The position numbers were made by a program, and so were the translations under genes. The notes under the pieces are model-generated. The model did not search any database and had not been told where the DNA came from. It saw only the letters and a program-made list of their open reading frames with translations. DNA of 64,000 bases from an uncultured Pelagibacteraceae bacterium. Its GTDB lineage: Bacteria; Pseudomonadota; Alphaproteobacteria; Pelagibacterales; Pelagibacteraceae. The DNA lies in NCBI GenBank assembly GCA_902589155.1, contig CACIRV010000001.1, positions 18,501 through 82,500 of the forward strand. Direction: 5' to 3'. Of the stretch, positions 1 through 64,000 are shown piece by piece. Positions within the stretch are counted from its first letter, which is position 1. Every line of letters begins with the position of its first letter.

Positions 1-2177
1 ACAAAATAAAAGAGCTGCACCAGAAGTTTTCTAAAAAAAATATTTATACTTTACCGATAGGAGGATTGTATCGCTACAGAAAGAGCGGTGAAAATCATCA
101 GTATGATGGCAGCTTAATTCATTTGTTGCAAAGTGCTGTACAAACTGGGTCTTATGAACAATATAAAAAATATTCGAATGGAATTTATAATCTACCACCT
201 ATAAATTTACGTGATCTTTTACAATTTAAAAAGAGAAGAACACCTATTGATATTAAGGAAGTAGAACCAATCGAGAATATTTTAAAGCGATTTGGTAGTG
301 GAAGCATGTCACATGGAGCTTTGTCAGCAGAAGCTCATGAAGTTTTAGCTACTGGAATGAATAGAATTAAAGGAGCATCTTGTAGCGGAGAAGGGGGAGA
401 AGACGCTAAACGATTTAAAGTTTTACCAAATGGAGACTCAGCCAATTCTAGAGTAAAACAAATTGCTTCTGCAAGATTTGGTGTTACCGTTGATTATCTA
501 AATAATGCGAATGAAATAGAAATCAAAATAGCTCAAGGTGCAAAACCAGGTGAAGGAGGTCAGTTACCTGGATTTAAAGTGACTGATGAAATTGCAAGAT
601 TAAGACATTCAACTCCAGGAGTTACTTTAATCTCGCCTCCACCTCACCATGACATTTACTCTATTGAAGATTTAGCTCAGCTAATCTACGATTTAAAACA
701 AGTTAATCCAAGAGCAAGAATTGGTGTAAAATTGGTTGCTTCAACAGGTATTGGAACGATTGCTGCAGGTGTTGCTAAAGCAAAAGCTGATATAATTTTA
801 ATTTCTGGACATTCTGGAGGAACTGGTGCTAGTCCTCAAACTAGCATTAAGTATGCGGGAGTGCCATGGGAGATGGGACTAACCGAAGTTAATCAAATTT
901 TAACTTTAAATAATTTAAGACACAAAGTTACATTGAGAACTGATGGTGGAATAAAAACTGGAAGGGACATTGTAATTGCTGCGATGATGGGAGCCGAAGA
1001 ATATGGTATGGGGACATCTTCTTTGGTAGCCATGGGATGCATCATGGTAAGACAATGTCACTCAAATACTTGTCCGGTTGGTGTTTGTAGCCAAGATAAA
1101 AAATTAAGAGAAAAATTTACTGGTACCCCAGAAAAAGTAGTAAATCTTTTCACATTTGCAGCAAAAGAAGTAAGGGAAATCTTAGCTTCGCTAGGCTATA
1201 GCACAATAAATGAAATTATTGGCAGGACAGATTTACTATCTCAAGTTAACAAAGGAGCTTCTAATTTAGATGATTTGGATTTAAATCCTTTATTAGTTCA
1301 AGCGGACCCAGGAGAGAATCCTAGATATTGTAAAGATAAGATTATAAACAAAGTTCCTGAAACCTTAGATGAAAAAATTTGGTCAGACATAGAAAATAAA
1401 ATTCAAGTTACAAAACAAAATGATTTTGAATACGATATTAAAAATACCTTTAGATCAGTTGGAACTCGATTATCTCATTATATTTATAAAAAATTTGGTA
1501 ATGAAAAATTGAATCCTGATACTATAAAAATTAAATTGAGCGGATCTGCTGGACAGTCATTAGGCGGTTTTTTAATGAAAGGAATAAAGCTAATAGTTGA
1601 AGGGGATTGTAACGATTATGTGGGCAAAGGACTTTCAGGAGGGTCTATAGTTGTTTATCCTTCATCTAAGAGTAAGCTCATCTCACACGAAAATTCTATT
1701 ATTGGTAATACTGTTTTATATGGAGCTACGTCTGGTAAATTATTTGCTTCTGGACAGGCTGGAGAAAGGTTTGCAGTAAGAAACTCTGGAAGCTTAGGGA
1801 TAGTGGAAGGATGTGGCGCTCATGGATGTGAGTACATGACTGGCGGAACAGCCATTATACTTGGACAAATTGGAGATAATTTTGGAGCTGGAATGACAGG
1901 TGGAATGGGATTTGTTTATGATGAAAAAAATAATTTTGAGAGCTATGTCAACCCGTCTTCTATTATATGGCAATCAATAGAGACTGAATATTGGAAAAAG
2001 TTTTTAAAAGAAAATCTTAAAGATTTTTTTAAAGAAACTAATTCTCTCGTAACAAAAAAGATACTAGAAAATTTTGAGATGGAAATTAAGAAATTCAAAC
2101 AAGTGTGCCCAATAGAAATGCTTGATAAATTAGATAATCCTATTACTTTAAAGTCGAAGATTAAGAAAGCTAGTTAA
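1..2177 (+). CDS. gltB: glutamate synthase large subunit, C-terminal part (5' truncated by window edge)
   Basis: Frame stays open from base 3 upstream of the called TTG at 66 (KIKELHQKFSKKNIYTLPIGGLYRYRK...). GltB motifs GSMSHGALSAEAHEVLATGMNRIKGASCSGEGGED, ISGHSGGTGASP and C-terminal GXGXG repeats. Confidence 0.96.
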   Translation, partial: KIKELHQKFSKKNIYTLPIGGLYRYRKSGENHQYDGSLIHLLQSAVQTGSYEQYKKYSNGIYNLPPINLRDLLQFKKRRTPIDIKEVEPIENILKRFGSGSMSHGALSAEAHEVLATGMNRIKGASCSGEGGEDAKRFKVLPNGDSANSRVKQIASARFGVTVDYLNNANEIEIKIAQGAKPGEGGQLPGFKVTDEIARLRHSTPGVTLISPPPHHDIYSIEDLAQLIYDLKQVNPRARIGVKLVASTGIGTIAAGVAKAKADIILISGHSGGTGASPQTSIKYAGVPWEMGLTEVNQILTLNNLRHKVTLRTDGGIKTGRDIVIAAMMGAEEYGMGTSSLVAMGCIMVRQCHSNTCPVGVCSQDKKLREKFTGTPEKVVNLFTFAAKEVREILASLGYSTINEIIGRTDLLSQVNKGASNLDDLDLNPLLVQADPGENPRYCKDKIINKVPETLDEKIWSDIENKIQVTKQNDFEYDIKNTFRSVGTRLSHYIYKKFGNEKLNPDTIKIKLSGSAGQSLGGFLMKGIKLIVEGDCNDYVGKGLSGGSIVVYPSSKSKLISHENSIIGNTVLYGATSGKLFASGQAGERFAVRNSGSLGIVEGCGAHGCEYMTGGTAIILGQIGDNFGAGMTGGMGFVYDEKNNFESYVNPSSIIWQSIETEYWKKFLKENLKDFFKETNSLVTKKILENFEMEIKKFKQVCPIEMLDKLDNPITLKSKIKKAS

Positions 2178-3053
2178 ATGAATAAAATAAATATTTTTTG
2201 CTTTGGTTTTGGCCAAGTAGCAAAAAGTTTCGTTAAAAAACTTAAAACTGAAAAAATTCCATTTAGGCTTACCACAACTTCTCGGCAGGAAACCCAAAGT
2301 AAAAATTTTGAGGATATTAATTATGAAAGTTTTCAATTTAATGAAAAAAAATATGATAATGATTTAACTAAAAACTTAGATGAGGCTGATTATATTTTAA
2401 TATCAATAGCTCCAGTTAATGGTGAAGATATTGTAATAAAAAATTTTAAAGAAAGATTTAAAAATAAAAAATTTAAATGGATTACCTATCTTTCTGCAAC
2501 TAGTGTTTATGGAGATCATGGTGGGGAATGGGTTGATGAAACAAGTCAAACAAATCCAACATCTATTAATGGAATCCAGAGACTAAAAGTAGAAAAAAAT
2601 TGGATAGAATTTTCACAACAATGTAATTTGTCGCTACAAATTTTTAGATTGTCAGGAATTTATTCAAATCAATATAATGTTTTAAAAAGATTAAAGACAG
2701 GAGAAGTCAAAATAATAAATAAGAAGAATCATTTTTTCTCTCGAATTCATGTTGAAGATATTGCCAATGCTTTATTTAAGTCTTTGGATAATTTTAAAAA
2801 GGGAGAAATTTATAATATCTCAGATGATAAGCCTGCCTCTAATAAGGAAGTTATAATGTATGGTATAAAACTACTAGGCGTTGACGAACCCCAGACCATA
2901 GAAACTGATGAGATAGAAAGTGAAATGTTAAAAAATTTTTATAAAGATTCTAAAAGAGTTAGTAACAAAAAAATGAAACAATTTTTTAATTTTGAGTTGA
3001 AATACCCTACATATATTGAAGGTTTAAATTATATTAAGAACAATTTTATTTAA
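2178..3053 (+). CDS. SDR/NAD-dependent epimerase-like protein (YeeZ-like)
   Basis: N-terminal GFGQVAKSFVKKL, SATSVYGDHGGEWVDE, FRLSGIY; starts immediately after gltB stop. Confidence 0.8.
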   Translation: MNKINIFCFGFGQVAKSFVKKLKTEKIPFRLTTTSRQETQSKNFEDINYESFQFNEKKYDNDLTKNLDEADYILISIAPVNGEDIVIKNFKERFKNKKFKWITYLSATSVYGDHGGEWVDETSQTNPTSINGIQRLKVEKNWIEFSQQCNLSLQIFRLSGIYSNQYNVLKRLKTGEVKIINKKNHFFSRIHVEDIANALFKSLDNFKKGEIYNISDDKPASNKEVIMYGIKLLGVDEPQTIETDEIESEMLKNFYKDSKRVSNKKMKQFFNFELKYPTYIEGLNYIKNNFI

Positions 3054-3779
3054 TTCTTTGATGATTTTTTGAAGTGGTTTTTTAGCAGACAAACTATGAT
3101 CACCTTTTTTAATTATTATTAACTTCTTCTTTGCGCCAACAAAAACTGACAGAACCTTTTTAGAGAACGAAACTGGCACAACCTCATCCTTTTGACCATG
3201 AATCATTGTTATTTCAATTTTAGATTTTATTTTTTTTGATAAAACTTTGTTTTTTCTACCATCTTTTATTAGTTGATAAGTAATAGGATATTTATATTGC
3301 CCACTTTCAATGTGAGTAATACCTTTTTTAATAATCTCTTCTTTAATTTTCTTTGGGAATTTATTCCACATCAATCTTGTTAAAAATTCAGGAGCAGATC
3401 CGATGCCAAGAAATCCTTTAATTTGTTTTTTAAAATATTTAAATTGATTTAAAGCGATCCATGCACCCATACTGGAGCCAATTATGATAAAATTATTTTT
3501 TCTTATTACTTTTTTGATCAATAATTTTGTATTTCTAGACCAAATACTTATGTTGCATTTTGTAAATTCTCCAGAAGATTTTCCATGACCAAAATATTCT
3601 AACGCTAGAAAACCTAATTTTTTTTTAATAGCATATTGTTTGAAGGCCTGAGGTTTTTGACCTTCTATATCAGACATAAAGCCTGGAAGAAAAACGATAT
3701 AAAGTTTTTTTTTGTAATAATTGTCGATATATCTAACTTTTTTAGTCTTTGAAATTTTTTGGTACTTAAATTTTCTCAT
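3024..3779 (-). CDS. alpha/beta hydrolase
   Basis: GSSMGAW nucleophile elbow, HGQKDEVVP, GDHSL; convergent overlap with preceding gene. Confidence 0.8.
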   Translation of the reverse strand: MRKFKYQKISKTKKVRYIDNYYKKKLYIVFLPGFMSDIEGQKPQAFKQYAIKKKLGFLALEYFGHGKSSGEFTKCNISIWSRNTKLLIKKVIRKNNFIIIGSSMGAWIALNQFKYFKKQIKGFLGIGSAPEFLTRLMWNKFPKKIKEEIIKKGITHIESGQYKYPITYQLIKDGRKNKVLSKKIKSKIEITMIHGQKDEVVPVSFSKKVLSVFVGAKKKLIIIKKGDHSLSAKKPLQKIIKELNKIVLNII

Positions 3780-3820
3780 ATAAAGTTACAAGTTTAATTT
3801 GTTAATATATAACAATAATT

Positions 3821-4978
3821 ATGGCTTCGAAAATAAAAGTTCTTCAAGTTATTCCATCACTAGGATTTGGTGGTGCCGAAACTGGATGTTATGACTTAGC
3901 ACACTATCTTTCTGAAAAGGGTTGCATTTCTTTTATAGCAACTTCCGGGGGTAAATTGTTGAAATTTGTAAAAAAAAATAAAGTTAAAATTTTTCGACTT
4001 CCTGTGCAATCTAAAAATCCATTGCTTATTATTTTTAATACAATTATTTTGTCTATACTTATATTAATTAATAACATAAATATTGTCCATGCAAGAAGCA
4101 GAGCTCCAGCCTGGTCTTGTTATTTTGCATGTTTAATAACTAGAAGAAATTTTGTCACAACATTTCATGGCACTTATAATTTTAAAAACAATTTAAAAAA
4201 ATTCTATAATAGCGTTATGCTGAGATCAAAAATAACAATTGCTGGTTCAAATTTTATTTTTAATCATATTAATCAGAATTACGGTAAGTATTTAAATCGA
4301 AAAAAAAAATTAAGAGTTATATTTAGAGGAATTAATATTGATTATTTCAGTCAAAAAAATATTTCAATATTAAAGCAAGAAAAAATTAAAAAAGAGTGGG
4401 AACTTTTGCCAAACAAATTTATTATTCTTATGCCTGGCAGATTAACTTATTGGAAAGGTCAAGAGAAATTTATTGAGGCCTTAAATATTTTAGTTGAAGA
4501 TTATAGCAATTTTAATTTTCAAGCAGTAGTGCTTGGTTCGGATCAAGGTAGAAAAGTATATAAAAAGAAATTAATTAATTTAGTTCAAAGATATAGGTTA
4601 GGTCAAAAAATAAAATTCATTGATCATTGCAAAGAAATGCCTTTAGCTTATTCATTAGCTGACGTAGTTGTATCAGCCTCAACAGAACCGGAAGCTTTTG
4701 GTCGAGTTTCAGTAGAGGCTCAAGCTATGGGAAAACCCATTATAGCTAGCGACCTCGGCGGATCAAAGGAAACAATTTTAAAAGGTAAATCAGGATTTTT
4801 ATATAAACATGATGACCCTCGACAGCTTGCCAAAGCATTAAATAGTGTTATTGAATTAGATCAAGATTCATTGAATTCTATAGGGAACGAGGGTAGAAAA
4901 AATGTAACAAAAAAATTTGATGTAGAAGCTATGTGCGATTCAACTTTAAGAGAGTATAAAAAATTGTTAAATATATAA
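3821..4978 (+). CDS. glycosyltransferase family 4
   Basis: GFGGAETGCYDLA, MPGRLTYWKGQEKFIEAL, STEPEAFGRVSVEAQAMGKPIIASDLGG. Confidence 0.9.
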   Translation: MASKIKVLQVIPSLGFGGAETGCYDLAHYLSEKGCISFIATSGGKLLKFVKKNKVKIFRLPVQSKNPLLIIFNTIILSILILINNINIVHARSRAPAWSCYFACLITRRNFVTTFHGTYNFKNNLKKFYNSVMLRSKITIAGSNFIFNHINQNYGKYLNRKKKLRVIFRGINIDYFSQKNISILKQEKIKKEWELLPNKFIILMPGRLTYWKGQEKFIEALNILVEDYSNFNFQAVVLGSDQGRKVYKKKLINLVQRYRLGQKIKFIDHCKEMPLAYSLADVVVSASTEPEAFGRVSVEAQAMGKPIIASDLGGSKETILKGKSGFLYKHDDPRQLAKALNSVIELDQDSLNSIGNEGRKNVTKKFDVEAMCDSTLREYKKLLNI

Positions 4979-4981
4979 TAC

Positions 4982-6901
4982 ATGCCTCAAATTCAATTAT
5001 TAGATGGAAAAAAAATACCTTTTGACAAAAGAATTAATGGTTTTGATTTAACAAAAAAAATTAGCAAATCTTTGGAGAAAGCTGCTCTTATTATGGAGGT
5101 AGATGGACAACTAAAGGATTTAAGCCATGAAATTACAAAAAATTCTACAGTAAGAATTATTACATCAAAAGATAAAGAAGGTTTAGAGGTTATAAGGCAT
5201 GATGCTGCACATATAATGGCGATGGCAGTTCAAGAATTATTTTCAGATACTCAAGTTACAATTGGTCCAGTTATCGAAAATGGTTTTTATTATGATTTTG
5301 CTAGAAAAGAACCTTTCACAAGTGATGATTTAAAAAAGATAGAAAAAAAAATGTCTGAGATTATTGATAGAGACGTTAAAACAAAACGAGAGGTGTGGGA
5401 AAGAGACAAAGCTATTTCTCACTTTAAAAAAATTGGGGAAAAGTACAAAGCTGAAATTATTGAAAGTATTCCTAAAAATGAAGATTTATCAATTTATCAT
5501 CACGGTGATACTTGGCATGATCTTTGTAGAGGCCCTCACTTATCATCTTCAAGCAAAATAGGGAAAGCTTTTAAGTTAACAAAAGTATCCGGCGCATATT
5601 GGCGAGGAGACTCAAATAATGAAATGCTTCAAAGAATTTATGGCACATGCTGGAGTTCAAAAAAAGAATTAGATGATTACTTACACAGATTAGAAGAAGC
5701 CGAAAAAAGAGATCATAGAAAACTTGGTAAAGAAATGGATTTATTTCATTTTAGAGAAGAAAGTCCTGGGTCAGTATTTTGGCATGAAAAAGGTTGGTTA
5801 TTATTTCAAAGATTGGTTGAATATATGAGAATGAAACAACGCTTAGCAGGATATAAAGAAATAAATACACCTGAACTTTTAGACAAAACATTATGGGAAA
5901 AATCTGGTCATTGGGAAAAATTTGGTGAGCATATGTTTACCTCTGAGACACCTGATGAAAAAACTTTTGCAATAAAACCAATGAACTGCCCTGGTTGTGT
6001 TCAAGTTTTCAATCAAGGTTTAAAAAGTTACAGAGATTTACCACTGAAATTGTCAGAGTTTGGAAAAGTGCATAGATACGAACCTTCTGGTGCGTTACAT
6101 GGATTGTTAAGAGTAAGAGCTTTCACACAAGATGACGCTCACATTTTTTGTACTGAAGATCAAATAACCCAAGAAACACTAACAGTCACTAATTTGATCT
6201 TAGAAATTTATAAAGCGCTTGGATTTGAGAATGTTATATTAAAGTATTCAGATAGACCAGAAAAGAGAGTTGGCGATGATAGTATTTGGGATAAATCTGA
6301 AGCCGCTCTATTATCAGCAATAAAAAAATCAAAACTAGAATACACAATTAATAAAGGTGAAGGTGCTTTCTATGGGCCCAAAATAGAATTTGTTTTAAGA
6401 GACGCAATCGGTCGTGATTGGCAATGTGGAACACTACAAGTTGATTTAAATTTGCCAAACAGATTAGGAGCAACATTTGTTGATAAAGATGGAACGAAAA
6501 AAGTTCCGGTTATGTTACATAGAGCTTTATTTGGATCTTTAGAGAGATTTATAGGAATTTTAATAGAAAATTATGCAGGAAAATTGCCTTTTTGGTTATC
6601 ACCAGCACAAGCTGTTGTGTGTCCAATAGCTGAAGAAAACAATGATTATGTCAAAAAGTTATTTGAAGATTTATTTAAAGAAGGTATAAAATGCGAAGTG
6701 GATTTAAGAAACGAAAAGATAAATTATAAAATAAGAGAACATTCTCTTGCAAAAATACCTTTTATTATTGTTTGTGGAAAAAAAGAGGTTGCTGATAATA
6801 CTGTGACTGTTAGAAAACTAGGATCTGAAAAACAAGAAACGATTAAAAGAGAAGAATTTATTAAAAATATGCTTAAAGCAAACAAGTTGCCTTTAAACTA
6901 A
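4982..6901 (+). CDS. thrS: threonine--tRNA ligase
   Basis: TGS domain, HDAAHIMAMAVQELF, MNCPGCVQVF, class II aaRS motifs; full-length. Confidence 0.98.
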   Translation: MPQIQLLDGKKIPFDKRINGFDLTKKISKSLEKAALIMEVDGQLKDLSHEITKNSTVRIITSKDKEGLEVIRHDAAHIMAMAVQELFSDTQVTIGPVIENGFYYDFARKEPFTSDDLKKIEKKMSEIIDRDVKTKREVWERDKAISHFKKIGEKYKAEIIESIPKNEDLSIYHHGDTWHDLCRGPHLSSSSKIGKAFKLTKVSGAYWRGDSNNEMLQRIYGTCWSSKKELDDYLHRLEEAEKRDHRKLGKEMDLFHFREESPGSVFWHEKGWLLFQRLVEYMRMKQRLAGYKEINTPELLDKTLWEKSGHWEKFGEHMFTSETPDEKTFAIKPMNCPGCVQVFNQGLKSYRDLPLKLSEFGKVHRYEPSGALHGLLRVRAFTQDDAHIFCTEDQITQETLTVTNLILEIYKALGFENVILKYSDRPEKRVGDDSIWDKSEAALLSAIKKSKLEYTINKGEGAFYGPKIEFVLRDAIGRDWQCGTLQVDLNLPNRLGATFVDKDGTKKVPVMLHRALFGSLERFIGILIENYAGKLPFWLSPAQAVVCPIAEENNDYVKKLFEDLFKEGIKCEVDLRNEKINYKIREHSLAKIPFIIVCGKKEVADNTVTVRKLGSEKQETIKREEFIKNMLKANKLPLN

Positions 6902-7447
6902 GTGTCCAACTTCAAACCAAATTATTTTCAACGAAGAAGCAAACCGCAAGGACCAAAAGCTAATGAAAGAATTAGGGCTTTGGATGTTCAAGTTATTGGA
7001 AGTGACGGAGGTAACCTAGGTGCTATGCCTTTAAACAAAGCTATTGAGCTAGCTAAGCAAGAGGGATTAGATTTGATAGAAATATCTCCAAACGCTAACC
7101 CGCCAGTTTGTAAAATAATGGATATGGGTAAATATAAATATGACTTACAAAAAAAAGCTAATTTAGCAAAAAAAAAACAAAAAATTGTTTCTTTAAAAGA
7201 AATTAAATTAAGACCAGGAACAGAAGCTCATGATTATAATTTTAAAATTAAAAATGCAAAAAAATTTATTATAAAAGGAGATAAAGTTAAATTTACAGTA
7301 AGATTTAAAGGAAGAGAGATGCAACATACTGAACTTGGAAAAGATTTAATGAACAGAATTATTGAAGAAACAAAAGATATTGCAAAGGTTGAAAGCAGGC
7401 CTAAATTTGAGGGTAGACAGATGGTAATGATCATTCAACCTATCTAA
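6902..7447 (+). CDS. infC: translation initiation factor IF-3 (GTG start)
   Basis: NERIRALDVQVIGSDGGNLG, GKYKYDLQKK, KFTVRFKGREMQHTELG; infC-rpmI-rplT synteny. Confidence 0.97.
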   Translation: MSNFKPNYFQRRSKPQGPKANERIRALDVQVIGSDGGNLGAMPLNKAIELAKQEGLDLIEISPNANPPVCKIMDMGKYKYDLQKKANLAKKKQKIVSLKEIKLRPGTEAHDYNFKIKNAKKFIIKGDKVKFTVRFKGREMQHTELGKDLMNRIIEETKDIAKVESRPKFEGRQMVMIIQPI

Positions 7448-7505
7448 ATTAGGATAATATCATCTTGTAAAGATTAATTATTGCCTATATAAAACCGAAA
7501 TATTT

Positions 7506-7712
7506 ATGCCAAAATTAAAAACAAAAAGCTCAGCAAAAAAAAGATTTAGATTTACGGCTTCAGGTAAAATTAAGATGCCTCAAGCAGGGAAAAGGCATGG
7601 TATGATTAAGAGAACAAATTCACAGATAAGAAAACAAAGAGGCACTACGATAATGACAAAACAAGATTCAAAAATTGTCAAATCGTATATGCCATATAAT
7701 TTAAGAGGATAA
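7506..7712 (+). CDS. rpmI: 50S ribosomal protein L35
   Basis: [23 protein letters not shown]. Confidence 0.97.
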
Positions 7713-7713
7713 T

Positions 7714-8070
7714 ATGGCAAGAACAAAACGTGGCGTTATAAGTAGAGCGAAACATAATAAAATTTTAAAATCTGTTAAAGGCCAATACGGAAGAAGAAAG
7801 AATACTATTCGTATAGCTCGTCAAGCAATGGAAAAAGCTATGCAATATGCTTATCGAGATAGAAAAGCAAAAAAAAGAGAATTTAGATCTTTATGGATTC
7901 AGAGAATCAACGCTGGTGTAAGAATGGAAGGCCTGACTTATGCAAAATTTATTAACGGATTGGCTAAATCTAAGATTAAGTTAGACAGAAAAGTGTTAGC
8001 AGAATTGGCTTATAATAATCCAGAAGTCTTTAAATCTATAGTAAAAAAGGTTCAATCATCCCTTAACTAA
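7714..8070 (+). CDS. rplT: 50S ribosomal protein L20
   Basis: [37 protein letters not shown]. Confidence 0.98.
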
Positions 8071-8120
8071 TAAGGGCCTTTGATTTAATCTCAACTTAAT
8101 ATAAAAAATCATAATATCCA

Positions 8121-9188
8121 ATGAGTGATTTAGATAAAATAAATTCTATTTTTAACGCTAAGATAGACTCTATAAAATCAAAAGATGAATTACAGAATTT
8201 AAAAACTGAATTTTTTGGTAAAAATGGTCAAATTACAAACCAGTTTAAAAATTTAGGATCCTTATCAGCTGAACAGAAAAAAGAATTTGCTTCTATTTTA
8301 AATAAATTAAAAGCTAGTCTATCCAATCAAATTGAAGCAAAAAATTTAGAAATAGAAACACAAGAAATTAATGAAAAATTAAAAAATGAAAAAATTGATG
8401 TAACTTTACCTATAAGATCTTACAGACAGGGGAGAATTCATCCGGTATCTCAAGTTATAGATGAAATTTCTTCTATATTTTCAGAAATTGGATTTTCTGT
8501 TGCGGAGGGTCCTGATGTAGAAACAGAATATAATAATTTTACTGCTCTTAATACGCCTGAAGATCATCCAGCAAGAGATATGCACGACACTTTTTATCTA
8601 GATAAAAATAAAAAACTTTTATTGAGGACACATACTTCACCTGTTCAAATAAGGAGTATGTTAAATGAAAAACCACCTTTTAAGATTATAGTTCCTGGGA
8701 GAACTTATCGATCTGATAGCGATCAAACCCATGCTCCCATGTTTCATCAATTGGAAGGTCTTCACATAGATAAAAATATAACAATGGGTCATTTAAAAGG
8801 ATGTTTAGATTATTTCATAAGGGAATTTTTTGAAGTCAAGAATGTCAAGATGAGGTTTAGACCAAGTCATTTCCCTTTTACTGAACCTTCAGCGGAAGTG
8901 GATATTGGCTATAGATTAGAAAATGGAAAAATAGTTATTGGGGAGGGTGATAAATGGTTGGAAGTTTTGGGTTGCGGAATGGTGCACCCTAATGTTTTAA
9001 AAAATGTCAAAGTCGACACAAAAAAATATCAAGGTTATGCTTTTGGTATCGGAATTGATAGACTTGCAATGTTAAAATACGGAATTAATGATCTTAGAGC
9101 ATTTTTTGAAACGGATTATCGATGGTTAAGTCATTTTGGCTTTGATCCTTTGGATGTTCCGACAAATTACAGAGGTTTAAGTAAATGA
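8121..9188 (+). CDS. pheS: phenylalanine--tRNA ligase alpha subunit
   Basis: [46 protein letters not shown]-type motif. Confidence 0.98.
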
Positions 9189-11587
9189 TTATCACAATCT
9201 CTTGGCTTAAAGAACACCTGCAAACAAAAGCAAATGAAGCAAAGATAATTGATCAGTTAACTAATATTGGGCTTGAGGTCGAAAATGTGAAAGAGAGCTC
9301 TGGTCAATTAAGTGACTTTAAAGTTGCAAAAATTTTGAAAGCAGAAAAGCATCCTAATGCTGATAAGTTAAAGGTTTGTGATGTAAGCCTAGGAGACAAT
9401 AGAATTATAAAAGTAGTTTGTGGAGCACCAAATGCTAGAAATGGTTTAGTAACTATTTATGCGCCTCCAGGAGCAACTATTCCTAAGACAAAGTTTAAAC
9501 TAAAGATTGCTAAAATTAGAGGAGTAGAGTCTAGAGGAATGCTTTGTTCAGAAAATGAATTAAATTTATCAGATGAAAGTGCTGGCATTATAGAATTGAA
9601 GAATAAAGAAAAAGAAATTGGTAAAAGTTATTTTAAAACCAAATTAGAAAATGTTTTAGATATTGCTATTACACCAAATAGAGCTGACTGCCTAGGAGTA
9701 AGAGGTATAGCAAGAGATCTTGCATCATCTGGATTAGGAAGTCTTTTAAAACTAAAGAAAAAAAATTTTAAACAATCTTTAAAGCAACCTATTAAAGTAT
9801 CAATCTCTAAGGAAAAAAATCAAGGATGTTTATCTTTTGGAAGTTGTTACATAAAAAATATTACGAATACAGAAAGTCCAGAGTGGTTAAAAAATAAAAT
9901 TTTAGCTTTAGGTTTGAAGCCTATTTCTGCTGTTGTTGATATTACAAATTATGTAATGTTTGATCTTAATCGACCTCTACATGCGTATGATGCTAATAAA
10001 ATAGACAAAGAAATTATTGTTAGAAGCTCTCAAGAAGGTGAAGAATTTGAAGGATTAGATAATGAAAAATATAAACTCAAAAAAGGAATGTGCGTTATTA
10101 CAGACAAAAGCAGCATTCTTGGACTTGGAGGAGTTATTGGAGGAACAAAAACGTCAACCGAGTTTGATACAAAAAATATATTATTAGAGTCTGCTTATTT
10201 TTTACCATCATCTATAAGAAAAACAGCTCGTGAATTAAACATTAATACAGACGCTAAATATAGGTTTGAAAGAGGAATAGATCCTAATTCTATAAAAGAA
10301 GGCTTAGAAATAGCCACTGAATTAATAATTAAAATTTGCGGAGGAGAAGCAAGCAAATTTGTTATTACTGGCCAAGCTTCCAAAAAAAATAAAGTTATAA
10401 ATTTCGATATTAAAAAATTTAATGATTTAATAGGTATATCAATTTCAATTTCTGAAGCTGATAAAATTTTATCGTCTTTAGGTTTTAAGGTTAAGAAAAC
10501 GAAAAAAATTTTAAAAGTCGAAATTCCTACTTGGAGACCTGATATTTCCCAAGACGTTGATTTGATTGAAGAATTAATAAGGATTAAAGGATTTGATAAA
10601 ATTCAGGTGATTGAACCTGAAAAAGGAAGAGAAAATGAGACTTTAAATTTTAATCAGAGATTGTTTCATCTCTCTCAAAGAGCTTTAGCGTCAAAAGGTT
10701 ATATGGAAACAGTTACTTGGTCATTTACAGATTCAAATATTGATAAGCAATTTTCAAAAGCTGAAAAAGAAATAAATATTCATAATCCTATATCATCAGA
10801 TTTAAATGTTTTGAGGAGATCAATATTTTCTAATCTCTCTATTCATTTGAAAAAAAATCAAGATAGAGGATATGGCGATTTATCTTTTTTTGAAATAGGA
10901 CCAACATTTTTTGGAAAAAATCCTGGGGAACAACAAATAGTTGTTGGGGGAATAAAATCTGGCCAAGTCAACAGAAGAAGCTGGTCTGAAAAGGCAAGAA
11001 ATATAGATGTCTTTGATGTTAAAAGCGATGCACTCAGAACATTGGTTGAGCTTGGTATTGATGAAAAAAATCTTTTTGTAAGCGATACAACAAAAAGCAG
11101 CTATCATCCTGGCCGATCAGGATCTATTAATTTAAAGTCAGATAAAGGACCTCACCTTGCATATTTTGGAGAATTACATCCAGCCATATTAAAAAAGATG
11201 AATTTTAAAGATAGAAATATATTTGGATTTGAAATTTTCTTAAAAAATATACCGGAGCCTAATAAAAAGGCAAGACTAACAAAAGTCAATTATACAGTTT
11301 CAGATTTTCAAAAGTCAGAAAGGGATTTTGCTTTTGTTATTGATAAATCTTTTAAAGTTGGCTTGCTTGAGAAATTGATTAAAGAAGTTGATGAAAATAT
11401 TATTCAAAGGGTAGTTACTTTTGATATTTTTAAAGGTGAAAATATTCCTAAAGATAAAAAATCAGTAGCTATTAACGTAACTCTTCAAGCTTTAGACAAA
11501 ACTTTAAGTGAAAAAGATTTAGATCAAGTTAGCCAAAAAATAATCGAGGTTGTTAAAGAAAAAACTGGTGCAATAATCAGGACCTAA
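9185..11587 (+). CDS. pheT: phenylalanine--tRNA ligase beta subunit
   Basis: tRNA-binding domain ([13 protein letters not shown]), B3/B4, ferredoxin-fold anticodon-binding C-terminus; ATGA overlap with pheS. Confidence 0.98.
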
Positions 11588-13398
11588 TGTCAGATATAAA
11601 TAGAATTCGTAATTTTTCAATAATTGCGCATATAGATCACGGAAAATCTACTATTGCAGATCGAATTATTCATAAATGTGGAGGATTAACTGATCGTGAA
11701 ATGAAAACTCAAGTTTTAGATTCTATGGATATTGAAAGAGAAAGAGGCATTACTATAAAAGCTCAAACTGTAAAGTTAAAGTATAATGCTAAAGACGGAA
11801 AAGAATATATTTTAAATATTATAGACACACCTGGCCATGTTGATTTTGGTTATGAAGTAAGCCGGTCTTTATCAGCTTGCGAAGGTTCACTATTGATAGT
11901 AGATAGCACGCAAGGTGTAGAGGCACAGACACTGGCAAATGTTTATCAAGCACTAGAAATTAATCACGAAGTTATACCAGTTTTAAATAAGATAGATTTA
12001 CCAGCTTCCGATATTGAGAAAACAAAAAAAGAAATTGAAGACGTAGTAGGAATTGATACTTCAAATGCAATTAAATGTTCAGGAAAGACTGGAGAAGGAG
12101 TAGATAATATTTTGGAGGCGATTATAAAAAATTTACCTGCTCCAAAAGGAATTCAAGAAGAAAAACTCAAATCCTTATTAGTTGATAGTTGGTATGACAC
12201 CTATCTAGGTGTTGTTATTTTAGTGAGAATAATCAATGGTAAAATTAAGAAGAACATGAAGATTAAATTAATGTCTAATGAAAAAGAGTATGTTATTGAA
12301 AAAGTTGGTATATTTACTCCAAAACCCCATGATATAGAGGAATTAAATTCTGGAGAAATAGGATTTATTATAACTGGAATTAAAACTTTATCTGAAACAA
12401 AAGTTGGTGATACAATCTGCGACGCATCAGATCCAATTGAAACACCTTTACCTGGATTTAAACCAAGCAAACCAGTAGTTTTTTGTGGATTATTTCCAGT
12501 AGATAGCTCTGAATATCAAAAATTAAAAGATGGATTAGGAAAACTAAAACTTAATGACGCTAGCTTTTCTTATGAGGCAGAGTCCTCGAGTGCTTTAGGA
12601 TTAGGTTTCAGATGTGGCTTTCTAGGCTTGCTTCATCTTGAAATTATAACCGAGAGATTAGAGAGAGAATTTGATGTAAATTTAATTACTACTACACCAG
12701 GAGTTATTTACAAAGTTCATAAAGTTAAAGGTGAAGTTGTGGATTTACAGAATCCTTCTAGCATGCCAGATCCAACACAAGTTGCAAAAATTGAAGAACC
12801 TTGGATTAAAGCTACCATTATAACACCCGATGAATATTTGGGTTCAATTATAAAAATTTGCCAAGACAAAAGAGGTATACAAACCAATTTAAGTTATTCT
12901 GGAAATCGAGCAGTACTGTCTTATGATTTACCACTTAATGAAGTTGTTTTTGATTTTAACGACAGGTTAAAATCTGTTTCAAGTGGATACGCAAGTTTCG
13001 ATTATGAAATTACAGGGCATAAGGAAGGTAATTTAGTGAAGCTTGGTATCTTAGTAAACGGAGAATCCGTTGATGCCTTGGCAATGATAATTCATAAAGA
13101 TTTTGCTCAATCTACTGGTAGACAAGTTTGTGAAAAGTTAAAAGATTTAATTCCAAGACATAATTTTATGATTCCAATCCAAGCAGCTATTGGAGGAAAA
13201 ATTGTAGCAAGAGAGTCAATTAAGGGATTCTCCAAAGATGTTTTAACTAAAATACACGGTGGTGGTGCCACTGACAGGAAGAAAAAATTATTAAAAAAGC
13301 AAAAAAAAGGTAAAGCAAGATCTAAACAATTTGGAAAGGTTGAAATACCACAAGAAGCTTTTATAGGTGTTTTAAGAATCAATAAAGAAAATTCTTAA
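11587..13398 (+). CDS. lepA: elongation factor 4
   Basis: [21 protein letters not shown] GTPase, LepA C-terminal [36 protein letters not shown]. Confidence 0.98.
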
Positions 13399-13470
13399 AA
13401 GTTTCAATATTGATAAAAAATAATGTATATCTGAGATTTATTTTTTTAGATTAACAAAAGATGAAGAACT

Positions 13471-14784
13471 ATGGACTATAAGAAATTACTTAAATCAAAT
13501 AAGTTTAAGATAGCTGTATGGGGCACTGGGTATATAGGATTGTCAACTATGGTTTATTTTTCCAAAAAAAAAATAAAGTGTGTTGGATATGACATTAATC
13601 ACGAAAAAGTAAGAAAAATTAACTCTGGAGTTCTTCCACTAGCAGATCTTAAAAATTGGTTTGGATTTGAAATAAAAAAATTAGTTAAACAAAATTATTT
13701 GAAAGCAACTTTTAATTACAAAGATTTAATTACAAACGATTTTTTGGTTCATTTTGTAGCAATACCTACAGAAAAAGATGGGAAACCTTTCTATAAACCA
13801 TTATTAAACGTACTAACTAATATATCAAAAATTAATCGTAAAGTTAAAAATCCACCAATTATAATTATCGAGTCTACACTTGCTCCAAAAGTTTCAGATA
13901 AAAAAATTATTCCATTTTTAAAAAAGAAAAAACTTACAATTGGTAAAAATATTTTACTATCTGTAGCTCCTAGAAGAGATTGGTTTATAGAAGGAGTTAA
14001 AAATCTCGAAAATTTGGATAGAGTATATGGCTCGACTGATAAGAAGTCTGCGAAAGTCACCAAAGATGTTTTATCAATAGTTTGTAAAAAACTTCACTTA
14101 GCCAGTTCTTATAAAGTTTCAGAAATGGTTAAGAGCGTGGAGAATGCTTATAGACATATGGATATTACTCTTGCGAACCAACTTTCACTTGCCTTCCCTA
14201 AAGATAATATAAGAGAAGTTTTAAAATTAGTTGGAACAAAATGGAATGTTGAAACCTTTCATCCAGGAATAGGTACAGGAGGTTATTGTATACCTTTATC
14301 TAGTAGGTATATTTTGTCTCAAGTTAAAGATGGAAATAAACTTTCTTTATTAAGAGAAACAATCAAGACAGACGACGGAATGAGTCGAGCAGTAGCTAAT
14401 TCGATTGCAAAAAAAGGTTTTAAAAAAATTGGTATTTTAGGACTATCTTATAAAGGAGATTTAAAAGTAAGTGTACTATCAAAGGTTATCCCCTTAGTTA
14501 AATCTTTAAAAAGAAAAAGATTAAATGTAAGATTATTTGATCCGTATTTTACAAAAAAAGAAATAAAAGATGCTGTTAAAATTGGAACCTTTAAATTTCC
14601 TAACGAATTACCAAAGTTTGATTGCCTGATAGTTACGGTTGATCATAAGCAGTTTAAGATTCCTAAAAAAGTTCTAAAAAAATATTTAAAAAAATGCAAA
14701 CTTATAATTGATCATGATGGGGCATGGAAAAACTATGATTTAGATAGCAATTATCATTTGTCTGGAGACACAGGATGGATCTGA
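13471..14784 (+). CDS. nucleotide-sugar (UDP-glucose/GDP-mannose type) dehydrogenase
   Basis: GTGYIGLSTMVYFSKK Rossmann motif; GTGGYCIPLSSRYI catalytic Cys motif; GLSYKGDLKVS. Confidence 0.88.
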   Translation: MDYKKLLKSNKFKIAVWGTGYIGLSTMVYFSKKKIKCVGYDINHEKVRKINSGVLPLADLKNWFGFEIKKLVKQNYLKATFNYKDLITNDFLVHFVAIPTEKDGKPFYKPLLNVLTNISKINRKVKNPPIIIIESTLAPKVSDKKIIPFLKKKKLTIGKNILLSVAPRRDWFIEGVKNLENLDRVYGSTDKKSAKVTKDVLSIVCKKLHLASSYKVSEMVKSVENAYRHMDITLANQLSLAFPKDNIREVLKLVGTKWNVETFHPGIGTGGYCIPLSSRYILSQVKDGNKLSLLRETIKTDDGMSRAVANSIAKKGFKKIGILGLSYKGDLKVSVLSKVIPLVKSLKRKRLNVRLFDPYFTKKEIKDAVKIGTFKFPNELPKFDCLIVTVDHKQFKIPKKVLKKYLKKCKLIIDHDGAWKNYDLDSNYHLSGDTGWI

Positions 14785-14785
14785 A

Positions 14786-15694
14786 ATGAAAGGCTCAAGA
14801 TCAGTTGTGACTGGTGGTGCTGGTTTTATAGGAAGCAATTTGGTCGACCATTTAGTAAAAATTGGTCACAAAGTTATTGTACTAGATAATTTTGTATCAG
14901 GAAAAAAAACTAATTTAACTCATCATAAAAAAAAGGACGTAAAAATAATAAGGACAGATATATCAAAGAGCAAAAACTTAGACAAATATTTTAAAAGAGT
15001 AGATTATGTTTTTCATTTAGCAGGGCTTGTTGAAATTACACCAAGTATAAAAAACCCAAAAAAATACTTTAATACTAATGTCATTGGTACACTTAACGTT
15101 GTTGAAGCAGCAAAAAGAGAAGGTGTAAAAAAATTAATTTATGCAGCTTCATGTAGCTGTTATGGCTCTCCAAAAAATTTTCCAACTTCAGAAAATGAAA
15201 AAATTGATATACAGCATCCATATGGGTTAACAAAGTTTTTAGGAGAGGAATTGGTTCTTAAGTACGCAACTATTTTTAATATGCCTAACATTTCTTTTAG
15301 ATTTTTCAATGTTTACGGCCCCAGACAAAATATTTTAGGACAATACAGTGCCGTTTTTGGAAGTTTTTTGAGACAAAAAAGAGCTAACAAACCTTTAACG
15401 ATAGTAGGTGACGGAAAACAAACTAGAGACTTTATTCATGTCGAAGATTTGACTAATGCATTTATAAAAGCTGCGAAAAGTAGTTTGGTAAATAAAATAT
15501 ACAACTTAGGCTCTGGTAAAGAAATATCTATTAATAAAATTGCAAATTTATTTGGAGGAAAAAAAACTTTTATTCCAAAAAGACCTAGAGAACCTCAAAG
15601 ATCATTAGCAAATATCTCAAAAATTAAAAAAGATATTAATTGGAAACCTACAATTACAATTCAAGAAGGTATAAAAAGATTATTAAATAATTAA
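14786..15694 (+). CDS. NAD-dependent epimerase/dehydratase (UDP-glucose 4-epimerase-like)
   Basis: VTGGAGFIGSNLVDHL, YAASCSCYG, HPYGLTK, RFFNVYGPRQN. Confidence 0.9.
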   Translation: MKGSRSVVTGGAGFIGSNLVDHLVKIGHKVIVLDNFVSGKKTNLTHHKKKDVKIIRTDISKSKNLDKYFKRVDYVFHLAGLVEITPSIKNPKKYFNTNVIGTLNVVEAAKREGVKKLIYAASCSCYGSPKNFPTSENEKIDIQHPYGLTKFLGEELVLKYATIFNMPNISFRFFNVYGPRQNILGQYSAVFGSFLRQKRANKPLTIVGDGKQTRDFIHVEDLTNAFIKAAKSSLVNKIYNLGSGKEISINKIANLFGGKKTFIPKRPREPQRSLANISKIKKDINWKPTITIQEGIKRLLNN

Positions 15695-15698
15695 TTAA

Positions 15699-16736
15699 TT
15701 ATCCATTAATAACATTATAAATTTGTTTGAACATATCTTTTTCAAGTGGAAATTTATTCTTTTCAATATCTTTTTGAATTTCGTAATAATTTTGCATTAT
15801 ATATTTTGTTATTTCAGTAAAAGAATCAATATTCCTCTTAGATACAAAAATTCCTTTTCTCTCTTTAATTATATGTTTTATATCTTCAAATATAAGAACA
15901 GGACGCTTACGAGCAAGAGACTCATCAACCACATAAGGTTGTCCCTCAGTGTACGACGGTAAAATCAAAATATTATGATTGTCATAAGTATCAATTAGCA
16001 ATTGTCTATTTGAAATATATCCTGGAAATTTTATATTTTTGTTATTTCCAATAATCGATTGAAATTTTTTTTGAAGTGTTGAATTCTTAGTCTTGCCAAT
16101 AATCGAGATTTCTGCGTCAATTTTTATTTCCTTAAACATTTCTAAAAATTCATAAATTCCTTTTTCAGGATTCACTCTTGCAACATTTAAAAATCTAACT
16201 TTATCAAGTTTTACCTCTTTAAAATTTTTCAACCAACTTTCATCTAAAGTAGAAGAAGCTATTACATGACCATTTTTTTTCTTGTAAAGTCTATCATGAA
16301 GCGCAATTACAATAGAATTTGAAGTCACTATTGTAAACATTATATGATAAATCCATACAGACCATGATCCTAATATAAATTTCCATTCTTCGTAACCACT
16401 ACTAATTAGATATACAAATACTTTTTTTCTAAAAAGAAAAAGAAATAAGCACGAGACAAAAGTATAGGGAGAAATCGTGATTATATAATATTTCGTATTT
16501 TTATTTTTAAAAGTTGAGATTACAAAATAAATAAATTGAATAATATTTGAGGCAATTTTTACGTTTTGTAAGTTTAATTTATGATGTTCTTTAGTATTAG
16601 ATTTTCTTACTATATATTCAACTTTGAAGTACTTGTTTAATCCTTCCGGAAGAATTTTAAAATTATAGTTCCTGGAGTAAAATTCATTGTTTTCTTTTGA
16701 AACTTTCTCGTTGTTTAAAACAACTAAATTATCCAT
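15699..16736 (-). CDS. glycosyltransferase family 4-like
   Basis: FLNVARVNPEKGIYEFLEMF, ILILPSYTEGQPYVVDESLARKRPVL. Confidence 0.82.
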   Translation of the reverse strand: MDNLVVLNNEKVSKENNEFYSRNYNFKILPEGLNKYFKVEYIVRKSNTKEHHKLNLQNVKIASNIIQFIYFVISTFKNKNTKYYIITISPYTFVSCLFLFLFRKKVFVYLISSGYEEWKFILGSWSVWIYHIMFTIVTSNSIVIALHDRLYKKKNGHVIASSTLDESWLKNFKEVKLDKVRFLNVARVNPEKGIYEFLEMFKEIKIDAEISIIGKTKNSTLQKKFQSIIGNNKNIKFPGYISNRQLLIDTYDNHNILILPSYTEGQPYVVDESLARKRPVLIFEDIKHIIKERKGIFVSKRNIDSFTEITKYIMQNYYEIQKDIEKNKFPLEKDMFKQIYNVING

Positions 16737-16780
16737 TCGATTTTATAACCTAAATACTATAAAAAAAAAGACTATGTTTT

Positions 16781-16870
16781 GGAGAGGTGGCCGAGTGGTT
16801 GAAGGCGCACGCTTGGAAAGCGTGTAAACGGGAAACCGTTTCGAGGGTTCGAATCCCTCTCTCTCCGCCA
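16781..16870 (+). tRNA. tRNA-Ser(GGA), CCA encoded
   Basis: GGAGAGG...CTCTCCG acceptor, CACGC-TTGGAAA-GCGTG anticodon arm, long variable arm, GGTTCGAATCC T-arm, GCCA 3' end. Confidence 0.97.
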
Positions 16871-16944
16871 TTCAATCTTTTTATTATCCACACACAACTA
16901 ACAAGAGTCTTATTTTTTAAGCACGAATCGATTAAATTATATTT

Positions 16945-16976
16945 AAGGGCAGCGGAGGGAGACTGAAGCTGCCTTT
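16945..16976. other. GC-rich hairpin between tRNA-Ser and the NlpC/P60 gene (terminator or small RNA candidate)
   Basis: AAGGGCAGC (16945-16953) pairs with GCTGCCTTT (16968-16976, one G-U); 14-nt purine-rich loop GGAGGGAGACTGAA. Confidence 0.5.
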
Positions 16977-16980
16977 GCCT

Positions 16981-17721
16981 TTACAGCCTTTTAATTTCTA
17001 TTACATTTAATTTAGCAGTTCTTTCTATCCTTTTAATTGTTTTATGAATTCCCATGATTACAGTTTTTTTCATAGGTCCGTAAGCGTGAATTAGTTGTTT
17101 ACTTGAAAGAGCTAATGCAACATGACCTTTCCAATAAATGATATCATTTTTCTTAATGTCTTTTAATTTTATATTTTTTTTGAAATATCTAACTTGATCT
17201 TTTGCATCTCTTGGACAAAATTTATTATTAAAATTTAGAAATATTTGTATTAAAGCAGAGCAATCGATTCCTTTAAAAGATTTTCCTCCCCATTTATATT
17301 TTACATTTTTAAACAATTCTATTCTTTTAAAAGTATTTTTTTCTTTATAACTTAATGGCTTTACGTCATTTTTATTAATCCAACCTTTTTCAAATTTAAT
17401 AAATTCAGATTTTTTTTCATTAACTTTTAATCTCGACCCAAACGATAATTCATTTATTTTTCTTTTTTTATTAGGAAATTTGTAGATTTTGACCTTCAAT
17501 TTGTGCACTTTGTGTGTAGCTTTGATATATGGGCTGAAATTTTTATTTAAAATGAATCCTTTATAGCCATCTTCTTTAATTTTAATTTTAAGCCATTTTC
17601 TAGTTTTTTTTAAAATTGAAAAACTATCACCATAAATCATTTGAGTGACAATTTCTGATTTATCAGAAGCTTCTTTATAGAGATTAATAAAAGGGAAGGT
17701 ATTAGTAAAAAATCTAGCCAT
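16981..17721 (-). CDS. NlpC/P60 family peptidase with SH3 domains, no evident signal peptide
   Basis: KGIDCSALIQ catalytic Cys, GHVALAL His; N-terminal SH3-like repeats. Confidence 0.85.
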   Translation of the reverse strand: MARFFTNTFPFINLYKEASDKSEIVTQMIYGDSFSILKKTRKWLKIKIKEDGYKGFILNKNFSPYIKATHKVHKLKVKIYKFPNKKRKINELSFGSRLKVNEKKSEFIKFEKGWINKNDVKPLSYKEKNTFKRIELFKNVKYKWGGKSFKGIDCSALIQIFLNFNNKFCPRDAKDQVRYFKKNIKLKDIKKNDIIYWKGHVALALSSKQLIHAYGPMKKTVIMGIHKTIKRIERTAKLNVIEIKRL

Positions 17722-19087
17722 TAAGCTTTAATTTATTTCTTATCATATAAAGAAAGATCAGCGAAGGTATCACCATCACTGCAGTAATTATAAAAAATAT
17801 ACCCCAATCTCCATTTAGCCAATCCACCAATGCACCAGAAGATGCTGCCAAAGTAGTTCTTCCAGCAGTTCCAATTGAAGCAAGAAGTGCATATTGAGTT
17901 GCAGTATAAGTTCTATCAACTAACATTGAGATAAATGCTACGAAGGCAACTGTTGCAAATGCTGCTGCCATATCATCAAAAATTACTGCAATTGCAAAAA
18001 GCAACTCTGATTTTCCAGACCAAGCAAGTAAAGAAAATAACAAATTAGTAGACGCCATTAATATACCTGAGACAAACATTGCTTTTATAACGCCAGAGCG
18101 AATTGCAAACAAACCTCCAAGCAAAGTAAATATTACAGTTGTTATCCATCCCAATCCTTTAGAATAAAGAGCAATATCTGATTTAGTAAAACCTATCTCT
18201 TTATAAAAAATGACTGACATTCTACCTAGAAATGCTTCTCCAATTTTAAAAAGAAAAACAAATCCCAAGATAGCTAAAGCAATATTGAAGCCATTTTTTT
18301 TAAAAAAACTCATTATTGGACCCAGGACAGTTCCCGTAATCCATGCTGCTGTTTTTGCTGCAAAATTGGAGGAGCCTAATTTATCTTCGATCAATTTATC
18401 AGTCTTGGCTTGAGACTCTTTTCTTTCACTAGTTCTTGGTTCGTGAACAAACATTAATCCAATATTGCAGGCTATAATTACTATACCTAAAACTAAAAAA
18501 GTAATTTGCCAATAATTCTCAAATCCTGATAACTCAAAAAACTCTGCAACGTTTAATGCTATAACTCCACCTAATTTATAACCGGTCCACCATCCTACAA
18601 CAGCCATAGCCGCGCCAGCTTGCATCGATTTTCCTTCATGTTCTCCAATTTGTTCAATTCTAAGAGCATCAACAGTTATGTCTTGAGTGGCTGAAGCAAT
18701 TGCAATTATTAGACCAACACTTATTACCAAGGCTAAATTTGCTGTAGGATTTATCACACTCCAACAAACTAGACTTAATAAAATTATAGATTGCATTGTA
18801 ACAATCCACCCACGTCTGTGACCAATTTTGTTGGTTAACCAAGGAATTCTAACTCTATCAATTATAGGTGCCCATAAATAATTAAATGCATAAACGGCAA
18901 ATATTAAACCTGCCCAACCAATTGTGCTACGACTTAAACCATCTTCTTTAAGCCATAGACTTAAACTGCTGCCAATCAATACCCATGGAAATCCACTAAT
19001 AGCTCCGAGTAATAAAATTCTAACCATCCGTCTATCAAAATAAACAGAGAAAGTTTCTGCGAGCGTTTGTTTTTTATATATTTCCAT
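17714..19087 (-). CDS. ampG: MFS transporter, AmpG-like (muropeptide permease family)
   Basis: 12-TM MFS; ISGFPWVLIGSSLSLWLKEDGLSRSTIGWAGL and ATQDITVDALRIE motif typical of AmpG. Confidence 0.85.
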   Translation of the reverse strand: MEIYKKQTLAETFSVYFDRRMVRILLLGAISGFPWVLIGSSLSLWLKEDGLSRSTIGWAGLIFAVYAFNYLWAPIIDRVRIPWLTNKIGHRRGWIVTMQSIILLSLVCWSVINPTANLALVISVGLIIAIASATQDITVDALRIEQIGEHEGKSMQAGAAMAVVGWWTGYKLGGVIALNVAEFFELSGFENYWQITFLVLGIVIIACNIGLMFVHEPRTSERKESQAKTDKLIEDKLGSSNFAAKTAAWITGTVLGPIMSFFKKNGFNIALAILGFVFLFKIGEAFLGRMSVIFYKEIGFTKSDIALYSKGLGWITTVIFTLLGGLFAIRSGVIKAMFVSGILMASTNLLFSLLAWSGKSELLFAIAVIFDDMAAAFATVAFVAFISMLVDRTYTATQYALLASIGTAGRTTLAASSGALVDWLNGDWGIFFIITAVMVIPSLIFLYMIRNKLKLNG

Positions 19088-19098
19088 AATTTATCCTT

Positions 19099-20547
19099 TT
19101 AATTTCTCCAAAAAGATGGAAAAAATAATACTAAAACTGCAAATAGTTCCAATCTCCCTAGAAGCATACCTATAGATAATATCCATTTTGATAGATCAGG
19201 TATAGCCTTATAATTTCCATTTGGGCCTATCATATCGCCGAGTCCTGGCCCTACATTAGATATAGCACTTGCCGCACCTGATATAGAAGTTAAAAAATCA
19301 AGTCCGGAAATCGACAAAAGCATAGCTATAATTAAAAAAATAAATAAAAATGAAAAAATAAATACAATTACTGAATTAATAAAATTGTCCGATATTTTTT
19401 GATTATTATATTTAGATATTATTATACTGTTAGGATAGATCAATTTTTTGATTTGATTTTTTAAAAAAATTAATAACATTTGTAATCTAAAAATTTTTAT
19501 TCCACATGCTGTGGATCCAGCACAGCCACCGACGAACATTAAAAATAAAAAAAATATTAAAGAGAATTTTCCCCACAATCCGAAATCATCTGTAACATAT
19601 CCTGTTCCTGATAAAATAGAAATTACATTAAAGGAAGATATTCTGATTTTGTCTAAAATATTGCTTTCGTAACCTATAAACAGTAAATACAAAAACATGA
19701 TTAAGACTGATATTAAAACCAATTGAATCAAGCCTCTAATCTGCACATCCTGATAAAAAATTTTTTTATTTCCCTGAGCAAACTTTAAATATGAAATGAA
19801 AGGTATACTTCCTAAAACTATGAAAACACTTGCTGTAATTTCTATATTTGAATTTTTAAAAAAACCAATAGATTCATTATGAGTTGAAAATCCCCCTGTA
19901 GCTATTGTTGTCATTGCGTGTGAGACACTGTCAAATATTGACATACCAAATAGCCAGTAAAAGAGACCACACAAAAATGTTAAAACTAAATATGTTGATA
20001 TAATAATTGTTGCAACTTCAAATGTTCGAGGTAAAATTTTTTCAGTACTATCTGGTCCTTCCATCTTAAACAATTGCATGCCTCCTACTTTTAGTAGAGG
20101 TAAAATTGTAATAGCCATAACAACTATACCTATTCCACCCAGCCATTGCATTAAAGCTCTCCATAATAAGATGCTTTTTGGGCTTTGATCTAAATCTGCA
20201 ATAATTGTAGATCCGGTTGTGGTGATTCCTGACATGCTTTCAAAAAAAGCTTCACTAAATGTGAATTCTTTAGGAGACAACAGAAAAGGAAGGCTTCCAA
20301 AAATAGCAACCATTAACCATGCTAAAGTAGAAAAAAGAAAAGTTTGTCTCAAATTTAATTTAAAATCTTTTTCTAAATTAGCTAAAACAAATAGTATTCC
20401 AATAAAAATAGTTACAAATGATGAGGCAACAAAGCTGTGACTGTTTTCGTTATATATTATTTGTATTGTATAAGGAACCAACATGGAAAACCCAAGCACA
20501 ACAAGCAATATTCCAATCAAGAAAAAGACGGTTTTGTTTGTGACCAT
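19099..20547 (-). CDS. trkH: TrkH family potassium uptake protein
   Basis: ESMSGITTTGSTI, MQWLGGIGIVVMAI, ATGGFSTHNESI, GGCAGSTACGIKIFR. Confidence 0.95.
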   Translation of the reverse strand: MVTNKTVFFLIGILLVVLGFSMLVPYTIQIIYNENSHSFVASSFVTIFIGILFVLANLEKDFKLNLRQTFLFSTLAWLMVAIFGSLPFLLSPKEFTFSEAFFESMSGITTTGSTIIADLDQSPKSILLWRALMQWLGGIGIVVMAITILPLLKVGGMQLFKMEGPDSTEKILPRTFEVATIIISTYLVLTFLCGLFYWLFGMSIFDSVSHAMTTIATGGFSTHNESIGFFKNSNIEITASVFIVLGSIPFISYLKFAQGNKKIFYQDVQIRGLIQLVLISVLIMFLYLLFIGYESNILDKIRISSFNVISILSGTGYVTDDFGLWGKFSLIFFLFLMFVGGCAGSTACGIKIFRLQMLLIFLKNQIKKLIYPNSIIISKYNNQKISDNFINSVIVFIFSFLFIFLIIAMLLSISGLDFLTSISGAASAISNVGPGLGDMIGPNGNYKAIPDLSKWILSIGMLLGRLELFAVLVLFFPSFWRN

Positions 20548-20640
20548 AGTGATTTAGATTATTTAAATAGTTATAAAATTCAACTTAATATCGTGTAATT
20601 ATACCTGTATTTTATACATAAAATTTAATAAACCATACTT

Positions 20641-22209
20641 ATGCTTGATAACAACTTAATTCAATCCACTTCCTCTTGGCCTTTTGTTGAAATTAGAAAA
20701 CTTTTAAAAGACAGAAAAGATATTATTAACAAAAAAAATAAAATTACCTTTCAAACTGGTTATGGACCTAGTGGACTACCTCACATAGGTACTTTTGGAG
20801 AAGTAGCAAGAACTACTATGATGATTAACGCCTTAAATCATATTCAAAAAATTGATCAAGAACTGATTACTTTTTCAGATGACATGGATGGTTTAAGAAA
20901 AGTTCCAGACAATATACCTAATGATAAAATACTTAGGGAAAATTTGGGAAAACCTCTTACTGATATTCCAGATCCATTTAAAAAATTTAAAAGTTATGGT
21001 GAACACAACAACGAAATGCTTAAAGAATTTTTAAATAAATTTAATTTTAAATTTACTTTTAAAAGTTCGACTGAAAATTATAAAAAAGGAATTTTTAATA
21101 ATTCTTTAATGAGAGTTTTGGAAAAATATGAAGATATAATGAATATAATTTTACCAACTTTAGGCAATGAAAGACAAAAAACATATTGCCCATTTTTACC
21201 TATTTGTCCAAAAACTGGAAAAGTTCTTGAGATACCAATATTAGAAATGGATAAAAAAACAGGAAAGGTGATTTTTAATAATAATGGTGAAAAACTTAAT
21301 ACAAGCATCTTAGATGGAAACTGCAAATTACAATGGAAAGTAGATTGGGCAATGCGTTGGTTTACGTTTGACGTAGACTTTGAAATGTATGGTAAAGATT
21401 TAACAGAAAGCGCAATACTATCTAATAAAATTTGCAGGTCTCTTGGTAAAACCCCTCCAAATGGTTTTGCTTATGAATTGTTTCTAGACGATAAGGGTGA
21501 AAAAATTTCTAAGTCAAAAGGTAACGGTATTTCTATAGAACAATGGTTAAGATATGCTTCTCCTGAAAGCTTATCATTGTATATGTATCCAAATCCTAAA
21601 AGAGCAAAAAAACTTTATTCAGAGGTAGTTCCAAAAACAGTTGATGAATATTTAACTAATATAGACAAGTTTTCAACCCAAAAAGAAAAGGATAAAATTT
21701 TAAATCCAGTTTGGCACGTACATAATGGAACCCCTCCAAATGAAAAAATAGTAATGCCATTTTCAATGTTACTAAATTTAGTTGGTTCAAGTAATGCTGA
21801 TAATAAAGAGATTCTTTGGAAATTCATAAATAGATTTCATCAAGAAATAAAACCTAAAGATTATCCGATCCTTGACGGTCTTACTGATTACGCAATTAAT
21901 TATTTTAAAGATAAAGTAGAGCCGAATAAAAAATTTAAAAAACCTTCTTCAGGTGAAAAAAAAGCTTTAGAGAATTTAGTAAAAAAACTAAAAGAAATTG
22001 ATCAATCTTTAACCCCAGAGGAAATCCAAACTTATGTTTATACTGTTGGAAAAGAAAATGGTTATGAAAAAAATCTTAGGGATTGGTTCAAGCTCATTTA
22101 CCAGGTAGTTTTTGGAGAAGAAAATGGACCAAGAATGGGTTTTTTTATAAGTTTTTTTGGACTTAATGAAACAATTGAATTAATAAATGATAAAATAAAA
22201 AATAACTAA
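20641..22209 (+). CDS. lysS: lysine--tRNA ligase, class I
   Basis: Class I HIGH-like GPSGLPHIGTFGEVAR and KISKSKGNG (KMSKS-like); class I LysRS domain layout. Confidence 0.95.
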   Translation: MLDNNLIQSTSSWPFVEIRKLLKDRKDIINKKNKITFQTGYGPSGLPHIGTFGEVARTTMMINALNHIQKIDQELITFSDDMDGLRKVPDNIPNDKILRENLGKPLTDIPDPFKKFKSYGEHNNEMLKEFLNKFNFKFTFKSSTENYKKGIFNNSLMRVLEKYEDIMNIILPTLGNERQKTYCPFLPICPKTGKVLEIPILEMDKKTGKVIFNNNGEKLNTSILDGNCKLQWKVDWAMRWFTFDVDFEMYGKDLTESAILSNKICRSLGKTPPNGFAYELFLDDKGEKISKSKGNGISIEQWLRYASPESLSLYMYPNPKRAKKLYSEVVPKTVDEYLTNIDKFSTQKEKDKILNPVWHVHNGTPPNEKIVMPFSMLLNLVGSSNADNKEILWKFINRFHQEIKPKDYPILDGLTDYAINYFKDKVEPNKKFKKPSSGEKKALENLVKKLKEIDQSLTPEEIQTYVYTVGKENGYEKNLRDWFKLIYQVVFGEENGPRMGFFISFFGLNETIELINDKIKNN

Positions 22210-23255
22210 TGTTCTCTTTTTTAAGACCTTATATATTTTCTCTAGATCCCGAAGCAGCACACGATTTAGCAATTCAATCTTTAAAAGCAAATTTTTTACC
22301 AAAAAGCTTTTTTGACGTTGAAGGACAAGAATTGCTTGAAACTGAATTATTCAATATGAAACTACCAAATCCAATCGGCTTAGCTGCTGGTTTTGATAAA
22401 AGCGCAGAGGTTTATAATTCTCTTTTTAAATTTGGTTTTGGATTTATAGAAGTTGGTACTGTCACACCTAAAAGACAATTAGGTAATCCTAAGCCTAGAG
22501 TTTTTAGACTAGAAAAAGATCAAGCTTTAATTAATCGTCTTGGTTTTAATAATCACGGATCAGAGGTTATATCCGAAAGAATTTCAAACAATAAGCCTAA
22601 TGGTATTTTAGGAATAAACATTGGACCTAATAAGGAGACAAAAAATAAGGAGGATGATTACTATAATTGTCTTACTAAATTATCAATTTATTCAAATTAT
22701 GTAACAATTAATATTTCCTCACCTAATACTGAAGGATTGAGAAATTTTCATGATCAAAATGAAATGGAAAAGTTATTAGTTGGACTAAATAAAATAAAAA
22801 AAGATAAAAACTTAAATCAACCAATTGTTATAAAACTTTCGCCAGATATTGATGATGGAGATGTTAGCGGCATAGTAGAGTTGATTAAAAAGTATAATAT
22901 TCAAGGTATTATTATTTCTAACACCACTGATAGCAATCGAGAAAATTTATATGATATAAAAAAAAATGAAATAGGTGGATTATCTGGACAGCCATTAAAA
23001 GATATTTCTACAAATTTGATAAAAAAATTTTACAAAGATACTAAAGGTAGAATTAAAATTATTGGAGTAGGGGGTATAGATTCTGGCCAAAGTGCATTTG
23101 AAAAAATAACTGCTGGAGCTGATGCAGTTCAATTGTATACTGGTATGGTATATAAAGGACCTGGAATCGTAAAAGATATAAAAAAAGAGTTAATTTCAAT
23201 TTTAAAAAAAGAAAATTTTAAAGATATAAGTCAAGCTATTGGAATTAATGCTTGA
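22209..23255 (+). CDS. pyrD: dihydroorotate dehydrogenase (quinone)
   Basis: NPIGLAAGFDKSAEVYN, FIEVGTVTPKRQLGNPKPRVFRL, NISSPNTEGLRNF. Confidence 0.97.
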   Translation: MFSFLRPYIFSLDPEAAHDLAIQSLKANFLPKSFFDVEGQELLETELFNMKLPNPIGLAAGFDKSAEVYNSLFKFGFGFIEVGTVTPKRQLGNPKPRVFRLEKDQALINRLGFNNHGSEVISERISNNKPNGILGINIGPNKETKNKEDDYYNCLTKLSIYSNYVTINISSPNTEGLRNFHDQNEMEKLLVGLNKIKKDKNLNQPIVIKLSPDIDDGDVSGIVELIKKYNIQGIIISNTTDSNRENLYDIKKNEIGGLSGQPLKDISTNLIKKFYKDTKGRIKIIGVGGIDSGQSAFEKITAGADAVQLYTGMVYKGPGIVKDIKKELISILKKENFKDISQAIGINA

Positions 23256-23295
23256 CCCACTAACTGACAAGAATTATATAGCTGTAGGAAAACTT

Positions 23296-23574
23296 ATGTC
23301 TAAAAGATGCGAATTAACAGGAATATCACCTTTAAAGGGTCATAACGTTAGTCATGCTAAAAACAAGACGAAACGAAGATTTATACCAAATCTCAAAAAG
23401 GTAATTTTTAAAAGCGATATTCTTAAAAAAAATATAAGATTAAATGTAACTAACGCAGCTTTAAGAACAGTAGACTTTAAAGGGGGCCTAGACAAATATC
23501 TTCTGTCAGCAAAAAATTCAAAATTATCCAATAAAGTAAAAAAAATTAAAGCATTCATTTCTTCTAAAGCTTAG
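23296..23574 (+). CDS. rpmB: 50S ribosomal protein L28 (start re-assigned from 23239 to ATG at 23296)
   Basis: MSKRCELTGISPLKGHNVSHAKNKTKRRFIPNL. Confidence 0.95.
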   Translation: MSKRCELTGISPLKGHNVSHAKNKTKRRFIPNLKKVIFKSDILKKNIRLNVTNAALRTVDFKGGLDKYLLSAKNSKLSNKVKKIKAFISSKA

Positions 23575-24135
23575 ATGAGTCTTTTCTACAAGTTAGCTGG
23601 GTTAATGGGACTTGTAGTTATGATCTCAAACTACCTAGTACAATTTCCCATTAAATATTTTGGTTTAAATGAAATATTAACTTATGGAGCATTCTCCTAT
23701 CCAATTACATTTTTAATTACTGATTTAGCAAATCGAGCATATGGAAAGATTGTAGCGAGAAAGATAGTTTACATAGGTTTTTTTATAGGCGTCTCTTTAA
23801 CCTTATTAATTTCTACCAACTTTTCAGACTTAATTTCAATAAGAATAGCAATCGGATCAGGCACAGCCTTTTTTGTTGCACAAAACTTAGATGTAGGAAT
23901 TTTTGATAAGCTACGTAAAAAAACTTGGTATGTTGCTCCACTTATATCTTCTATCTTTGGCTCAATAGTTGACACATTTTTATTTTTCTTAATATCTTTT
24001 TATGCAACAGGTATACCTTGGATTACCCTAGCCTTAGGAGATTTATCTGTTAAGCTTTTTATTGCTTTAGCAATGTTAATACCTTTTAGACTACTGTTAA
24101 CTAGTATAAGAGACTTTTCAGAAGTTAAACGTTGA
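23575..24135 (+). CDS. queuosine precursor transporter (YhhQ/VUT family)
   Basis: Multi-TM protein; ALTYGAFSYPITFLITDLANRAYG-type motif, FVAQNLDVGIFDKLR. Confidence 0.9.
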   Translation: MSLFYKLAGLMGLVVMISNYLVQFPIKYFGLNEILTYGAFSYPITFLITDLANRAYGKIVARKIVYIGFFIGVSLTLLISTNFSDLISIRIAIGSGTAFFVAQNLDVGIFDKLRKKTWYVAPLISSIFGSIVDTFLFFLISFYATGIPWITLALGDLSVKLFIALAMLIPFRLLLTSIRDFSEVKR

Positions 24136-24141
24136 TAAAAA

Positions 24142-25935
24142 TTAATGTAAAGTTTTTTTGTTCTTTTCAACAAAAAGATCAGTCAATTGATTGATCATAA
24201 CATCACCTAAATCTTGCACATCTGTGATTTTAATAGCTTGATTATAATATCGAGTTACATCATGGCCAATACCTATCGCTAATAGCTCGATATCAGTTTT
24301 GTTTTCAATCCATTTGACAATACTCTTAAGATTAGTCTCCAAATAATCACTTGAATTAGTTGATAAAGTTGAATCATCAACTGGTGCCCCGTCTGAAATT
24401 ACCATCAAAATTTTTCTTTCTTCTTTTCTTCTTGACATCTTATTATAAGCCCATTTTAAAGCTTCACCATCAATGTTCTCTTTAAGCAAACCTTCTTTTA
24501 ACATTAAGCCCATATTATTCTTCCCTTGCCTCCAGGGTGTATCAGCTGATTTATAAATTATATGTCTTAGATCATTTAATCTTCCGGGTAAATTTGGTTT
24601 ATCATTTTTCATCCACTTTTCTCTTGAGGAACCACCTTTCCAATGTTTAGTAGTAAATCCTAAAATTTCTACTTTGACACCACAACGTTCTAATGTTCTT
24701 GCGAGTATGTCTGCACAAATAGCCGCCACAGAAATTGGTTTGCCCCTCATAGAACCTGAGTTATCAATTAAAATTGTAACAAGAGTATCTTTAAATTCGA
24801 TATCTTTTTCTTTTTTAAATGATAACGAATTAAAAGGATCCATTATTATTCTTGGTAATTTTGAAGTATCTAACAAACCTTCTTCTAAATCAAAATTCCA
24901 AGATCTATTTTGTTTAGCTAGAAGTTTTCTTTGAAGTTTATTTGCGAGTTTAGAAACAAAATTTTTAAGTTGTAATAGCTGCTGGTCTAAATTTTTTCTT
25001 AATCTATTCAACTCCTCTTCATTTTCTAATTCTTCTGCCTTGATAATTTCATCAAATTCTTCTGTATAGGCTTTATATTTACGGTCCCCTAAACTATTTT
25101 TGACATTCTTTTTTAACTCTGATTTAGATTTATCTTCTACTTCAATTTCTTCAAAATCTTTATCCGACTCGCTCGTTTGATGCTCTAAATCTGGAGTACC
25201 AGAGTCTATAGATAATTCTTGTTGTTCTTGTTCTTTTTCTTTTGCTCTTTGTTCTTTATTTGTTGAGTCTTTTTTATTTTTATCTTCCTTTTCTTCATTT
25301 TTCTCTTCTTCATTAAAATTTTCATCTAAATTCATATTAGATATTAAATCTGAGATTAATGAATTATATTGAGCTTGATTATGAGTTAAATTACTTAATT
25401 CTTTAATCTTTCCTTTGAATCTTTCATTTAAATCTTTTTTATGAGTCTTAAGTTTTTTTTCTACTTCTTTGTTATTTTTTGAGTCAAAAAATTTAACTCT
25501 TAGATAATTTTCAAAAGACTCTATTATTTTATCCTCACTATTTTTTAAATCCAAAGTACTAATTCTTTCTTGGTAATATTTTTCTATATTATTTTTAACT
25601 CCTTTAAATTGATCAGAACCTAGTTTTTCATATCTAATTTTCTCAGCAATTTTGTATAATTTTTTTGAGATATTTCCATTGGGTTCAAAGGATTTAAAGG
25701 TTTTATTATTACTGAACCTTAATCTAAGAGATTTTGAATCAGCTAATGCTCTAATTTTATTGTAATTAATTTTGTTGTTTACTTGCTCAACTTCAGGCAA
25801 TTTAATAGAATTTTTTTTTGCCTCAAAGTTTTGACTACCAAACGAAACTTCTACATTTTCAGAGTTCGACAAAGATTTTACTGTAGAGCCAATAGCAGTT
25901 TTAAAATTTTCTAGTATTTCAGACTTTTTTTCCAC
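24142..25935 (-). CDS. cobT: CobT-like VWA protein (cobaltochelatase CobT subunit family)
   Basis: [33 protein letters not shown]; acidic/Lys/Glu low-complexity middle. Confidence 0.92.
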
Positions 25936-25938
25936 TTT

Positions 25939-26916
25939 TTAAAAAGTAACATTAATTGAAGACTCTGGTAGATCTTCTCCAAAACATCTTTGATAGTATT
26001 CAGATATAATTTTTTTTTCTAACTCGTCACACTTATTTAAAAAAGTAACTCTGAAAGCATAACCCTGATCTTTAAAAATAGACATGTTCTCTGCCCAGTG
26101 CAATACAGTTCTTGGACTCATCACTGTAGAGATATCTCCATTTATAAATCCTTTTCTAGTTAGATCTGCAACTTTAATCATATTTGATAAAGTTTCTTTG
26201 CCCTCTTTGCTGTTTAATTTTTTATTTTTAGCTAAAATGATTTCAAACTCTTTTTCAAAAGGTAAATAATTAAGGGTTGAAACAATATTCCATCTGTCCA
26301 TCTGACCCTGATTTATTTGTTGTGTTCCATGGTACAACCCAGAAGTGTCTCCAAGTCCAACAGTATTTGTTGTTGCAAATATTCTAAAAAAATCATGTTG
26401 TTCCAAAACTTTGTTTTTATCCAATAAGGTAAAATTTCCATCACTCTCTAAAACTCTTTGAATAACAAACATCACATCAGGTCTACCAGCATCATACTCA
26501 TCAAAGACTAGGGCTACAGGATTTTGAATTGACCATGGTAAAATTCCCTCTTTAAATTCCGTTATTTGCTTATTGTCTTTTAAAACAATTGCGTCTTTAC
26601 CAATTAAATCTATTCTACTAATGTGACTATCTAGATTTACTCTAATGCAAGGCCAGTTTAATCTCGCAGCCACTTGCTCAATGTGAGTTGATTTACCGGT
26701 TCCGTGGTAACCTTGAATAAGAACTCTTTTGTTAAAAGCAAAACCTGCGATGATTGCGAGTGTAGTATCTTTATCAAACTTATAATCAGCATCTATTTTA
26801 GGAACATATTCATTTTTTTTTGAAAAGGCATCAATCTGCATTTCGCTATCAAAACCAAAAGTTTGCTTTACGGAAATCTTCATATCTGGTTTTGCGATAA
26901 ATTGTTCAGCACTCAT
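25939..26916 (-). CDS. cobS: CobS-like MoxR-type AAA+ ATPase (cobaltochelatase CobS subunit family)
   Basis: Walker A GYHGTGKSTHIEQVAARLNWP, Walker B LVFDEYDAGRPDVMFVIQ, ATTNTVGLGDTSGLYHGTQ. Confidence 0.94.
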   Translation of the reverse strand: MSAEQFIAKPDMKISVKQTFGFDSEMQIDAFSKKNEYVPKIDADYKFDKDTTLAIIAGFAFNKRVLIQGYHGTGKSTHIEQVAARLNWPCIRVNLDSHISRIDLIGKDAIVLKDNKQITEFKEGILPWSIQNPVALVFDEYDAGRPDVMFVIQRVLESDGNFTLLDKNKVLEQHDFFRIFATTNTVGLGDTSGLYHGTQQINQGQMDRWNIVSTLNYLPFEKEFEIILAKNKKLNSKEGKETLSNMIKVADLTRKGFINGDISTVMSPRTVLHWAENMSIFKDQGYAFRVTFLNKCDELEKKIISEYYQRCFGEDLPESSINVTF

Positions 26917-27428
26917 TTTTTACCTAATGTTTTTTTAAGTTGACTATAAGCTAGTGTAATTTTTTTAAGCTTGTCTTCAAACTCTTTATTTCCCTGGTTT
27001 TTATCAGGATGATATTTTTTCACAAGTTTTTTAAATTTTTTATGAATTTCTTCCCATTTTACTTGATCATTTAGGTCCATTAACTGAAGAGCATCCCTAT
27101 CTGTTTGTGAAAGCTTTGTTTTTTTGAATTCTTTGAAATTTGAACTTTTGAAGATATTCAATTTATCATCCAAAGCATTGCTCCATAAAATGTTAAAAAA
27201 ATTATCTGTAGAGCCAAAATTTTTTGTGGATTTATGCCATGTTAAATCTGATTTAATAAAAAATTCTATTTCTTGGTCATTCATGTTTTCAAAATAGTTC
27301 CAATTCTTATTGAATATTTTGATATGTTCCAAACACAATAACCTAAATTTTCTGCTATTATCTCTCTCAACAGGAGCTCTATATGAACCTATTTCTTTAC
27401 AATTTTTCCAATCACAAATTACTTTCAT
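26913..27428 (-). CDS. J-domain protein (DnaJ-like)
   Basis: C-terminal J domain with KKYHPDKNQGNKEF (HPD motif); ATGA overlap with cobS. Confidence 0.88.
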   Translation of the reverse strand: MKVICDWKNCKEIGSYRAPVERDNSRKFRLLCLEHIKIFNKNWNYFENMNDQEIEFFIKSDLTWHKSTKNFGSTDNFFNILWSNALDDKLNIFKSSNFKEFKKTKLSQTDRDALQLMDLNDQVKWEEIHKKFKKLVKKYHPDKNQGNKEFEDKLKKITLAYSQLKKTLGKK

Positions 27429-27462
27429 ATTAATTTTATTTTTATATAGTAAATTTATAATA

Positions 27463-27717
27463 ATGGAAAATTATTTTAAAGATATCGAAAATAAATTAGC
27501 TGAAAAGATTAATTGCGAAAAAATAGAAATTATTAATAATTCTCACAAACATGAAGGCCACAAATTTTTTTCTGCTGAAAAATATCATTTACATCTAAAG
27601 ATAAAATCTTTGTATCTAAAGTCAATTTCAAGACTCAGTGCTCAAAAATTAATTATGAATATTTTAAAAGAAGATCTGAAGACTAAAATTCACGCTTTAG
27701 AAATTAGTATTGAGTGA
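27463..27717 (+). CDS. BolA family protein (start re-assigned from 27310 to ATG 27463)
   Basis: MENYFKDIENKLAEKINCEKIEIINNSHKHEGHKFFSAEKYHLHLKI; BolA-type HxGH-like region. Confidence 0.85.
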   Translation: MENYFKDIENKLAEKINCEKIEIINNSHKHEGHKFFSAEKYHLHLKIKSLYLKSISRLSAQKLIMNILKEDLKTKIHALEISIE

Positions 27718-28816
27718 ATTGTCTTATATTTTTTTTTAATTCATTAATAGAAATTTTATATTTATTAGGTGCAGTTGTTTTACCAATTTTGTTTAACAAA
27801 ATAAAATTTATTTTTTCATCATTATTTTTCTTATCATTTTTTAAATAAGGAATTAATTTATTGATCTCATTAGAATTTCTATATTTGTCAAGAGTATAAT
27901 TCAAATTATTTTTTGAGTAAATTTCCATAAGATCTTTTAAAACTTTTTTATTACAAACTTTTTTAATTATAGAGAGTTTAGTAGCTAAAATCATACCTGC
28001 AAGGACAGCTTCTCCATGAGTAATGTTTTTTGAATAATTATTTTTTACTTCTATAGCGTGAGCAAAAGTATGACCAAAATTCAATATCATTCTCGTATTT
28101 TTTTCATCAACATCTTTATTAACAAATAATAATTTAATTTTACAACTTTTTTTAATTGCATAGATTAATTTTTTTTTTTCATGTGAAAAAATATATTTTG
28201 TATTTGATTTTAACCATTTGAAAAAATTTTTATCTTTTATTACAGCATGTTTTAATATTTCTGCGTAACCACATACCATTTCTTTTTTCTTTAAACTTTT
28301 TAAAAAAGATGTATCACTGACTACTAACTTTGGTTGAGAAAAAGATCCTATTAAGTTTTTACCATACTTAGAATTAACTCCAGTTTTTCCTCCTACGGCA
28401 GCGTCAACTTGTGATAATAAAGTTGTTGGTATGCTTATAAAGTTTAAACCTCTTTTAAAGATGCTGGCAACAAATCCTGCTAGATCCCCTGTAATCCCTC
28501 CACCTATAGCTATTACTAAGTCAGATCTATTAAAATTCTTTGAAAATAATTTATTTAACAAAAATTCTACAGTTTTAAAAGATTTTGTTTTTTCACTAGG
28601 TTCAAAATCATAACTTAACAATTCATATTTTTTTAAGTTTTTAAATATACTTTTCTTAAATTTATTCGGAACTTTTCTATCAAAAATTAGTGCTATTTTT
28701 TTTGTGCGCGGACAAAGGGATCTAATTTTATTAGGTAAAATCTTTAAAATATTATCACCTATTAGAATAGAGTAATTTTTCTTTTGATTTTTAAATTTGA
28801 TTTCTTGAATTTTCAT
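27704..28816 (-). CDS. aroB: 3-dehydroquinate synthase
   Basis: AIGGGITGDLAGFVASIFKRGLNFISIPTTLLSQVDAAVGGKTGVN; NFGHTFAHAIE. Confidence 0.97.
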   Translation of the reverse strand: MKIQEIKFKNQKKNYSILIGDNILKILPNKIRSLCPRTKKIALIFDRKVPNKFKKSIFKNLKKYELLSYDFEPSEKTKSFKTVEFLLNKLFSKNFNRSDLVIAIGGGITGDLAGFVASIFKRGLNFISIPTTLLSQVDAAVGGKTGVNSKYGKNLIGSFSQPKLVVSDTSFLKSLKKKEMVCGYAEILKHAVIKDKNFFKWLKSNTKYIFSHEKKKLIYAIKKSCKIKLLFVNKDVDEKNTRMILNFGHTFAHAIEVKNNYSKNITHGEAVLAGMILATKLSIIKKVCNKKVLKDLMEIYSKNNLNYTLDKYRNSNEINKLIPYLKNDKKNNDEKINFILLNKIGKTTAPNKYKISINELKKNIRQFTQY

Positions 28817-29312
28817 ATAATTTTATTATTTTATAAATGGTTTCATCTTTATTCATTGAATTACATTTTATTCTAAAATTAGATTCATTATAGATTTTCT
28901 TTCTTTTCGAGTAAATTTCATTAATCGACTCTGTTAGATTCTTTTCATCTAAAAGAGGTCTTTTTTTGACATTTTTTAATCTAAGTAATATAGAGGATAT
29001 GCTTAGGTCTAGCCAAAAACTTAAGCAAGAATTTTTAATTTCTTTTCGAATAGATGTGTTTAAAAAAGCCCCACCACCTAAAGCTATAACTAAATTATCT
29101 TTTTTTAGTTCTTTAAGAGTAATTTTTTTTTCAACTTTTCTAAAATAATTCTCACCTTTATTTTCAAAAATTTCTTTAATGGTATTTCTCTCTTTTATTT
29201 CTATCAGCTTATCAATATCAACAAATTTACGTTTCAGCTTTTTAGCAAGTTTTTTGCCGATGGTAGATTTACCAACACCCATCATTCCAGTTAATATAAG
29301 GTTTTTTTTCAA
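28791..29312 (-). CDS. aroK: shikimate kinase
   Basis: LTGMMGVGKSTIGKKLAKKL, FVDIDKLIE, ALGGGAFLN. Confidence 0.95.
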   Translation of the reverse strand: MKKNLILTGMMGVGKSTIGKKLAKKLKRKFVDIDKLIEIKERNTIKEIFENKGENYFRKVEKKITLKELKKDNLVIALGGGAFLNTSIRKEIKNSCLSFWLDLSISSILLRLKNVKKRPLLDEKNLTESINEIYSKRKKIYNESNFRIKCNSMNKDETIYKIIKLYENSRNQI

Positions 29313-29385
29313 CTATCTTACCAATTTTCAATTTGATTTATCACAAATATGTCTTATTTTTCGAGTTTAAATATATTTTTTTACT

Positions 29386-29568
29386 ATGCAACTTAAATAC
29401 AATCGACAACGAAGCATTGGCAGTTCAATAGGAAGAATGTTGATTAAGATGGTTTTGTTATTGATCTTAGTAATTGTAGGTATTTTTCTTATAGAAAAAA
29501 TAAATTTTCCTAGCCCTGAACAAAAATTTAAAATTGATATAACTAATGAAATTAATAAGCTTAAATAA
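29386..29568 (+). CDS. small single-TM protein of unknown function
   Basis: 60 aa with clear TM segment MLIKMVLLLILVIVGIFLI; 23-nt overlap with downstream CDS. Confidence 0.65.
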   Translation: MQLKYNRQRSIGSSIGRMLIKMVLLLILVIVGIFLIEKINFPSPEQKFKIDITNEINKLK

Positions 29569-31282
29569 ATATATTTGCTTGTTAATTTTAATAATTTCAT
29601 TTCAATCCCTTTATGCGGAAGAAGAGATAGATATCTGGAATAAAGAAATTAAAGATAAAACTAAAATATTAAAACAAGAAAACCAACCATCTGAAGACAC
29701 AATTAATTCTGAGCTATTCAAAAAATCCCAAACAAATACAAGTATCAAAATTGAAAATGAAATATTAGAAAATTCTCAAGAAGTAAAAATATTTGGTATT
29801 TATGATCCTGCAGAAAATGATTTTGATTTAAATATGTGGACTCAAACTGAAGCAGAAGACATCAAATCAAGTTTTAAAAGAATTAAAAAGATTCAACTTT
29901 CAAATACGGCAACAAAACTATTTGAGAAGACAATATTATCTATTGCTTACCCACCTAAAAATATGGGGGAAAAAGAGTTTGTTAATTTAAAAATTAATTG
30001 GATGATAGAGAATAAAAGGATCGATCTAATAGAAAAATTTTTAAATCAAAATAATACTTTTCCTAATAAAAAAAAACTTATTCAGTATTTAGTTGATAGC
30101 AATATTGCTAAAGCAAATATTAAAGAAGGTTGTAGTAAAATAGATTTTTTAGATAAAACTATAAAAGACTCATATTTAGATAGGTTTAAAATTTATTGTT
30201 TAGTTTTTAATAAAAAGAAAAATGAAGCTCAACTTCAATTTGATATTTTAAGAGAGGAAAATAAATCAGACAATTTTTTTGACGATAAAATGAATTTCCT
30301 TTTAGGCGTAACAAGCAATACTTCTAAAAAAATTAAAGATGATAATTTATTAAACTTTTATCTTTCAAGCGTAACTATTGAGAATTTTAGTTATGAACCA
30401 ACAGCAAAAACTCAAAAAATAATATGGGAATATTTAAACGCCGCTAATTTAATTAAATTAAATGATGATAGAGATAAAGAAAAATTAAAAAGTTTAGAAA
30501 TTGCTGCCAACCAAAATCAATTTGATAAACAAAAGATATTTGATATTTATTCAAATATTTCTTTTGATTTAAATAGCCTATTAAAAGCTGAAGATATTTA
30601 TCAAACATTCGATAATATAGATGCCAGAGCTTTAATTTATCAAAAATATTTACTATCAGACAAAGAAGAAAATAAAATTAAACTACTTTTTCTACTGAAA
30701 GATTTATTCCAAAAAGATAAATTATCAAATATTTTTGTAGAGTTTTTAAGCGACAGACTTAAAGAAATTAATCTCAACGACGTTTCCGACTCATACAAAG
30801 AAGTTGTGCAAAAAAATATTATTACAAAAGAAGAATTGACATTAGGTAAAATAAAATATGATGATAAAATTCTACATCGGTCAAGATTGTTAAGATATAT
30901 CAACAATGAAGTTGATCAAAAAAAAGCTCAGAAAGATTTTCTTAAAATATATAAAAAGATTAAAAAAAATAGAAAATATTTTTTTTCAGCTAAAGATTTG
31001 GCTTTGGTAGAATCGTTAGCTGAAGATGGATTTGAAATACCAAAAGAACTTGACTATCAAGAAATTTCAAAAAAATATAGCATCCCGTCAAATTTACTAT
31101 CACTTGGAAAAAGTAAACAATCTGCTTTTTTAACTTTAAAATTAGTAGAAATAATTGGAGAAGATGAAGCTTATAATTTAGATCCAGAGACAATTTATTT
31201 TATCACTCATCTTTTAAATAAGAATAATCTAAAAAAAATTAGAAACGAAATTTTAATTTCAGCTCTTCCACAAAGAAGTTAA
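29546..31282 (+). CDS. hypothetical exported protein
   Basis: N-terminal Sec-like signal KYICLLILIISFQSLYA then mature EEEIDIW; 578 aa, no recognised domain. Confidence 0.8.
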   Translation: MKLISLNKYICLLILIISFQSLYAEEEIDIWNKEIKDKTKILKQENQPSEDTINSELFKKSQTNTSIKIENEILENSQEVKIFGIYDPAENDFDLNMWTQTEAEDIKSSFKRIKKIQLSNTATKLFEKTILSIAYPPKNMGEKEFVNLKINWMIENKRIDLIEKFLNQNNTFPNKKKLIQYLVDSNIAKANIKEGCSKIDFLDKTIKDSYLDRFKIYCLVFNKKKNEAQLQFDILREENKSDNFFDDKMNFLLGVTSNTSKKIKDDNLLNFYLSSVTIENFSYEPTAKTQKIIWEYLNAANLIKLNDDRDKEKLKSLEIAANQNQFDKQKIFDIYSNISFDLNSLLKAEDIYQTFDNIDARALIYQKYLLSDKEENKIKLLFLLKDLFQKDKLSNIFVEFLSDRLKEINLNDVSDSYKEVVQKNIITKEELTLGKIKYDDKILHRSRLLRYINNEVDQKKAQKDFLKIYKKIKKNRKYFFSAKDLALVESLAEDGFEIPKELDYQEISKKYSIPSNLLSLGKSKQSAFLTLKLVEIIGEDEAYNLDPETIYFITHLLNKNNLKKIRNEILISALPQRS

Positions 31283-31300
31283 TTACAATATAAGCTATAT

Positions 31301-31822
31301 ATGTTAAGAAAAATTCTTACAGAACCTGATCCTATCTTAAGGAAAAAATGTGAACCTTTAGAAAAAGTAGACTCTGAAACAAAAAAACTCATGGATGATA
31401 TGCTGGAGACTATGTATGCAGCTCCAGGGATCGGTCTAGCTGCAATACAAGTTGGAATTTTAAAAAGGTTAGTTGTAATTGATATTTCTAAGGATGAAGA
31501 AAAAAAGAAACCTATATTTCTTATAAATCCACAAATAATACATCAGTCGAAAAAAACTTCAGTGTATGAAGAAGGTTGCTTATCTTTACCAGGACAGTTT
31601 GCTGAAATAGAAAGACCAGCTGAATGTACAATAAAATATATTGATTATAATGGAAAAAAAAAGGAGTTAAAATCGGATGGTCTTTTAGCTACTTGTATTC
31701 AGCATGAAGTTGACCACTTGAATGGGATATTATTTATTGATTATCTATCGAAACTTAAAAAAGATATGATCATAAAAAAGTTAGTTAAACAGAAAAAGGA
31801 AATTGAGAGAGTAATAGTCTAA
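31301..31822 (+). CDS. def: peptide deformylase
   Basis: GIGLAAIQVG, EEGCLSLPG, QHEVDHLNG. Confidence 0.98.
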   Translation: MLRKILTEPDPILRKKCEPLEKVDSETKKLMDDMLETMYAAPGIGLAAIQVGILKRLVVIDISKDEEKKKPIFLINPQIIHQSKKTSVYEEGCLSLPGQFAEIERPAECTIKYIDYNGKKKELKSDGLLATCIQHEVDHLNGILFIDYLSKLKKDMIIKKLVKQKKEIERVIV

Positions 31823-31827
31823 AACTA

Positions 31828-32748
31828 ATGTCACAAAAAATTGTTTTTATGGGAACACCTGAGTTCTCGTTGCCTACTTTAGAGACTTTAGTAAATTCTA
31901 ATAATCAAATTTTAGCTGTATATACTCAGCCAGCTAGTAAAGCACATCGTGGTCAAAAAATTATTCCTTCAAGAATTGAGACTTTTGCAAAAGAGTATTC
32001 TTTAAATTTAAGAACCCCAGATAATTTGGATAATGATCAAGAATATAATTATTTTAAAGAATTAAATCCAGACATTGTGATTGTAGTAGCTTACGGCAAA
32101 ATTATACCAAAAAAATTTTTAGACTTATCAAAACATGGCTTTATAAATGTTCATGCTTCATTACTTCCAAAATGGAGAGGAGCCGCTCCTATTCAAAGAT
32201 CAATTATGAATTTAGATAATCAAACTGGAATAAGTATTATGAAAATAGTGGAGGAATTAGATGCCGGACCAGTAATGCACCAAGATAAACTTCAGATAAA
32301 TGAAAACATAGACACTCTAACCTTATCAAAAGTTCTGTCTAAATTAGGAGCCAGTTCCGTCCTTAACGCTATAAATAAAATAGAAAAAGGAGAGGCAAGA
32401 TTTCAAGAACAAAATCATAGCGAAGCAACTTATGCCAAAAAGATATCTAAAACAGAAGGACAAATTAATTGGAAAGAAAGTGCAAAAAAAGTTCTGGCAA
32501 AAATTAATGGCTTAAATCCCAATCCAGGAGCTTGGTTTGAATACAAGAAAGAAAGGTACAAGGTCTGGAAAGCAGAAGTAGTAAATGAAAATAGTGAGTC
32601 CGGAATAACAGTAGATGATCAATTTACAATAGCTTGCAAAGAACAATCTATTAAAATCTTGGAAATTCAAAAAGAGGGAAAGAGTAGACAATTAATAGAT
32701 CAATTTTTACTTGGAAATAAAATCAAAAAAGGAGAAAAAATAATTTAA
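31828..32748 (+). CDS. fmt: methionyl-tRNA formyltransferase
   Basis: VFMGTPEFSLPTLETL, INVHASLLPKWRGAAPIQRSI. Confidence 0.98.
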   Translation: MSQKIVFMGTPEFSLPTLETLVNSNNQILAVYTQPASKAHRGQKIIPSRIETFAKEYSLNLRTPDNLDNDQEYNYFKELNPDIVIVVAYGKIIPKKFLDLSKHGFINVHASLLPKWRGAAPIQRSIMNLDNQTGISIMKIVEELDAGPVMHQDKLQINENIDTLTLSKVLSKLGASSVLNAINKIEKGEARFQEQNHSEATYAKKISKTEGQINWKESAKKVLAKINGLNPNPGAWFEYKKERYKVWKAEVVNENSESGITVDDQFTIACKEQSIKILEIQKEGKSRQLIDQFLLGNKIKKGEKII

Positions 32749-33488
32749 TGTTTACTTATCAAATTAAAGTAGAATATTTAGGAACAAATTTTGTTGGATG
32801 GCAAATTCAAAAAAATGGTCTTTCGATACAAGAAATTTTGGAAAAAGCTTTATCTAGGTTTTTAAAAGAAAAAATTAGAGTAATAGGATCAGGAAGGACA
32901 GATGCAGGAGTTCACGCAAGTGAGCAATCGGCTCATTTTAAAATGAAAAATAATATAATTGATAAAAACAATTTTATAAATTCTATTAATTTTTTTTTGA
33001 AAAAATATCCCATATCTATTCTGGGCATTAAAAAGAAATCAAATAAATTTCACGCAAGACATAGCGCGAATAAAAGGACTTATAAATATTTTATTATTAA
33101 TAGATGTTCTTCTTTAGTATTAGAAAAAAATAAAGCCTGGCATATTAAAAAGAAGCTTGATGTAAATATTATGAAAAAAGGAGCCGAAATTTTAAAAGGC
33201 ACTCACAATTTTTCAACTTTTAGAGCTTCTTCATGTCAAGCAAAGTCCCCGATAAAGACACTAAAAAAAGTTGCCGTCAAAAAGAATAAAAATCAAATTG
33301 TTTTGACTTTTCAGTCTAAGTCTTTTTTACAGCAACAAGTTAGATCTATGGTAGGTTCATTAAAATATCTTGGAGAAGGAAAATGGAACTTGAATGATTT
33401 TCAAAAAGCCTTCTCATCAAGAAAAAGAACAATGTGCGCTCCTCCTGCGCCTGCTCATGGATTATATTTGACTAAAGTTCTTTATTAA
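32748..33488 (+). CDS. truA: tRNA pseudouridine(38-40) synthase
   Basis: GSGRTDAGVHASEQSAHF catalytic motif; def-fmt-truA synteny. Confidence 0.97.
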   Translation: MFTYQIKVEYLGTNFVGWQIQKNGLSIQEILEKALSRFLKEKIRVIGSGRTDAGVHASEQSAHFKMKNNIIDKNNFINSINFFLKKYPISILGIKKKSNKFHARHSANKRTYKYFIINRCSSLVLEKNKAWHIKKKLDVNIMKKGAEILKGTHNFSTFRASSCQAKSPIKTLKKVAVKKNKNQIVLTFQSKSFLQQQVRSMVGSLKYLGEGKWNLNDFQKAFSSRKRTMCAPPAPAHGLYLTKVLY

Positions 33489-34642
33489 TGACTACTCAAA
33501 ACTTTACCTATAACAGGTAGAACTTTTTCCCATTTAAATTTTTTTATAGTCTTTAAGGCCCTTCTAGATGCATTTAAACTAAAGCTTTTGTTTCTTTTAT
33601 ATTTTAAAATTATTTTAATCATCTCTTCATTATTTTTATAGAAACTTAATTTACTTTCTCTAATAACATCAAAATTTTTAATCACTTCTTGACTACAAAC
33701 ACTCGGAATTCCATACGACATATATGTTAACAATTTTGTTTGAATCCCAGTTGCAATTTTCAAATTAGCTATTCCACAAATAGTTTTATCTAGATATGGC
33801 TCTAAGTTTTTTACTTTACCTTGTATTTTGACATTTATTTTTTTCTTTAATAAAAATTTATCAATTTTTGAAATTTCACCAATTATATGAAATTCAATAT
33901 TAGGATATATTTTATTTATTAAAGGCAATATCTTATTAGCAAACTCATAACATGCTTTTTTATTTGGAGCATACTTGATATTTCCAACAAATATTATTTT
34001 GTAGTTTTTTTGATGAAAACTATATTTTTTATTAATATTAGTGACGCCAAAAGAAAATTGAGCTAACTTTCTTTTAAATTTTTTTTCCACAGAGTCCATC
34101 TCTACTTTGGAGTGTAGAAGAATTTTGGTAAACTTTTTGAAACAAAAACTTTCATATCTTTTTACCAAAAGACTTTCTATATAATAGATTATTCTTATCG
34201 GGTTAAAGAAAAAATATCGAACACTTGTTTGTTTGTAATTTTTTGACATTAGATCACCCATATCTAAAATATAGGTTTTCGTATTATCTTTTGGCATATA
34301 CTGTGCTGTTCTGAATGATTGAAAAAATATTAGGTCATAATTCTGAAAATTGTTTTGAACGTATTCTTTAATTTTGGGAGAAAAGAAGTATCCTAGTTGA
34401 ATTGGCCTTAACTTTATGAATGAAAAAAAAATATAAAAAATCTTACTGAAAAGATTTATTTCTTTAAAACCTTCATAGCTTAATTTACTCTCTTTTTTTT
34501 GTGAGTTTTTAAAATCTGAACTAATTACTTTGACGTAATGATTTTTGCTTAGGAAATAGATAGTTTTTTTTGCTCTTATAACGTCCCCAGAATATCTTTC
34601 AGAAAAGGGATTTCTCGGACAAATGAATAATATTTTTTTCAT
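33485..34642 (-). CDS. glycosyltransferase (group 1 / family 4-like)
   Basis: ILFICPRNPFSERYSGDVIRAKKTIYFLSK; IIFVGNIKYAPNKKACYEFA; GIQTKLLTYMSYGIPSVCS. Confidence 0.85.
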   Translation of the reverse strand: MKKILFICPRNPFSERYSGDVIRAKKTIYFLSKNHYVKVISSDFKNSQKKESKLSYEGFKEINLFSKIFYIFFSFIKLRPIQLGYFFSPKIKEYVQNNFQNYDLIFFQSFRTAQYMPKDNTKTYILDMGDLMSKNYKQTSVRYFFFNPIRIIYYIESLLVKRYESFCFKKFTKILLHSKVEMDSVEKKFKRKLAQFSFGVTNINKKYSFHQKNYKIIFVGNIKYAPNKKACYEFANKILPLINKIYPNIEFHIIGEISKIDKFLLKKKINVKIQGKVKNLEPYLDKTICGIANLKIATGIQTKLLTYMSYGIPSVCSQEVIKNFDVIRESKLSFYKNNEEMIKIILKYKRNKSFSLNASRRALKTIKKFKWEKVLPVIGKVLSSH

Positions 34643-35103
34643 TTATGTGACTTATAGCTTTTTGATTTTTTTATTCGCCATCTAGACTCTGATCTCACAA
34701 TGTAACCTACACAATTTTTTGATCTACACCTGCAAGGAAAATCTTTATAGCCTTCATCAAAACCAAAACCATAATCATAAGTTAGTTCCTCACCTTTTTT
34801 TATGTCTCTAATTGCATAAACCCAAACTTTTAAACCTGTTCCATAAACTTCACAATTAGGGTTACAAGAATGATTGATTAATCTTGCTGTATTGTATTTA
34901 AAATCTCCATCGAGATCATATTTTTTATTTATATTAAAAAGATATATTGCTTTTTCATTATTAAATTTAGAATTCTTTTCTACTTGTTTTTTAGTAAGAA
35001 TTTTACCTTTGTATTCTATAATTTTTGTACGATCTTTAATATCTTGGCTGGCGCATAGCCCTTTATTATCAATATTTGATTTTTTTATTTTATATAATTT
35101 CAC
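34639..35103 (-). CDS. SET domain-containing protein (lysine methyltransferase-like)
   Basis: NTARLINHSCNPNCEVYG, GEELTYDYGF, post-SET-like CRCRSKNCVGYI. Confidence 0.92.
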   Translation of the reverse strand: MKLYKIKKSNIDNKGLCASQDIKDRTKIIEYKGKILTKKQVEKNSKFNNEKAIYLFNINKKYDLDGDFKYNTARLINHSCNPNCEVYGTGLKVWVYAIRDIKKGEELTYDYGFGFDEGYKDFPCRCRSKNCVGYIVRSESRWRIKKSKSYKSHK

Positions 35104-36257
35104 TTAAAATACTCTACTAAAATATTCTTATAAATATCTGTAAGTTTTCTAAGATCAGTAATTGAAACACATTCATCAATTTTATGCATGGTTTTATTTA
35201 CTAGACCAAATTCAAGACACGGAGCAATTTTTCTAATAAATCTAGCATCTGATGTGCCACCTGTTGTTGAAAACTTTGGGTTAATTCGGGTAATCTTTTT
35301 TATAATTTTTTTTGCCATAAAAATTGTTTTTTCTGGTTTTGTTAAAAAAGAGTCACCATTGGCCAAATACTCAATTTTAAAAGAACATTTATTTTTTTTA
35401 CAAATATTTTTTACTATAAAGTTAATTTTCTTCTTAAGAGATTTTGAAGTATGAAAATTATTATATCGTATATTAAATTGAGCCCTTGCTTTTGCTGGAA
35501 TTACGTTATGTGCTTTATTATCAACATAAATTCCCGTAAATTCTAAATTTGAGGGCTGAAAATTTTTGTTACCTTTGTCTAACTTTTTTTCCTTTAATTT
35601 TTTACATACATTTACTAGAGTATTAATTGGATTATTTAATAAATGAGGGTAAGCAACATGACCTTGAGTCCCTGATATTTCTATTTTACCTGTTAGGCTT
35701 CCTCTTCTACCAATTTTAATCATTTCTCCTAATTTATTTGGATTAGTTGGTTCTCCGACAATACAAAAATTAATCTTTTCTTTTTTCTTTTTTAAATATT
35801 CAACAACTTTTTTTGTGCCGTTTATTGCATAGCCTTCTTCATCGCCTGTTATTAAAAAACTTATTGAACCATTAAATTTTTGTTTATCTTTTAAAAATTT
35901 GTTAACAGCAACTATAAAACATGCGATAGAACTTTTCATATCATTAGCCCCTCTTCCAACTAAATGATTTTTTTTAACGATTGGTTTGAAAGGATTAACT
36001 GTCCAATCATTAATATTTCCAGGAGGCACTACATCAGTATGACCTGCGTAGCAGATATTTGGTTGTTTGTTTCCCAGTCTGGCATAGAGATTTTTAATAG
36101 GTTTGCTTTTTTTATCTTTAAATTCTAAAATTTTACATTTAAACCCTAAAGATTTAAGTTTCTTTCTTAAAAAATTTATAGCCCCGGCGTCTTTAGGTGT
36201 TATACTTTGAAATCTAATAAGTTCTTTAGCTAACTTTAATTCATTGAAACTAGGCAT
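35100..36257 (-). CDS. dapE: succinyl-diaminopimelate desuccinylase
   Basis: CYAGHTDVVPPGNINDWTVNPF, GRGANDMKSSIA, TGDEEGYAINGT, STTGGTSDARFI. Confidence 0.97.
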   Translation of the reverse strand: MPSFNELKLAKELIRFQSITPKDAGAINFLRKKLKSLGFKCKILEFKDKKSKPIKNLYARLGNKQPNICYAGHTDVVPPGNINDWTVNPFKPIVKKNHLVGRGANDMKSSIACFIVAVNKFLKDKQKFNGSISFLITGDEEGYAINGTKKVVEYLKKKKEKINFCIVGEPTNPNKLGEMIKIGRRGSLTGKIEISGTQGHVAYPHLLNNPINTLVNVCKKLKEKKLDKGNKNFQPSNLEFTGIYVDNKAHNVIPAKARAQFNIRYNNFHTSKSLKKKINFIVKNICKKNKCSFKIEYLANGDSFLTKPEKTIFMAKKIIKKITRINPKFSTTGGTSDARFIRKIAPCLEFGLVNKTMHKIDECVSITDLRKLTDIYKNILVEYFK

Positions 36258-37084
36258 TAATCTCTTAATAATTCATTGATTGATGTTTTACTTCTAGTTC
36301 GTTCATCAACTTTTTTTACTATTACTGCGCAGTATAAAGATGGACCATTAGGATTTTTTTTATTTGGCATAGAACCAGGCACAACAACAGAATAAGCTGG
36401 AACTTTTCCATAACTAACTTCCCCAGTTTCTCTATCTACTATTTTGGTCGACGCTCCGATATATACACCCATAGAAATTACAGAACCTTCTTCAACTAAA
36501 ACACCTTCTGCAATTTCTGAGCGAGCACCAATAAAGCAGTTATCTTCAATTATTACTGGCCCAGCTTGCAACGGTTCTAGAACTCCTCCTATACCTGCGC
36601 CTCCTGAAATATGACAATTTTTTCCAACTTGAGCACAAGACCCTACAGATGCCCAAGTATCTATCATTGTTCCTTGATCGACGTATGCTCCAAGATTTAC
36701 AAAACAAGGCATTAAAACAACACCCTTCGCAATAAAAGATCCTTTTCTAACTACACCATTAGGAACATGCCTATACCCTGCTTTTTTCCAATCACTCTCG
36801 TTCCATAATACAGATTTACCAGGAACTTTGTCGTACCAAGTTGTGTAAGGGCCTTTTGACATAGTCATTTTATTCACTCTAAAACTTAATAAAATTCCTT
36901 TCTTTACCCATTGGTTTATTCCCCATTTTCCATTTTTTTTTTCAGCAACTCTAATATTTCCTCTATCAGTTAACTCAATTGTTTCTTTAATTGCATCTAA
37001 GATTTTTTTATCAGAGTTTTCTGAAACATTTTGTTTATTCTCAAAAGCTTCATTAATAATTTTTTCTAGTTCATCTGGCTTCAT
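36257..37084 (-). CDS. dapD: 2,3,4,5-tetrahydropyridine-2,6-dicarboxylate N-succinyltransferase
   Basis: Left-handed beta-helix; [47 protein letters not shown]. Confidence 0.98.
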
Positions 37085-37736
37085 TAATCTTCCTTAAAAA
37101 ATTTGCAAGTTTATCAGTTTTATAATTAATAAACTCAGCATCAGAAAATTCTGCTGCCCAAGGTTCATTATTTTTTATCCAAACTGTTTTCATTCCTAAT
37201 TCGTGTGCTGGTTTTAAATTTCTTGCTATATCTTCAAAGAATATACAATATTGTGGCTCAATTTTGTATTCTTCTACTAATTTTTTATATGGTTGTTTTG
37301 AAGGCTTAGGAATAAATTCTGAATCTCTAATATCAAATATACCATCAAAAAGCTTATCTATACCAATCCTTTTGGTCACATTTTCTGCATGAGCTCTTGA
37401 ACCATTAGTAAATATAATCTTTTTTCCTTCTAATTTTTTTATCTCATCTTCTAAAACTTCATCTTTGTTTAAAAAATTAAGATCGACGTCATGAACAAAC
37501 TCTAAAAATTCATCAGCATCAATTTTATGATGTTTAATCATACCATTCAATGTAGTGTTGTATTCTTGAAAATAATTTTTTTGAATTTTTCTTGCTTCTT
37601 CTTTGCCTACATTAAGCTTTTCAGAAATAAATTTTGTCATTTTTTTATCAACCTGTTCAAAAACTTTAGTAGCACCATCATATAAAGTATTATCTAAGTC
37701 AAATAACCAATATTTAATATTATTTAAATCATTCAT
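37071..37736 (-). CDS. HAD hydrolase, pyrimidine 5'-nucleotidase type
   Basis: [50 protein letters not shown]. Confidence 0.9.
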
Positions 37737-38602
37737 TTTCTTATTAGCGTCCCTGAGCCTGTATCTGAAAAAATTTCATGAAGAACAGAATGTGGTTTTC
37801 TTCCATCAAGAATTACAACACCTCTAACCCCATTTTCTACTGCGTTCACACAATTTTCTATTTTAGGAATCATTCCTCCTTCTACTATCTTCCACTTGAT
37901 CAAATTATCGAGATCAAAAGGTTTAATTTCAGAAATAAGATTTTTTTTATCATCATATACACCTTCTACATTTGTCATTAATATAAGTCTTCTAGCCTTA
38001 AGTTCTTTAGCTATAGCACTAGCAGCAGTATCTCCATTTATATTAAAAGTTTGATTATTTTTACCTAAGCCCAATGGAGCAATAATTGGAATTTTATTTT
38101 TATTCAGCGCATCTTCAATTAAATTTGCCTTAATTTTTTTTGGAATTCCTACAAAACCTAGTTCTTCTCTTTCAGGTCCAACTTCAATTACATTATCCTG
38201 CTTTGTGTGAAAGGAGGTTGCTTCAGTGCCTAATTTTTTTAGAGAGTTAACTATATCGTTGTTAAAATCTATTAATACTTCTTCGACGGTATTTATGACA
38301 TTCTTATCTGTTACTCTTAATCCGTTAATAAATTTTGAAACAATATTTTTTTTATCTAACTCTCTTTTGATTCTTGGGCCACCTCCATGAACGACAATAA
38401 TAGAAAGACCTAATTTGTTGAGTACGTCTATATCAAAAATAAAATTATTAAAAACTTTTCTATCTATTAAAACATTTCCTCCATACTTAATTACAATTTT
38501 TTCATTTTTATATTTTGAAATGTATTTTTGAACGATATTAATATCAGGAGCTTTTTCAGGCCAAAATTTTTTTATATCGTCCAAAGAAATTTCTTTTGAC
38601 AT
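37733..38602 (-). CDS. argB: acetylglutamate kinase
   Basis: VIKYGGNVLID, VVHGGGPRIKREL, GDTAASAIAKEL, GGMIPKIENC. Confidence 0.97.
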   Translation of the reverse strand: MSKEISLDDIKKFWPEKAPDINIVQKYISKYKNEKIVIKYGGNVLIDRKVFNNFIFDIDVLNKLGLSIIVVHGGGPRIKRELDKKNIVSKFINGLRVTDKNVINTVEEVLIDFNNDIVNSLKKLGTEATSFHTKQDNVIEVGPEREELGFVGIPKKIKANLIEDALNKNKIPIIAPLGLGKNNQTFNINGDTAASAIAKELKARRLILMTNVEGVYDDKKNLISEIKPFDLDNLIKWKIVEGGMIPKIENCVNAVENGVRGVVILDGRKPHSVLHEIFSDTGSGTLIRK

Positions 38603-40282
38603 TTAATTTGTTTTTACTTTGGTCTGTTTCATTATTACCCATTGCTGAGCAATTGTTAAAATATTGTTTATAGTCCAGTACACGACTAAACCAGACGGAA
38701 AAGATGCTAAAATAATTGTTAAGAACAATGGAAAAAATGCAAATATTTTTGCTTGAACTGGGTCTGTTGGAGCAGGGTTGAGTTTTTGTTGAACCCACAT
38801 CGAAGCGCCCATTAATATTGGCCAGATACCAATAATTAAAAAACTAGGAGGATCCCAAGGTATTAAACCAAATAGATTAAAAATAGATGTTGGATCTTTA
38901 TCGGATAAATCTTGAATCCAACCAAAAAAGGGCTGATGTCTCATCTCTAAAGAGATGAATAGCATTTTGTAAATAGCAAAGAAAAACGGTATTTGAATCA
39001 AAACAGGCAAACACCCTGACGCAGGATTTATTTTTTCCTTTCTATAAAGAGCCATCATTTCTTGCTGAAGTTTAGCCTTATCTTCTTTATGCAATTCTTT
39101 AAGTCTCGTCATTTCTGGTTGTACAGCTTTCATTTTAGCCATAGATCTAAAGGAGTAATTTGCAAGTGGGAAGAAAATTAATCTTATTCCAACTGTGATT
39201 AGAACTATAGCTGTTCCAAAATTACCAAAATATTTAAATAGGTAGTCAATTATAAAAAACAAAGGTTTTGTAAAAAAATAAAACCATCCCCAGTCAATTA
39301 CTAAATCAAATTTATTTATATTTTGATTAGCCGCATAAGAATCAATTGTATCAACTTCTTTTGCTGCTACAAATAATCTTACTTCATTAGAATTATTTGA
39401 GGACGGATTAATCCTAGTTGGATTATTTAAAATATAGTTAGCTTTAAAAGAGTCCTTATATAAAAATGTAGATTTAAAATTTTCTCCCTTTTTTGGCACT
39501 AAAGCTGTCATCCAGTATTTATCTGTAATACCGAGCCAACCTTCATTTGCTTCTCTTACTATTTTGTTTTCTTCAACATCATCATAATCATCTTCTTTAA
39601 GTTCTTCATCAAAAACACCAATAAATCCCTCATGAGAAATATAAAAATTTTGAATATAATCAGGTATTCTATTCCTGCTTATTTGAGCATAAGGATATAA
39701 ATCTATAGTTTGGTTTGTATTATTTTGAACTTCCTGTGTTATTTTAAATAGATATTTATTATCTAATTCAATTCTTTTTTTAAATATAATTCCTTCATCA
39801 TTATTCCATTCCAAAACCACCGGTTCATTGTTACTCAAAACTTTGTTTCCATTAACTTTCCAGATTGATTTTTTTGAAGGGACTTTAATTTTATTCCCAA
39901 TACTTGTCCATCCGGTTTCAACATAAAACCCGTCTTTAGTTTGTGCAGGATTTAAAAATTCAACGTTTAAATTATTTTCTAAATTTTGTTTATGTTTCTT
40001 GAAAGAAATATCATCTATTAAACCACCCTCTAAAGACATAGAGCCAATAATACTTTCGTTTTCAATTTTAATTCTTTCAGAACTTTTAATAGAGTCTTCT
40101 CTTGTAATCGTTTCAACTTTTATCGACTCATTAATATTTGGGGTTATATTAGTTTCATTAACTTTCTTTTGTTGCTGATCAGCTTGATTGTTTACAGGTC
40201 TAGGATTTTCAAAAAAAGCTGCCCAAAAAAGTAATACAGACATAGATAAAGCTATTGCTATAAAAACATTTTTGTTATCCAT
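38603..40282 (-). CDS. yidC: membrane protein insertase YidC
   Basis: N-terminal TM, periplasmic domain, conserved [19 protein letters not shown] and [11 protein letters not shown]. Confidence 0.98.
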
Positions 40283-40544
40283 TTAATTTTTCCTTGGTTA
40301 AATCTTTTTTATCTGGAACTATATCCAAACCATCTCCTCCACCTAAAATCTTAAATGGATGACAGCTAAATATTCTTTTAATACCCAAGATAGAGCCTTT
40401 TATTAATCCATGAACTTTAAGAGAGTCTATGTAATATTCAGAACAAGTTGGGAGGTATCTACATCTATTTCCTAAAAGAGGTGAAATAAAATATTGATAC
40501 AATTTTATTATATAAATATTAAAAAGTATAATTAATTTAGTCAT
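40275..40544 (-). CDS. yidD: membrane protein insertion efficiency factor YidD
   Basis: [31 protein letters not shown]. Confidence 0.97.
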
Positions 40545-40891
40545 TTACTTAATTTTTTAAAACTCTTAGTCATTTCTAGCATTATAACATTTTGTTCTTT
40601 TGTATAAGCATTTGATTTTCCAAAAACTATATAAGTATAATCTCTGTTAATTGCACCTCTTTTTTTTAACAATTTATGAACAATGGCTTTTAATTTTCTT
40701 CTTATTTTGTTTCTTTTAACTGCATTACCAATTTTCTTTTTCATTATAAAACTAATAAGTAAATTCGTTTTATATTTTGGTTTGTAAAAATTTTTTGCAG
40801 CAAATATGGAAAAGCATTCTGAATGAATTTTTTTTTCTTTTAGTGCTTTCTTGAATTGGTTGCTTTTTTTTAAACTTTCAAGCCTAACCAT
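40541..40891 (-). CDS. rnpA: ribonuclease P protein component
   Basis: [24 protein letters not shown] (RNR motif). Confidence 0.95.
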
Positions 40892-40899
40892 TTATTTAA

Positions 40900-41034
40900 T
40901 TATGTTGATATTGTTTTTCGACCTTTAGCTCTTCTTCTAGCTATAAGTTTTCTTCCAGTTTTTGAGGCCATTCTAGCTCTAAAACCATGCCTTCTCTTTC
41001 TAACTAGATTACTGGGCTGATAAGTTCTTTTCAT
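40900..41034 (-). CDS. rpmH: 50S ribosomal protein L34 (absent from ORF track)
   Basis: Manual minus-strand translation [44 protein letters not shown], 44 aa, upstream of rnpA. Confidence 0.97.
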
Positions 41035-41084
41035 AAATATTTTAAGGTATATATTTTAATTGTTGTCTATTGTACAGGTAAATT

Positions 41085-41810
41085 ATGAGCAAAAGTTTAA
41101 AACTTTTTTTAGGAATTTCTTACATTATTATCTTATTTGTTTTCCTGTATTTGATCTTTTCTTATGTAGAAGTAACAAGATTGGATGATTTTTTATATTA
41201 TAAAGAATTACAAATGGATTTAGAAAAGACCATTGGTAAAAATCTTTATATAAATCTTCTTGCATTCTTTTTATTTTGTGTTGTTTGGGTATCCTTGTTG
41301 GGATTTGGTTCACCCCTTTTACTTATTTCAGGTATTTTATTTGGAAAATGGATTGGAACTTTTATTTCTCTTTTGTCGATTTCTATTGGAGCTTTGATAC
41401 TTTATTCAATAGCTAGTTTTTTTTTTAGAGATTTAGTTTACAGCTTATTAGAAAAAAGATTTTCAAAATATATTTATCTTTTTAGAAAAAATGAGTTTAA
41501 TTATTTTTTAGCGTTTAGATTAGCTGGGGGATTAGGTATTCCTTTTGGACCACAAAATGTTTTACCTGTTATTTTTAATATAAAAAAATCAAATTATTTT
41601 TTTGCAAGCTTTATAGGATTTATACCAATGTTTTTTATTTGGAACACCATAGGGGCTGGATTAAATGAGTATATAAAACAAGCAGATAATTTTAGTTTTA
41701 TTAGCTTATTTTTAAACAGAGAGATTTATTTACCAATAATTTTCTTTGTAATTATTATGCTAATATCAGTGATAATTAAGAAAAGAGTATTTAGTGATAA
41801 AAAATCATAA
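41085..41810 (+). CDS. TVP38/TMEM64-like (VTT domain) membrane protein
   Basis: GFGSPLLLISGILFGKWIGTFISLLSISIGALI; FRLAGGLGIPFGPQNVLP. Confidence 0.78.
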   Translation: MSKSLKLFLGISYIIILFVFLYLIFSYVEVTRLDDFLYYKELQMDLEKTIGKNLYINLLAFFLFCVVWVSLLGFGSPLLLISGILFGKWIGTFISLLSISIGALILYSIASFFFRDLVYSLLEKRFSKYIYLFRKNEFNYFLAFRLAGGLGIPFGPQNVLPVIFNIKKSNYFFASFIGFIPMFFIWNTIGAGLNEYIKQADNFSFISLFLNREIYLPIIFFVIIMLISVIIKKRVFSDKKS

Positions 41811-41838
41811 ATTTTTTTAAAAAAAGGTTGTAAAATTA

Positions 41839-42027
41839 ATGGTTGAAAAATTAAATTGGTTAGTCTGGTTAATTTTAGTGATTTTATGGAATTATGGTTT
41901 TCCAGAAGCAACACCATTACTAGATGTAATTGTTGCCGTAATTTTGTCCTTATTGTTTATAATTATTAAGTTATTTCGATCAAGATACTTGCATAAAACC
42001 AGTTCAAGAAGTAAAAATAGGATCTAA
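41839..42027 (+). CDS. small membrane protein, unknown
   Basis: 62 aa, hydrophobic core followed by basic tail (RSRYLHKTSSRSKNRI). Confidence 0.6.
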   Translation: MVEKLNWLVWLILVILWNYGFPEATPLLDVIVAVILSLLFIIIKLFRSRYLHKTSSRSKNRI

Positions 42028-42043
42028 TGAAGGAGCGCTTAAT

Positions 42044-42238
42044 ATGGGAATTCACTATGACTATAAATCTACACGCGGTGACAAAGCAATGAAAAAAGAA
42101 GCTAAGCGCAAAGCACGAATAGAACAAAGAAGAGCCAAGAGATCTATCAGTAGTTCTAAATCTTTAGAAGAAGAAAAAATGCACGATATAGACAGACCTA
42201 TAACTCTAGAAGATTTAACAAACCCAGATAAAAACTAA
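42044..42238 (+). CDS. small charged protein, unknown
   Basis: MGIHYDYKSTRGDKAMKKEAKRKARIEQRRAKRS...; upstream AAGGAG Shine-Dalgarno-like sequence. Confidence 0.7.
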   Translation: MGIHYDYKSTRGDKAMKKEAKRKARIEQRRAKRSISSSKSLEEEKMHDIDRPITLEDLTNPDKN

Positions 42239-42245
42239 TTTTAAA

Positions 42246-42371
42246 ATGAGATCTTTTGTTAAAAAAGACTCCTTATTAAAAAATCGTGAAACTTCATTAA
42301 AAAAAAACTTAAAAAAAAGAAAAAAATTTAAAAGTAAGATTAAAAAAAAATATGACAGTTCTCTCAGATAA
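42246..42371 (+). CDS. candidate 41-aa Lys/Arg-rich small ORF overlapping dcd start
   Basis: Manual translation [41 protein letters not shown]; overlaps dcd by 20 nt in another frame. Confidence 0.4.
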
Positions 42372-42903
42372 ATGGATTAAAAAAGCAGCTCAAAAAGGAA
42401 TGATTAAACCTTTTGTTAGTAAACAAGTTAGAAAAGGAAAAATTTCTTTTGGCCTTTCATCTTATGGTTATGATGCAAGAGTTTCTAATGAATTTAAGAT
42501 ATTTACGAATGTCAACTCTGGAATAGTAGATCCAAAAATTTTCAAAAAGGAGAGCTTTGTAACAAAAATTGGAAAAGAATGCATAATACCTCCTAACTCT
42601 TTCGCATTAGCAAGAACAATGGAGTATTTTAAAATTCCAGAGAATGTATTGGTTATATGTTTAGGCAAATCTACATATGCAAGATGTGGAATTATTGTCA
42701 ACGTGACCCCATTAGAGCCTGGATGGGAGGGGCATGTGACATTAGAATTTTCTAATACGACACCTTTACCAGCCAAAATTTATGCTAACGAGGGTGTTGC
42801 TCAGCTAGTATTTATTAGAGGCAATGAAAAACCTAGCATTACATATGCTAAAAGAAAAGGTAAGTACATGAAACAAAAAGGCGTTACTCTTCCAAAGATT
42901 TAA
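42352..42903 (+). CDS. dcd: dCTP deaminase
   Basis: [52 protein letters not shown]. Confidence 0.97.
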
Positions 42904-42911
42904 GATCTTAA

Positions 42912-44168
42912 ATGCAAAAATTATTGATTAACGGAAAAAAAGAATTGTCTGGAAAGATCTCGATTTCTGGATCTAAAAATGCCACTTTGCCAATTTTGGC
43001 AGCAACTATTTTATCTCATCAAGTAGAATTAAAAAACATTCCTTTAGTTAGAGATATTTTTACAATGATAGACTTGTTAAAATTTATAGGATTAAAAATT
43101 AGTATTTTAAAAAATAAAAAAATAATTACAATAAATAATACAAATAAAAATATCAAAACACTAGCTCCTTATAAATTAGTAAAAACAATGCGAGCTGGAG
43201 TATTAGTATTGGGACCACTTTTAGCTAAATATAAAAAAGCTAAAATTTCACTTCCAGGAGGATGTGCAATTGGAAGTAGACCAGTTAATTTGCATCTTTT
43301 AGCACTAAAAAAATTAGGAGCAAAAATTAAAATAAAAAACGGATACATTTTTGCTGAAGCCAAAAATGGACTAAAAGGAGCAAAAATTACTTTTCCTAGT
43401 ATCTCTGTGGGAGCTACAGAGAACGCTGTGCTAGCAGCATTCAATGCTAAAGGAAAAACAATTCTTAAAAACTGCGCAATAGAACCTGAAGTTAAAGATT
43501 TGATTAAATTTTTAAATACGTTAGGGGGAAGAATTAAAATTGTAGGACGAAAAATTTTAATCATCGGATGTAAAATAAATAAAAAGCATATAACCCACGA
43601 AGTTATATTTGATAGAATTGAATTGGGTACTTATATGATAGCTGCAGCTCTAGTAGGAAAAAAAATAATACTCGATAAAATAAATCCTAGCATAATTCGA
43701 AATGAGGTAGATATTTTGAAAAAGATGGGAGTAAGATTAAAAGTTAAAAGATCTACTATTGAAATTCTTAAAAGCAATAAAATAAAAAAGATAAATCTTT
43801 CAACTAAGCCATATCCTGGTTTCCCAACTGATCTACAAGCGCAACTAATGGTTTTAATGACTAGGGCTCAAGGAATATCTAGAATTACAGAAAGTATTTT
43901 TGAAAACAGATTTATGCATGTCCCAGAATTAAAGAGAATGGGAGCTAATATAGAAATAAAGAATAAGATAGCTATCGTTAAAGGTCCTTCAAAGTTAACT
44001 GGAGCGGAGGTAATGGCTACAGACTTAAGAGCATCTGTAAGCTTAGTATTGGCAGGTTTAGTTGCTGATAATAGAACAATTATAAATAGAATATATCACT
44101 TAGATAGGGGATATGAGTTTTTAGAAAAAAAATTGAAAAATTGTAAAGCACGTATTAGAAGAATTTAA
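42912..44168 (+). CDS. murA: UDP-N-acetylglucosamine 1-carboxyvinyltransferase
   Basis: ISGSKNATLPILAATIL, LPGGCAIGSRPVNLHL, YPGFPTDLQAQLM. Confidence 0.97.
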   Translation: MQKLLINGKKELSGKISISGSKNATLPILAATILSHQVELKNIPLVRDIFTMIDLLKFIGLKISILKNKKIITINNTNKNIKTLAPYKLVKTMRAGVLVLGPLLAKYKKAKISLPGGCAIGSRPVNLHLLALKKLGAKIKIKNGYIFAEAKNGLKGAKITFPSISVGATENAVLAAFNAKGKTILKNCAIEPEVKDLIKFLNTLGGRIKIVGRKILIIGCKINKKHITHEVIFDRIELGTYMIAAALVGKKIILDKINPSIIRNEVDILKKMGVRLKVKRSTIEILKSNKIKKINLSTKPYPGFPTDLQAQLMVLMTRAQGISRITESIFENRFMHVPELKRMGANIEIKNKIAIVKGPSKLTGAEVMATDLRASVSLVLAGLVADNRTIINRIYHLDRGYEFLEKKLKNCKARIRRI

Positions 44169-44169
44169 A

Positions 44170-44613
44170 GTGAGAGCTAAAAATTTAAAACTCATAGCTA
44201 GAACTGACGAGGATCTTAGAATTATTTCTGCTCATCTTCAAGACTCGATTGTAAATACTAAAGATATTGCAAATTTAAAAAAAAATAAAATTTTTCTAAT
44301 GCAACTCAATAGATTTATGTGGGAAGATGTTGAAAAAGGCGTTTTTAGAAAAAATAAAAGAATTAGAACAGTATTGAAATTTGATAATGTTATAGAAGTT
44401 AATTCAAAAAACATAAGTCAAACTAACAAGGATAGATTTTTGGATTTTCTCGCTATTGAGAGCAATCAAATGCCAGATAATAATTATGAAATGAAATTAA
44501 TATTTTCTGGAGATGCAGTACTTAGAGTAATTGCAGAGGTAATTGAAGTTGCATTAGACGACCAGGGAGAACCTTGGGATACAAAAAATAAGCCAAAACA
44601 CAAAGTTTTATAA
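44170..44613 (+). CDS. DUF2948 family protein (GTG start)
   Basis: Alphaproteobacterial murA-DUF2948 synteny; RTDEDLRIISAHLQDSIV, LIFSGDAVLRVIAEVIEVALDDQGEPW. Confidence 0.85.
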   Translation: MRAKNLKLIARTDEDLRIISAHLQDSIVNTKDIANLKKNKIFLMQLNRFMWEDVEKGVFRKNKRIRTVLKFDNVIEVNSKNISQTNKDRFLDFLAIESNQMPDNNYEMKLIFSGDAVLRVIAEVIEVALDDQGEPWDTKNKPKHKVL

Positions 44614-44717
44614 TGTTAAGATATTTAAATAGATATAGCAAAATTAAAAAAATAGACATTGAAAGATCAGGTTCTTTAGTTATAAATCTAGCACAATATT
44701 TAAAAAAGGATTTTTAA
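44613..44717 (+). CDS. candidate 34-aa small ORF between DUF2948 and infA
   Basis: TAATG overlap with upstream stop; MLRYLNRYSKIKKIDIERSGSLVINLAQYLKKDF*; its TAA abuts the infA TTG start. Confidence 0.45.
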   Translation: MLRYLNRYSKIKKIDIERSGSLVINLAQYLKKDF

Positions 44718-44933
44718 TTGGCAAAACAAGAAACTTTAGAATTCAAAGGAAAGGTAACAGAATTATTACCTAATGCTATGTTTAGAGTAAAACTTGAAAA
44801 CAATCATGAAATATTAGCTCACACGGCTGGAAAATTGAGAAAGAATAGAATAAGAGTGCTGGCTGGAGATAATGTGATGGTAGAAATGACTCCATACGAT
44901 TTAACTAAAGGTAGAATAACTTTTAGATTTTAG
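44718..44933 (+). CDS. infA: translation initiation factor IF-1 (TTG start)
   Basis: [65 protein letters not shown]. Confidence 0.97.
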
Positions 44934-45007
44934 GCCTTGTAGCTCAGTAGTAGAGCAGTACCCTGAAAAGGTATGTGTCGTAAGTGCGATTCTTACCAAG
45001 GCCACCA
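44933..45007 (+). tRNA. tRNA-Phe(GAA), CCA encoded, atypical D- and T-loops
   Basis: GGCCTTG/CAAGGCC acceptor, GCTC/GAGC D-stem, GTACC-CTGAAAA-GGTAT anticodon arm, GTAAG-TGCGATT-CTTAC T-arm, A+CCA. Confidence 0.93.
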
Positions 45008-45022
45008 CCAAGTTATGATTAA

Positions 45023-46708
45023 ATGAGCAAAATTAAATCTGATATTGAAATAGCAAGAGCAGCAAATATTAAACCAATTGATGAAGTGCTTGCAAAATCA
45101 AATATTCCTGATGATCCCTTTGCATTTAGTCCGATGGGACGTCATATAGCAAAACTTAATTTAGAATATATTTCCACATTAAAAGAAAAAAAAAATAATT
45201 TAATTTTGGTTACTGCTATTACTCCAACTCCTGCTGGAGAAGGAAAAACCACAACTTCTGTCGGCCTTAGTGATGCTCTGAATAAAATTGGAAAACACTC
45301 AATAGTCTGTTTAAGAGAACCAAGTTTGGGACCTTCATTTGGAATGAAGGGTGGAGCAGCAGGTGGCGGTTATGCTCAAGTTATTCCAATGGAACAGATC
45401 AACTTACATTTCACTGGTGACTTTCATGCAATAACTTCAGCTCATAATTTACTTTCAGCCTTAATAGATAATCATATTTATTGGGGAAATAAATTAAACA
45501 TAGATACTAAAAATATCGTATGGAAAAGAGTAGTAGATTTAAATGATCGAGCTCTAAGAAAAATAGAGATTAACTTAGAAAAATTAAAAGCCAATATCCC
45601 AAGAAATGATAGCTTTGATATTACTGTTGCCTCTGAAGTAATGGCGATTTTTTGTTTATCGAATAGCATACAAGAATTAGAAGAAAAAATTGGCAATATT
45701 ACTGTTGCATATTCAAAAGATAAAAAACCTATATATGCAAAAAATTTAAAAGCCCAAGGCCCTATGACAGTTCTACTTAAAGAAGCCGTTAGGCCTAATG
45801 TTGTACAGACTCTTGAAAATAATTTAGCTTTTATTCATGGCGGACCATTTGCAAATATTGCTCATGGCTGTAATTCAATTCTTGCAACAAAAACTGCTTT
45901 AAAATTAGCTGAATACGTCGTTACAGAAGCAGGTTTTGGAGCCGACCTTGGCGCTGAAAAGTTTTTAGATATTAAATGTCGCAAAGCAGGTATTCAACCT
46001 AGCTGTGTAGTTCTTGTAGCAACAATAAGAGCTTTAAAAATGCATGGTGGAGTAGAGAAAGATGATCTTAAAAAAGAAAATTTAGAGGCACTTAAAAAAG
46101 GATTACCTAACCTTGAAAGACATATTGAAAATATTAAAAAATTTGGCTTAGACCTAGTTGTAGCAATTAATCACTTTATTTCTGATACTGATAATGAAGT
46201 TAAAGTTATCCAAGATTACTGTTCAAAACTTGGAGTTAAGGTAAGTCTTTGCACACATTGGTCAGATGGGGGTAATGGAACTAAAGATTTAGCTAACAAT
46301 ATAGTTGAATTGACCGAGAAGAGTGAGAAAAGAAAATTTAAATATTTATATTCCGATGAAATCCCAATTTTGGAAAAAATAGAAAAAATCGCAAAAGAGA
46401 TTTATAGAGCTAAAGGAATCGAAGTAGATGAAAAAACTAAAGAGCAAATAAAGAAGTTAGAACAGGCTGGATTTGGAAAATTTCCAGTTTGTATTGCAAA
46501 AACACAATATAGTTTTTCTACTGATCCTAAATTAAAAGGAGCCCCTTCAGGTCATACGCTATCTGTTAGAGAAGTAAGATTATCTAGTGGAGCAGAATTT
46601 TTAGTTGTTGTTTGCGGATCAATAATGACTATGCCAGGTCTTCCAAGAGTACCAGCAGCTGATAATATTAAATTAAATAAAAAAGGTGAGATAGAAGGTT
46701 TATTTTAA
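45023..46708 (+). CDS. fhs: formate--tetrahydrofolate ligase
   Basis: [62 protein letters not shown]. Confidence 0.98.
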
Positions 46709-47808
46709 AAATCTATAATTTTCTTAGAGCTGTCTGCCATGGTAAATTCAGCTTTTTTCTTTGAGATTAATTTCATAGACTTAAATCCATCAACTTCTTT
46801 TATAAATTTATTTAGTTTTTTTCTTGCACCTTTACTCATTTTCATCCCTGGCGCATTAACACCTACATCTATAATGACTTCAGCTCCATTTGCAAAAGCA
46901 TTAATATAATTCGGTATAACTCTGCATTTGCCCATCATAGCCTCTGTTACCCAAATAGGCTTGATAATGTCTAAGCTTTTTAATAGTTCTGAGAACTCGT
47001 CTACCCAAAATTCTTTATCGCATTTTCCATCTGGAGGAGTTATGTGATGTATAGCGGCTATATCAAAATGATCTTTAATTTTTGGCAAAGTGGATTTCCA
47101 ATATCTTTTATTTTCTGGAAACATTCCAGCTGCTCCAGCCATGACAATCACAGCGTCTTTTTGTTTTGATTTTATTAATTTTGAAGAAAAATTAAAAATT
47201 TCAACAAAATCTTCTTCTTTACCTTTAAAAAACATTTTAAACTCAGGTTCATTCATTATTTGCCAATATATAATTGGTTTAGTTAAGCCTGGCATATCAT
47301 TGTTTCCATCCCCGTCATAACGGTCTATTAATTTCATAAGAAAATTTTTATAATCTTCCATTGAACAAGGTTTGCTCAAGTATTTTGTAAATCTTTTTCC
47401 AAATGGACTTCTAGCCTTTTTTCTATTGCATGATTTTTGTTCCCAGTTTGCATGCGGCCAGATAGTTGCTAAAGTTTTTTGGTTGTGATCTTGCGCGTAC
47501 GCAACATATTTATCTGCTTCTTCCCAAGAGAAAACTCCTTTTTCTTTTTCAATTCCATTCCAAATAAAAGGCCCAGGATGAGGTCTAACCCACTTACCAT
47601 CTTTACCTCTCATCCTTTCATCGTGTATCTCTGTTAGATCACCAAATCTTGATTCTGCATAAACACAATTAAAACTAAAAGTTAAATAAACTAAAGCTAA
47701 TAAGATTTTTTTTAGACTACTTTTTTTTATATTTTGCTGCTTCTTCTGATCCACCGGTTGCACTTCCTTTACTATAAGAATGGGCACCCATTCCAGCAAG
47801 TTGGCCAT
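46705..47808 (-). CDS. secreted clan GH-A-like (TIM-barrel) glycosidase homologue; true start probably downstream of 47808
   Basis: Sec-like signal [49 protein letters not shown]-type barrel start, [11 protein letters not shown] (NEP acid/base), [11 protein letters not shown] (candidate nucleophile Glu). Confidence 0.72.
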
Positions 47809-48916
47809 TCTGAACGATTAAATAAGGATCTCTAATTGGTTTTTTATCGAAGAAACATTCGAGGATTTCTCTAACACCTGCAGCATATCTGTATTGAGCT
47901 GATAAAGAAGTTCCAGAAGTGTGCGGTGTCATTCCGTGATTAGGCATTGATCTCCAAGCATGATCATTTGGTGCAGGCTGAGGAAACCAAACATCACCAG
48001 CATAACCACTTAATTGACCTGATTTAAGAGCTTTAGCAATAGCCTCTCTATTACATATTTTTCCTCTCGCAGTATTAACGATATACGCTCCTTTTTTCAT
48101 TTTGCTAATTAATTTATCATCAAATAAATTTTCAGTTTCAGGGTGAAGAGGACAGTTAATTGTCACAACATCACAAACTTTAACTAATGATTCTACCGAT
48201 TCATGAAATGTAAGATTTAACTCTTTTTCAACAGAATCTGGCAATTTGTGTCTATCGAAATAATGTAGGTGAACATCAAATGGCTTCATTTTTCTTAATG
48301 CGTCTAAACCAATACGTCCAGCAGCAACTGTTCCAATATGCATGCCTTCAACATCGTATGATCTTTGAACAGCATCAGCAATATTCCAACCACCTGCTTT
48401 TACGATTGCATGTTGGTTATGATAATCTCTAACCAATGATAAAATCATCATTACAATATGTTCTGCTACAGACCTTGAATTACAATAAGTAACTTCTACA
48501 ACGTCTATTTTGTTGTCCATAGCGGCTTGTAAATCAACGTGATCTGAACCAATCCCAGCAGTAATTGCCATTTTTAAATTTTTGGCTGACTCTATTTTTT
48601 CTCTTGTTAAGTAATAAGGCCAGAAAGGTTGAGATATAACAATATCAGCATCCACAAGTTCTTTGTCTGCTTTACAGCCTTTCGCGTCTTTGTCTGAAGT
48701 TACAACTAATGTATGACCGTTTGATTCTAGGAATTTTCTTAAACCCAATTCTCCTGAAACACACCCTAATAACTCCCCAGGATTAAAATCTATTCCTTTA
48801 GGTGTTGGGAGTGTCATCCCATCTGGATATTTGTCTAATTTTGGTAGATTAGACAAAGGGTAGCTTTTGGGCATTCCCCCTTTTGGATCATCGTATAAAA
48901 TACACAGTATTTTCAT
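47717..48916 (-). CDS. fdh: NAD-dependent formate dehydrogenase (start re-assigned to ATG at 48916)
   Basis: D-2-hydroxyacid DH fold; GVAITAGIGSDHVDLQAA-like, TVAAGRIGLDALRKMKPFDVHLHYFDRH, APNDHAWRSMPNHGMTPHTSGTSLSAQ. Confidence 0.95.
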   Translation of the reverse strand: MKILCILYDDPKGGMPKSYPLSNLPKLDKYPDGMTLPTPKGIDFNPGELLGCVSGELGLRKFLESNGHTLVVTSDKDAKGCKADKELVDADIVISQPFWPYYLTREKIESAKNLKMAITAGIGSDHVDLQAAMDNKIDVVEVTYCNSRSVAEHIVMMILSLVRDYHNQHAIVKAGGWNIADAVQRSYDVEGMHIGTVAAGRIGLDALRKMKPFDVHLHYFDRHKLPDSVEKELNLTFHESVESLVKVCDVVTINCPLHPETENLFDDKLISKMKKGAYIVNTARGKICNREAIAKALKSGQLSGYAGDVWFPQPAPNDHAWRSMPNHGMTPHTSGTSLSAQYRYAAGVREILECFFDKKPIRDPYLIVQNGQLAGMGAHSYSKGSATGGSEEAAKYKKK

Positions 48917-48931
48917 TTTTTTTATTCTAGA

Positions 48932-48960
48932 TTTGACTATTAACAAGGGGCAAAGTCAAA
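48932..48960. promoter_or_regulatory. inverted repeat TTTGACT-N15-AGTCAAA in fdh/metF-like divergent intergenic region
   Basis: Perfect 7-bp arms at 48932-48938 and 48954-48960, 16-50 nt upstream of fdh and 60+ nt upstream of the metF-like gene. Confidence 0.5.
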
Positions 48961-49019
48961 CTATTCTTATAGTGATTTTTCTGGACTCCTAGTAGGTAAC
49001 ATTGGTATATCCGGAAAAT

Positions 49020-49748
49020 ATGAAATTTTCTTTAGAAATAACTATGAAGACAGACCTCTCAATTTTACCAAAGGTTAAAGATGTCTACATAACAATGTTA
49101 CCTGGTAATGACTTTAGAGACGTTGCGAATAAAGCAAAAGAACTTGTGCGAAATGGGTTTAATCCTGTTCCTCACTTTCCTGCTCGATCAATTAAAAATT
49201 TGAATGAATTAAAAGAGTATACTTCTATGTGTAAAGATTTTGGCGTAAAACAAGCTTTGGTAATTGGAGGTGGAGCGGATCCAATAGGTGATTACCACTG
49301 CTCGTTGCAATTATTAGAGAGTGGGTTATTCAAGGGTATGAAGATAGGAATTGCTGGACACCCTGACGGGTCCCCTGATATATCGGATTCAGATTTAGAA
49401 AAAGCTATGAAAGATAAAAAGCCATTCGCAGATTATATTGTTACTCAATGGTTATTGGACCCTAAACCAATCACAGAGTTTATTTCTAAACAAACTTTAC
49501 CAGTTCATGTTGGAATTACTGGGCCTTTAAAAATAAGCAGCTTATTAAAATTTGCTAGTATTGTTGGAGCAAAAAATTCTCTAAATTTTCTTAAATCTAA
49601 CGCAACAAAAGCTGTAGACTTATTGAGACCCAAAGATCCAAATGAATTAATTGAAAACTTAAAATCGGCTACTGATCATTTTCATATTTATACTTTTGGA
49701 GGCTTGAAAGAAACAAACAAATGGTTAGAAAAAAATAATTATGCCTAA
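49020..49748 (+). CDS. methylenetetrahydrofolate reductase-family protein (start re-assigned to ATG at 49020)
   Basis: MKFSLEITMKTDLSILPKVKDVYITMLPGNDFRDVANKAKELVRNGFNPVPHFPARSIKN; GHPDGSPDI; MTHFR-like TIM barrel. Confidence 0.88.
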   Translation: MKFSLEITMKTDLSILPKVKDVYITMLPGNDFRDVANKAKELVRNGFNPVPHFPARSIKNLNELKEYTSMCKDFGVKQALVIGGGADPIGDYHCSLQLLESGLFKGMKIGIAGHPDGSPDISDSDLEKAMKDKKPFADYIVTQWLLDPKPITEFISKQTLPVHVGITGPLKISSLLKFASIVGAKNSLNFLKSNATKAVDLLRPKDPNELIENLKSATDHFHIYTFGGLKETNKWLEKNNYA

Positions 49749-51114
49749 AAAAGTTCCAAATTCTTATAAAGTTGAAAAGATAAATTATGATAAAGTAAGA
49801 CACGAAACATCAGTAGACCAATCTGATAGACAAGTACCATACAATCTAAGACAAAGCGGACCGACAAAAGTAGAAATGTTAATTTCAACTCGTGTAAGAA
49901 AGTCTCCTTACTGGCACCTATCAATGAAAGCTGGATGCTGGAGGGCTACAGTTTATAATCGAATTTATCATCCAAGAGGCTATGTTAGACCAGAAAAAGG
50001 TGGAGCAATGGTGGAGTATCAAGCGATTAAAAAACATGTAACTATGTGGAACGTAGCTGTAGAAAGACAAATAAGAGTTAAGGGCCCTGATGCAGAAAAA
50101 TTTACAGATTATGTGATTACAAGAGATGCTACAAAAATTTCAACAATGAGAGGTCGTTATGTCATTCTTTGTAACTACAAAGGGGGAGTTCTTAACGATC
50201 CAGTTCTAATGAGAGTAGCTGATGATGAATTCTGGTTTAGTCTATCAGATTCTGATATTGGTTTATATTTACAAGGTGTGAATGCAGACAAAAGATTTAA
50301 TGTTGAAATAGATGAAATAGATGCATGCCCAGTACAAATTCAGGGGCCTAAATCAAAAGCATTAATGAACGATCTAATAGGAGATCAAGTTGATCTAGAC
50401 AACATGCCGTTTTATGGTTTAGCAGAAGCAAAAGTAGGTGGCAGAAGCTGCGTCATATCTCAATCAGGATTCTCAGGAGAAGCTGGTTATGAAATTTATC
50501 TTAGAAATGCAACATTATACGCTGAAGATATGTGGAATGCAGTTCTTAAAGCTGGCAAAAAACATAAATTAATGGTTATTGCTCCAGCTCATCATAGAAG
50601 AATTCAAGCAGGAATATTATCATGGGGACAAGATATGGACCATGAACATAATCCTTTTCAATGTAATCTAGGTTATCAAGTGTCATTATCTGGAAAAGGT
50701 GAATGGAATAAGAAAACAGACTATGTTGGTAAAGAAGCATTAGAGAAAATGAAACAACAAATTAAAAATGGAGAAAAGCCTTACAAACTACAACTTGTTG
50801 GTATGGAACTTGGAGGAAAACCCATAGAAGATTATGCAAATGATTTTTACTTAATATCAAATGCTAACGGGGGTAAGCCAGTTGGTTATATAACATCGCC
50901 CTGGTATCATCCTGAAAAAGGAAAGAATATTGCAATGGGTTACGTGCCATTTGAGGGAAATTTAAATATTAATGGTTTTCCAATTGGTAACTTTGGAAAG
51001 AAATACAAAGTTCATTTGCCAAAAAAATATTCTAGTAAACCCGTTGAAGCTGTGGTAGTTCCAATTCCTTTTACAGAGTCTTTTCATGCAAACACTAGAG
51101 AGTCAAAAAAATAG
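49741..51114 (+). CDS. GcvT/DmdA-family THF-dependent methyltransferase (demethylase), substrate unknown
   Basis: STRVRKSPYW..ATVYNRIYHP..VERQIRVKGPDAEKFTDYVITRD..GGVLNDPVLMRV..SDSDIGLY..GYEIYLR; C-terminal GcvT barrel. Confidence 0.88.
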   Translation: MPKKVPNSYKVEKINYDKVRHETSVDQSDRQVPYNLRQSGPTKVEMLISTRVRKSPYWHLSMKAGCWRATVYNRIYHPRGYVRPEKGGAMVEYQAIKKHVTMWNVAVERQIRVKGPDAEKFTDYVITRDATKISTMRGRYVILCNYKGGVLNDPVLMRVADDEFWFSLSDSDIGLYLQGVNADKRFNVEIDEIDACPVQIQGPKSKALMNDLIGDQVDLDNMPFYGLAEAKVGGRSCVISQSGFSGEAGYEIYLRNATLYAEDMWNAVLKAGKKHKLMVIAPAHHRRIQAGILSWGQDMDHEHNPFQCNLGYQVSLSGKGEWNKKTDYVGKEALEKMKQQIKNGEKPYKLQLVGMELGGKPIEDYANDFYLISNANGGKPVGYITSPWYHPEKGKNIAMGYVPFEGNLNINGFPIGNFGKKYKVHLPKKYSSKPVEAVVVPIPFTESFHANTRESKK

Positions 51115-51143
51115 TTAACGCTGAAAAAAAATTTTATTCGGCA

Positions 51144-51587
51144 ATGATTCAAAAAGATTTTTATAAAATATTTAAACCACAGTTAACTCCAAAAAAGATG
51201 ATGGAACTCGGAGTATTCGGTGGAGCGTATTTTGCTGATGGTAGTATTAAAGAATTTCCTGAATCCTGGTTTATAAAGGCAAAGATAAGTAAAACTTTTG
51301 ATGTTAATCTTAATAGATTTAAAATCAAATCAGGCTTATCAAGAAAAGAGTGGATAGATAAAGGTTGGATTTTTAAGGAAGATCCACTCGGGTGGTTTCA
51401 ATGGTATTGCAGATATAAAAACGGAAGACGAATTGCAAAAATTGATCAAATTCAAATTAAAAGATGGAAAGCATTTGGTGATAGACATGGGCCTGCAGTA
51501 AAGAAAAATTGTGAAGAAGGAGATTTACAGTGCAGAAGAAGACAAAGACAAGCTTTGCTTCAATGGGCTTATAATCCAATTTTCTAG
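51144..51587 (+). CDS. conserved protein of unknown function, 147 aa
   Basis: Complete ORF rich in Trp/Arg: KMMELGVFGGAYFADGSIKEFPESWF..DPLGWFQWYCRYKNGRRI..NCEEGDLQCRRRQRQALLQWAYNPIF. Confidence 0.85.
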   Translation: MIQKDFYKIFKPQLTPKKMMELGVFGGAYFADGSIKEFPESWFIKAKISKTFDVNLNRFKIKSGLSRKEWIDKGWIFKEDPLGWFQWYCRYKNGRRIAKIDQIQIKRWKAFGDRHGPAVKKNCEEGDLQCRRRQRQALLQWAYNPIF

Positions 51588-51588
51588 A

Positions 51589-54144
51589 TTAAACCGATCC
51601 ACAGCAATGTTTATATTTTTTTTCTGAGCCACAAGGACATTTTTCATTTCTTCCAATTTTTTTATTATCAGAAGATATTTCAGTTATTTTTTCTTTTCTC
51701 TCTTCTTTATTTGAAACAACAACATTTAGGTTAAGCAAGAATTTTATAACATCATTCTTTATTTTTTCTAATAATCCCTCAAAAAGAGTAAAAGCTTCTT
51801 TTTTAAATTCAGATAAAGGATCTTTTTGTCCATATGATCTCAGACCTATTACCTGTCTTAATTGCTCTAAATATTGTAAATGAGATCTCCAAGCAAAATC
51901 AATGATTTGTAGGAATATCTTTTTTTCTAAATTATTATTTTCTTCAACACCAATTATATCAGTTCTTTCTTTTTTTTTAGATAAGTAAAGATCTTTAATT
52001 TTTTTAGCGAACTGTTCTTGACTAAGAAATGCCATAGATATTAGATCCTTGTCATTAATAATGTTTCCAGTAGTGCTTTTTATAGAGGCGAGATAACTTT
52101 TTTCATCATTAGATTTTTGATAAATATTTCTTGCTTTTTGTAAATTGCTTAAAATTTCATTTAAAAAATCTCCTAGTATTTCTTCAATTTTTTTATTTTT
52201 TAAAATTTTTAATCTTTGGGAAAATATTACTTGTCTTTGATCATTCATAACATCGTCAAATTTAATTAAAGTCTTTCTAATATCGAAATTCCTTGACTCA
52301 ACCTTCTTTTGAGCTCTTTCCATGGCTTTATTAATCCAAGGATGATCGATTGATTCATTCTCTTTAAGTCCTAGTTTTTTTAGCATCCCATCAATAGAAT
52401 CTCCTCCAAAAATTCTCATTAATTCATCTTGAAGACTTATAAAAAAAATTGAACTTCCAAGATCCCCTTGTCTTCCTGCTCTACCCCTTAGTTGGTTATC
52501 AATTCTTCTGCTTTCATGTCTTTCTGTACCTATAATAAACAATCCACCAAGTTCTTTAACTCTAGACTCATCTTTTTTAATTTGTTCGATGTCATTTTTT
52601 TTTCCATCTTCAACAAAATCTTTGTTGCCTCCCAACTTTATGTCTGTTCCACGTCCAGCCATATTTGTTGCAATAGTTACTGCGTTAACTTTTCCAGCTT
52701 CGGCTATAATTTTAGCCTCTTTTTCATGTTGTTTTGCATTGAGAACATTGTGTTTAATTTTCTTTTTATTTAAAAAATCAGAAATTTTTTCTGATTTTTC
52801 AATGCTAGTAGTACCTACTAAAACTGGTTGTCCTTTATTATTACATTCAATAATTTTATTAGTAATAGCATTATATTTTTCTGGTTCAGTTCTAAATATT
52901 TGATCATTAAGATCTTTTCTTTGCATTTTTTTATTTGTAGGTATCGAAACAACATTCAATTTATAAATATCAAAAAACTCTTCGGCTTCTGTGATAGCAG
53001 TACCAGTCATACCAGATAATTTTTTATATAATCTAAAATAGTTTTGATAAGTAATCGAAGCCAAAGTTTGATTTTCTTCTTCAATTTGTACATTTTCTTT
53101 AGCTTCTAATGCTTGGTGCAATCCATCAGAAAACCTTCTGCCATCTAAAACTCTTCCTGTGAATTCGTCAATAATTTGTACTTTTCCATTTCTAACAATA
53201 TAGTCTGTGTCTTTTTTAAAAAGAAGGTTAGCTTTAAGAGCTTGATTTACATGGTGAACAAGACTTAGATTTTCTGGGTCATAAAAATTATTATTTTTAA
53301 GAATTCTTTTTTGAATAGATAATTTTTCAATTTTATCAATTCCTTGGTCTGTTAAAATTGCATTTTTATTTTTTTCATCTAGCTCAAAATCATTTTTTTG
53401 CAAATGTTTGATAAATTCATTAGATATTGGATAGAGATTAGTTTTATCTTCCAATTTTCCTGAAATGATTAAAGGTGTTCTAGACTCATCAATTAAAATA
53501 CTGTCAACCTCATCCACTATACAGTAATTGTGGTCTCGCTGAACCATGTCAGTAAGCTCATACTTCATATTATCTCTTAGATAATCAAAACCAAGCTCAT
53601 TATTTGTTGCATAAGTAATATCAGATTTATAATTTTCTTTCCTCTGTGTGTCGTTCAAATCATTTGTTATACATCCAGTTGAAGTGCCTAAAAAATTAAA
53701 AACTTTTCCCATCCATTCCGAGTCTCTTTTTGCCAAATAATCATTCACTGTAACTATATGAACCCCTTTGCCTGTTAATGAATTAAGATAAGCTGGGAGT
53801 GTAGACACGAGAGTTTTCCCTTCTCCAGTTTTCATCTCAGCAATTTTACCTTCATGTAAAATTATTCCACCAGCCAACTGAACATCATAGTGTCTTTCTC
53901 CTAATGTTCTTTTTGCAGCCTCTCTAACCAAAGCAAAACTTTCAGGAATAATACTATTGAGAGAGTTACCTTCTTTAACTGATCGTTTTAGGTTTAATGT
54001 TTTTTCTTTAAATTCACCGTCGGATAGAGATTGAATCGAACTCTCTTTGCTGTTTATAGCAGATATTAAATTCTTTGTTTTGTCTAATTCTTGTTGATTA
54101 GAGCTTTTAAATATTTTACTAAATGTTCTTGTAAATACATTCAT
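51589..54144 (-). CDS. secA: preprotein translocase subunit SecA
   Basis: MKTGEGKTLVSTLPAYLN, TNNELGFDYLRDNM, TNMAGRGTDIKLGG, C-terminal zinc motif CPCGSEKKYKHCCG. Confidence 0.98.
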   Translation of the reverse strand: MNVFTRTFSKIFKSSNQQELDKTKNLISAINSKESSIQSLSDGEFKEKTLNLKRSVKEGNSLNSIIPESFALVREAAKRTLGERHYDVQLAGGIILHEGKIAEMKTGEGKTLVSTLPAYLNSLTGKGVHIVTVNDYLAKRDSEWMGKVFNFLGTSTGCITNDLNDTQRKENYKSDITYATNNELGFDYLRDNMKYELTDMVQRDHNYCIVDEVDSILIDESRTPLIISGKLEDKTNLYPISNEFIKHLQKNDFELDEKNKNAILTDQGIDKIEKLSIQKRILKNNNFYDPENLSLVHHVNQALKANLLFKKDTDYIVRNGKVQIIDEFTGRVLDGRRFSDGLHQALEAKENVQIEEENQTLASITYQNYFRLYKKLSGMTGTAITEAEEFFDIYKLNVVSIPTNKKMQRKDLNDQIFRTEPEKYNAITNKIIECNNKGQPVLVGTTSIEKSEKISDFLNKKKIKHNVLNAKQHEKEAKIIAEAGKVNAVTIATNMAGRGTDIKLGGNKDFVEDGKKNDIEQIKKDESRVKELGGLFIIGTERHESRRIDNQLRGRAGRQGDLGSSIFFISLQDELMRIFGGDSIDGMLKKLGLKENESIDHPWINKAMERAQKKVESRNFDIRKTLIKFDDVMNDQRQVIFSQRLKILKNKKIEEILGDFLNEILSNLQKARNIYQKSNDEKSYLASIKSTTGNIINDKDLISMAFLSQEQFAKKIKDLYLSKKKERTDIIGVEENNNLEKKIFLQIIDFAWRSHLQYLEQLRQVIGLRSYGQKDPLSEFKKEAFTLFEGLLEKIKNDVIKFLLNLNVVVSNKEERKEKITEISSDNKKIGRNEKCPCGSEKKYKHCCGSV

Positions 54145-54188
54145 TATACTTCTATATATGTATTTATAATCTAAATTAAATAGTAATT

Positions 54189-55493
54189 ATGACGATAAAC
54201 TTGAAAAACTTCTTAAACGACAAAAATAAAATGTCAAAAATGGGGGAGTTTCAAAACCTTAAACAAATAGAGGGATTGGAAATGTCCTGTGTATCCGCTG
54301 ATCTATATGGCAATGGCAGGGATGATTTATCATTATTTTATTTTAGCAAAGGCGCTAATTATGCATCGGTAACAACAACCAATAGTATTATTTCTGAGAC
54401 AATAATTTGGAATAATAGCTCTCATAAAAAATCAATTAAAGGCCTGATGGTAAATACAAAAAATGCAAACACATTTACAGGAAAACAAGGAAAAGAAAGT
54501 TTAGATATTATAGCAAAAAATTTATCAAGAATTTTAACTTTAAAAGAGTCAAAATCAGAAAAAGGCACCACTGAAACAGTAAGAACTAAAGATTTAATTT
54601 TCGCCTCAACTGGAGTTATAGGCGAACAGTTTCCTGTCGATAAAATAAAAGATGTACTACCTGATTTAGTAGAAAAACTTAAAAATCAGCATAATAAATT
54701 ATTTTGGCTGAAAGTTGCTTCAGGCATGATGACAACAGATACCAGGCCAAAAGTAGCTTATGAAGAAATTATAGTTGGAGATGAATTAATTAAAATTTGC
54801 GGTATAGCAAAAGGCTCTGGTATGATCGCTCCTAATCTTGCAACAATGCTGTCATTTATTTTTACAAATGCAGATATAAATTCTAATTTACTAAAATCAT
54901 TATTAAAAAAAGCAGTTGCTAATACATTTAATGCTATAACTGTTGATAGCGACCAGTCAACCAATGACATGGTGTCCATTTTTTCAACGAGAGCTATTAA
55001 AATAGGTCAAAATCTATCTCTGAATGATAAGATTATTCAAAAATTTGAATTATCTTTAAAAAAATTATGTTTAAATTTAGCAAAACAGATTGTAGTTGAT
55101 GGTGAAGGAGCAAGAAAATTTTTAACTGTGAAAGTTATTAACGCTAAATCACTAGGAAGTGCAAAAAAAATTGCTTTTTCAATTGCAAATTCTCCTTTGA
55201 TAAAAACAGCTGTAGCAGGAGAGGACCCAAACTGGGGAAGAATTATTATGGGTATTGGCAAATCTGGAGAAATAATTGACTCTAAGAAACTAAAAATTAA
55301 ATTGGGTGATTTTGTTGTTGCAGAAAACGGAAAAATTTCTGATAGTTATAATGAGGAAAAATTAAAAGAATACATGAAATGGGACTCAATTAATATAGAA
55401 GTAAATTTGAAATTAGGAAGTGATGCGTTTGAATGTTTTACATGTGATTTCACACATGACTATATAGATATAAACGCAGACTATAGGAATTGA
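54189..55493 (+). CDS. argJ: bifunctional ornithine acetyltransferase/N-acetylglutamate synthase
   Basis: ATMLSFIFTNADI (autoprocessing ATML-T like), GEGARKFLTV, EDPNWGRIIMGIGKSG. Confidence 0.97.
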   Translation: MTINLKNFLNDKNKMSKMGEFQNLKQIEGLEMSCVSADLYGNGRDDLSLFYFSKGANYASVTTTNSIISETIIWNNSSHKKSIKGLMVNTKNANTFTGKQGKESLDIIAKNLSRILTLKESKSEKGTTETVRTKDLIFASTGVIGEQFPVDKIKDVLPDLVEKLKNQHNKLFWLKVASGMMTTDTRPKVAYEEIIVGDELIKICGIAKGSGMIAPNLATMLSFIFTNADINSNLLKSLLKKAVANTFNAITVDSDQSTNDMVSIFSTRAIKIGQNLSLNDKIIQKFELSLKKLCLNLAKQIVVDGEGARKFLTVKVINAKSLGSAKKIAFSIANSPLIKTAVAGEDPNWGRIIMGIGKSGEIIDSKKLKIKLGDFVVAENGKISDSYNEEKLKEYMKWDSINIEVNLKLGSDAFECFTCDFTHDYIDINADYRN

Positions 55494-55509
55494 AAAAATT
55501 AAAGATTAA

Positions 55510-55935
55510 ATGATAAAATATAATTTGAAATGTGAAAACAACCATGAGTTTGAAAGCTGGTTTTCAAACTCTAATGAGTTTGACAAATTAAATAAAAAGA
55601 AATTACTTGAATGTATCTATTGCGCTTCAAAAAAGATTAACAAGTCGATTATGGCACCAATGGTTTCTGGAAGACAATTAAAACAAGAGGATGGTTTTGG
55701 TTTTTCAGACAAAAAGCTATTAAATGAAAAGAAAGAACTATTAAAAATTCGAGAATATATAGAGAAAAATTTTGAATTTGTTGGAGATAAACTTAGTCAA
55801 AAAGTTAGAGAGGTTTACTATGATAAAAGGACTAAAAAAAGCATTTACGGCACTGCCACACCCGAAGAAAGAGATGAGCTAGCAGAGGAGGGCATAGATT
55901 TATTAAGCGTGCCTTGGGTTGATAAAGATAATTAA
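55510..55935 (+). CDS. DUF1178 family protein
   Basis: MIKYNLKCENNHEFESWFSNSNEFDKL, YGTATPEERDELAEEGIDLLSVPWV. Confidence 0.92.
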   Translation: MIKYNLKCENNHEFESWFSNSNEFDKLNKKKLLECIYCASKKINKSIMAPMVSGRQLKQEDGFGFSDKKLLNEKKELLKIREYIEKNFEFVGDKLSQKVREVYYDKRTKKSIYGTATPEERDELAEEGIDLLSVPWVDKDN

Positions 55936-56657
55936 TCTTTTGAGCTACAAATTATATAGTTTACTGAAAGATTATCAGATTTTTTCCACTTATTAAAAAT
56001 AGGATTAAATTCTAATCCTTTAATATTTTTTGTTGTAAATTTTTTATCAGTTAATTTTTTTTGTAATTCTTCTGGTTTAACAAACTTATTCCAATCATGA
56101 GTTCCTATAGGAAGCCATCTTAAAACATATTCAGCTCCTATAATTGCTTTAATATAAGATATTAGTGTTCTATTAATTGTTGCTGTAAACATCAAACCGT
56201 TTCTTTTTAACAAACCATAACAAGACTGAAGATATAGATCTACGTTTTCAACATGTTCAACAATTTCAAGATTCAATATTATATCAAATTTTTCTTTTTC
56301 TTTTAGTTGTTCGGGTGAGTTTTCTAGATATCTAATTTTGAGATTACTTTCTTTGCTATGAAGAGAAGCAATCTTAATATTTTTTTTTGCAGCATCTATA
56401 CCAGTTACATTTCCACCTAAGCGGGCCATTGGTTCACTTATTAATCCTCCTCCACACCCTATATCGAGAATATTTAAGTTATTAAGTGGTAGTTTTATTT
56501 CTTTGTCTAATTTAAAATGTTTTGTAATTTCGTCTAAAATATATTCAATTCTGATAGGATTAAACATATGCAAAGGTTTAAATTTACCATTTACGTCCCA
56601 CCATTCATCAGCTAATTTTGAAAACTTTTGAATTTCCTCTTTATTTATTGTAGTCAT
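55932..56657 (-). CDS. ubiG: 3-demethylubiquinone-9 3-O-methyltransferase
   Basis: WWDVNGKFKPLHMFNPIRIEYI, LDIGCGGGLISEPMARLG, LPIGTHDWNKFVKPEEL. Confidence 0.97.
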   Translation of the reverse strand: MTTINKEEIQKFSKLADEWWDVNGKFKPLHMFNPIRIEYILDEITKHFKLDKEIKLPLNNLNILDIGCGGGLISEPMARLGGNVTGIDAAKKNIKIASLHSKESNLKIRYLENSPEQLKEKEKFDIILNLEIVEHVENVDLYLQSCYGLLKRNGLMFTATINRTLISYIKAIIGAEYVLRWLPIGTHDWNKFVKPEELQKKLTDKKFTTKNIKGLEFNPIFNKWKKSDNLSVNYIICSSKD

Positions 56658-56719
56658 TAATCCTTAATGTATTAATTATACTTAATTAAAACCTATTTAT
56701 ATTATATTAAAATCTAATA

Positions 56720-57931
56720 ATGGCAAAAAAAGTATTAAAATTTGGTGGAACTTCTGTAGGAACAATTGATAGGATTCTACATGTGGCGCAGATTATAAAA
56801 AAAGAACATGACTCAGGCAATGAAGTAATAGCAGTAGTTTCTGCTATGGCTGGTAAAACAAATGAGCTTTTAAAACAATCTAAGACTATCTCTGCAGAAT
56901 TTGATAAAAGAGAACTAGATGTGCTTTTGGCTTCAGGTGAACAGGTCACAAGTGCTTTATTAGCCGGAGCTTTAATTAAATTTGGCATTAATTCTAAGTC
57001 TTGGCTTAATTGGCAAATACCAATTTTGACAGAAGGAGAAAATTCAAATGCTAGAATTATAAATATGAGAACTTCAAGTATAAATAAATTTTTATCAGAA
57101 AAAGGAGTAGCAATAATTCCAGGATTTCAAGGAATATCAAAAGCTTGGGATATAACTACTATCGGAAGAGGCGGTTCAGATGCTACCGCTGTAGCTGTTG
57201 CTAAAATATTCAATGCTGATTTATGTGAAATATATACTGACGTTGATGGAGTTTATTCTACCGACCCTAATAAAATACCTGTAGCAAAAAAAATAGATAA
57301 AATATCTTATGATGAAATGCTCGAACTATCATCTCTAGGAGCAAAAGTTATGCAGTCTTCAGCAGTACAAACTGCTATGATGTATAGTATTCCACTTGAA
57401 GTTAAGTCTACATTTACAGCTAGACAAGGGACAAAAATTTTTGATCAAGATAGTATAGATTACACTAAAAGTGTTACAGGTGTAGCTTATTCAAAAGATG
57501 ATGCTAAAATTACTTTGGTGGGCGTACAAGACAAACCTGGTGTTGCAGCAAACATATTTGAACCTTTAAGCAAAAATCAAATAAATGTTGATATGGTAAT
57601 ACAAAATATTTCATCAGACCAAAAGACTACTGATATAACTTTTACAATTAAAAGAGAAGATCTTTTAAAAACGATTGAGATATTAAAAAGCAATAAAACA
57701 ATTAAATATGAAAGCTTGAGTCATAATGATAAAGTTTCTAAAATTTCAATTGTAGGTGCAGGCATGGTTTCTACTCCAGGCATAACTTATAGGATGTTTC
57801 GAAGTCTGGCTGAGGAAAAAATTAATATTTTAGCTATTTCAACTTCAGAAATTAAATTATCAGTAATTATTAGTGAAGACGACACCCTAAAAGCTGTCAA
57901 AAAACTACATACAGTTTTTGATTTAGATTAA
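56720..57931 (+). CDS. lysC: aspartate kinase
   Basis: [44 protein letters not shown], two ACT domains. Confidence 0.97.
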
Positions 57932-57932
57932 A

Positions 57933-59027
57933 ATGGAAATTAGACCACATAGAATAATAAATAGAAAAAAAACAAAAGAAATTAAAGTTGGTAATATTTC
58001 TGTAGGGGGTGACTCTCAAGTCAGCGTTCAATCAATGACTAATACGCTTACAACAGATATAAAAGCTACTATAAAACAAATACACTCTTTAGAAGAAGTT
58101 GGCGCCGATATAGTTAGGGTTTCTTGTCCCGATGAGGACTCAACAAAAGCCCTAAGGGATATAGTAAAAGAAGTTAAAGCTCCAATAGTAGCAGATATAC
58201 ATTTTCATTATAAAAGAGCTATCGAAGCAGCAAAAATGGGAGCAAGTTGTTTAAGAATTAATCCTGGAAACATTGGTTCCCGAGATAGAATTTTAGAAGT
58301 AGTTCAAGCTGCTAAAGACCATAATTGTTCTATAAGAATTGGAGTAAACGCAGGTTCATTAGATAAAGCTTTACTAGAAAAATACAAAGAACCATGTCCA
58401 GAAGCACTTGTAGAGAGCGCAATGTATAATGTAAAATTATTAGAGGATAATGATTTCTTCAATTTCAAAATTAGCGTTAAATCATCTGATGTTTTTTTAA
58501 CAGTAAAAGCTTATAGAAAGTTATCAGAGGAATGTGATTACCCTTTACATCTAGGAATTACTGAAGCTGGAGGGCTTATTACCGGCAGTATAAGATCTTC
58601 GATTGGAATTGGCCAACTACTTATGGATGGTATAGGAGACACAATAAGAGTTTCCCTTTCTTCAGACCCTATAGACGAAATAAAATCAGGCTACGAAATT
58701 TTAAAATCATTAGGGATTAGATCAAGAGGAGTAAATATTATTTCTTGCCCATCTTGTGCTCGTCAAGCCTTTCCAGTAATCGAGACAGTTAAGGAGTTAG
58801 AAAAAAAATTATCTCATGTAAAAAAGCCAATAACTTTATCTATAATAGGTTGTGTAGTTAATGGCCCTGGTGAGGCAGCACAAACTGAAATTGGTTTAAC
58901 TGGTGGAGGCCAAGATAATAATCTTTTATATTTATCAGGAATACCACACTCTAAAGTAGCAAGCACAAAGATAATAGACAAAGTCGTCGAACTTGTGGAA
59001 GAAAAAGTTAAAGAAAAAAATAATTAA
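57933..59027 (+). CDS. ispG: 4-hydroxy-3-methylbut-2-en-1-yl diphosphate synthase
   Basis: [51 protein letters not shown]. Confidence 0.98.
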
Positions 59028-59030
59028 ATA

Positions 59031-60104
59031 ATGATACCTATAGATAAGGTGCAAGATATTATTGCAAGGCACGATGATTTGGAGAAAGAGCTGTCCTCAG
59101 GTAAAATTGACACAAAATTATTTGCAAAAAAGTCTAAAGAATATTCTAGTCTAGGAAGCATTATTTCCTATGCTAAAGAGTTTGTAAGGTTCGAAAGTGA
59201 AAAAAAAGACTTAGAGCAGATAATTAAAGATAAAAATAGCGACCCAGAAATGATTGAGATGGCAGAGAAGGATTTGAAAGAGTTAAAAATTAAAAAAGAA
59301 GATTATGAAAATAGATTGAAAATATTTTTGCTTCCTAAAGATGAAGATGACGATAAAAATGCAATAGTGGAAATTAGAGCAGGAACGGGTGGTCTAGAAG
59401 CCTCTCTTTTTTGTTCAGATTTATTTAAAATGTATGAAAAAGTATGTTCAAAAAAGAAATGGAAATTAGAAATTATTAGCATTTCTAAAAGTGAGGCAGG
59501 AGGTTTCAAAGAAGTCATATTTTCTGTTAGTGGAAACGATATTTATTCTTACTTAAAATATGAGTCTGGAGTCCATCGAGTACAAAGAATTCCTGAAACA
59601 GAAACACAAGGGCGAGTTCATACTTCAGCTGCAACAATTGCAGTTTTACCGGAAGCAGAAGACGTTGATGTACAAATTAAAGAGTCCGATTTAAGAATTG
59701 ATGTTTTTAGAGCCGGTGGTCCTGGTGGACAATCAGTAAATACTACGGATAGTGCTGTTAGAATTACACACATACCTACTGGAGTAGTTGTAAGTCAACA
59801 AGACGAAAAATCTCAGCATAAAAATAAAGCTAAAGCATTAAAAATTCTAAGATCAAGAGTTTATGAAGCAGAAAAATCAAAAAGAGATAAAGAGCGATCA
59901 AGTAACAGAAGAAGTCAAATTGGTACCGGCGATAGATCTGAAAGAATAAGAACCTATAACTTTCCTCAAGGAAGAGTAACAGATCACAGAATCAATCTTA
60001 CTTTACATAAGCTTGAAGAATTTTTAAGTGGAGAAGTTCATGAAGAAATGAACCAAGAACTAAGATTAAAAGAACAAGATATAAAACTTAAAAATTTAAA
60101 TTAA
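59031..60104 (+). CDS. prfA: peptide chain release factor 1
   Basis: GGQ motif [52 protein letters not shown]. Confidence 0.98.
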
Positions 60105-60946
60105 TGGAAATTATAGAGCTTATTAATAGCGCATCGAGACAACTAAAAGATAAAAAAATTTACTCTCATAAACTAGACTCTGAGATCTTACTCTCTAAGG
60201 TTTTAAAAAAAACTAGGGAAGAGTTAATAGTTAACCTTGAACAAAAAATTGCTCCACAGGAGATTAGTTACTTTAATTCACTAATTCATAGAAGATCTTT
60301 AAAAGAACCTATAGCTTATATTTTAAAAGAAAAAGAGTTTTGGAGTAGAAATTTTCTTGTAAATAATAATACATTAATACCAAGACCAGAAACTGAGTTA
60401 ATGGTTGAGAAAATAGTAAAAATTTTCAAGAGTAAAGATATATTTATTTTAGATATTGGAACTGGAACAGGGTGTATATTGTTAAGTATATTGAGTGAAT
60501 TAAAGGATTCAAAGGGAATAGGTATTGATATATCATCAAAAGCTATACATATAGCTAATGCAAATTCCAAGGAACATAATCTAACTAACAGGTCTAAGTT
60601 TTATAAGAGATCTTTAAACGAAATTTATAGTAATAAATTTGATTTAATTGTGTCTAACCCCCCATATATAATGAAAAAAGATATTAAAAATTTACAAGAA
60701 GATATTAAAAATTTTGAACCTAAAATAGCTTTAGATGGTGGAAATGATGGGCTTGACGTTATTAAAAAAGTTATCTACAAATCCAGAAGTATCTTAAAGA
60801 TTAAAGGTATGCTCGCCTTAGAAATAGGAAATGAGCAATTTAAAAAAGTTTCAAAAATATTAAGAAGCAATAAATTTAAGACTAAACATTTAGTTAAAGA
60901 CTATCGGGAGAACGTTAGATGCATACTATCAACATTAGAAAATTAA
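60104..60946 (+). CDS. prmC: peptide chain release factor N5-glutamine methyltransferase
   Basis: LDIGTGTGCILLSIL, VSNPPYI (NPPY), RPETELMVE. Confidence 0.97.
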   Translation: MEIIELINSASRQLKDKKIYSHKLDSEILLSKVLKKTREELIVNLEQKIAPQEISYFNSLIHRRSLKEPIAYILKEKEFWSRNFLVNNNTLIPRPETELMVEKIVKIFKSKDIFILDIGTGTGCILLSILSELKDSKGIGIDISSKAIHIANANSKEHNLTNRSKFYKRSLNEIYSNKFDLIVSNPPYIMKKDIKNLQEDIKNFEPKIALDGGNDGLDVIKKVIYKSRSILKIKGMLALEIGNEQFKKVSKILRSNKFKTKHLVKDYRENVRCILSTLEN

Positions 60947-60969
60947 AGTTGTAATTATACTTACTACCA

Positions 60970-61335
60970 ATGAACAATAATAGAAGAAGAAATTTCAGAT
61001 CTCGACCGCAAAAAAATAATTATAGACGTAGAAACGGTTCTATGAACTCTAACAGCGGAAATAATTTTAACAATGGAAATATGAATTTTAATAGAAATGG
61101 TTCTATGACAAATCCACATAATGTTGAAAAAACTATGCAAAAATTTCAACAGTTGGCTAAGGATGCTCAAAGCAACGGAGATCCTGTCTTAGTTGAAAAT
61201 TATTTACAGCATGCAGATCATTACTCTAGAAGGTTGGCGGAGTTGAACGAAAGAAACAAAAATAACTCAACTGTTGAAAAAAATAATAGCCTAGAAGATA
61301 AATCAACCAAAGATTTATCAAATGGTTCAGACTAA
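60970..61335 (+). CDS. DUF4167 family protein
   Basis: Asn/Arg-rich N-terminus then VEKTMQKFQQLAKDAQSNGDPVLVENYLQHADHYSRRL; follows prmC as in other alphaproteobacteria. Confidence 0.93.
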   Translation: MNNNRRRNFRSRPQKNNYRRRNGSMNSNSGNNFNNGNMNFNRNGSMTNPHNVEKTMQKFQQLAKDAQSNGDPVLVENYLQHADHYSRRLAELNERNKNNSTVEKNNSLEDKSTKDLSNGSD

Positions 61336-61358
61336 ATAGATTGTGAACAATACAATAC

Positions 61359-62702
61359 CTATCTTAATTCAGATAACTTAAGATCAATTTTAATTCTTGC
61401 TAATTCGAATTCTTCTCTGGTTTTTCCTTTTAAAATTTTTCCTGACGGCAATTTTAGTTTTTGTGAATTTACTTTTTTACCGTTAACAATTACTTCATAA
61501 TGAAGATGAGGGCCGGTAGACATTCCAGTCGAACCAACGTAACCAATAATTTGTCCTTGTTTAACTCTTCTACCTTCTTTTATTCCTCGAGCAAAACTCT
61601 TCATGTGAGCATAAACAGTTTGATAAGTAGAGTTATGTTTTATCTTTACGCAGTTTCCACCTCCACCGCACCACCTAGCTCTAATAATTTTTCCTGCTCC
61701 AGAAGCCATAATGGGAGTTCCACTTGGTGCAGCAAAGTCGGTTCCTCTATGCATTTTATTATATCCTAAAATGGGATGTTTTCTCATTCCATACGATGAA
61801 GATAATCTTGCACCATTGATAGGAGTTTTCATTAAAGACTTAACGATGCTTTTTCCTTTTAAGTCGTAGAAACCTATATCACCACTACCATCTTTAAAAT
61901 TATAAAGATTAATTTCAGTACCGTTAACGAACATAGAAGCATAAATTATTTTTCCAGTATCTTGCACAATATTATTATCATCTTCAAATCTTTCATATAA
62001 GATTTCAAACCAATCTCCTTTTCTGATGTCTCTTTGAAAATCTACCTCAAAACCAAATATTCTTGCAAATTCTATTATGATGTTTGGTTCTACTCCAGAT
62101 TTTGTTGCTGCACTATATAAGCTGCTTTTTATTTCATTTTTTATAACAACTTCTTTTTTATAAAGTTTAAGTATATTTTTTTTTACTATAAAGTTATTTT
62201 GACTTTTTCTTATTTCAATATTTAAAGTGTTATTTACGGGATACACAAGATTTACGACAGTATTTGATCCATCACTTAACTTTTTTAATATAATAGAAAG
62301 TGTTCTGCCAGCGTATATATTGGTAAGTTTATCTTTTTTTAAATTATTAGATATAATTTTTATATCATTACTATTAATATCAAATTGTTTCAAAATTTTC
62401 TCAATCGAGTCGTTGGCTTGAATTAAATATTCTACTTCTTTGTATGGACTGTTTATTTTGGATAAAAAATAATTACTTAAGTTTGAAAATTCTTTAGATG
62501 TTACTACTGAATTTAAGTTTTGACTTTCTATTTTATTTTTTTGATTTATTAGATTTGATATTATTACAAAAATTGTAAAAAATATGATTACTGAGAAAAA
62601 ATAAAGAAAATACTTCCAATTCAGAACTCTATAATCACCATCTCCCCCCTTAACAGTCTTCAATATCTTTGAAAGGAAATTCAAAATTTGATTTAACGCC
62701 AT
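61359..62702 (-). CDS. M23 family metallopeptidase, membrane anchored
   Basis: N-terminal TM; HRGTDFAAPSGTPIMASGAGKI, STGMSTGPHLHYEVIVNG. Confidence 0.95.
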   Translation of the reverse strand: MALNQILNFLSKILKTVKGGDGDYRVLNWKYFLYFFSVIIFFTIFVIISNLINQKNKIESQNLNSVVTSKEFSNLSNYFLSKINSPYKEVEYLIQANDSIEKILKQFDINSNDIKIISNNLKKDKLTNIYAGRTLSIILKKLSDGSNTVVNLVYPVNNTLNIEIRKSQNNFIVKKNILKLYKKEVVIKNEIKSSLYSAATKSGVEPNIIIEFARIFGFEVDFQRDIRKGDWFEILYERFEDDNNIVQDTGKIIYASMFVNGTEINLYNFKDGSGDIGFYDLKGKSIVKSLMKTPINGARLSSSYGMRKHPILGYNKMHRGTDFAAPSGTPIMASGAGKIIRARWCGGGGNCVKIKHNSTYQTVYAHMKSFARGIKEGRRVKQGQIIGYVGSTGMSTGPHLHYEVIVNGKKVNSQKLKLPSGKILKGKTREEFELARIKIDLKLSELR

Positions 62703-62827
62703 AGTTGTTTTCTATAAAAATTATATCGGATTTGCAATGAATGAAGGGCAAAAAAAGCCTATATTTACTTACTTTTATCACCAATATACGCCTTGACTTA
62801 TAACATATTTGTAATAAAACCACCGCT

Positions 62828-62896
62828 CACCTCAAAGCTAATTTTTTTAAATAGGGCCAGAGGTGTGTAGATTTTAAAGTTTAAGATCTTAGCTTT
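62828..62896 (+). other. alternating complementary segments in rRNA leader
   Basis: CACCTC (62828-62833) / GAGGTG (62860-62865) and AAAGCTAA (62834-62841) / TTAGCTTT (62889-62896), order 1-2-1'-2'. Confidence 0.4.
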
Positions 62897-62957
62897 TTTA
62901 AATTGTAAATTTTTAAGAAGAGAAGTGTGGACGGCTAGGTTAATAAAGAAATTGTCG

Positions 62958-63015
62958 TACACACTTCAACACGTATAGATAATTCGAATGTTATCTATAT
63001 GAAGCTAGTGTGCGC
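62958..63015 (+). other. long stem-loop immediately upstream of 16S rRNA
   Basis: Inner perfect 9-bp TATAGATAA/TTATCTATA (62975-62983 / 62992-63000), outer CTTCA/TGAAG and CACA/TGTG pairings. Confidence 0.65.
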
Positions 63016-63022
63016 CGTTATT

Positions 63023-64000
<978 letters not shown>

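Follow-up and report, generated by a model that had tools for sequence, protein, structure and literature searches.

A DmdA-like protein of SAR11 as a putative glycine betaine:tetrahydrofolate methyltransferase

The locus and its methyltransferase gene

The stretch of DNA analysed here (‘the window’) is 64,000 nucleotides long and comes from an uncultured Pelagibacteraceae bacterium. It contains the gene of a GcvT-fold protein, a predicted tetrahydrofolate (THF)-dependent methyltransferase, whose neighbours in the window are genes of C1 oxidation only (metF, fhs and formate dehydrogenase, FDH); the dimethylglycine enzymes of the genome are on another contig. The features are as follows.

45023..46708, forward strand: formate-tetrahydrofolate ligase, fhs (NF010030, 891 bits; cut-off 652)
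47717..48946, reverse strand: NAD-dependent formate dehydrogenase, last enzyme of C1 oxidation (NF005750, 668 bits; cut-off 329)
49020..49748, forward strand: divergent short MetF-like protein, predicted 5-methyl-THF oxidoreductase (family profile against PDB 7xg9)
49741..51114, forward strand: GcvT-fold protein of 457 aa, predicted THF-dependent methyltransferase (PF01571, DmdA model, 3tfh, orthologues, tree)
49813..49860, forward strand: clade-specific N-terminal motif VDQSDRxVPxNLRQxG, residues 25-40 (alignment)
50461..50472, forward strand: active-site strand, residues 241-244, with Q241 and F244 (alignment, 3tfh numbering)
50659..50661, forward strand: Q307, invariant in the clade (alignment)

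Between fhs and the formate dehydrogenase gene, a putative secreted protein (46705-47808, reverse strand) shows weak, below-cut-off similarity to glycosyl hydrolase family 10; its longest ORF overlaps that of formate dehydrogenase by 92 nt. Elsewhere in the same genome, contig C3 carries seven tandem ORFs of about 200 aa (L192:13875-18698), apparently secreted and with a motif like DDIxDFxIEGxSxGDSLLDxxS, and an eighth ORF similar to this row is found at L193:3096-3683. Such tandem repetition is unusual for a streamlined SAR11 genome.

The methyltransferase reading frame starts with ATG and is open for 457 codons, in keeping with the original prediction of a 457-aa protein longer than DmdA. 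Both GcvT Pfam domains score over their cut-offs (PF01571, 140.5 bits against 25.6; PF08669, 28.9 bits against 25.9), and the nearest solved structure is that of Pelagibacter ubique DmdA (PDB 3tfh, 369 aa; phmmer E=1e-43). The motifs from which a DmdA/GcvT layout had been read are all present (STRVRKSPY, TVYN, VERQIRVKGPDA, NDPV and DSD). The phmmer alignment to 3tfh spans residues 49-346 of the window protein, and because it begins at residue 49, the first 48 residues are extra relative to DmdA. Orthologues from distant genomes can be aligned from about residue 16-24 onward, with variation confined to the first 10-20 residues; thus, the N-terminal extension is real rather than an artefact of start-codon choice.

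For residue comparisons, we aligned 29 clade members (bacteria and archaea) with five DmdA sequences and other family members. The motif VDQSDRxVPxNLRQxG in the extension is nearly invariant in the 29 clade members, including those far outside SAR11, and is absent from DmdA and GcvT. Across the clade, 168 positions reach at least 96% conservation, among them the extension motif and a GG insert at 87-88. The different N-terminus and insertions claimed earlier are therefore confirmed as conserved features missing from DmdA. An AlphaFold2 model built with 21 SAR11 sequences reached a pLDDT of 49.8, too low for a fold search or a pocket comparison.

The MetF-like gene ends within the methyltransferase gene, overlapping its start by 8 nt; its own start is more likely the ATG at 49020, with a TTG at 49002 as a possible alternative. 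The family profile matches 5,10-methylene-THF reductase (PDB 7xg9) at E=1e-70, and the single sequence scores below the Pfam MTHFR cut-off. A MetF-like gene lies directly upstream of the methyltransferase in 14 of the 14 SAR11 loci checked. An operon-dedicated MetF implies that the methyltransferase product is 5-methyl-THF, as with DmdA, and not methylene-THF.

Comparison with DmdA and GcvT

The 457-aa protein is not DmdA. It scores 241 bits with the DmdA equivalog model NF009133, short of the cut-off of 410, and the scores of all orthologues fall between 229 and 275 bits. The true DmdA of the same genome is encoded on another contig (G000:C6:26243-27331; 489 bits against the same cut-off of 410), as the original prediction had supposed for SAR11 cells in general. 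A separate GcvT (368 aa), DMGDH and SoxA are present as well. The GcvT equivalog cut-off is not reached either (TIGR00528, 138 bits against 236).

A phylogeny of 46 sequences, built with IQ-TREE, places the 29 orthologue rows in a clade of their own (support 100/100; stem length 1.28 changes per site), while five sequences that are annotated as DmdA or score as such group together with one relative at 99/98, apart from the orthologues. Some outer rows of the tree have long branches, and its deeper branching order is not relied on. Although the fold is shared and both families match below cut-off, the cut-offs, the tree and the presence of separate GcvT and DmdA genes put an identity as GcvT or ordinary DmdA practically out of the question.

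Differences are also seen at presumptive active-site positions. Q241 occurs in 29 of 29 clade members, and the equivalent R194 (3TFH numbering) is Arg in every DmdA, GcvT, DMGDH and SoxA aligned. Q307 is likewise found in 29 of 29, where the equivalent E259 (3TFH) is Glu or Asp in all other family members aligned. F244, again in all 29, replaces W/Y197 of DmdA. W197 is listed as a DMSP residue of DmdA (PMC7487153), but position 197 is Y in three of the five DmdA sequences; W is thus not universal, which weakens the change to F as a diagnostic marker.

Compared with DmdA (PDB 3tfh/3tfi/3tfj), then, the window protein retains the GcvT fold, the YN and NDP motifs and the equivalents of the THF-binding residues E204, Y206 and R239, and it would be expected to share redox-neutral onium methyl transfer. 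It is about 32% identical to the genome's own DmdA and differs in the 48-aa N-terminal extension, the inserts, the replacements R194 to Q, W/Y197 to F and E259 to Q, its neighbours and its separate clade. The orthologues split from DmdA at 100/100, and the pocket, compared at the level of sequence, differs too. The idea of a DmdA/GcvT paralogue with another methyl donor thus gains support from the cut-offs, the tree, the residues and the existence of carriers without DmdA; the identity of the donor is what we infer below. Another DmdA-like clade, of about 380 aa, was observed on Roseobacter plasmids (L182:7974-9113, L183:5971-7113), where it is accompanied by an Lrp regulator, OsmC, enoyl-CoA hydratase and acyl-CoA synthetase.

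Distribution, gene company and the first demethylation step

Orthologues are present in 7 of 25 sampled genomes of the window's genus and in all 16 sampled members of the sister family (one of them partial). Among 289 Alphaproteobacteria, 11 other genomes carry one at 65-83% identity, in addition to an outlier at 54% (G056), and four genomes of two further proteobacterial families also have the gene. Haloarchaeal plasmids (megaplasmids) encode orthologues with 49-57% identity over 95% of the length. The haloarchaeal branch sits inside the bacterial branch in the IQ-TREE phylogeny, and this nesting suggests that the gene was laterally transferred between bacteria and haloarchaea.

Clustering of the ORFs around 24 loci shows that MetF, a DMGDH/DMGO-type flavoprotein, SoxBDAG genes and Fhs recur. 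The flavoprotein matches dimethylglycine oxidase (1pj5, E=3e-214), and its gene lies within 10 kb of the orthologue in 8 of 12 family representatives, where 0.19 would be expected by chance (P about 8e-13). SoxBDAG adjoins the orthologue in G070, as do the beta, delta and alpha genes in G287 and the beta and alpha genes in G326. In G449, of a gammaproteobacterial-looking group, the cluster includes serine ammonia-lyase and the betaine regulator GbdR (512 bits against a cut-off of 480, tested in G449), and the gene order is the same in two relatives. On haloarchaeal plasmids, the orthologue is found with MetF, DMGDH/SarDH-type FAD oxidoreductases, threonine ammonia-lyase (ilvA) and BCCT, to which several plasmids variably add Fhs, FolD, GlyA, folP, pabAB and FDH; this gene set was not seen at the Haloarcula halophila locus. 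The Salinigranum and Haladaptatus plasmids (L184, L185) have folP and pabAB near the methyltransferase and C1-oxidation genes, with much of a folate-dependent betaine pathway in one block.

A DMGDH-like gene, recognised by homology, is present in 23 of 23 bacterial orthologue genomes against 8 of 32 controls (Fisher 5e-9) or, counted by family, in 12 of 12 against 8 of 28 (p=5e-5); the controls are a hand-made list of genomes without the orthologue, and the tests ignore finer phylogenetic relatedness. DMGDH, SoxA and others belong to large families, and their substrates are assigned by homology.

Glycine betaine is known to be converted to dimethylglycine by GbcAB, MtgBCD or Bhmt (PMC12478193). 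GbcA over cut-off, MTTB (MtgB) and BHMT are all missing from nine orthologue genomes, at least 93% complete and from six families; BHMT was not found in G247, G201, G160, G115, G326, G298, G387, G449 and G483 (completeness 93% or more in each). Among orthologue genomes, the GbcA cut-off is passed only in G681, and MTTB occurs only in G287 and on one haloarchaeal plasmid. BHMT is present in some (several SAR11 of family f2, G070, G299, G224, G068 and G287), and where BHMT or GbcA co-occurs, the orthologue is not the sole candidate for the first step. In the window's genus, no BHMT is seen in six of the seven carriers, and only a shortened relative in the other (genomes 70-87% complete); the carriers retain DMGDH. 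The window genome itself contains an ETF-linked DMGDH and SoxBDAG; BHMT, GbcA and MtgB were not found in it (70% complete). On this pattern of genes, the methyltransferase is the obvious candidate for the missing first step.

A GbcA-like Rieske gene of the f2 SAR11 (276-308 bits) was considered as a rival betaine oxygenase and set aside: it keeps other gene company and is absent from the window's genus. Read by eye, that company comprises an aminotransferase-sized gene, FAD oxidases and an apparently polyamine-type ABC transporter. On one contig of the sister SAR11 family (G025:C1, L194:3044-14560), a GbcA-like Rieske oxygenase (299 bits) is grouped with a 428-aa aminomethyltransferase, a protein resembling aminotransferases, FAD oxidases and a polyamine-like ABC transporter, a putative amine-degradation locus; its Rieske gene was not found in the window genome.

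Glycine betaine as the likely substrate

By synteny and similarity, the window gene is the probable orthologue of SAR11_1265 of Candidatus P. ubique HTCC1062. Sun et al. (2011) described SAR11_1265, beside metF (SAR11_1264), as a DmdA-like aminomethyltransferase (AMT) with no assigned substrate, guessed MMPA, and found nearly one copy of it for each recA in ocean metagenomes (PMC3160333). Reported as near single-copy in SAR11 Ia, this gene has been without an assigned function since 2011. Under sulfur limitation, SAR11_1264 and SAR11_1265 drop together to 0.10-0.20 of control (PMC5069961). In HTCC1062, 14C-methyl glycine betaine is oxidised to CO2, and a negligible share of the label enters biomass (PMC3160333), a result less expected if one methyl in three passes via methionine, as with Bhmt only; methionine recycling could hide this, and the result is only suggestive.

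Taking together the neighbours, the co-occurrence with DMGDH, the missing first-step enzymes, the MetF partner and the 14C physiology, we propose that the protein is probably a glycine betaine:tetrahydrofolate methyltransferase. One methyl would be taken from glycine betaine by THF, giving dimethylglycine and 5-methyl-THF, in a redox-neutral transfer of the onium type, like that of DmdA with DMSP, and without cobalamin, O2 or homocysteine. The overlapping MetF-like partner would then run from 5-methyl-THF to 5,10-methylene-THF. FolD, which we infer to be present in the window genome, and Fhs could carry the C1 unit on to formate (with ATP), and formate dehydrogenase would complete the oxidation to CO2. 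Dimethylglycine would pass to the DMGDH/DMGO-type flavoprotein and sarcosine to SoxBDAG, both encoded elsewhere in the genome, with glycine as the end product.

Other donors can be weighed against glycine betaine. Demethylation of another methylated onium osmolyte (proline betaine, carnitine, a dimethylsulfonioacetate-type sulfonium, homarine, TMAO or similar) might feed or adjoin the same pathway and also give 5-methyl-THF. The chemistry would be identical, and some neighbourhoods include creatininase-family genes and Rieske oxygenases without an assigned role, such as those of uncertain specificity near the orthologue in Haloarcula marismortui and G247 (125-132 bits against a GbcA cut-off of 670). 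However, most such donors would not yield dimethylglycine, and the genes that recur (dimethylglycine/sarcosine enzymes, GbdR, serine/threonine ammonia-lyase and BCCT) are those that fit a glycine betaine route; we consider another onium donor unlikely, if worth keeping in view. A LigM-like aryl-ether O-demethylase was a first lead, from the length and the metF/fhs neighbours: LigM is a THF-using protein of about 470 aa (against 457), and the Sphingobium SYK-6 ligM-metF-ligH set resembles the window trio, including a partner in the MTHFR fold family. The lead was rejected at 22-43 bits (NF047885 for LigM, 32 of 580; NF047633 for DesA, 43 of 800; PDB LigM, 22 bits), the neighbours included no recognised gene of aromatic catabolism, and such an activity is very improbable.

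Removing a methyl group from a thioether is a harder reaction than removing one from an onium compound, which counts against MMPA as the donor. The enzyme could carry out the second demethylation in DMSP breakdown (from MMPA to mercaptopropionate, the guess made for SAR11_1265; PMC3160333) or be a second type of DMSP demethylase, and kinship to DmdA and the metF neighbour are in favour; in addition, dmdA is about 16 kb away in f2 SAR11 and immediately adjacent in G027. Within the window's genus the orthologue co-travels with DmdA, and betaine cannot be told apart from DMSP on the evidence of this genus by itself. Carriers without DmdA exist, though: in the orthologue genomes G115, G326, G287, G681, G387 and G449, and on the four haloarchaeal plasmids searched, no gene has a DmdA score above 350 bits. 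Neighbours at the orthologue loci are metF, fhs and FDH in the window and DMGDH and SoxBDAG elsewhere, with no dmdB/C/D recognised and some neighbours unnamed, and a DmdB/C route from MMPA has been described in P. ubique (PMC5069961). An MMPA demethylase is thus disfavoured, and we regard a DMSP-route function of either kind as improbable.

The glycine betaine assignment can also be set beside known systems. MtgBCD (cobalamin), GbcAB (a Rieske monooxygenase) and Bhmt would catalyse the same proposed step, glycine betaine to dimethylglycine, but they are unrelated proteins that require cobalamin, O2 or homocysteine, none of which the window enzyme should need. The C-terminal GcvT domain of dimethylglycine oxidase/dehydrogenase is a homologous THF domain whose substrate is the intermediate that follows; that reaction is oxidative, flavin-linked and yields methylene-THF, whereas methyl-THF is expected for the window enzyme. 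LigM/DesA with ligH and metF in Sphingobium SYK-6 share the combination of THF-dependent demethylase, catabolic MetF and formate-THF ligase, but the window sequence lies outside that family and the substrate class differs. SAR11_1265/SAR11_1264 is by synteny the same gene pair, published with the MMPA guess and here assigned glycine betaine (PMC3160333); the gene itself was already reported as a DmdA-like AMT, and the novelty lies in its likely substrate.

For the first demethylation of betaine in SAR11, the literature searched credits a different, unproven enzyme: a 2025 PNAS paper proposes Bhmt as the SAR11 route and uses bhmt and mtgC as marker genes for betaine demethylation at sea. Our search, with most subscription journals outside it, found no LigM in SAR11 and no folate-dependent betaine demethylase of this kind. 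We hold it about evenly balanced that the clade represents a new enzyme class, a cobalamin- and oxygen-independent glycine betaine:THF methyltransferase that is the main SAR11 route of first demethylation and is laterally shared with haloarchaeal megaplasmids carrying much of a folate-dependent betaine-to-pyruvate pathway; SAR11 Bhmt would then serve methionine synthesis only. If the window gene is indeed a betaine demethylase, Bhmt would no longer stand as the sole proposed route of glycine betaine demethylation in SAR11, and marine surveys based on bhmt and mtgC would miss a main route. The first step of betaine use would no longer depend on vitamin B12 or on the demand for methionine, SAR11_1265 would gain a function, and betaine catabolism would become plausible for haloarchaea.
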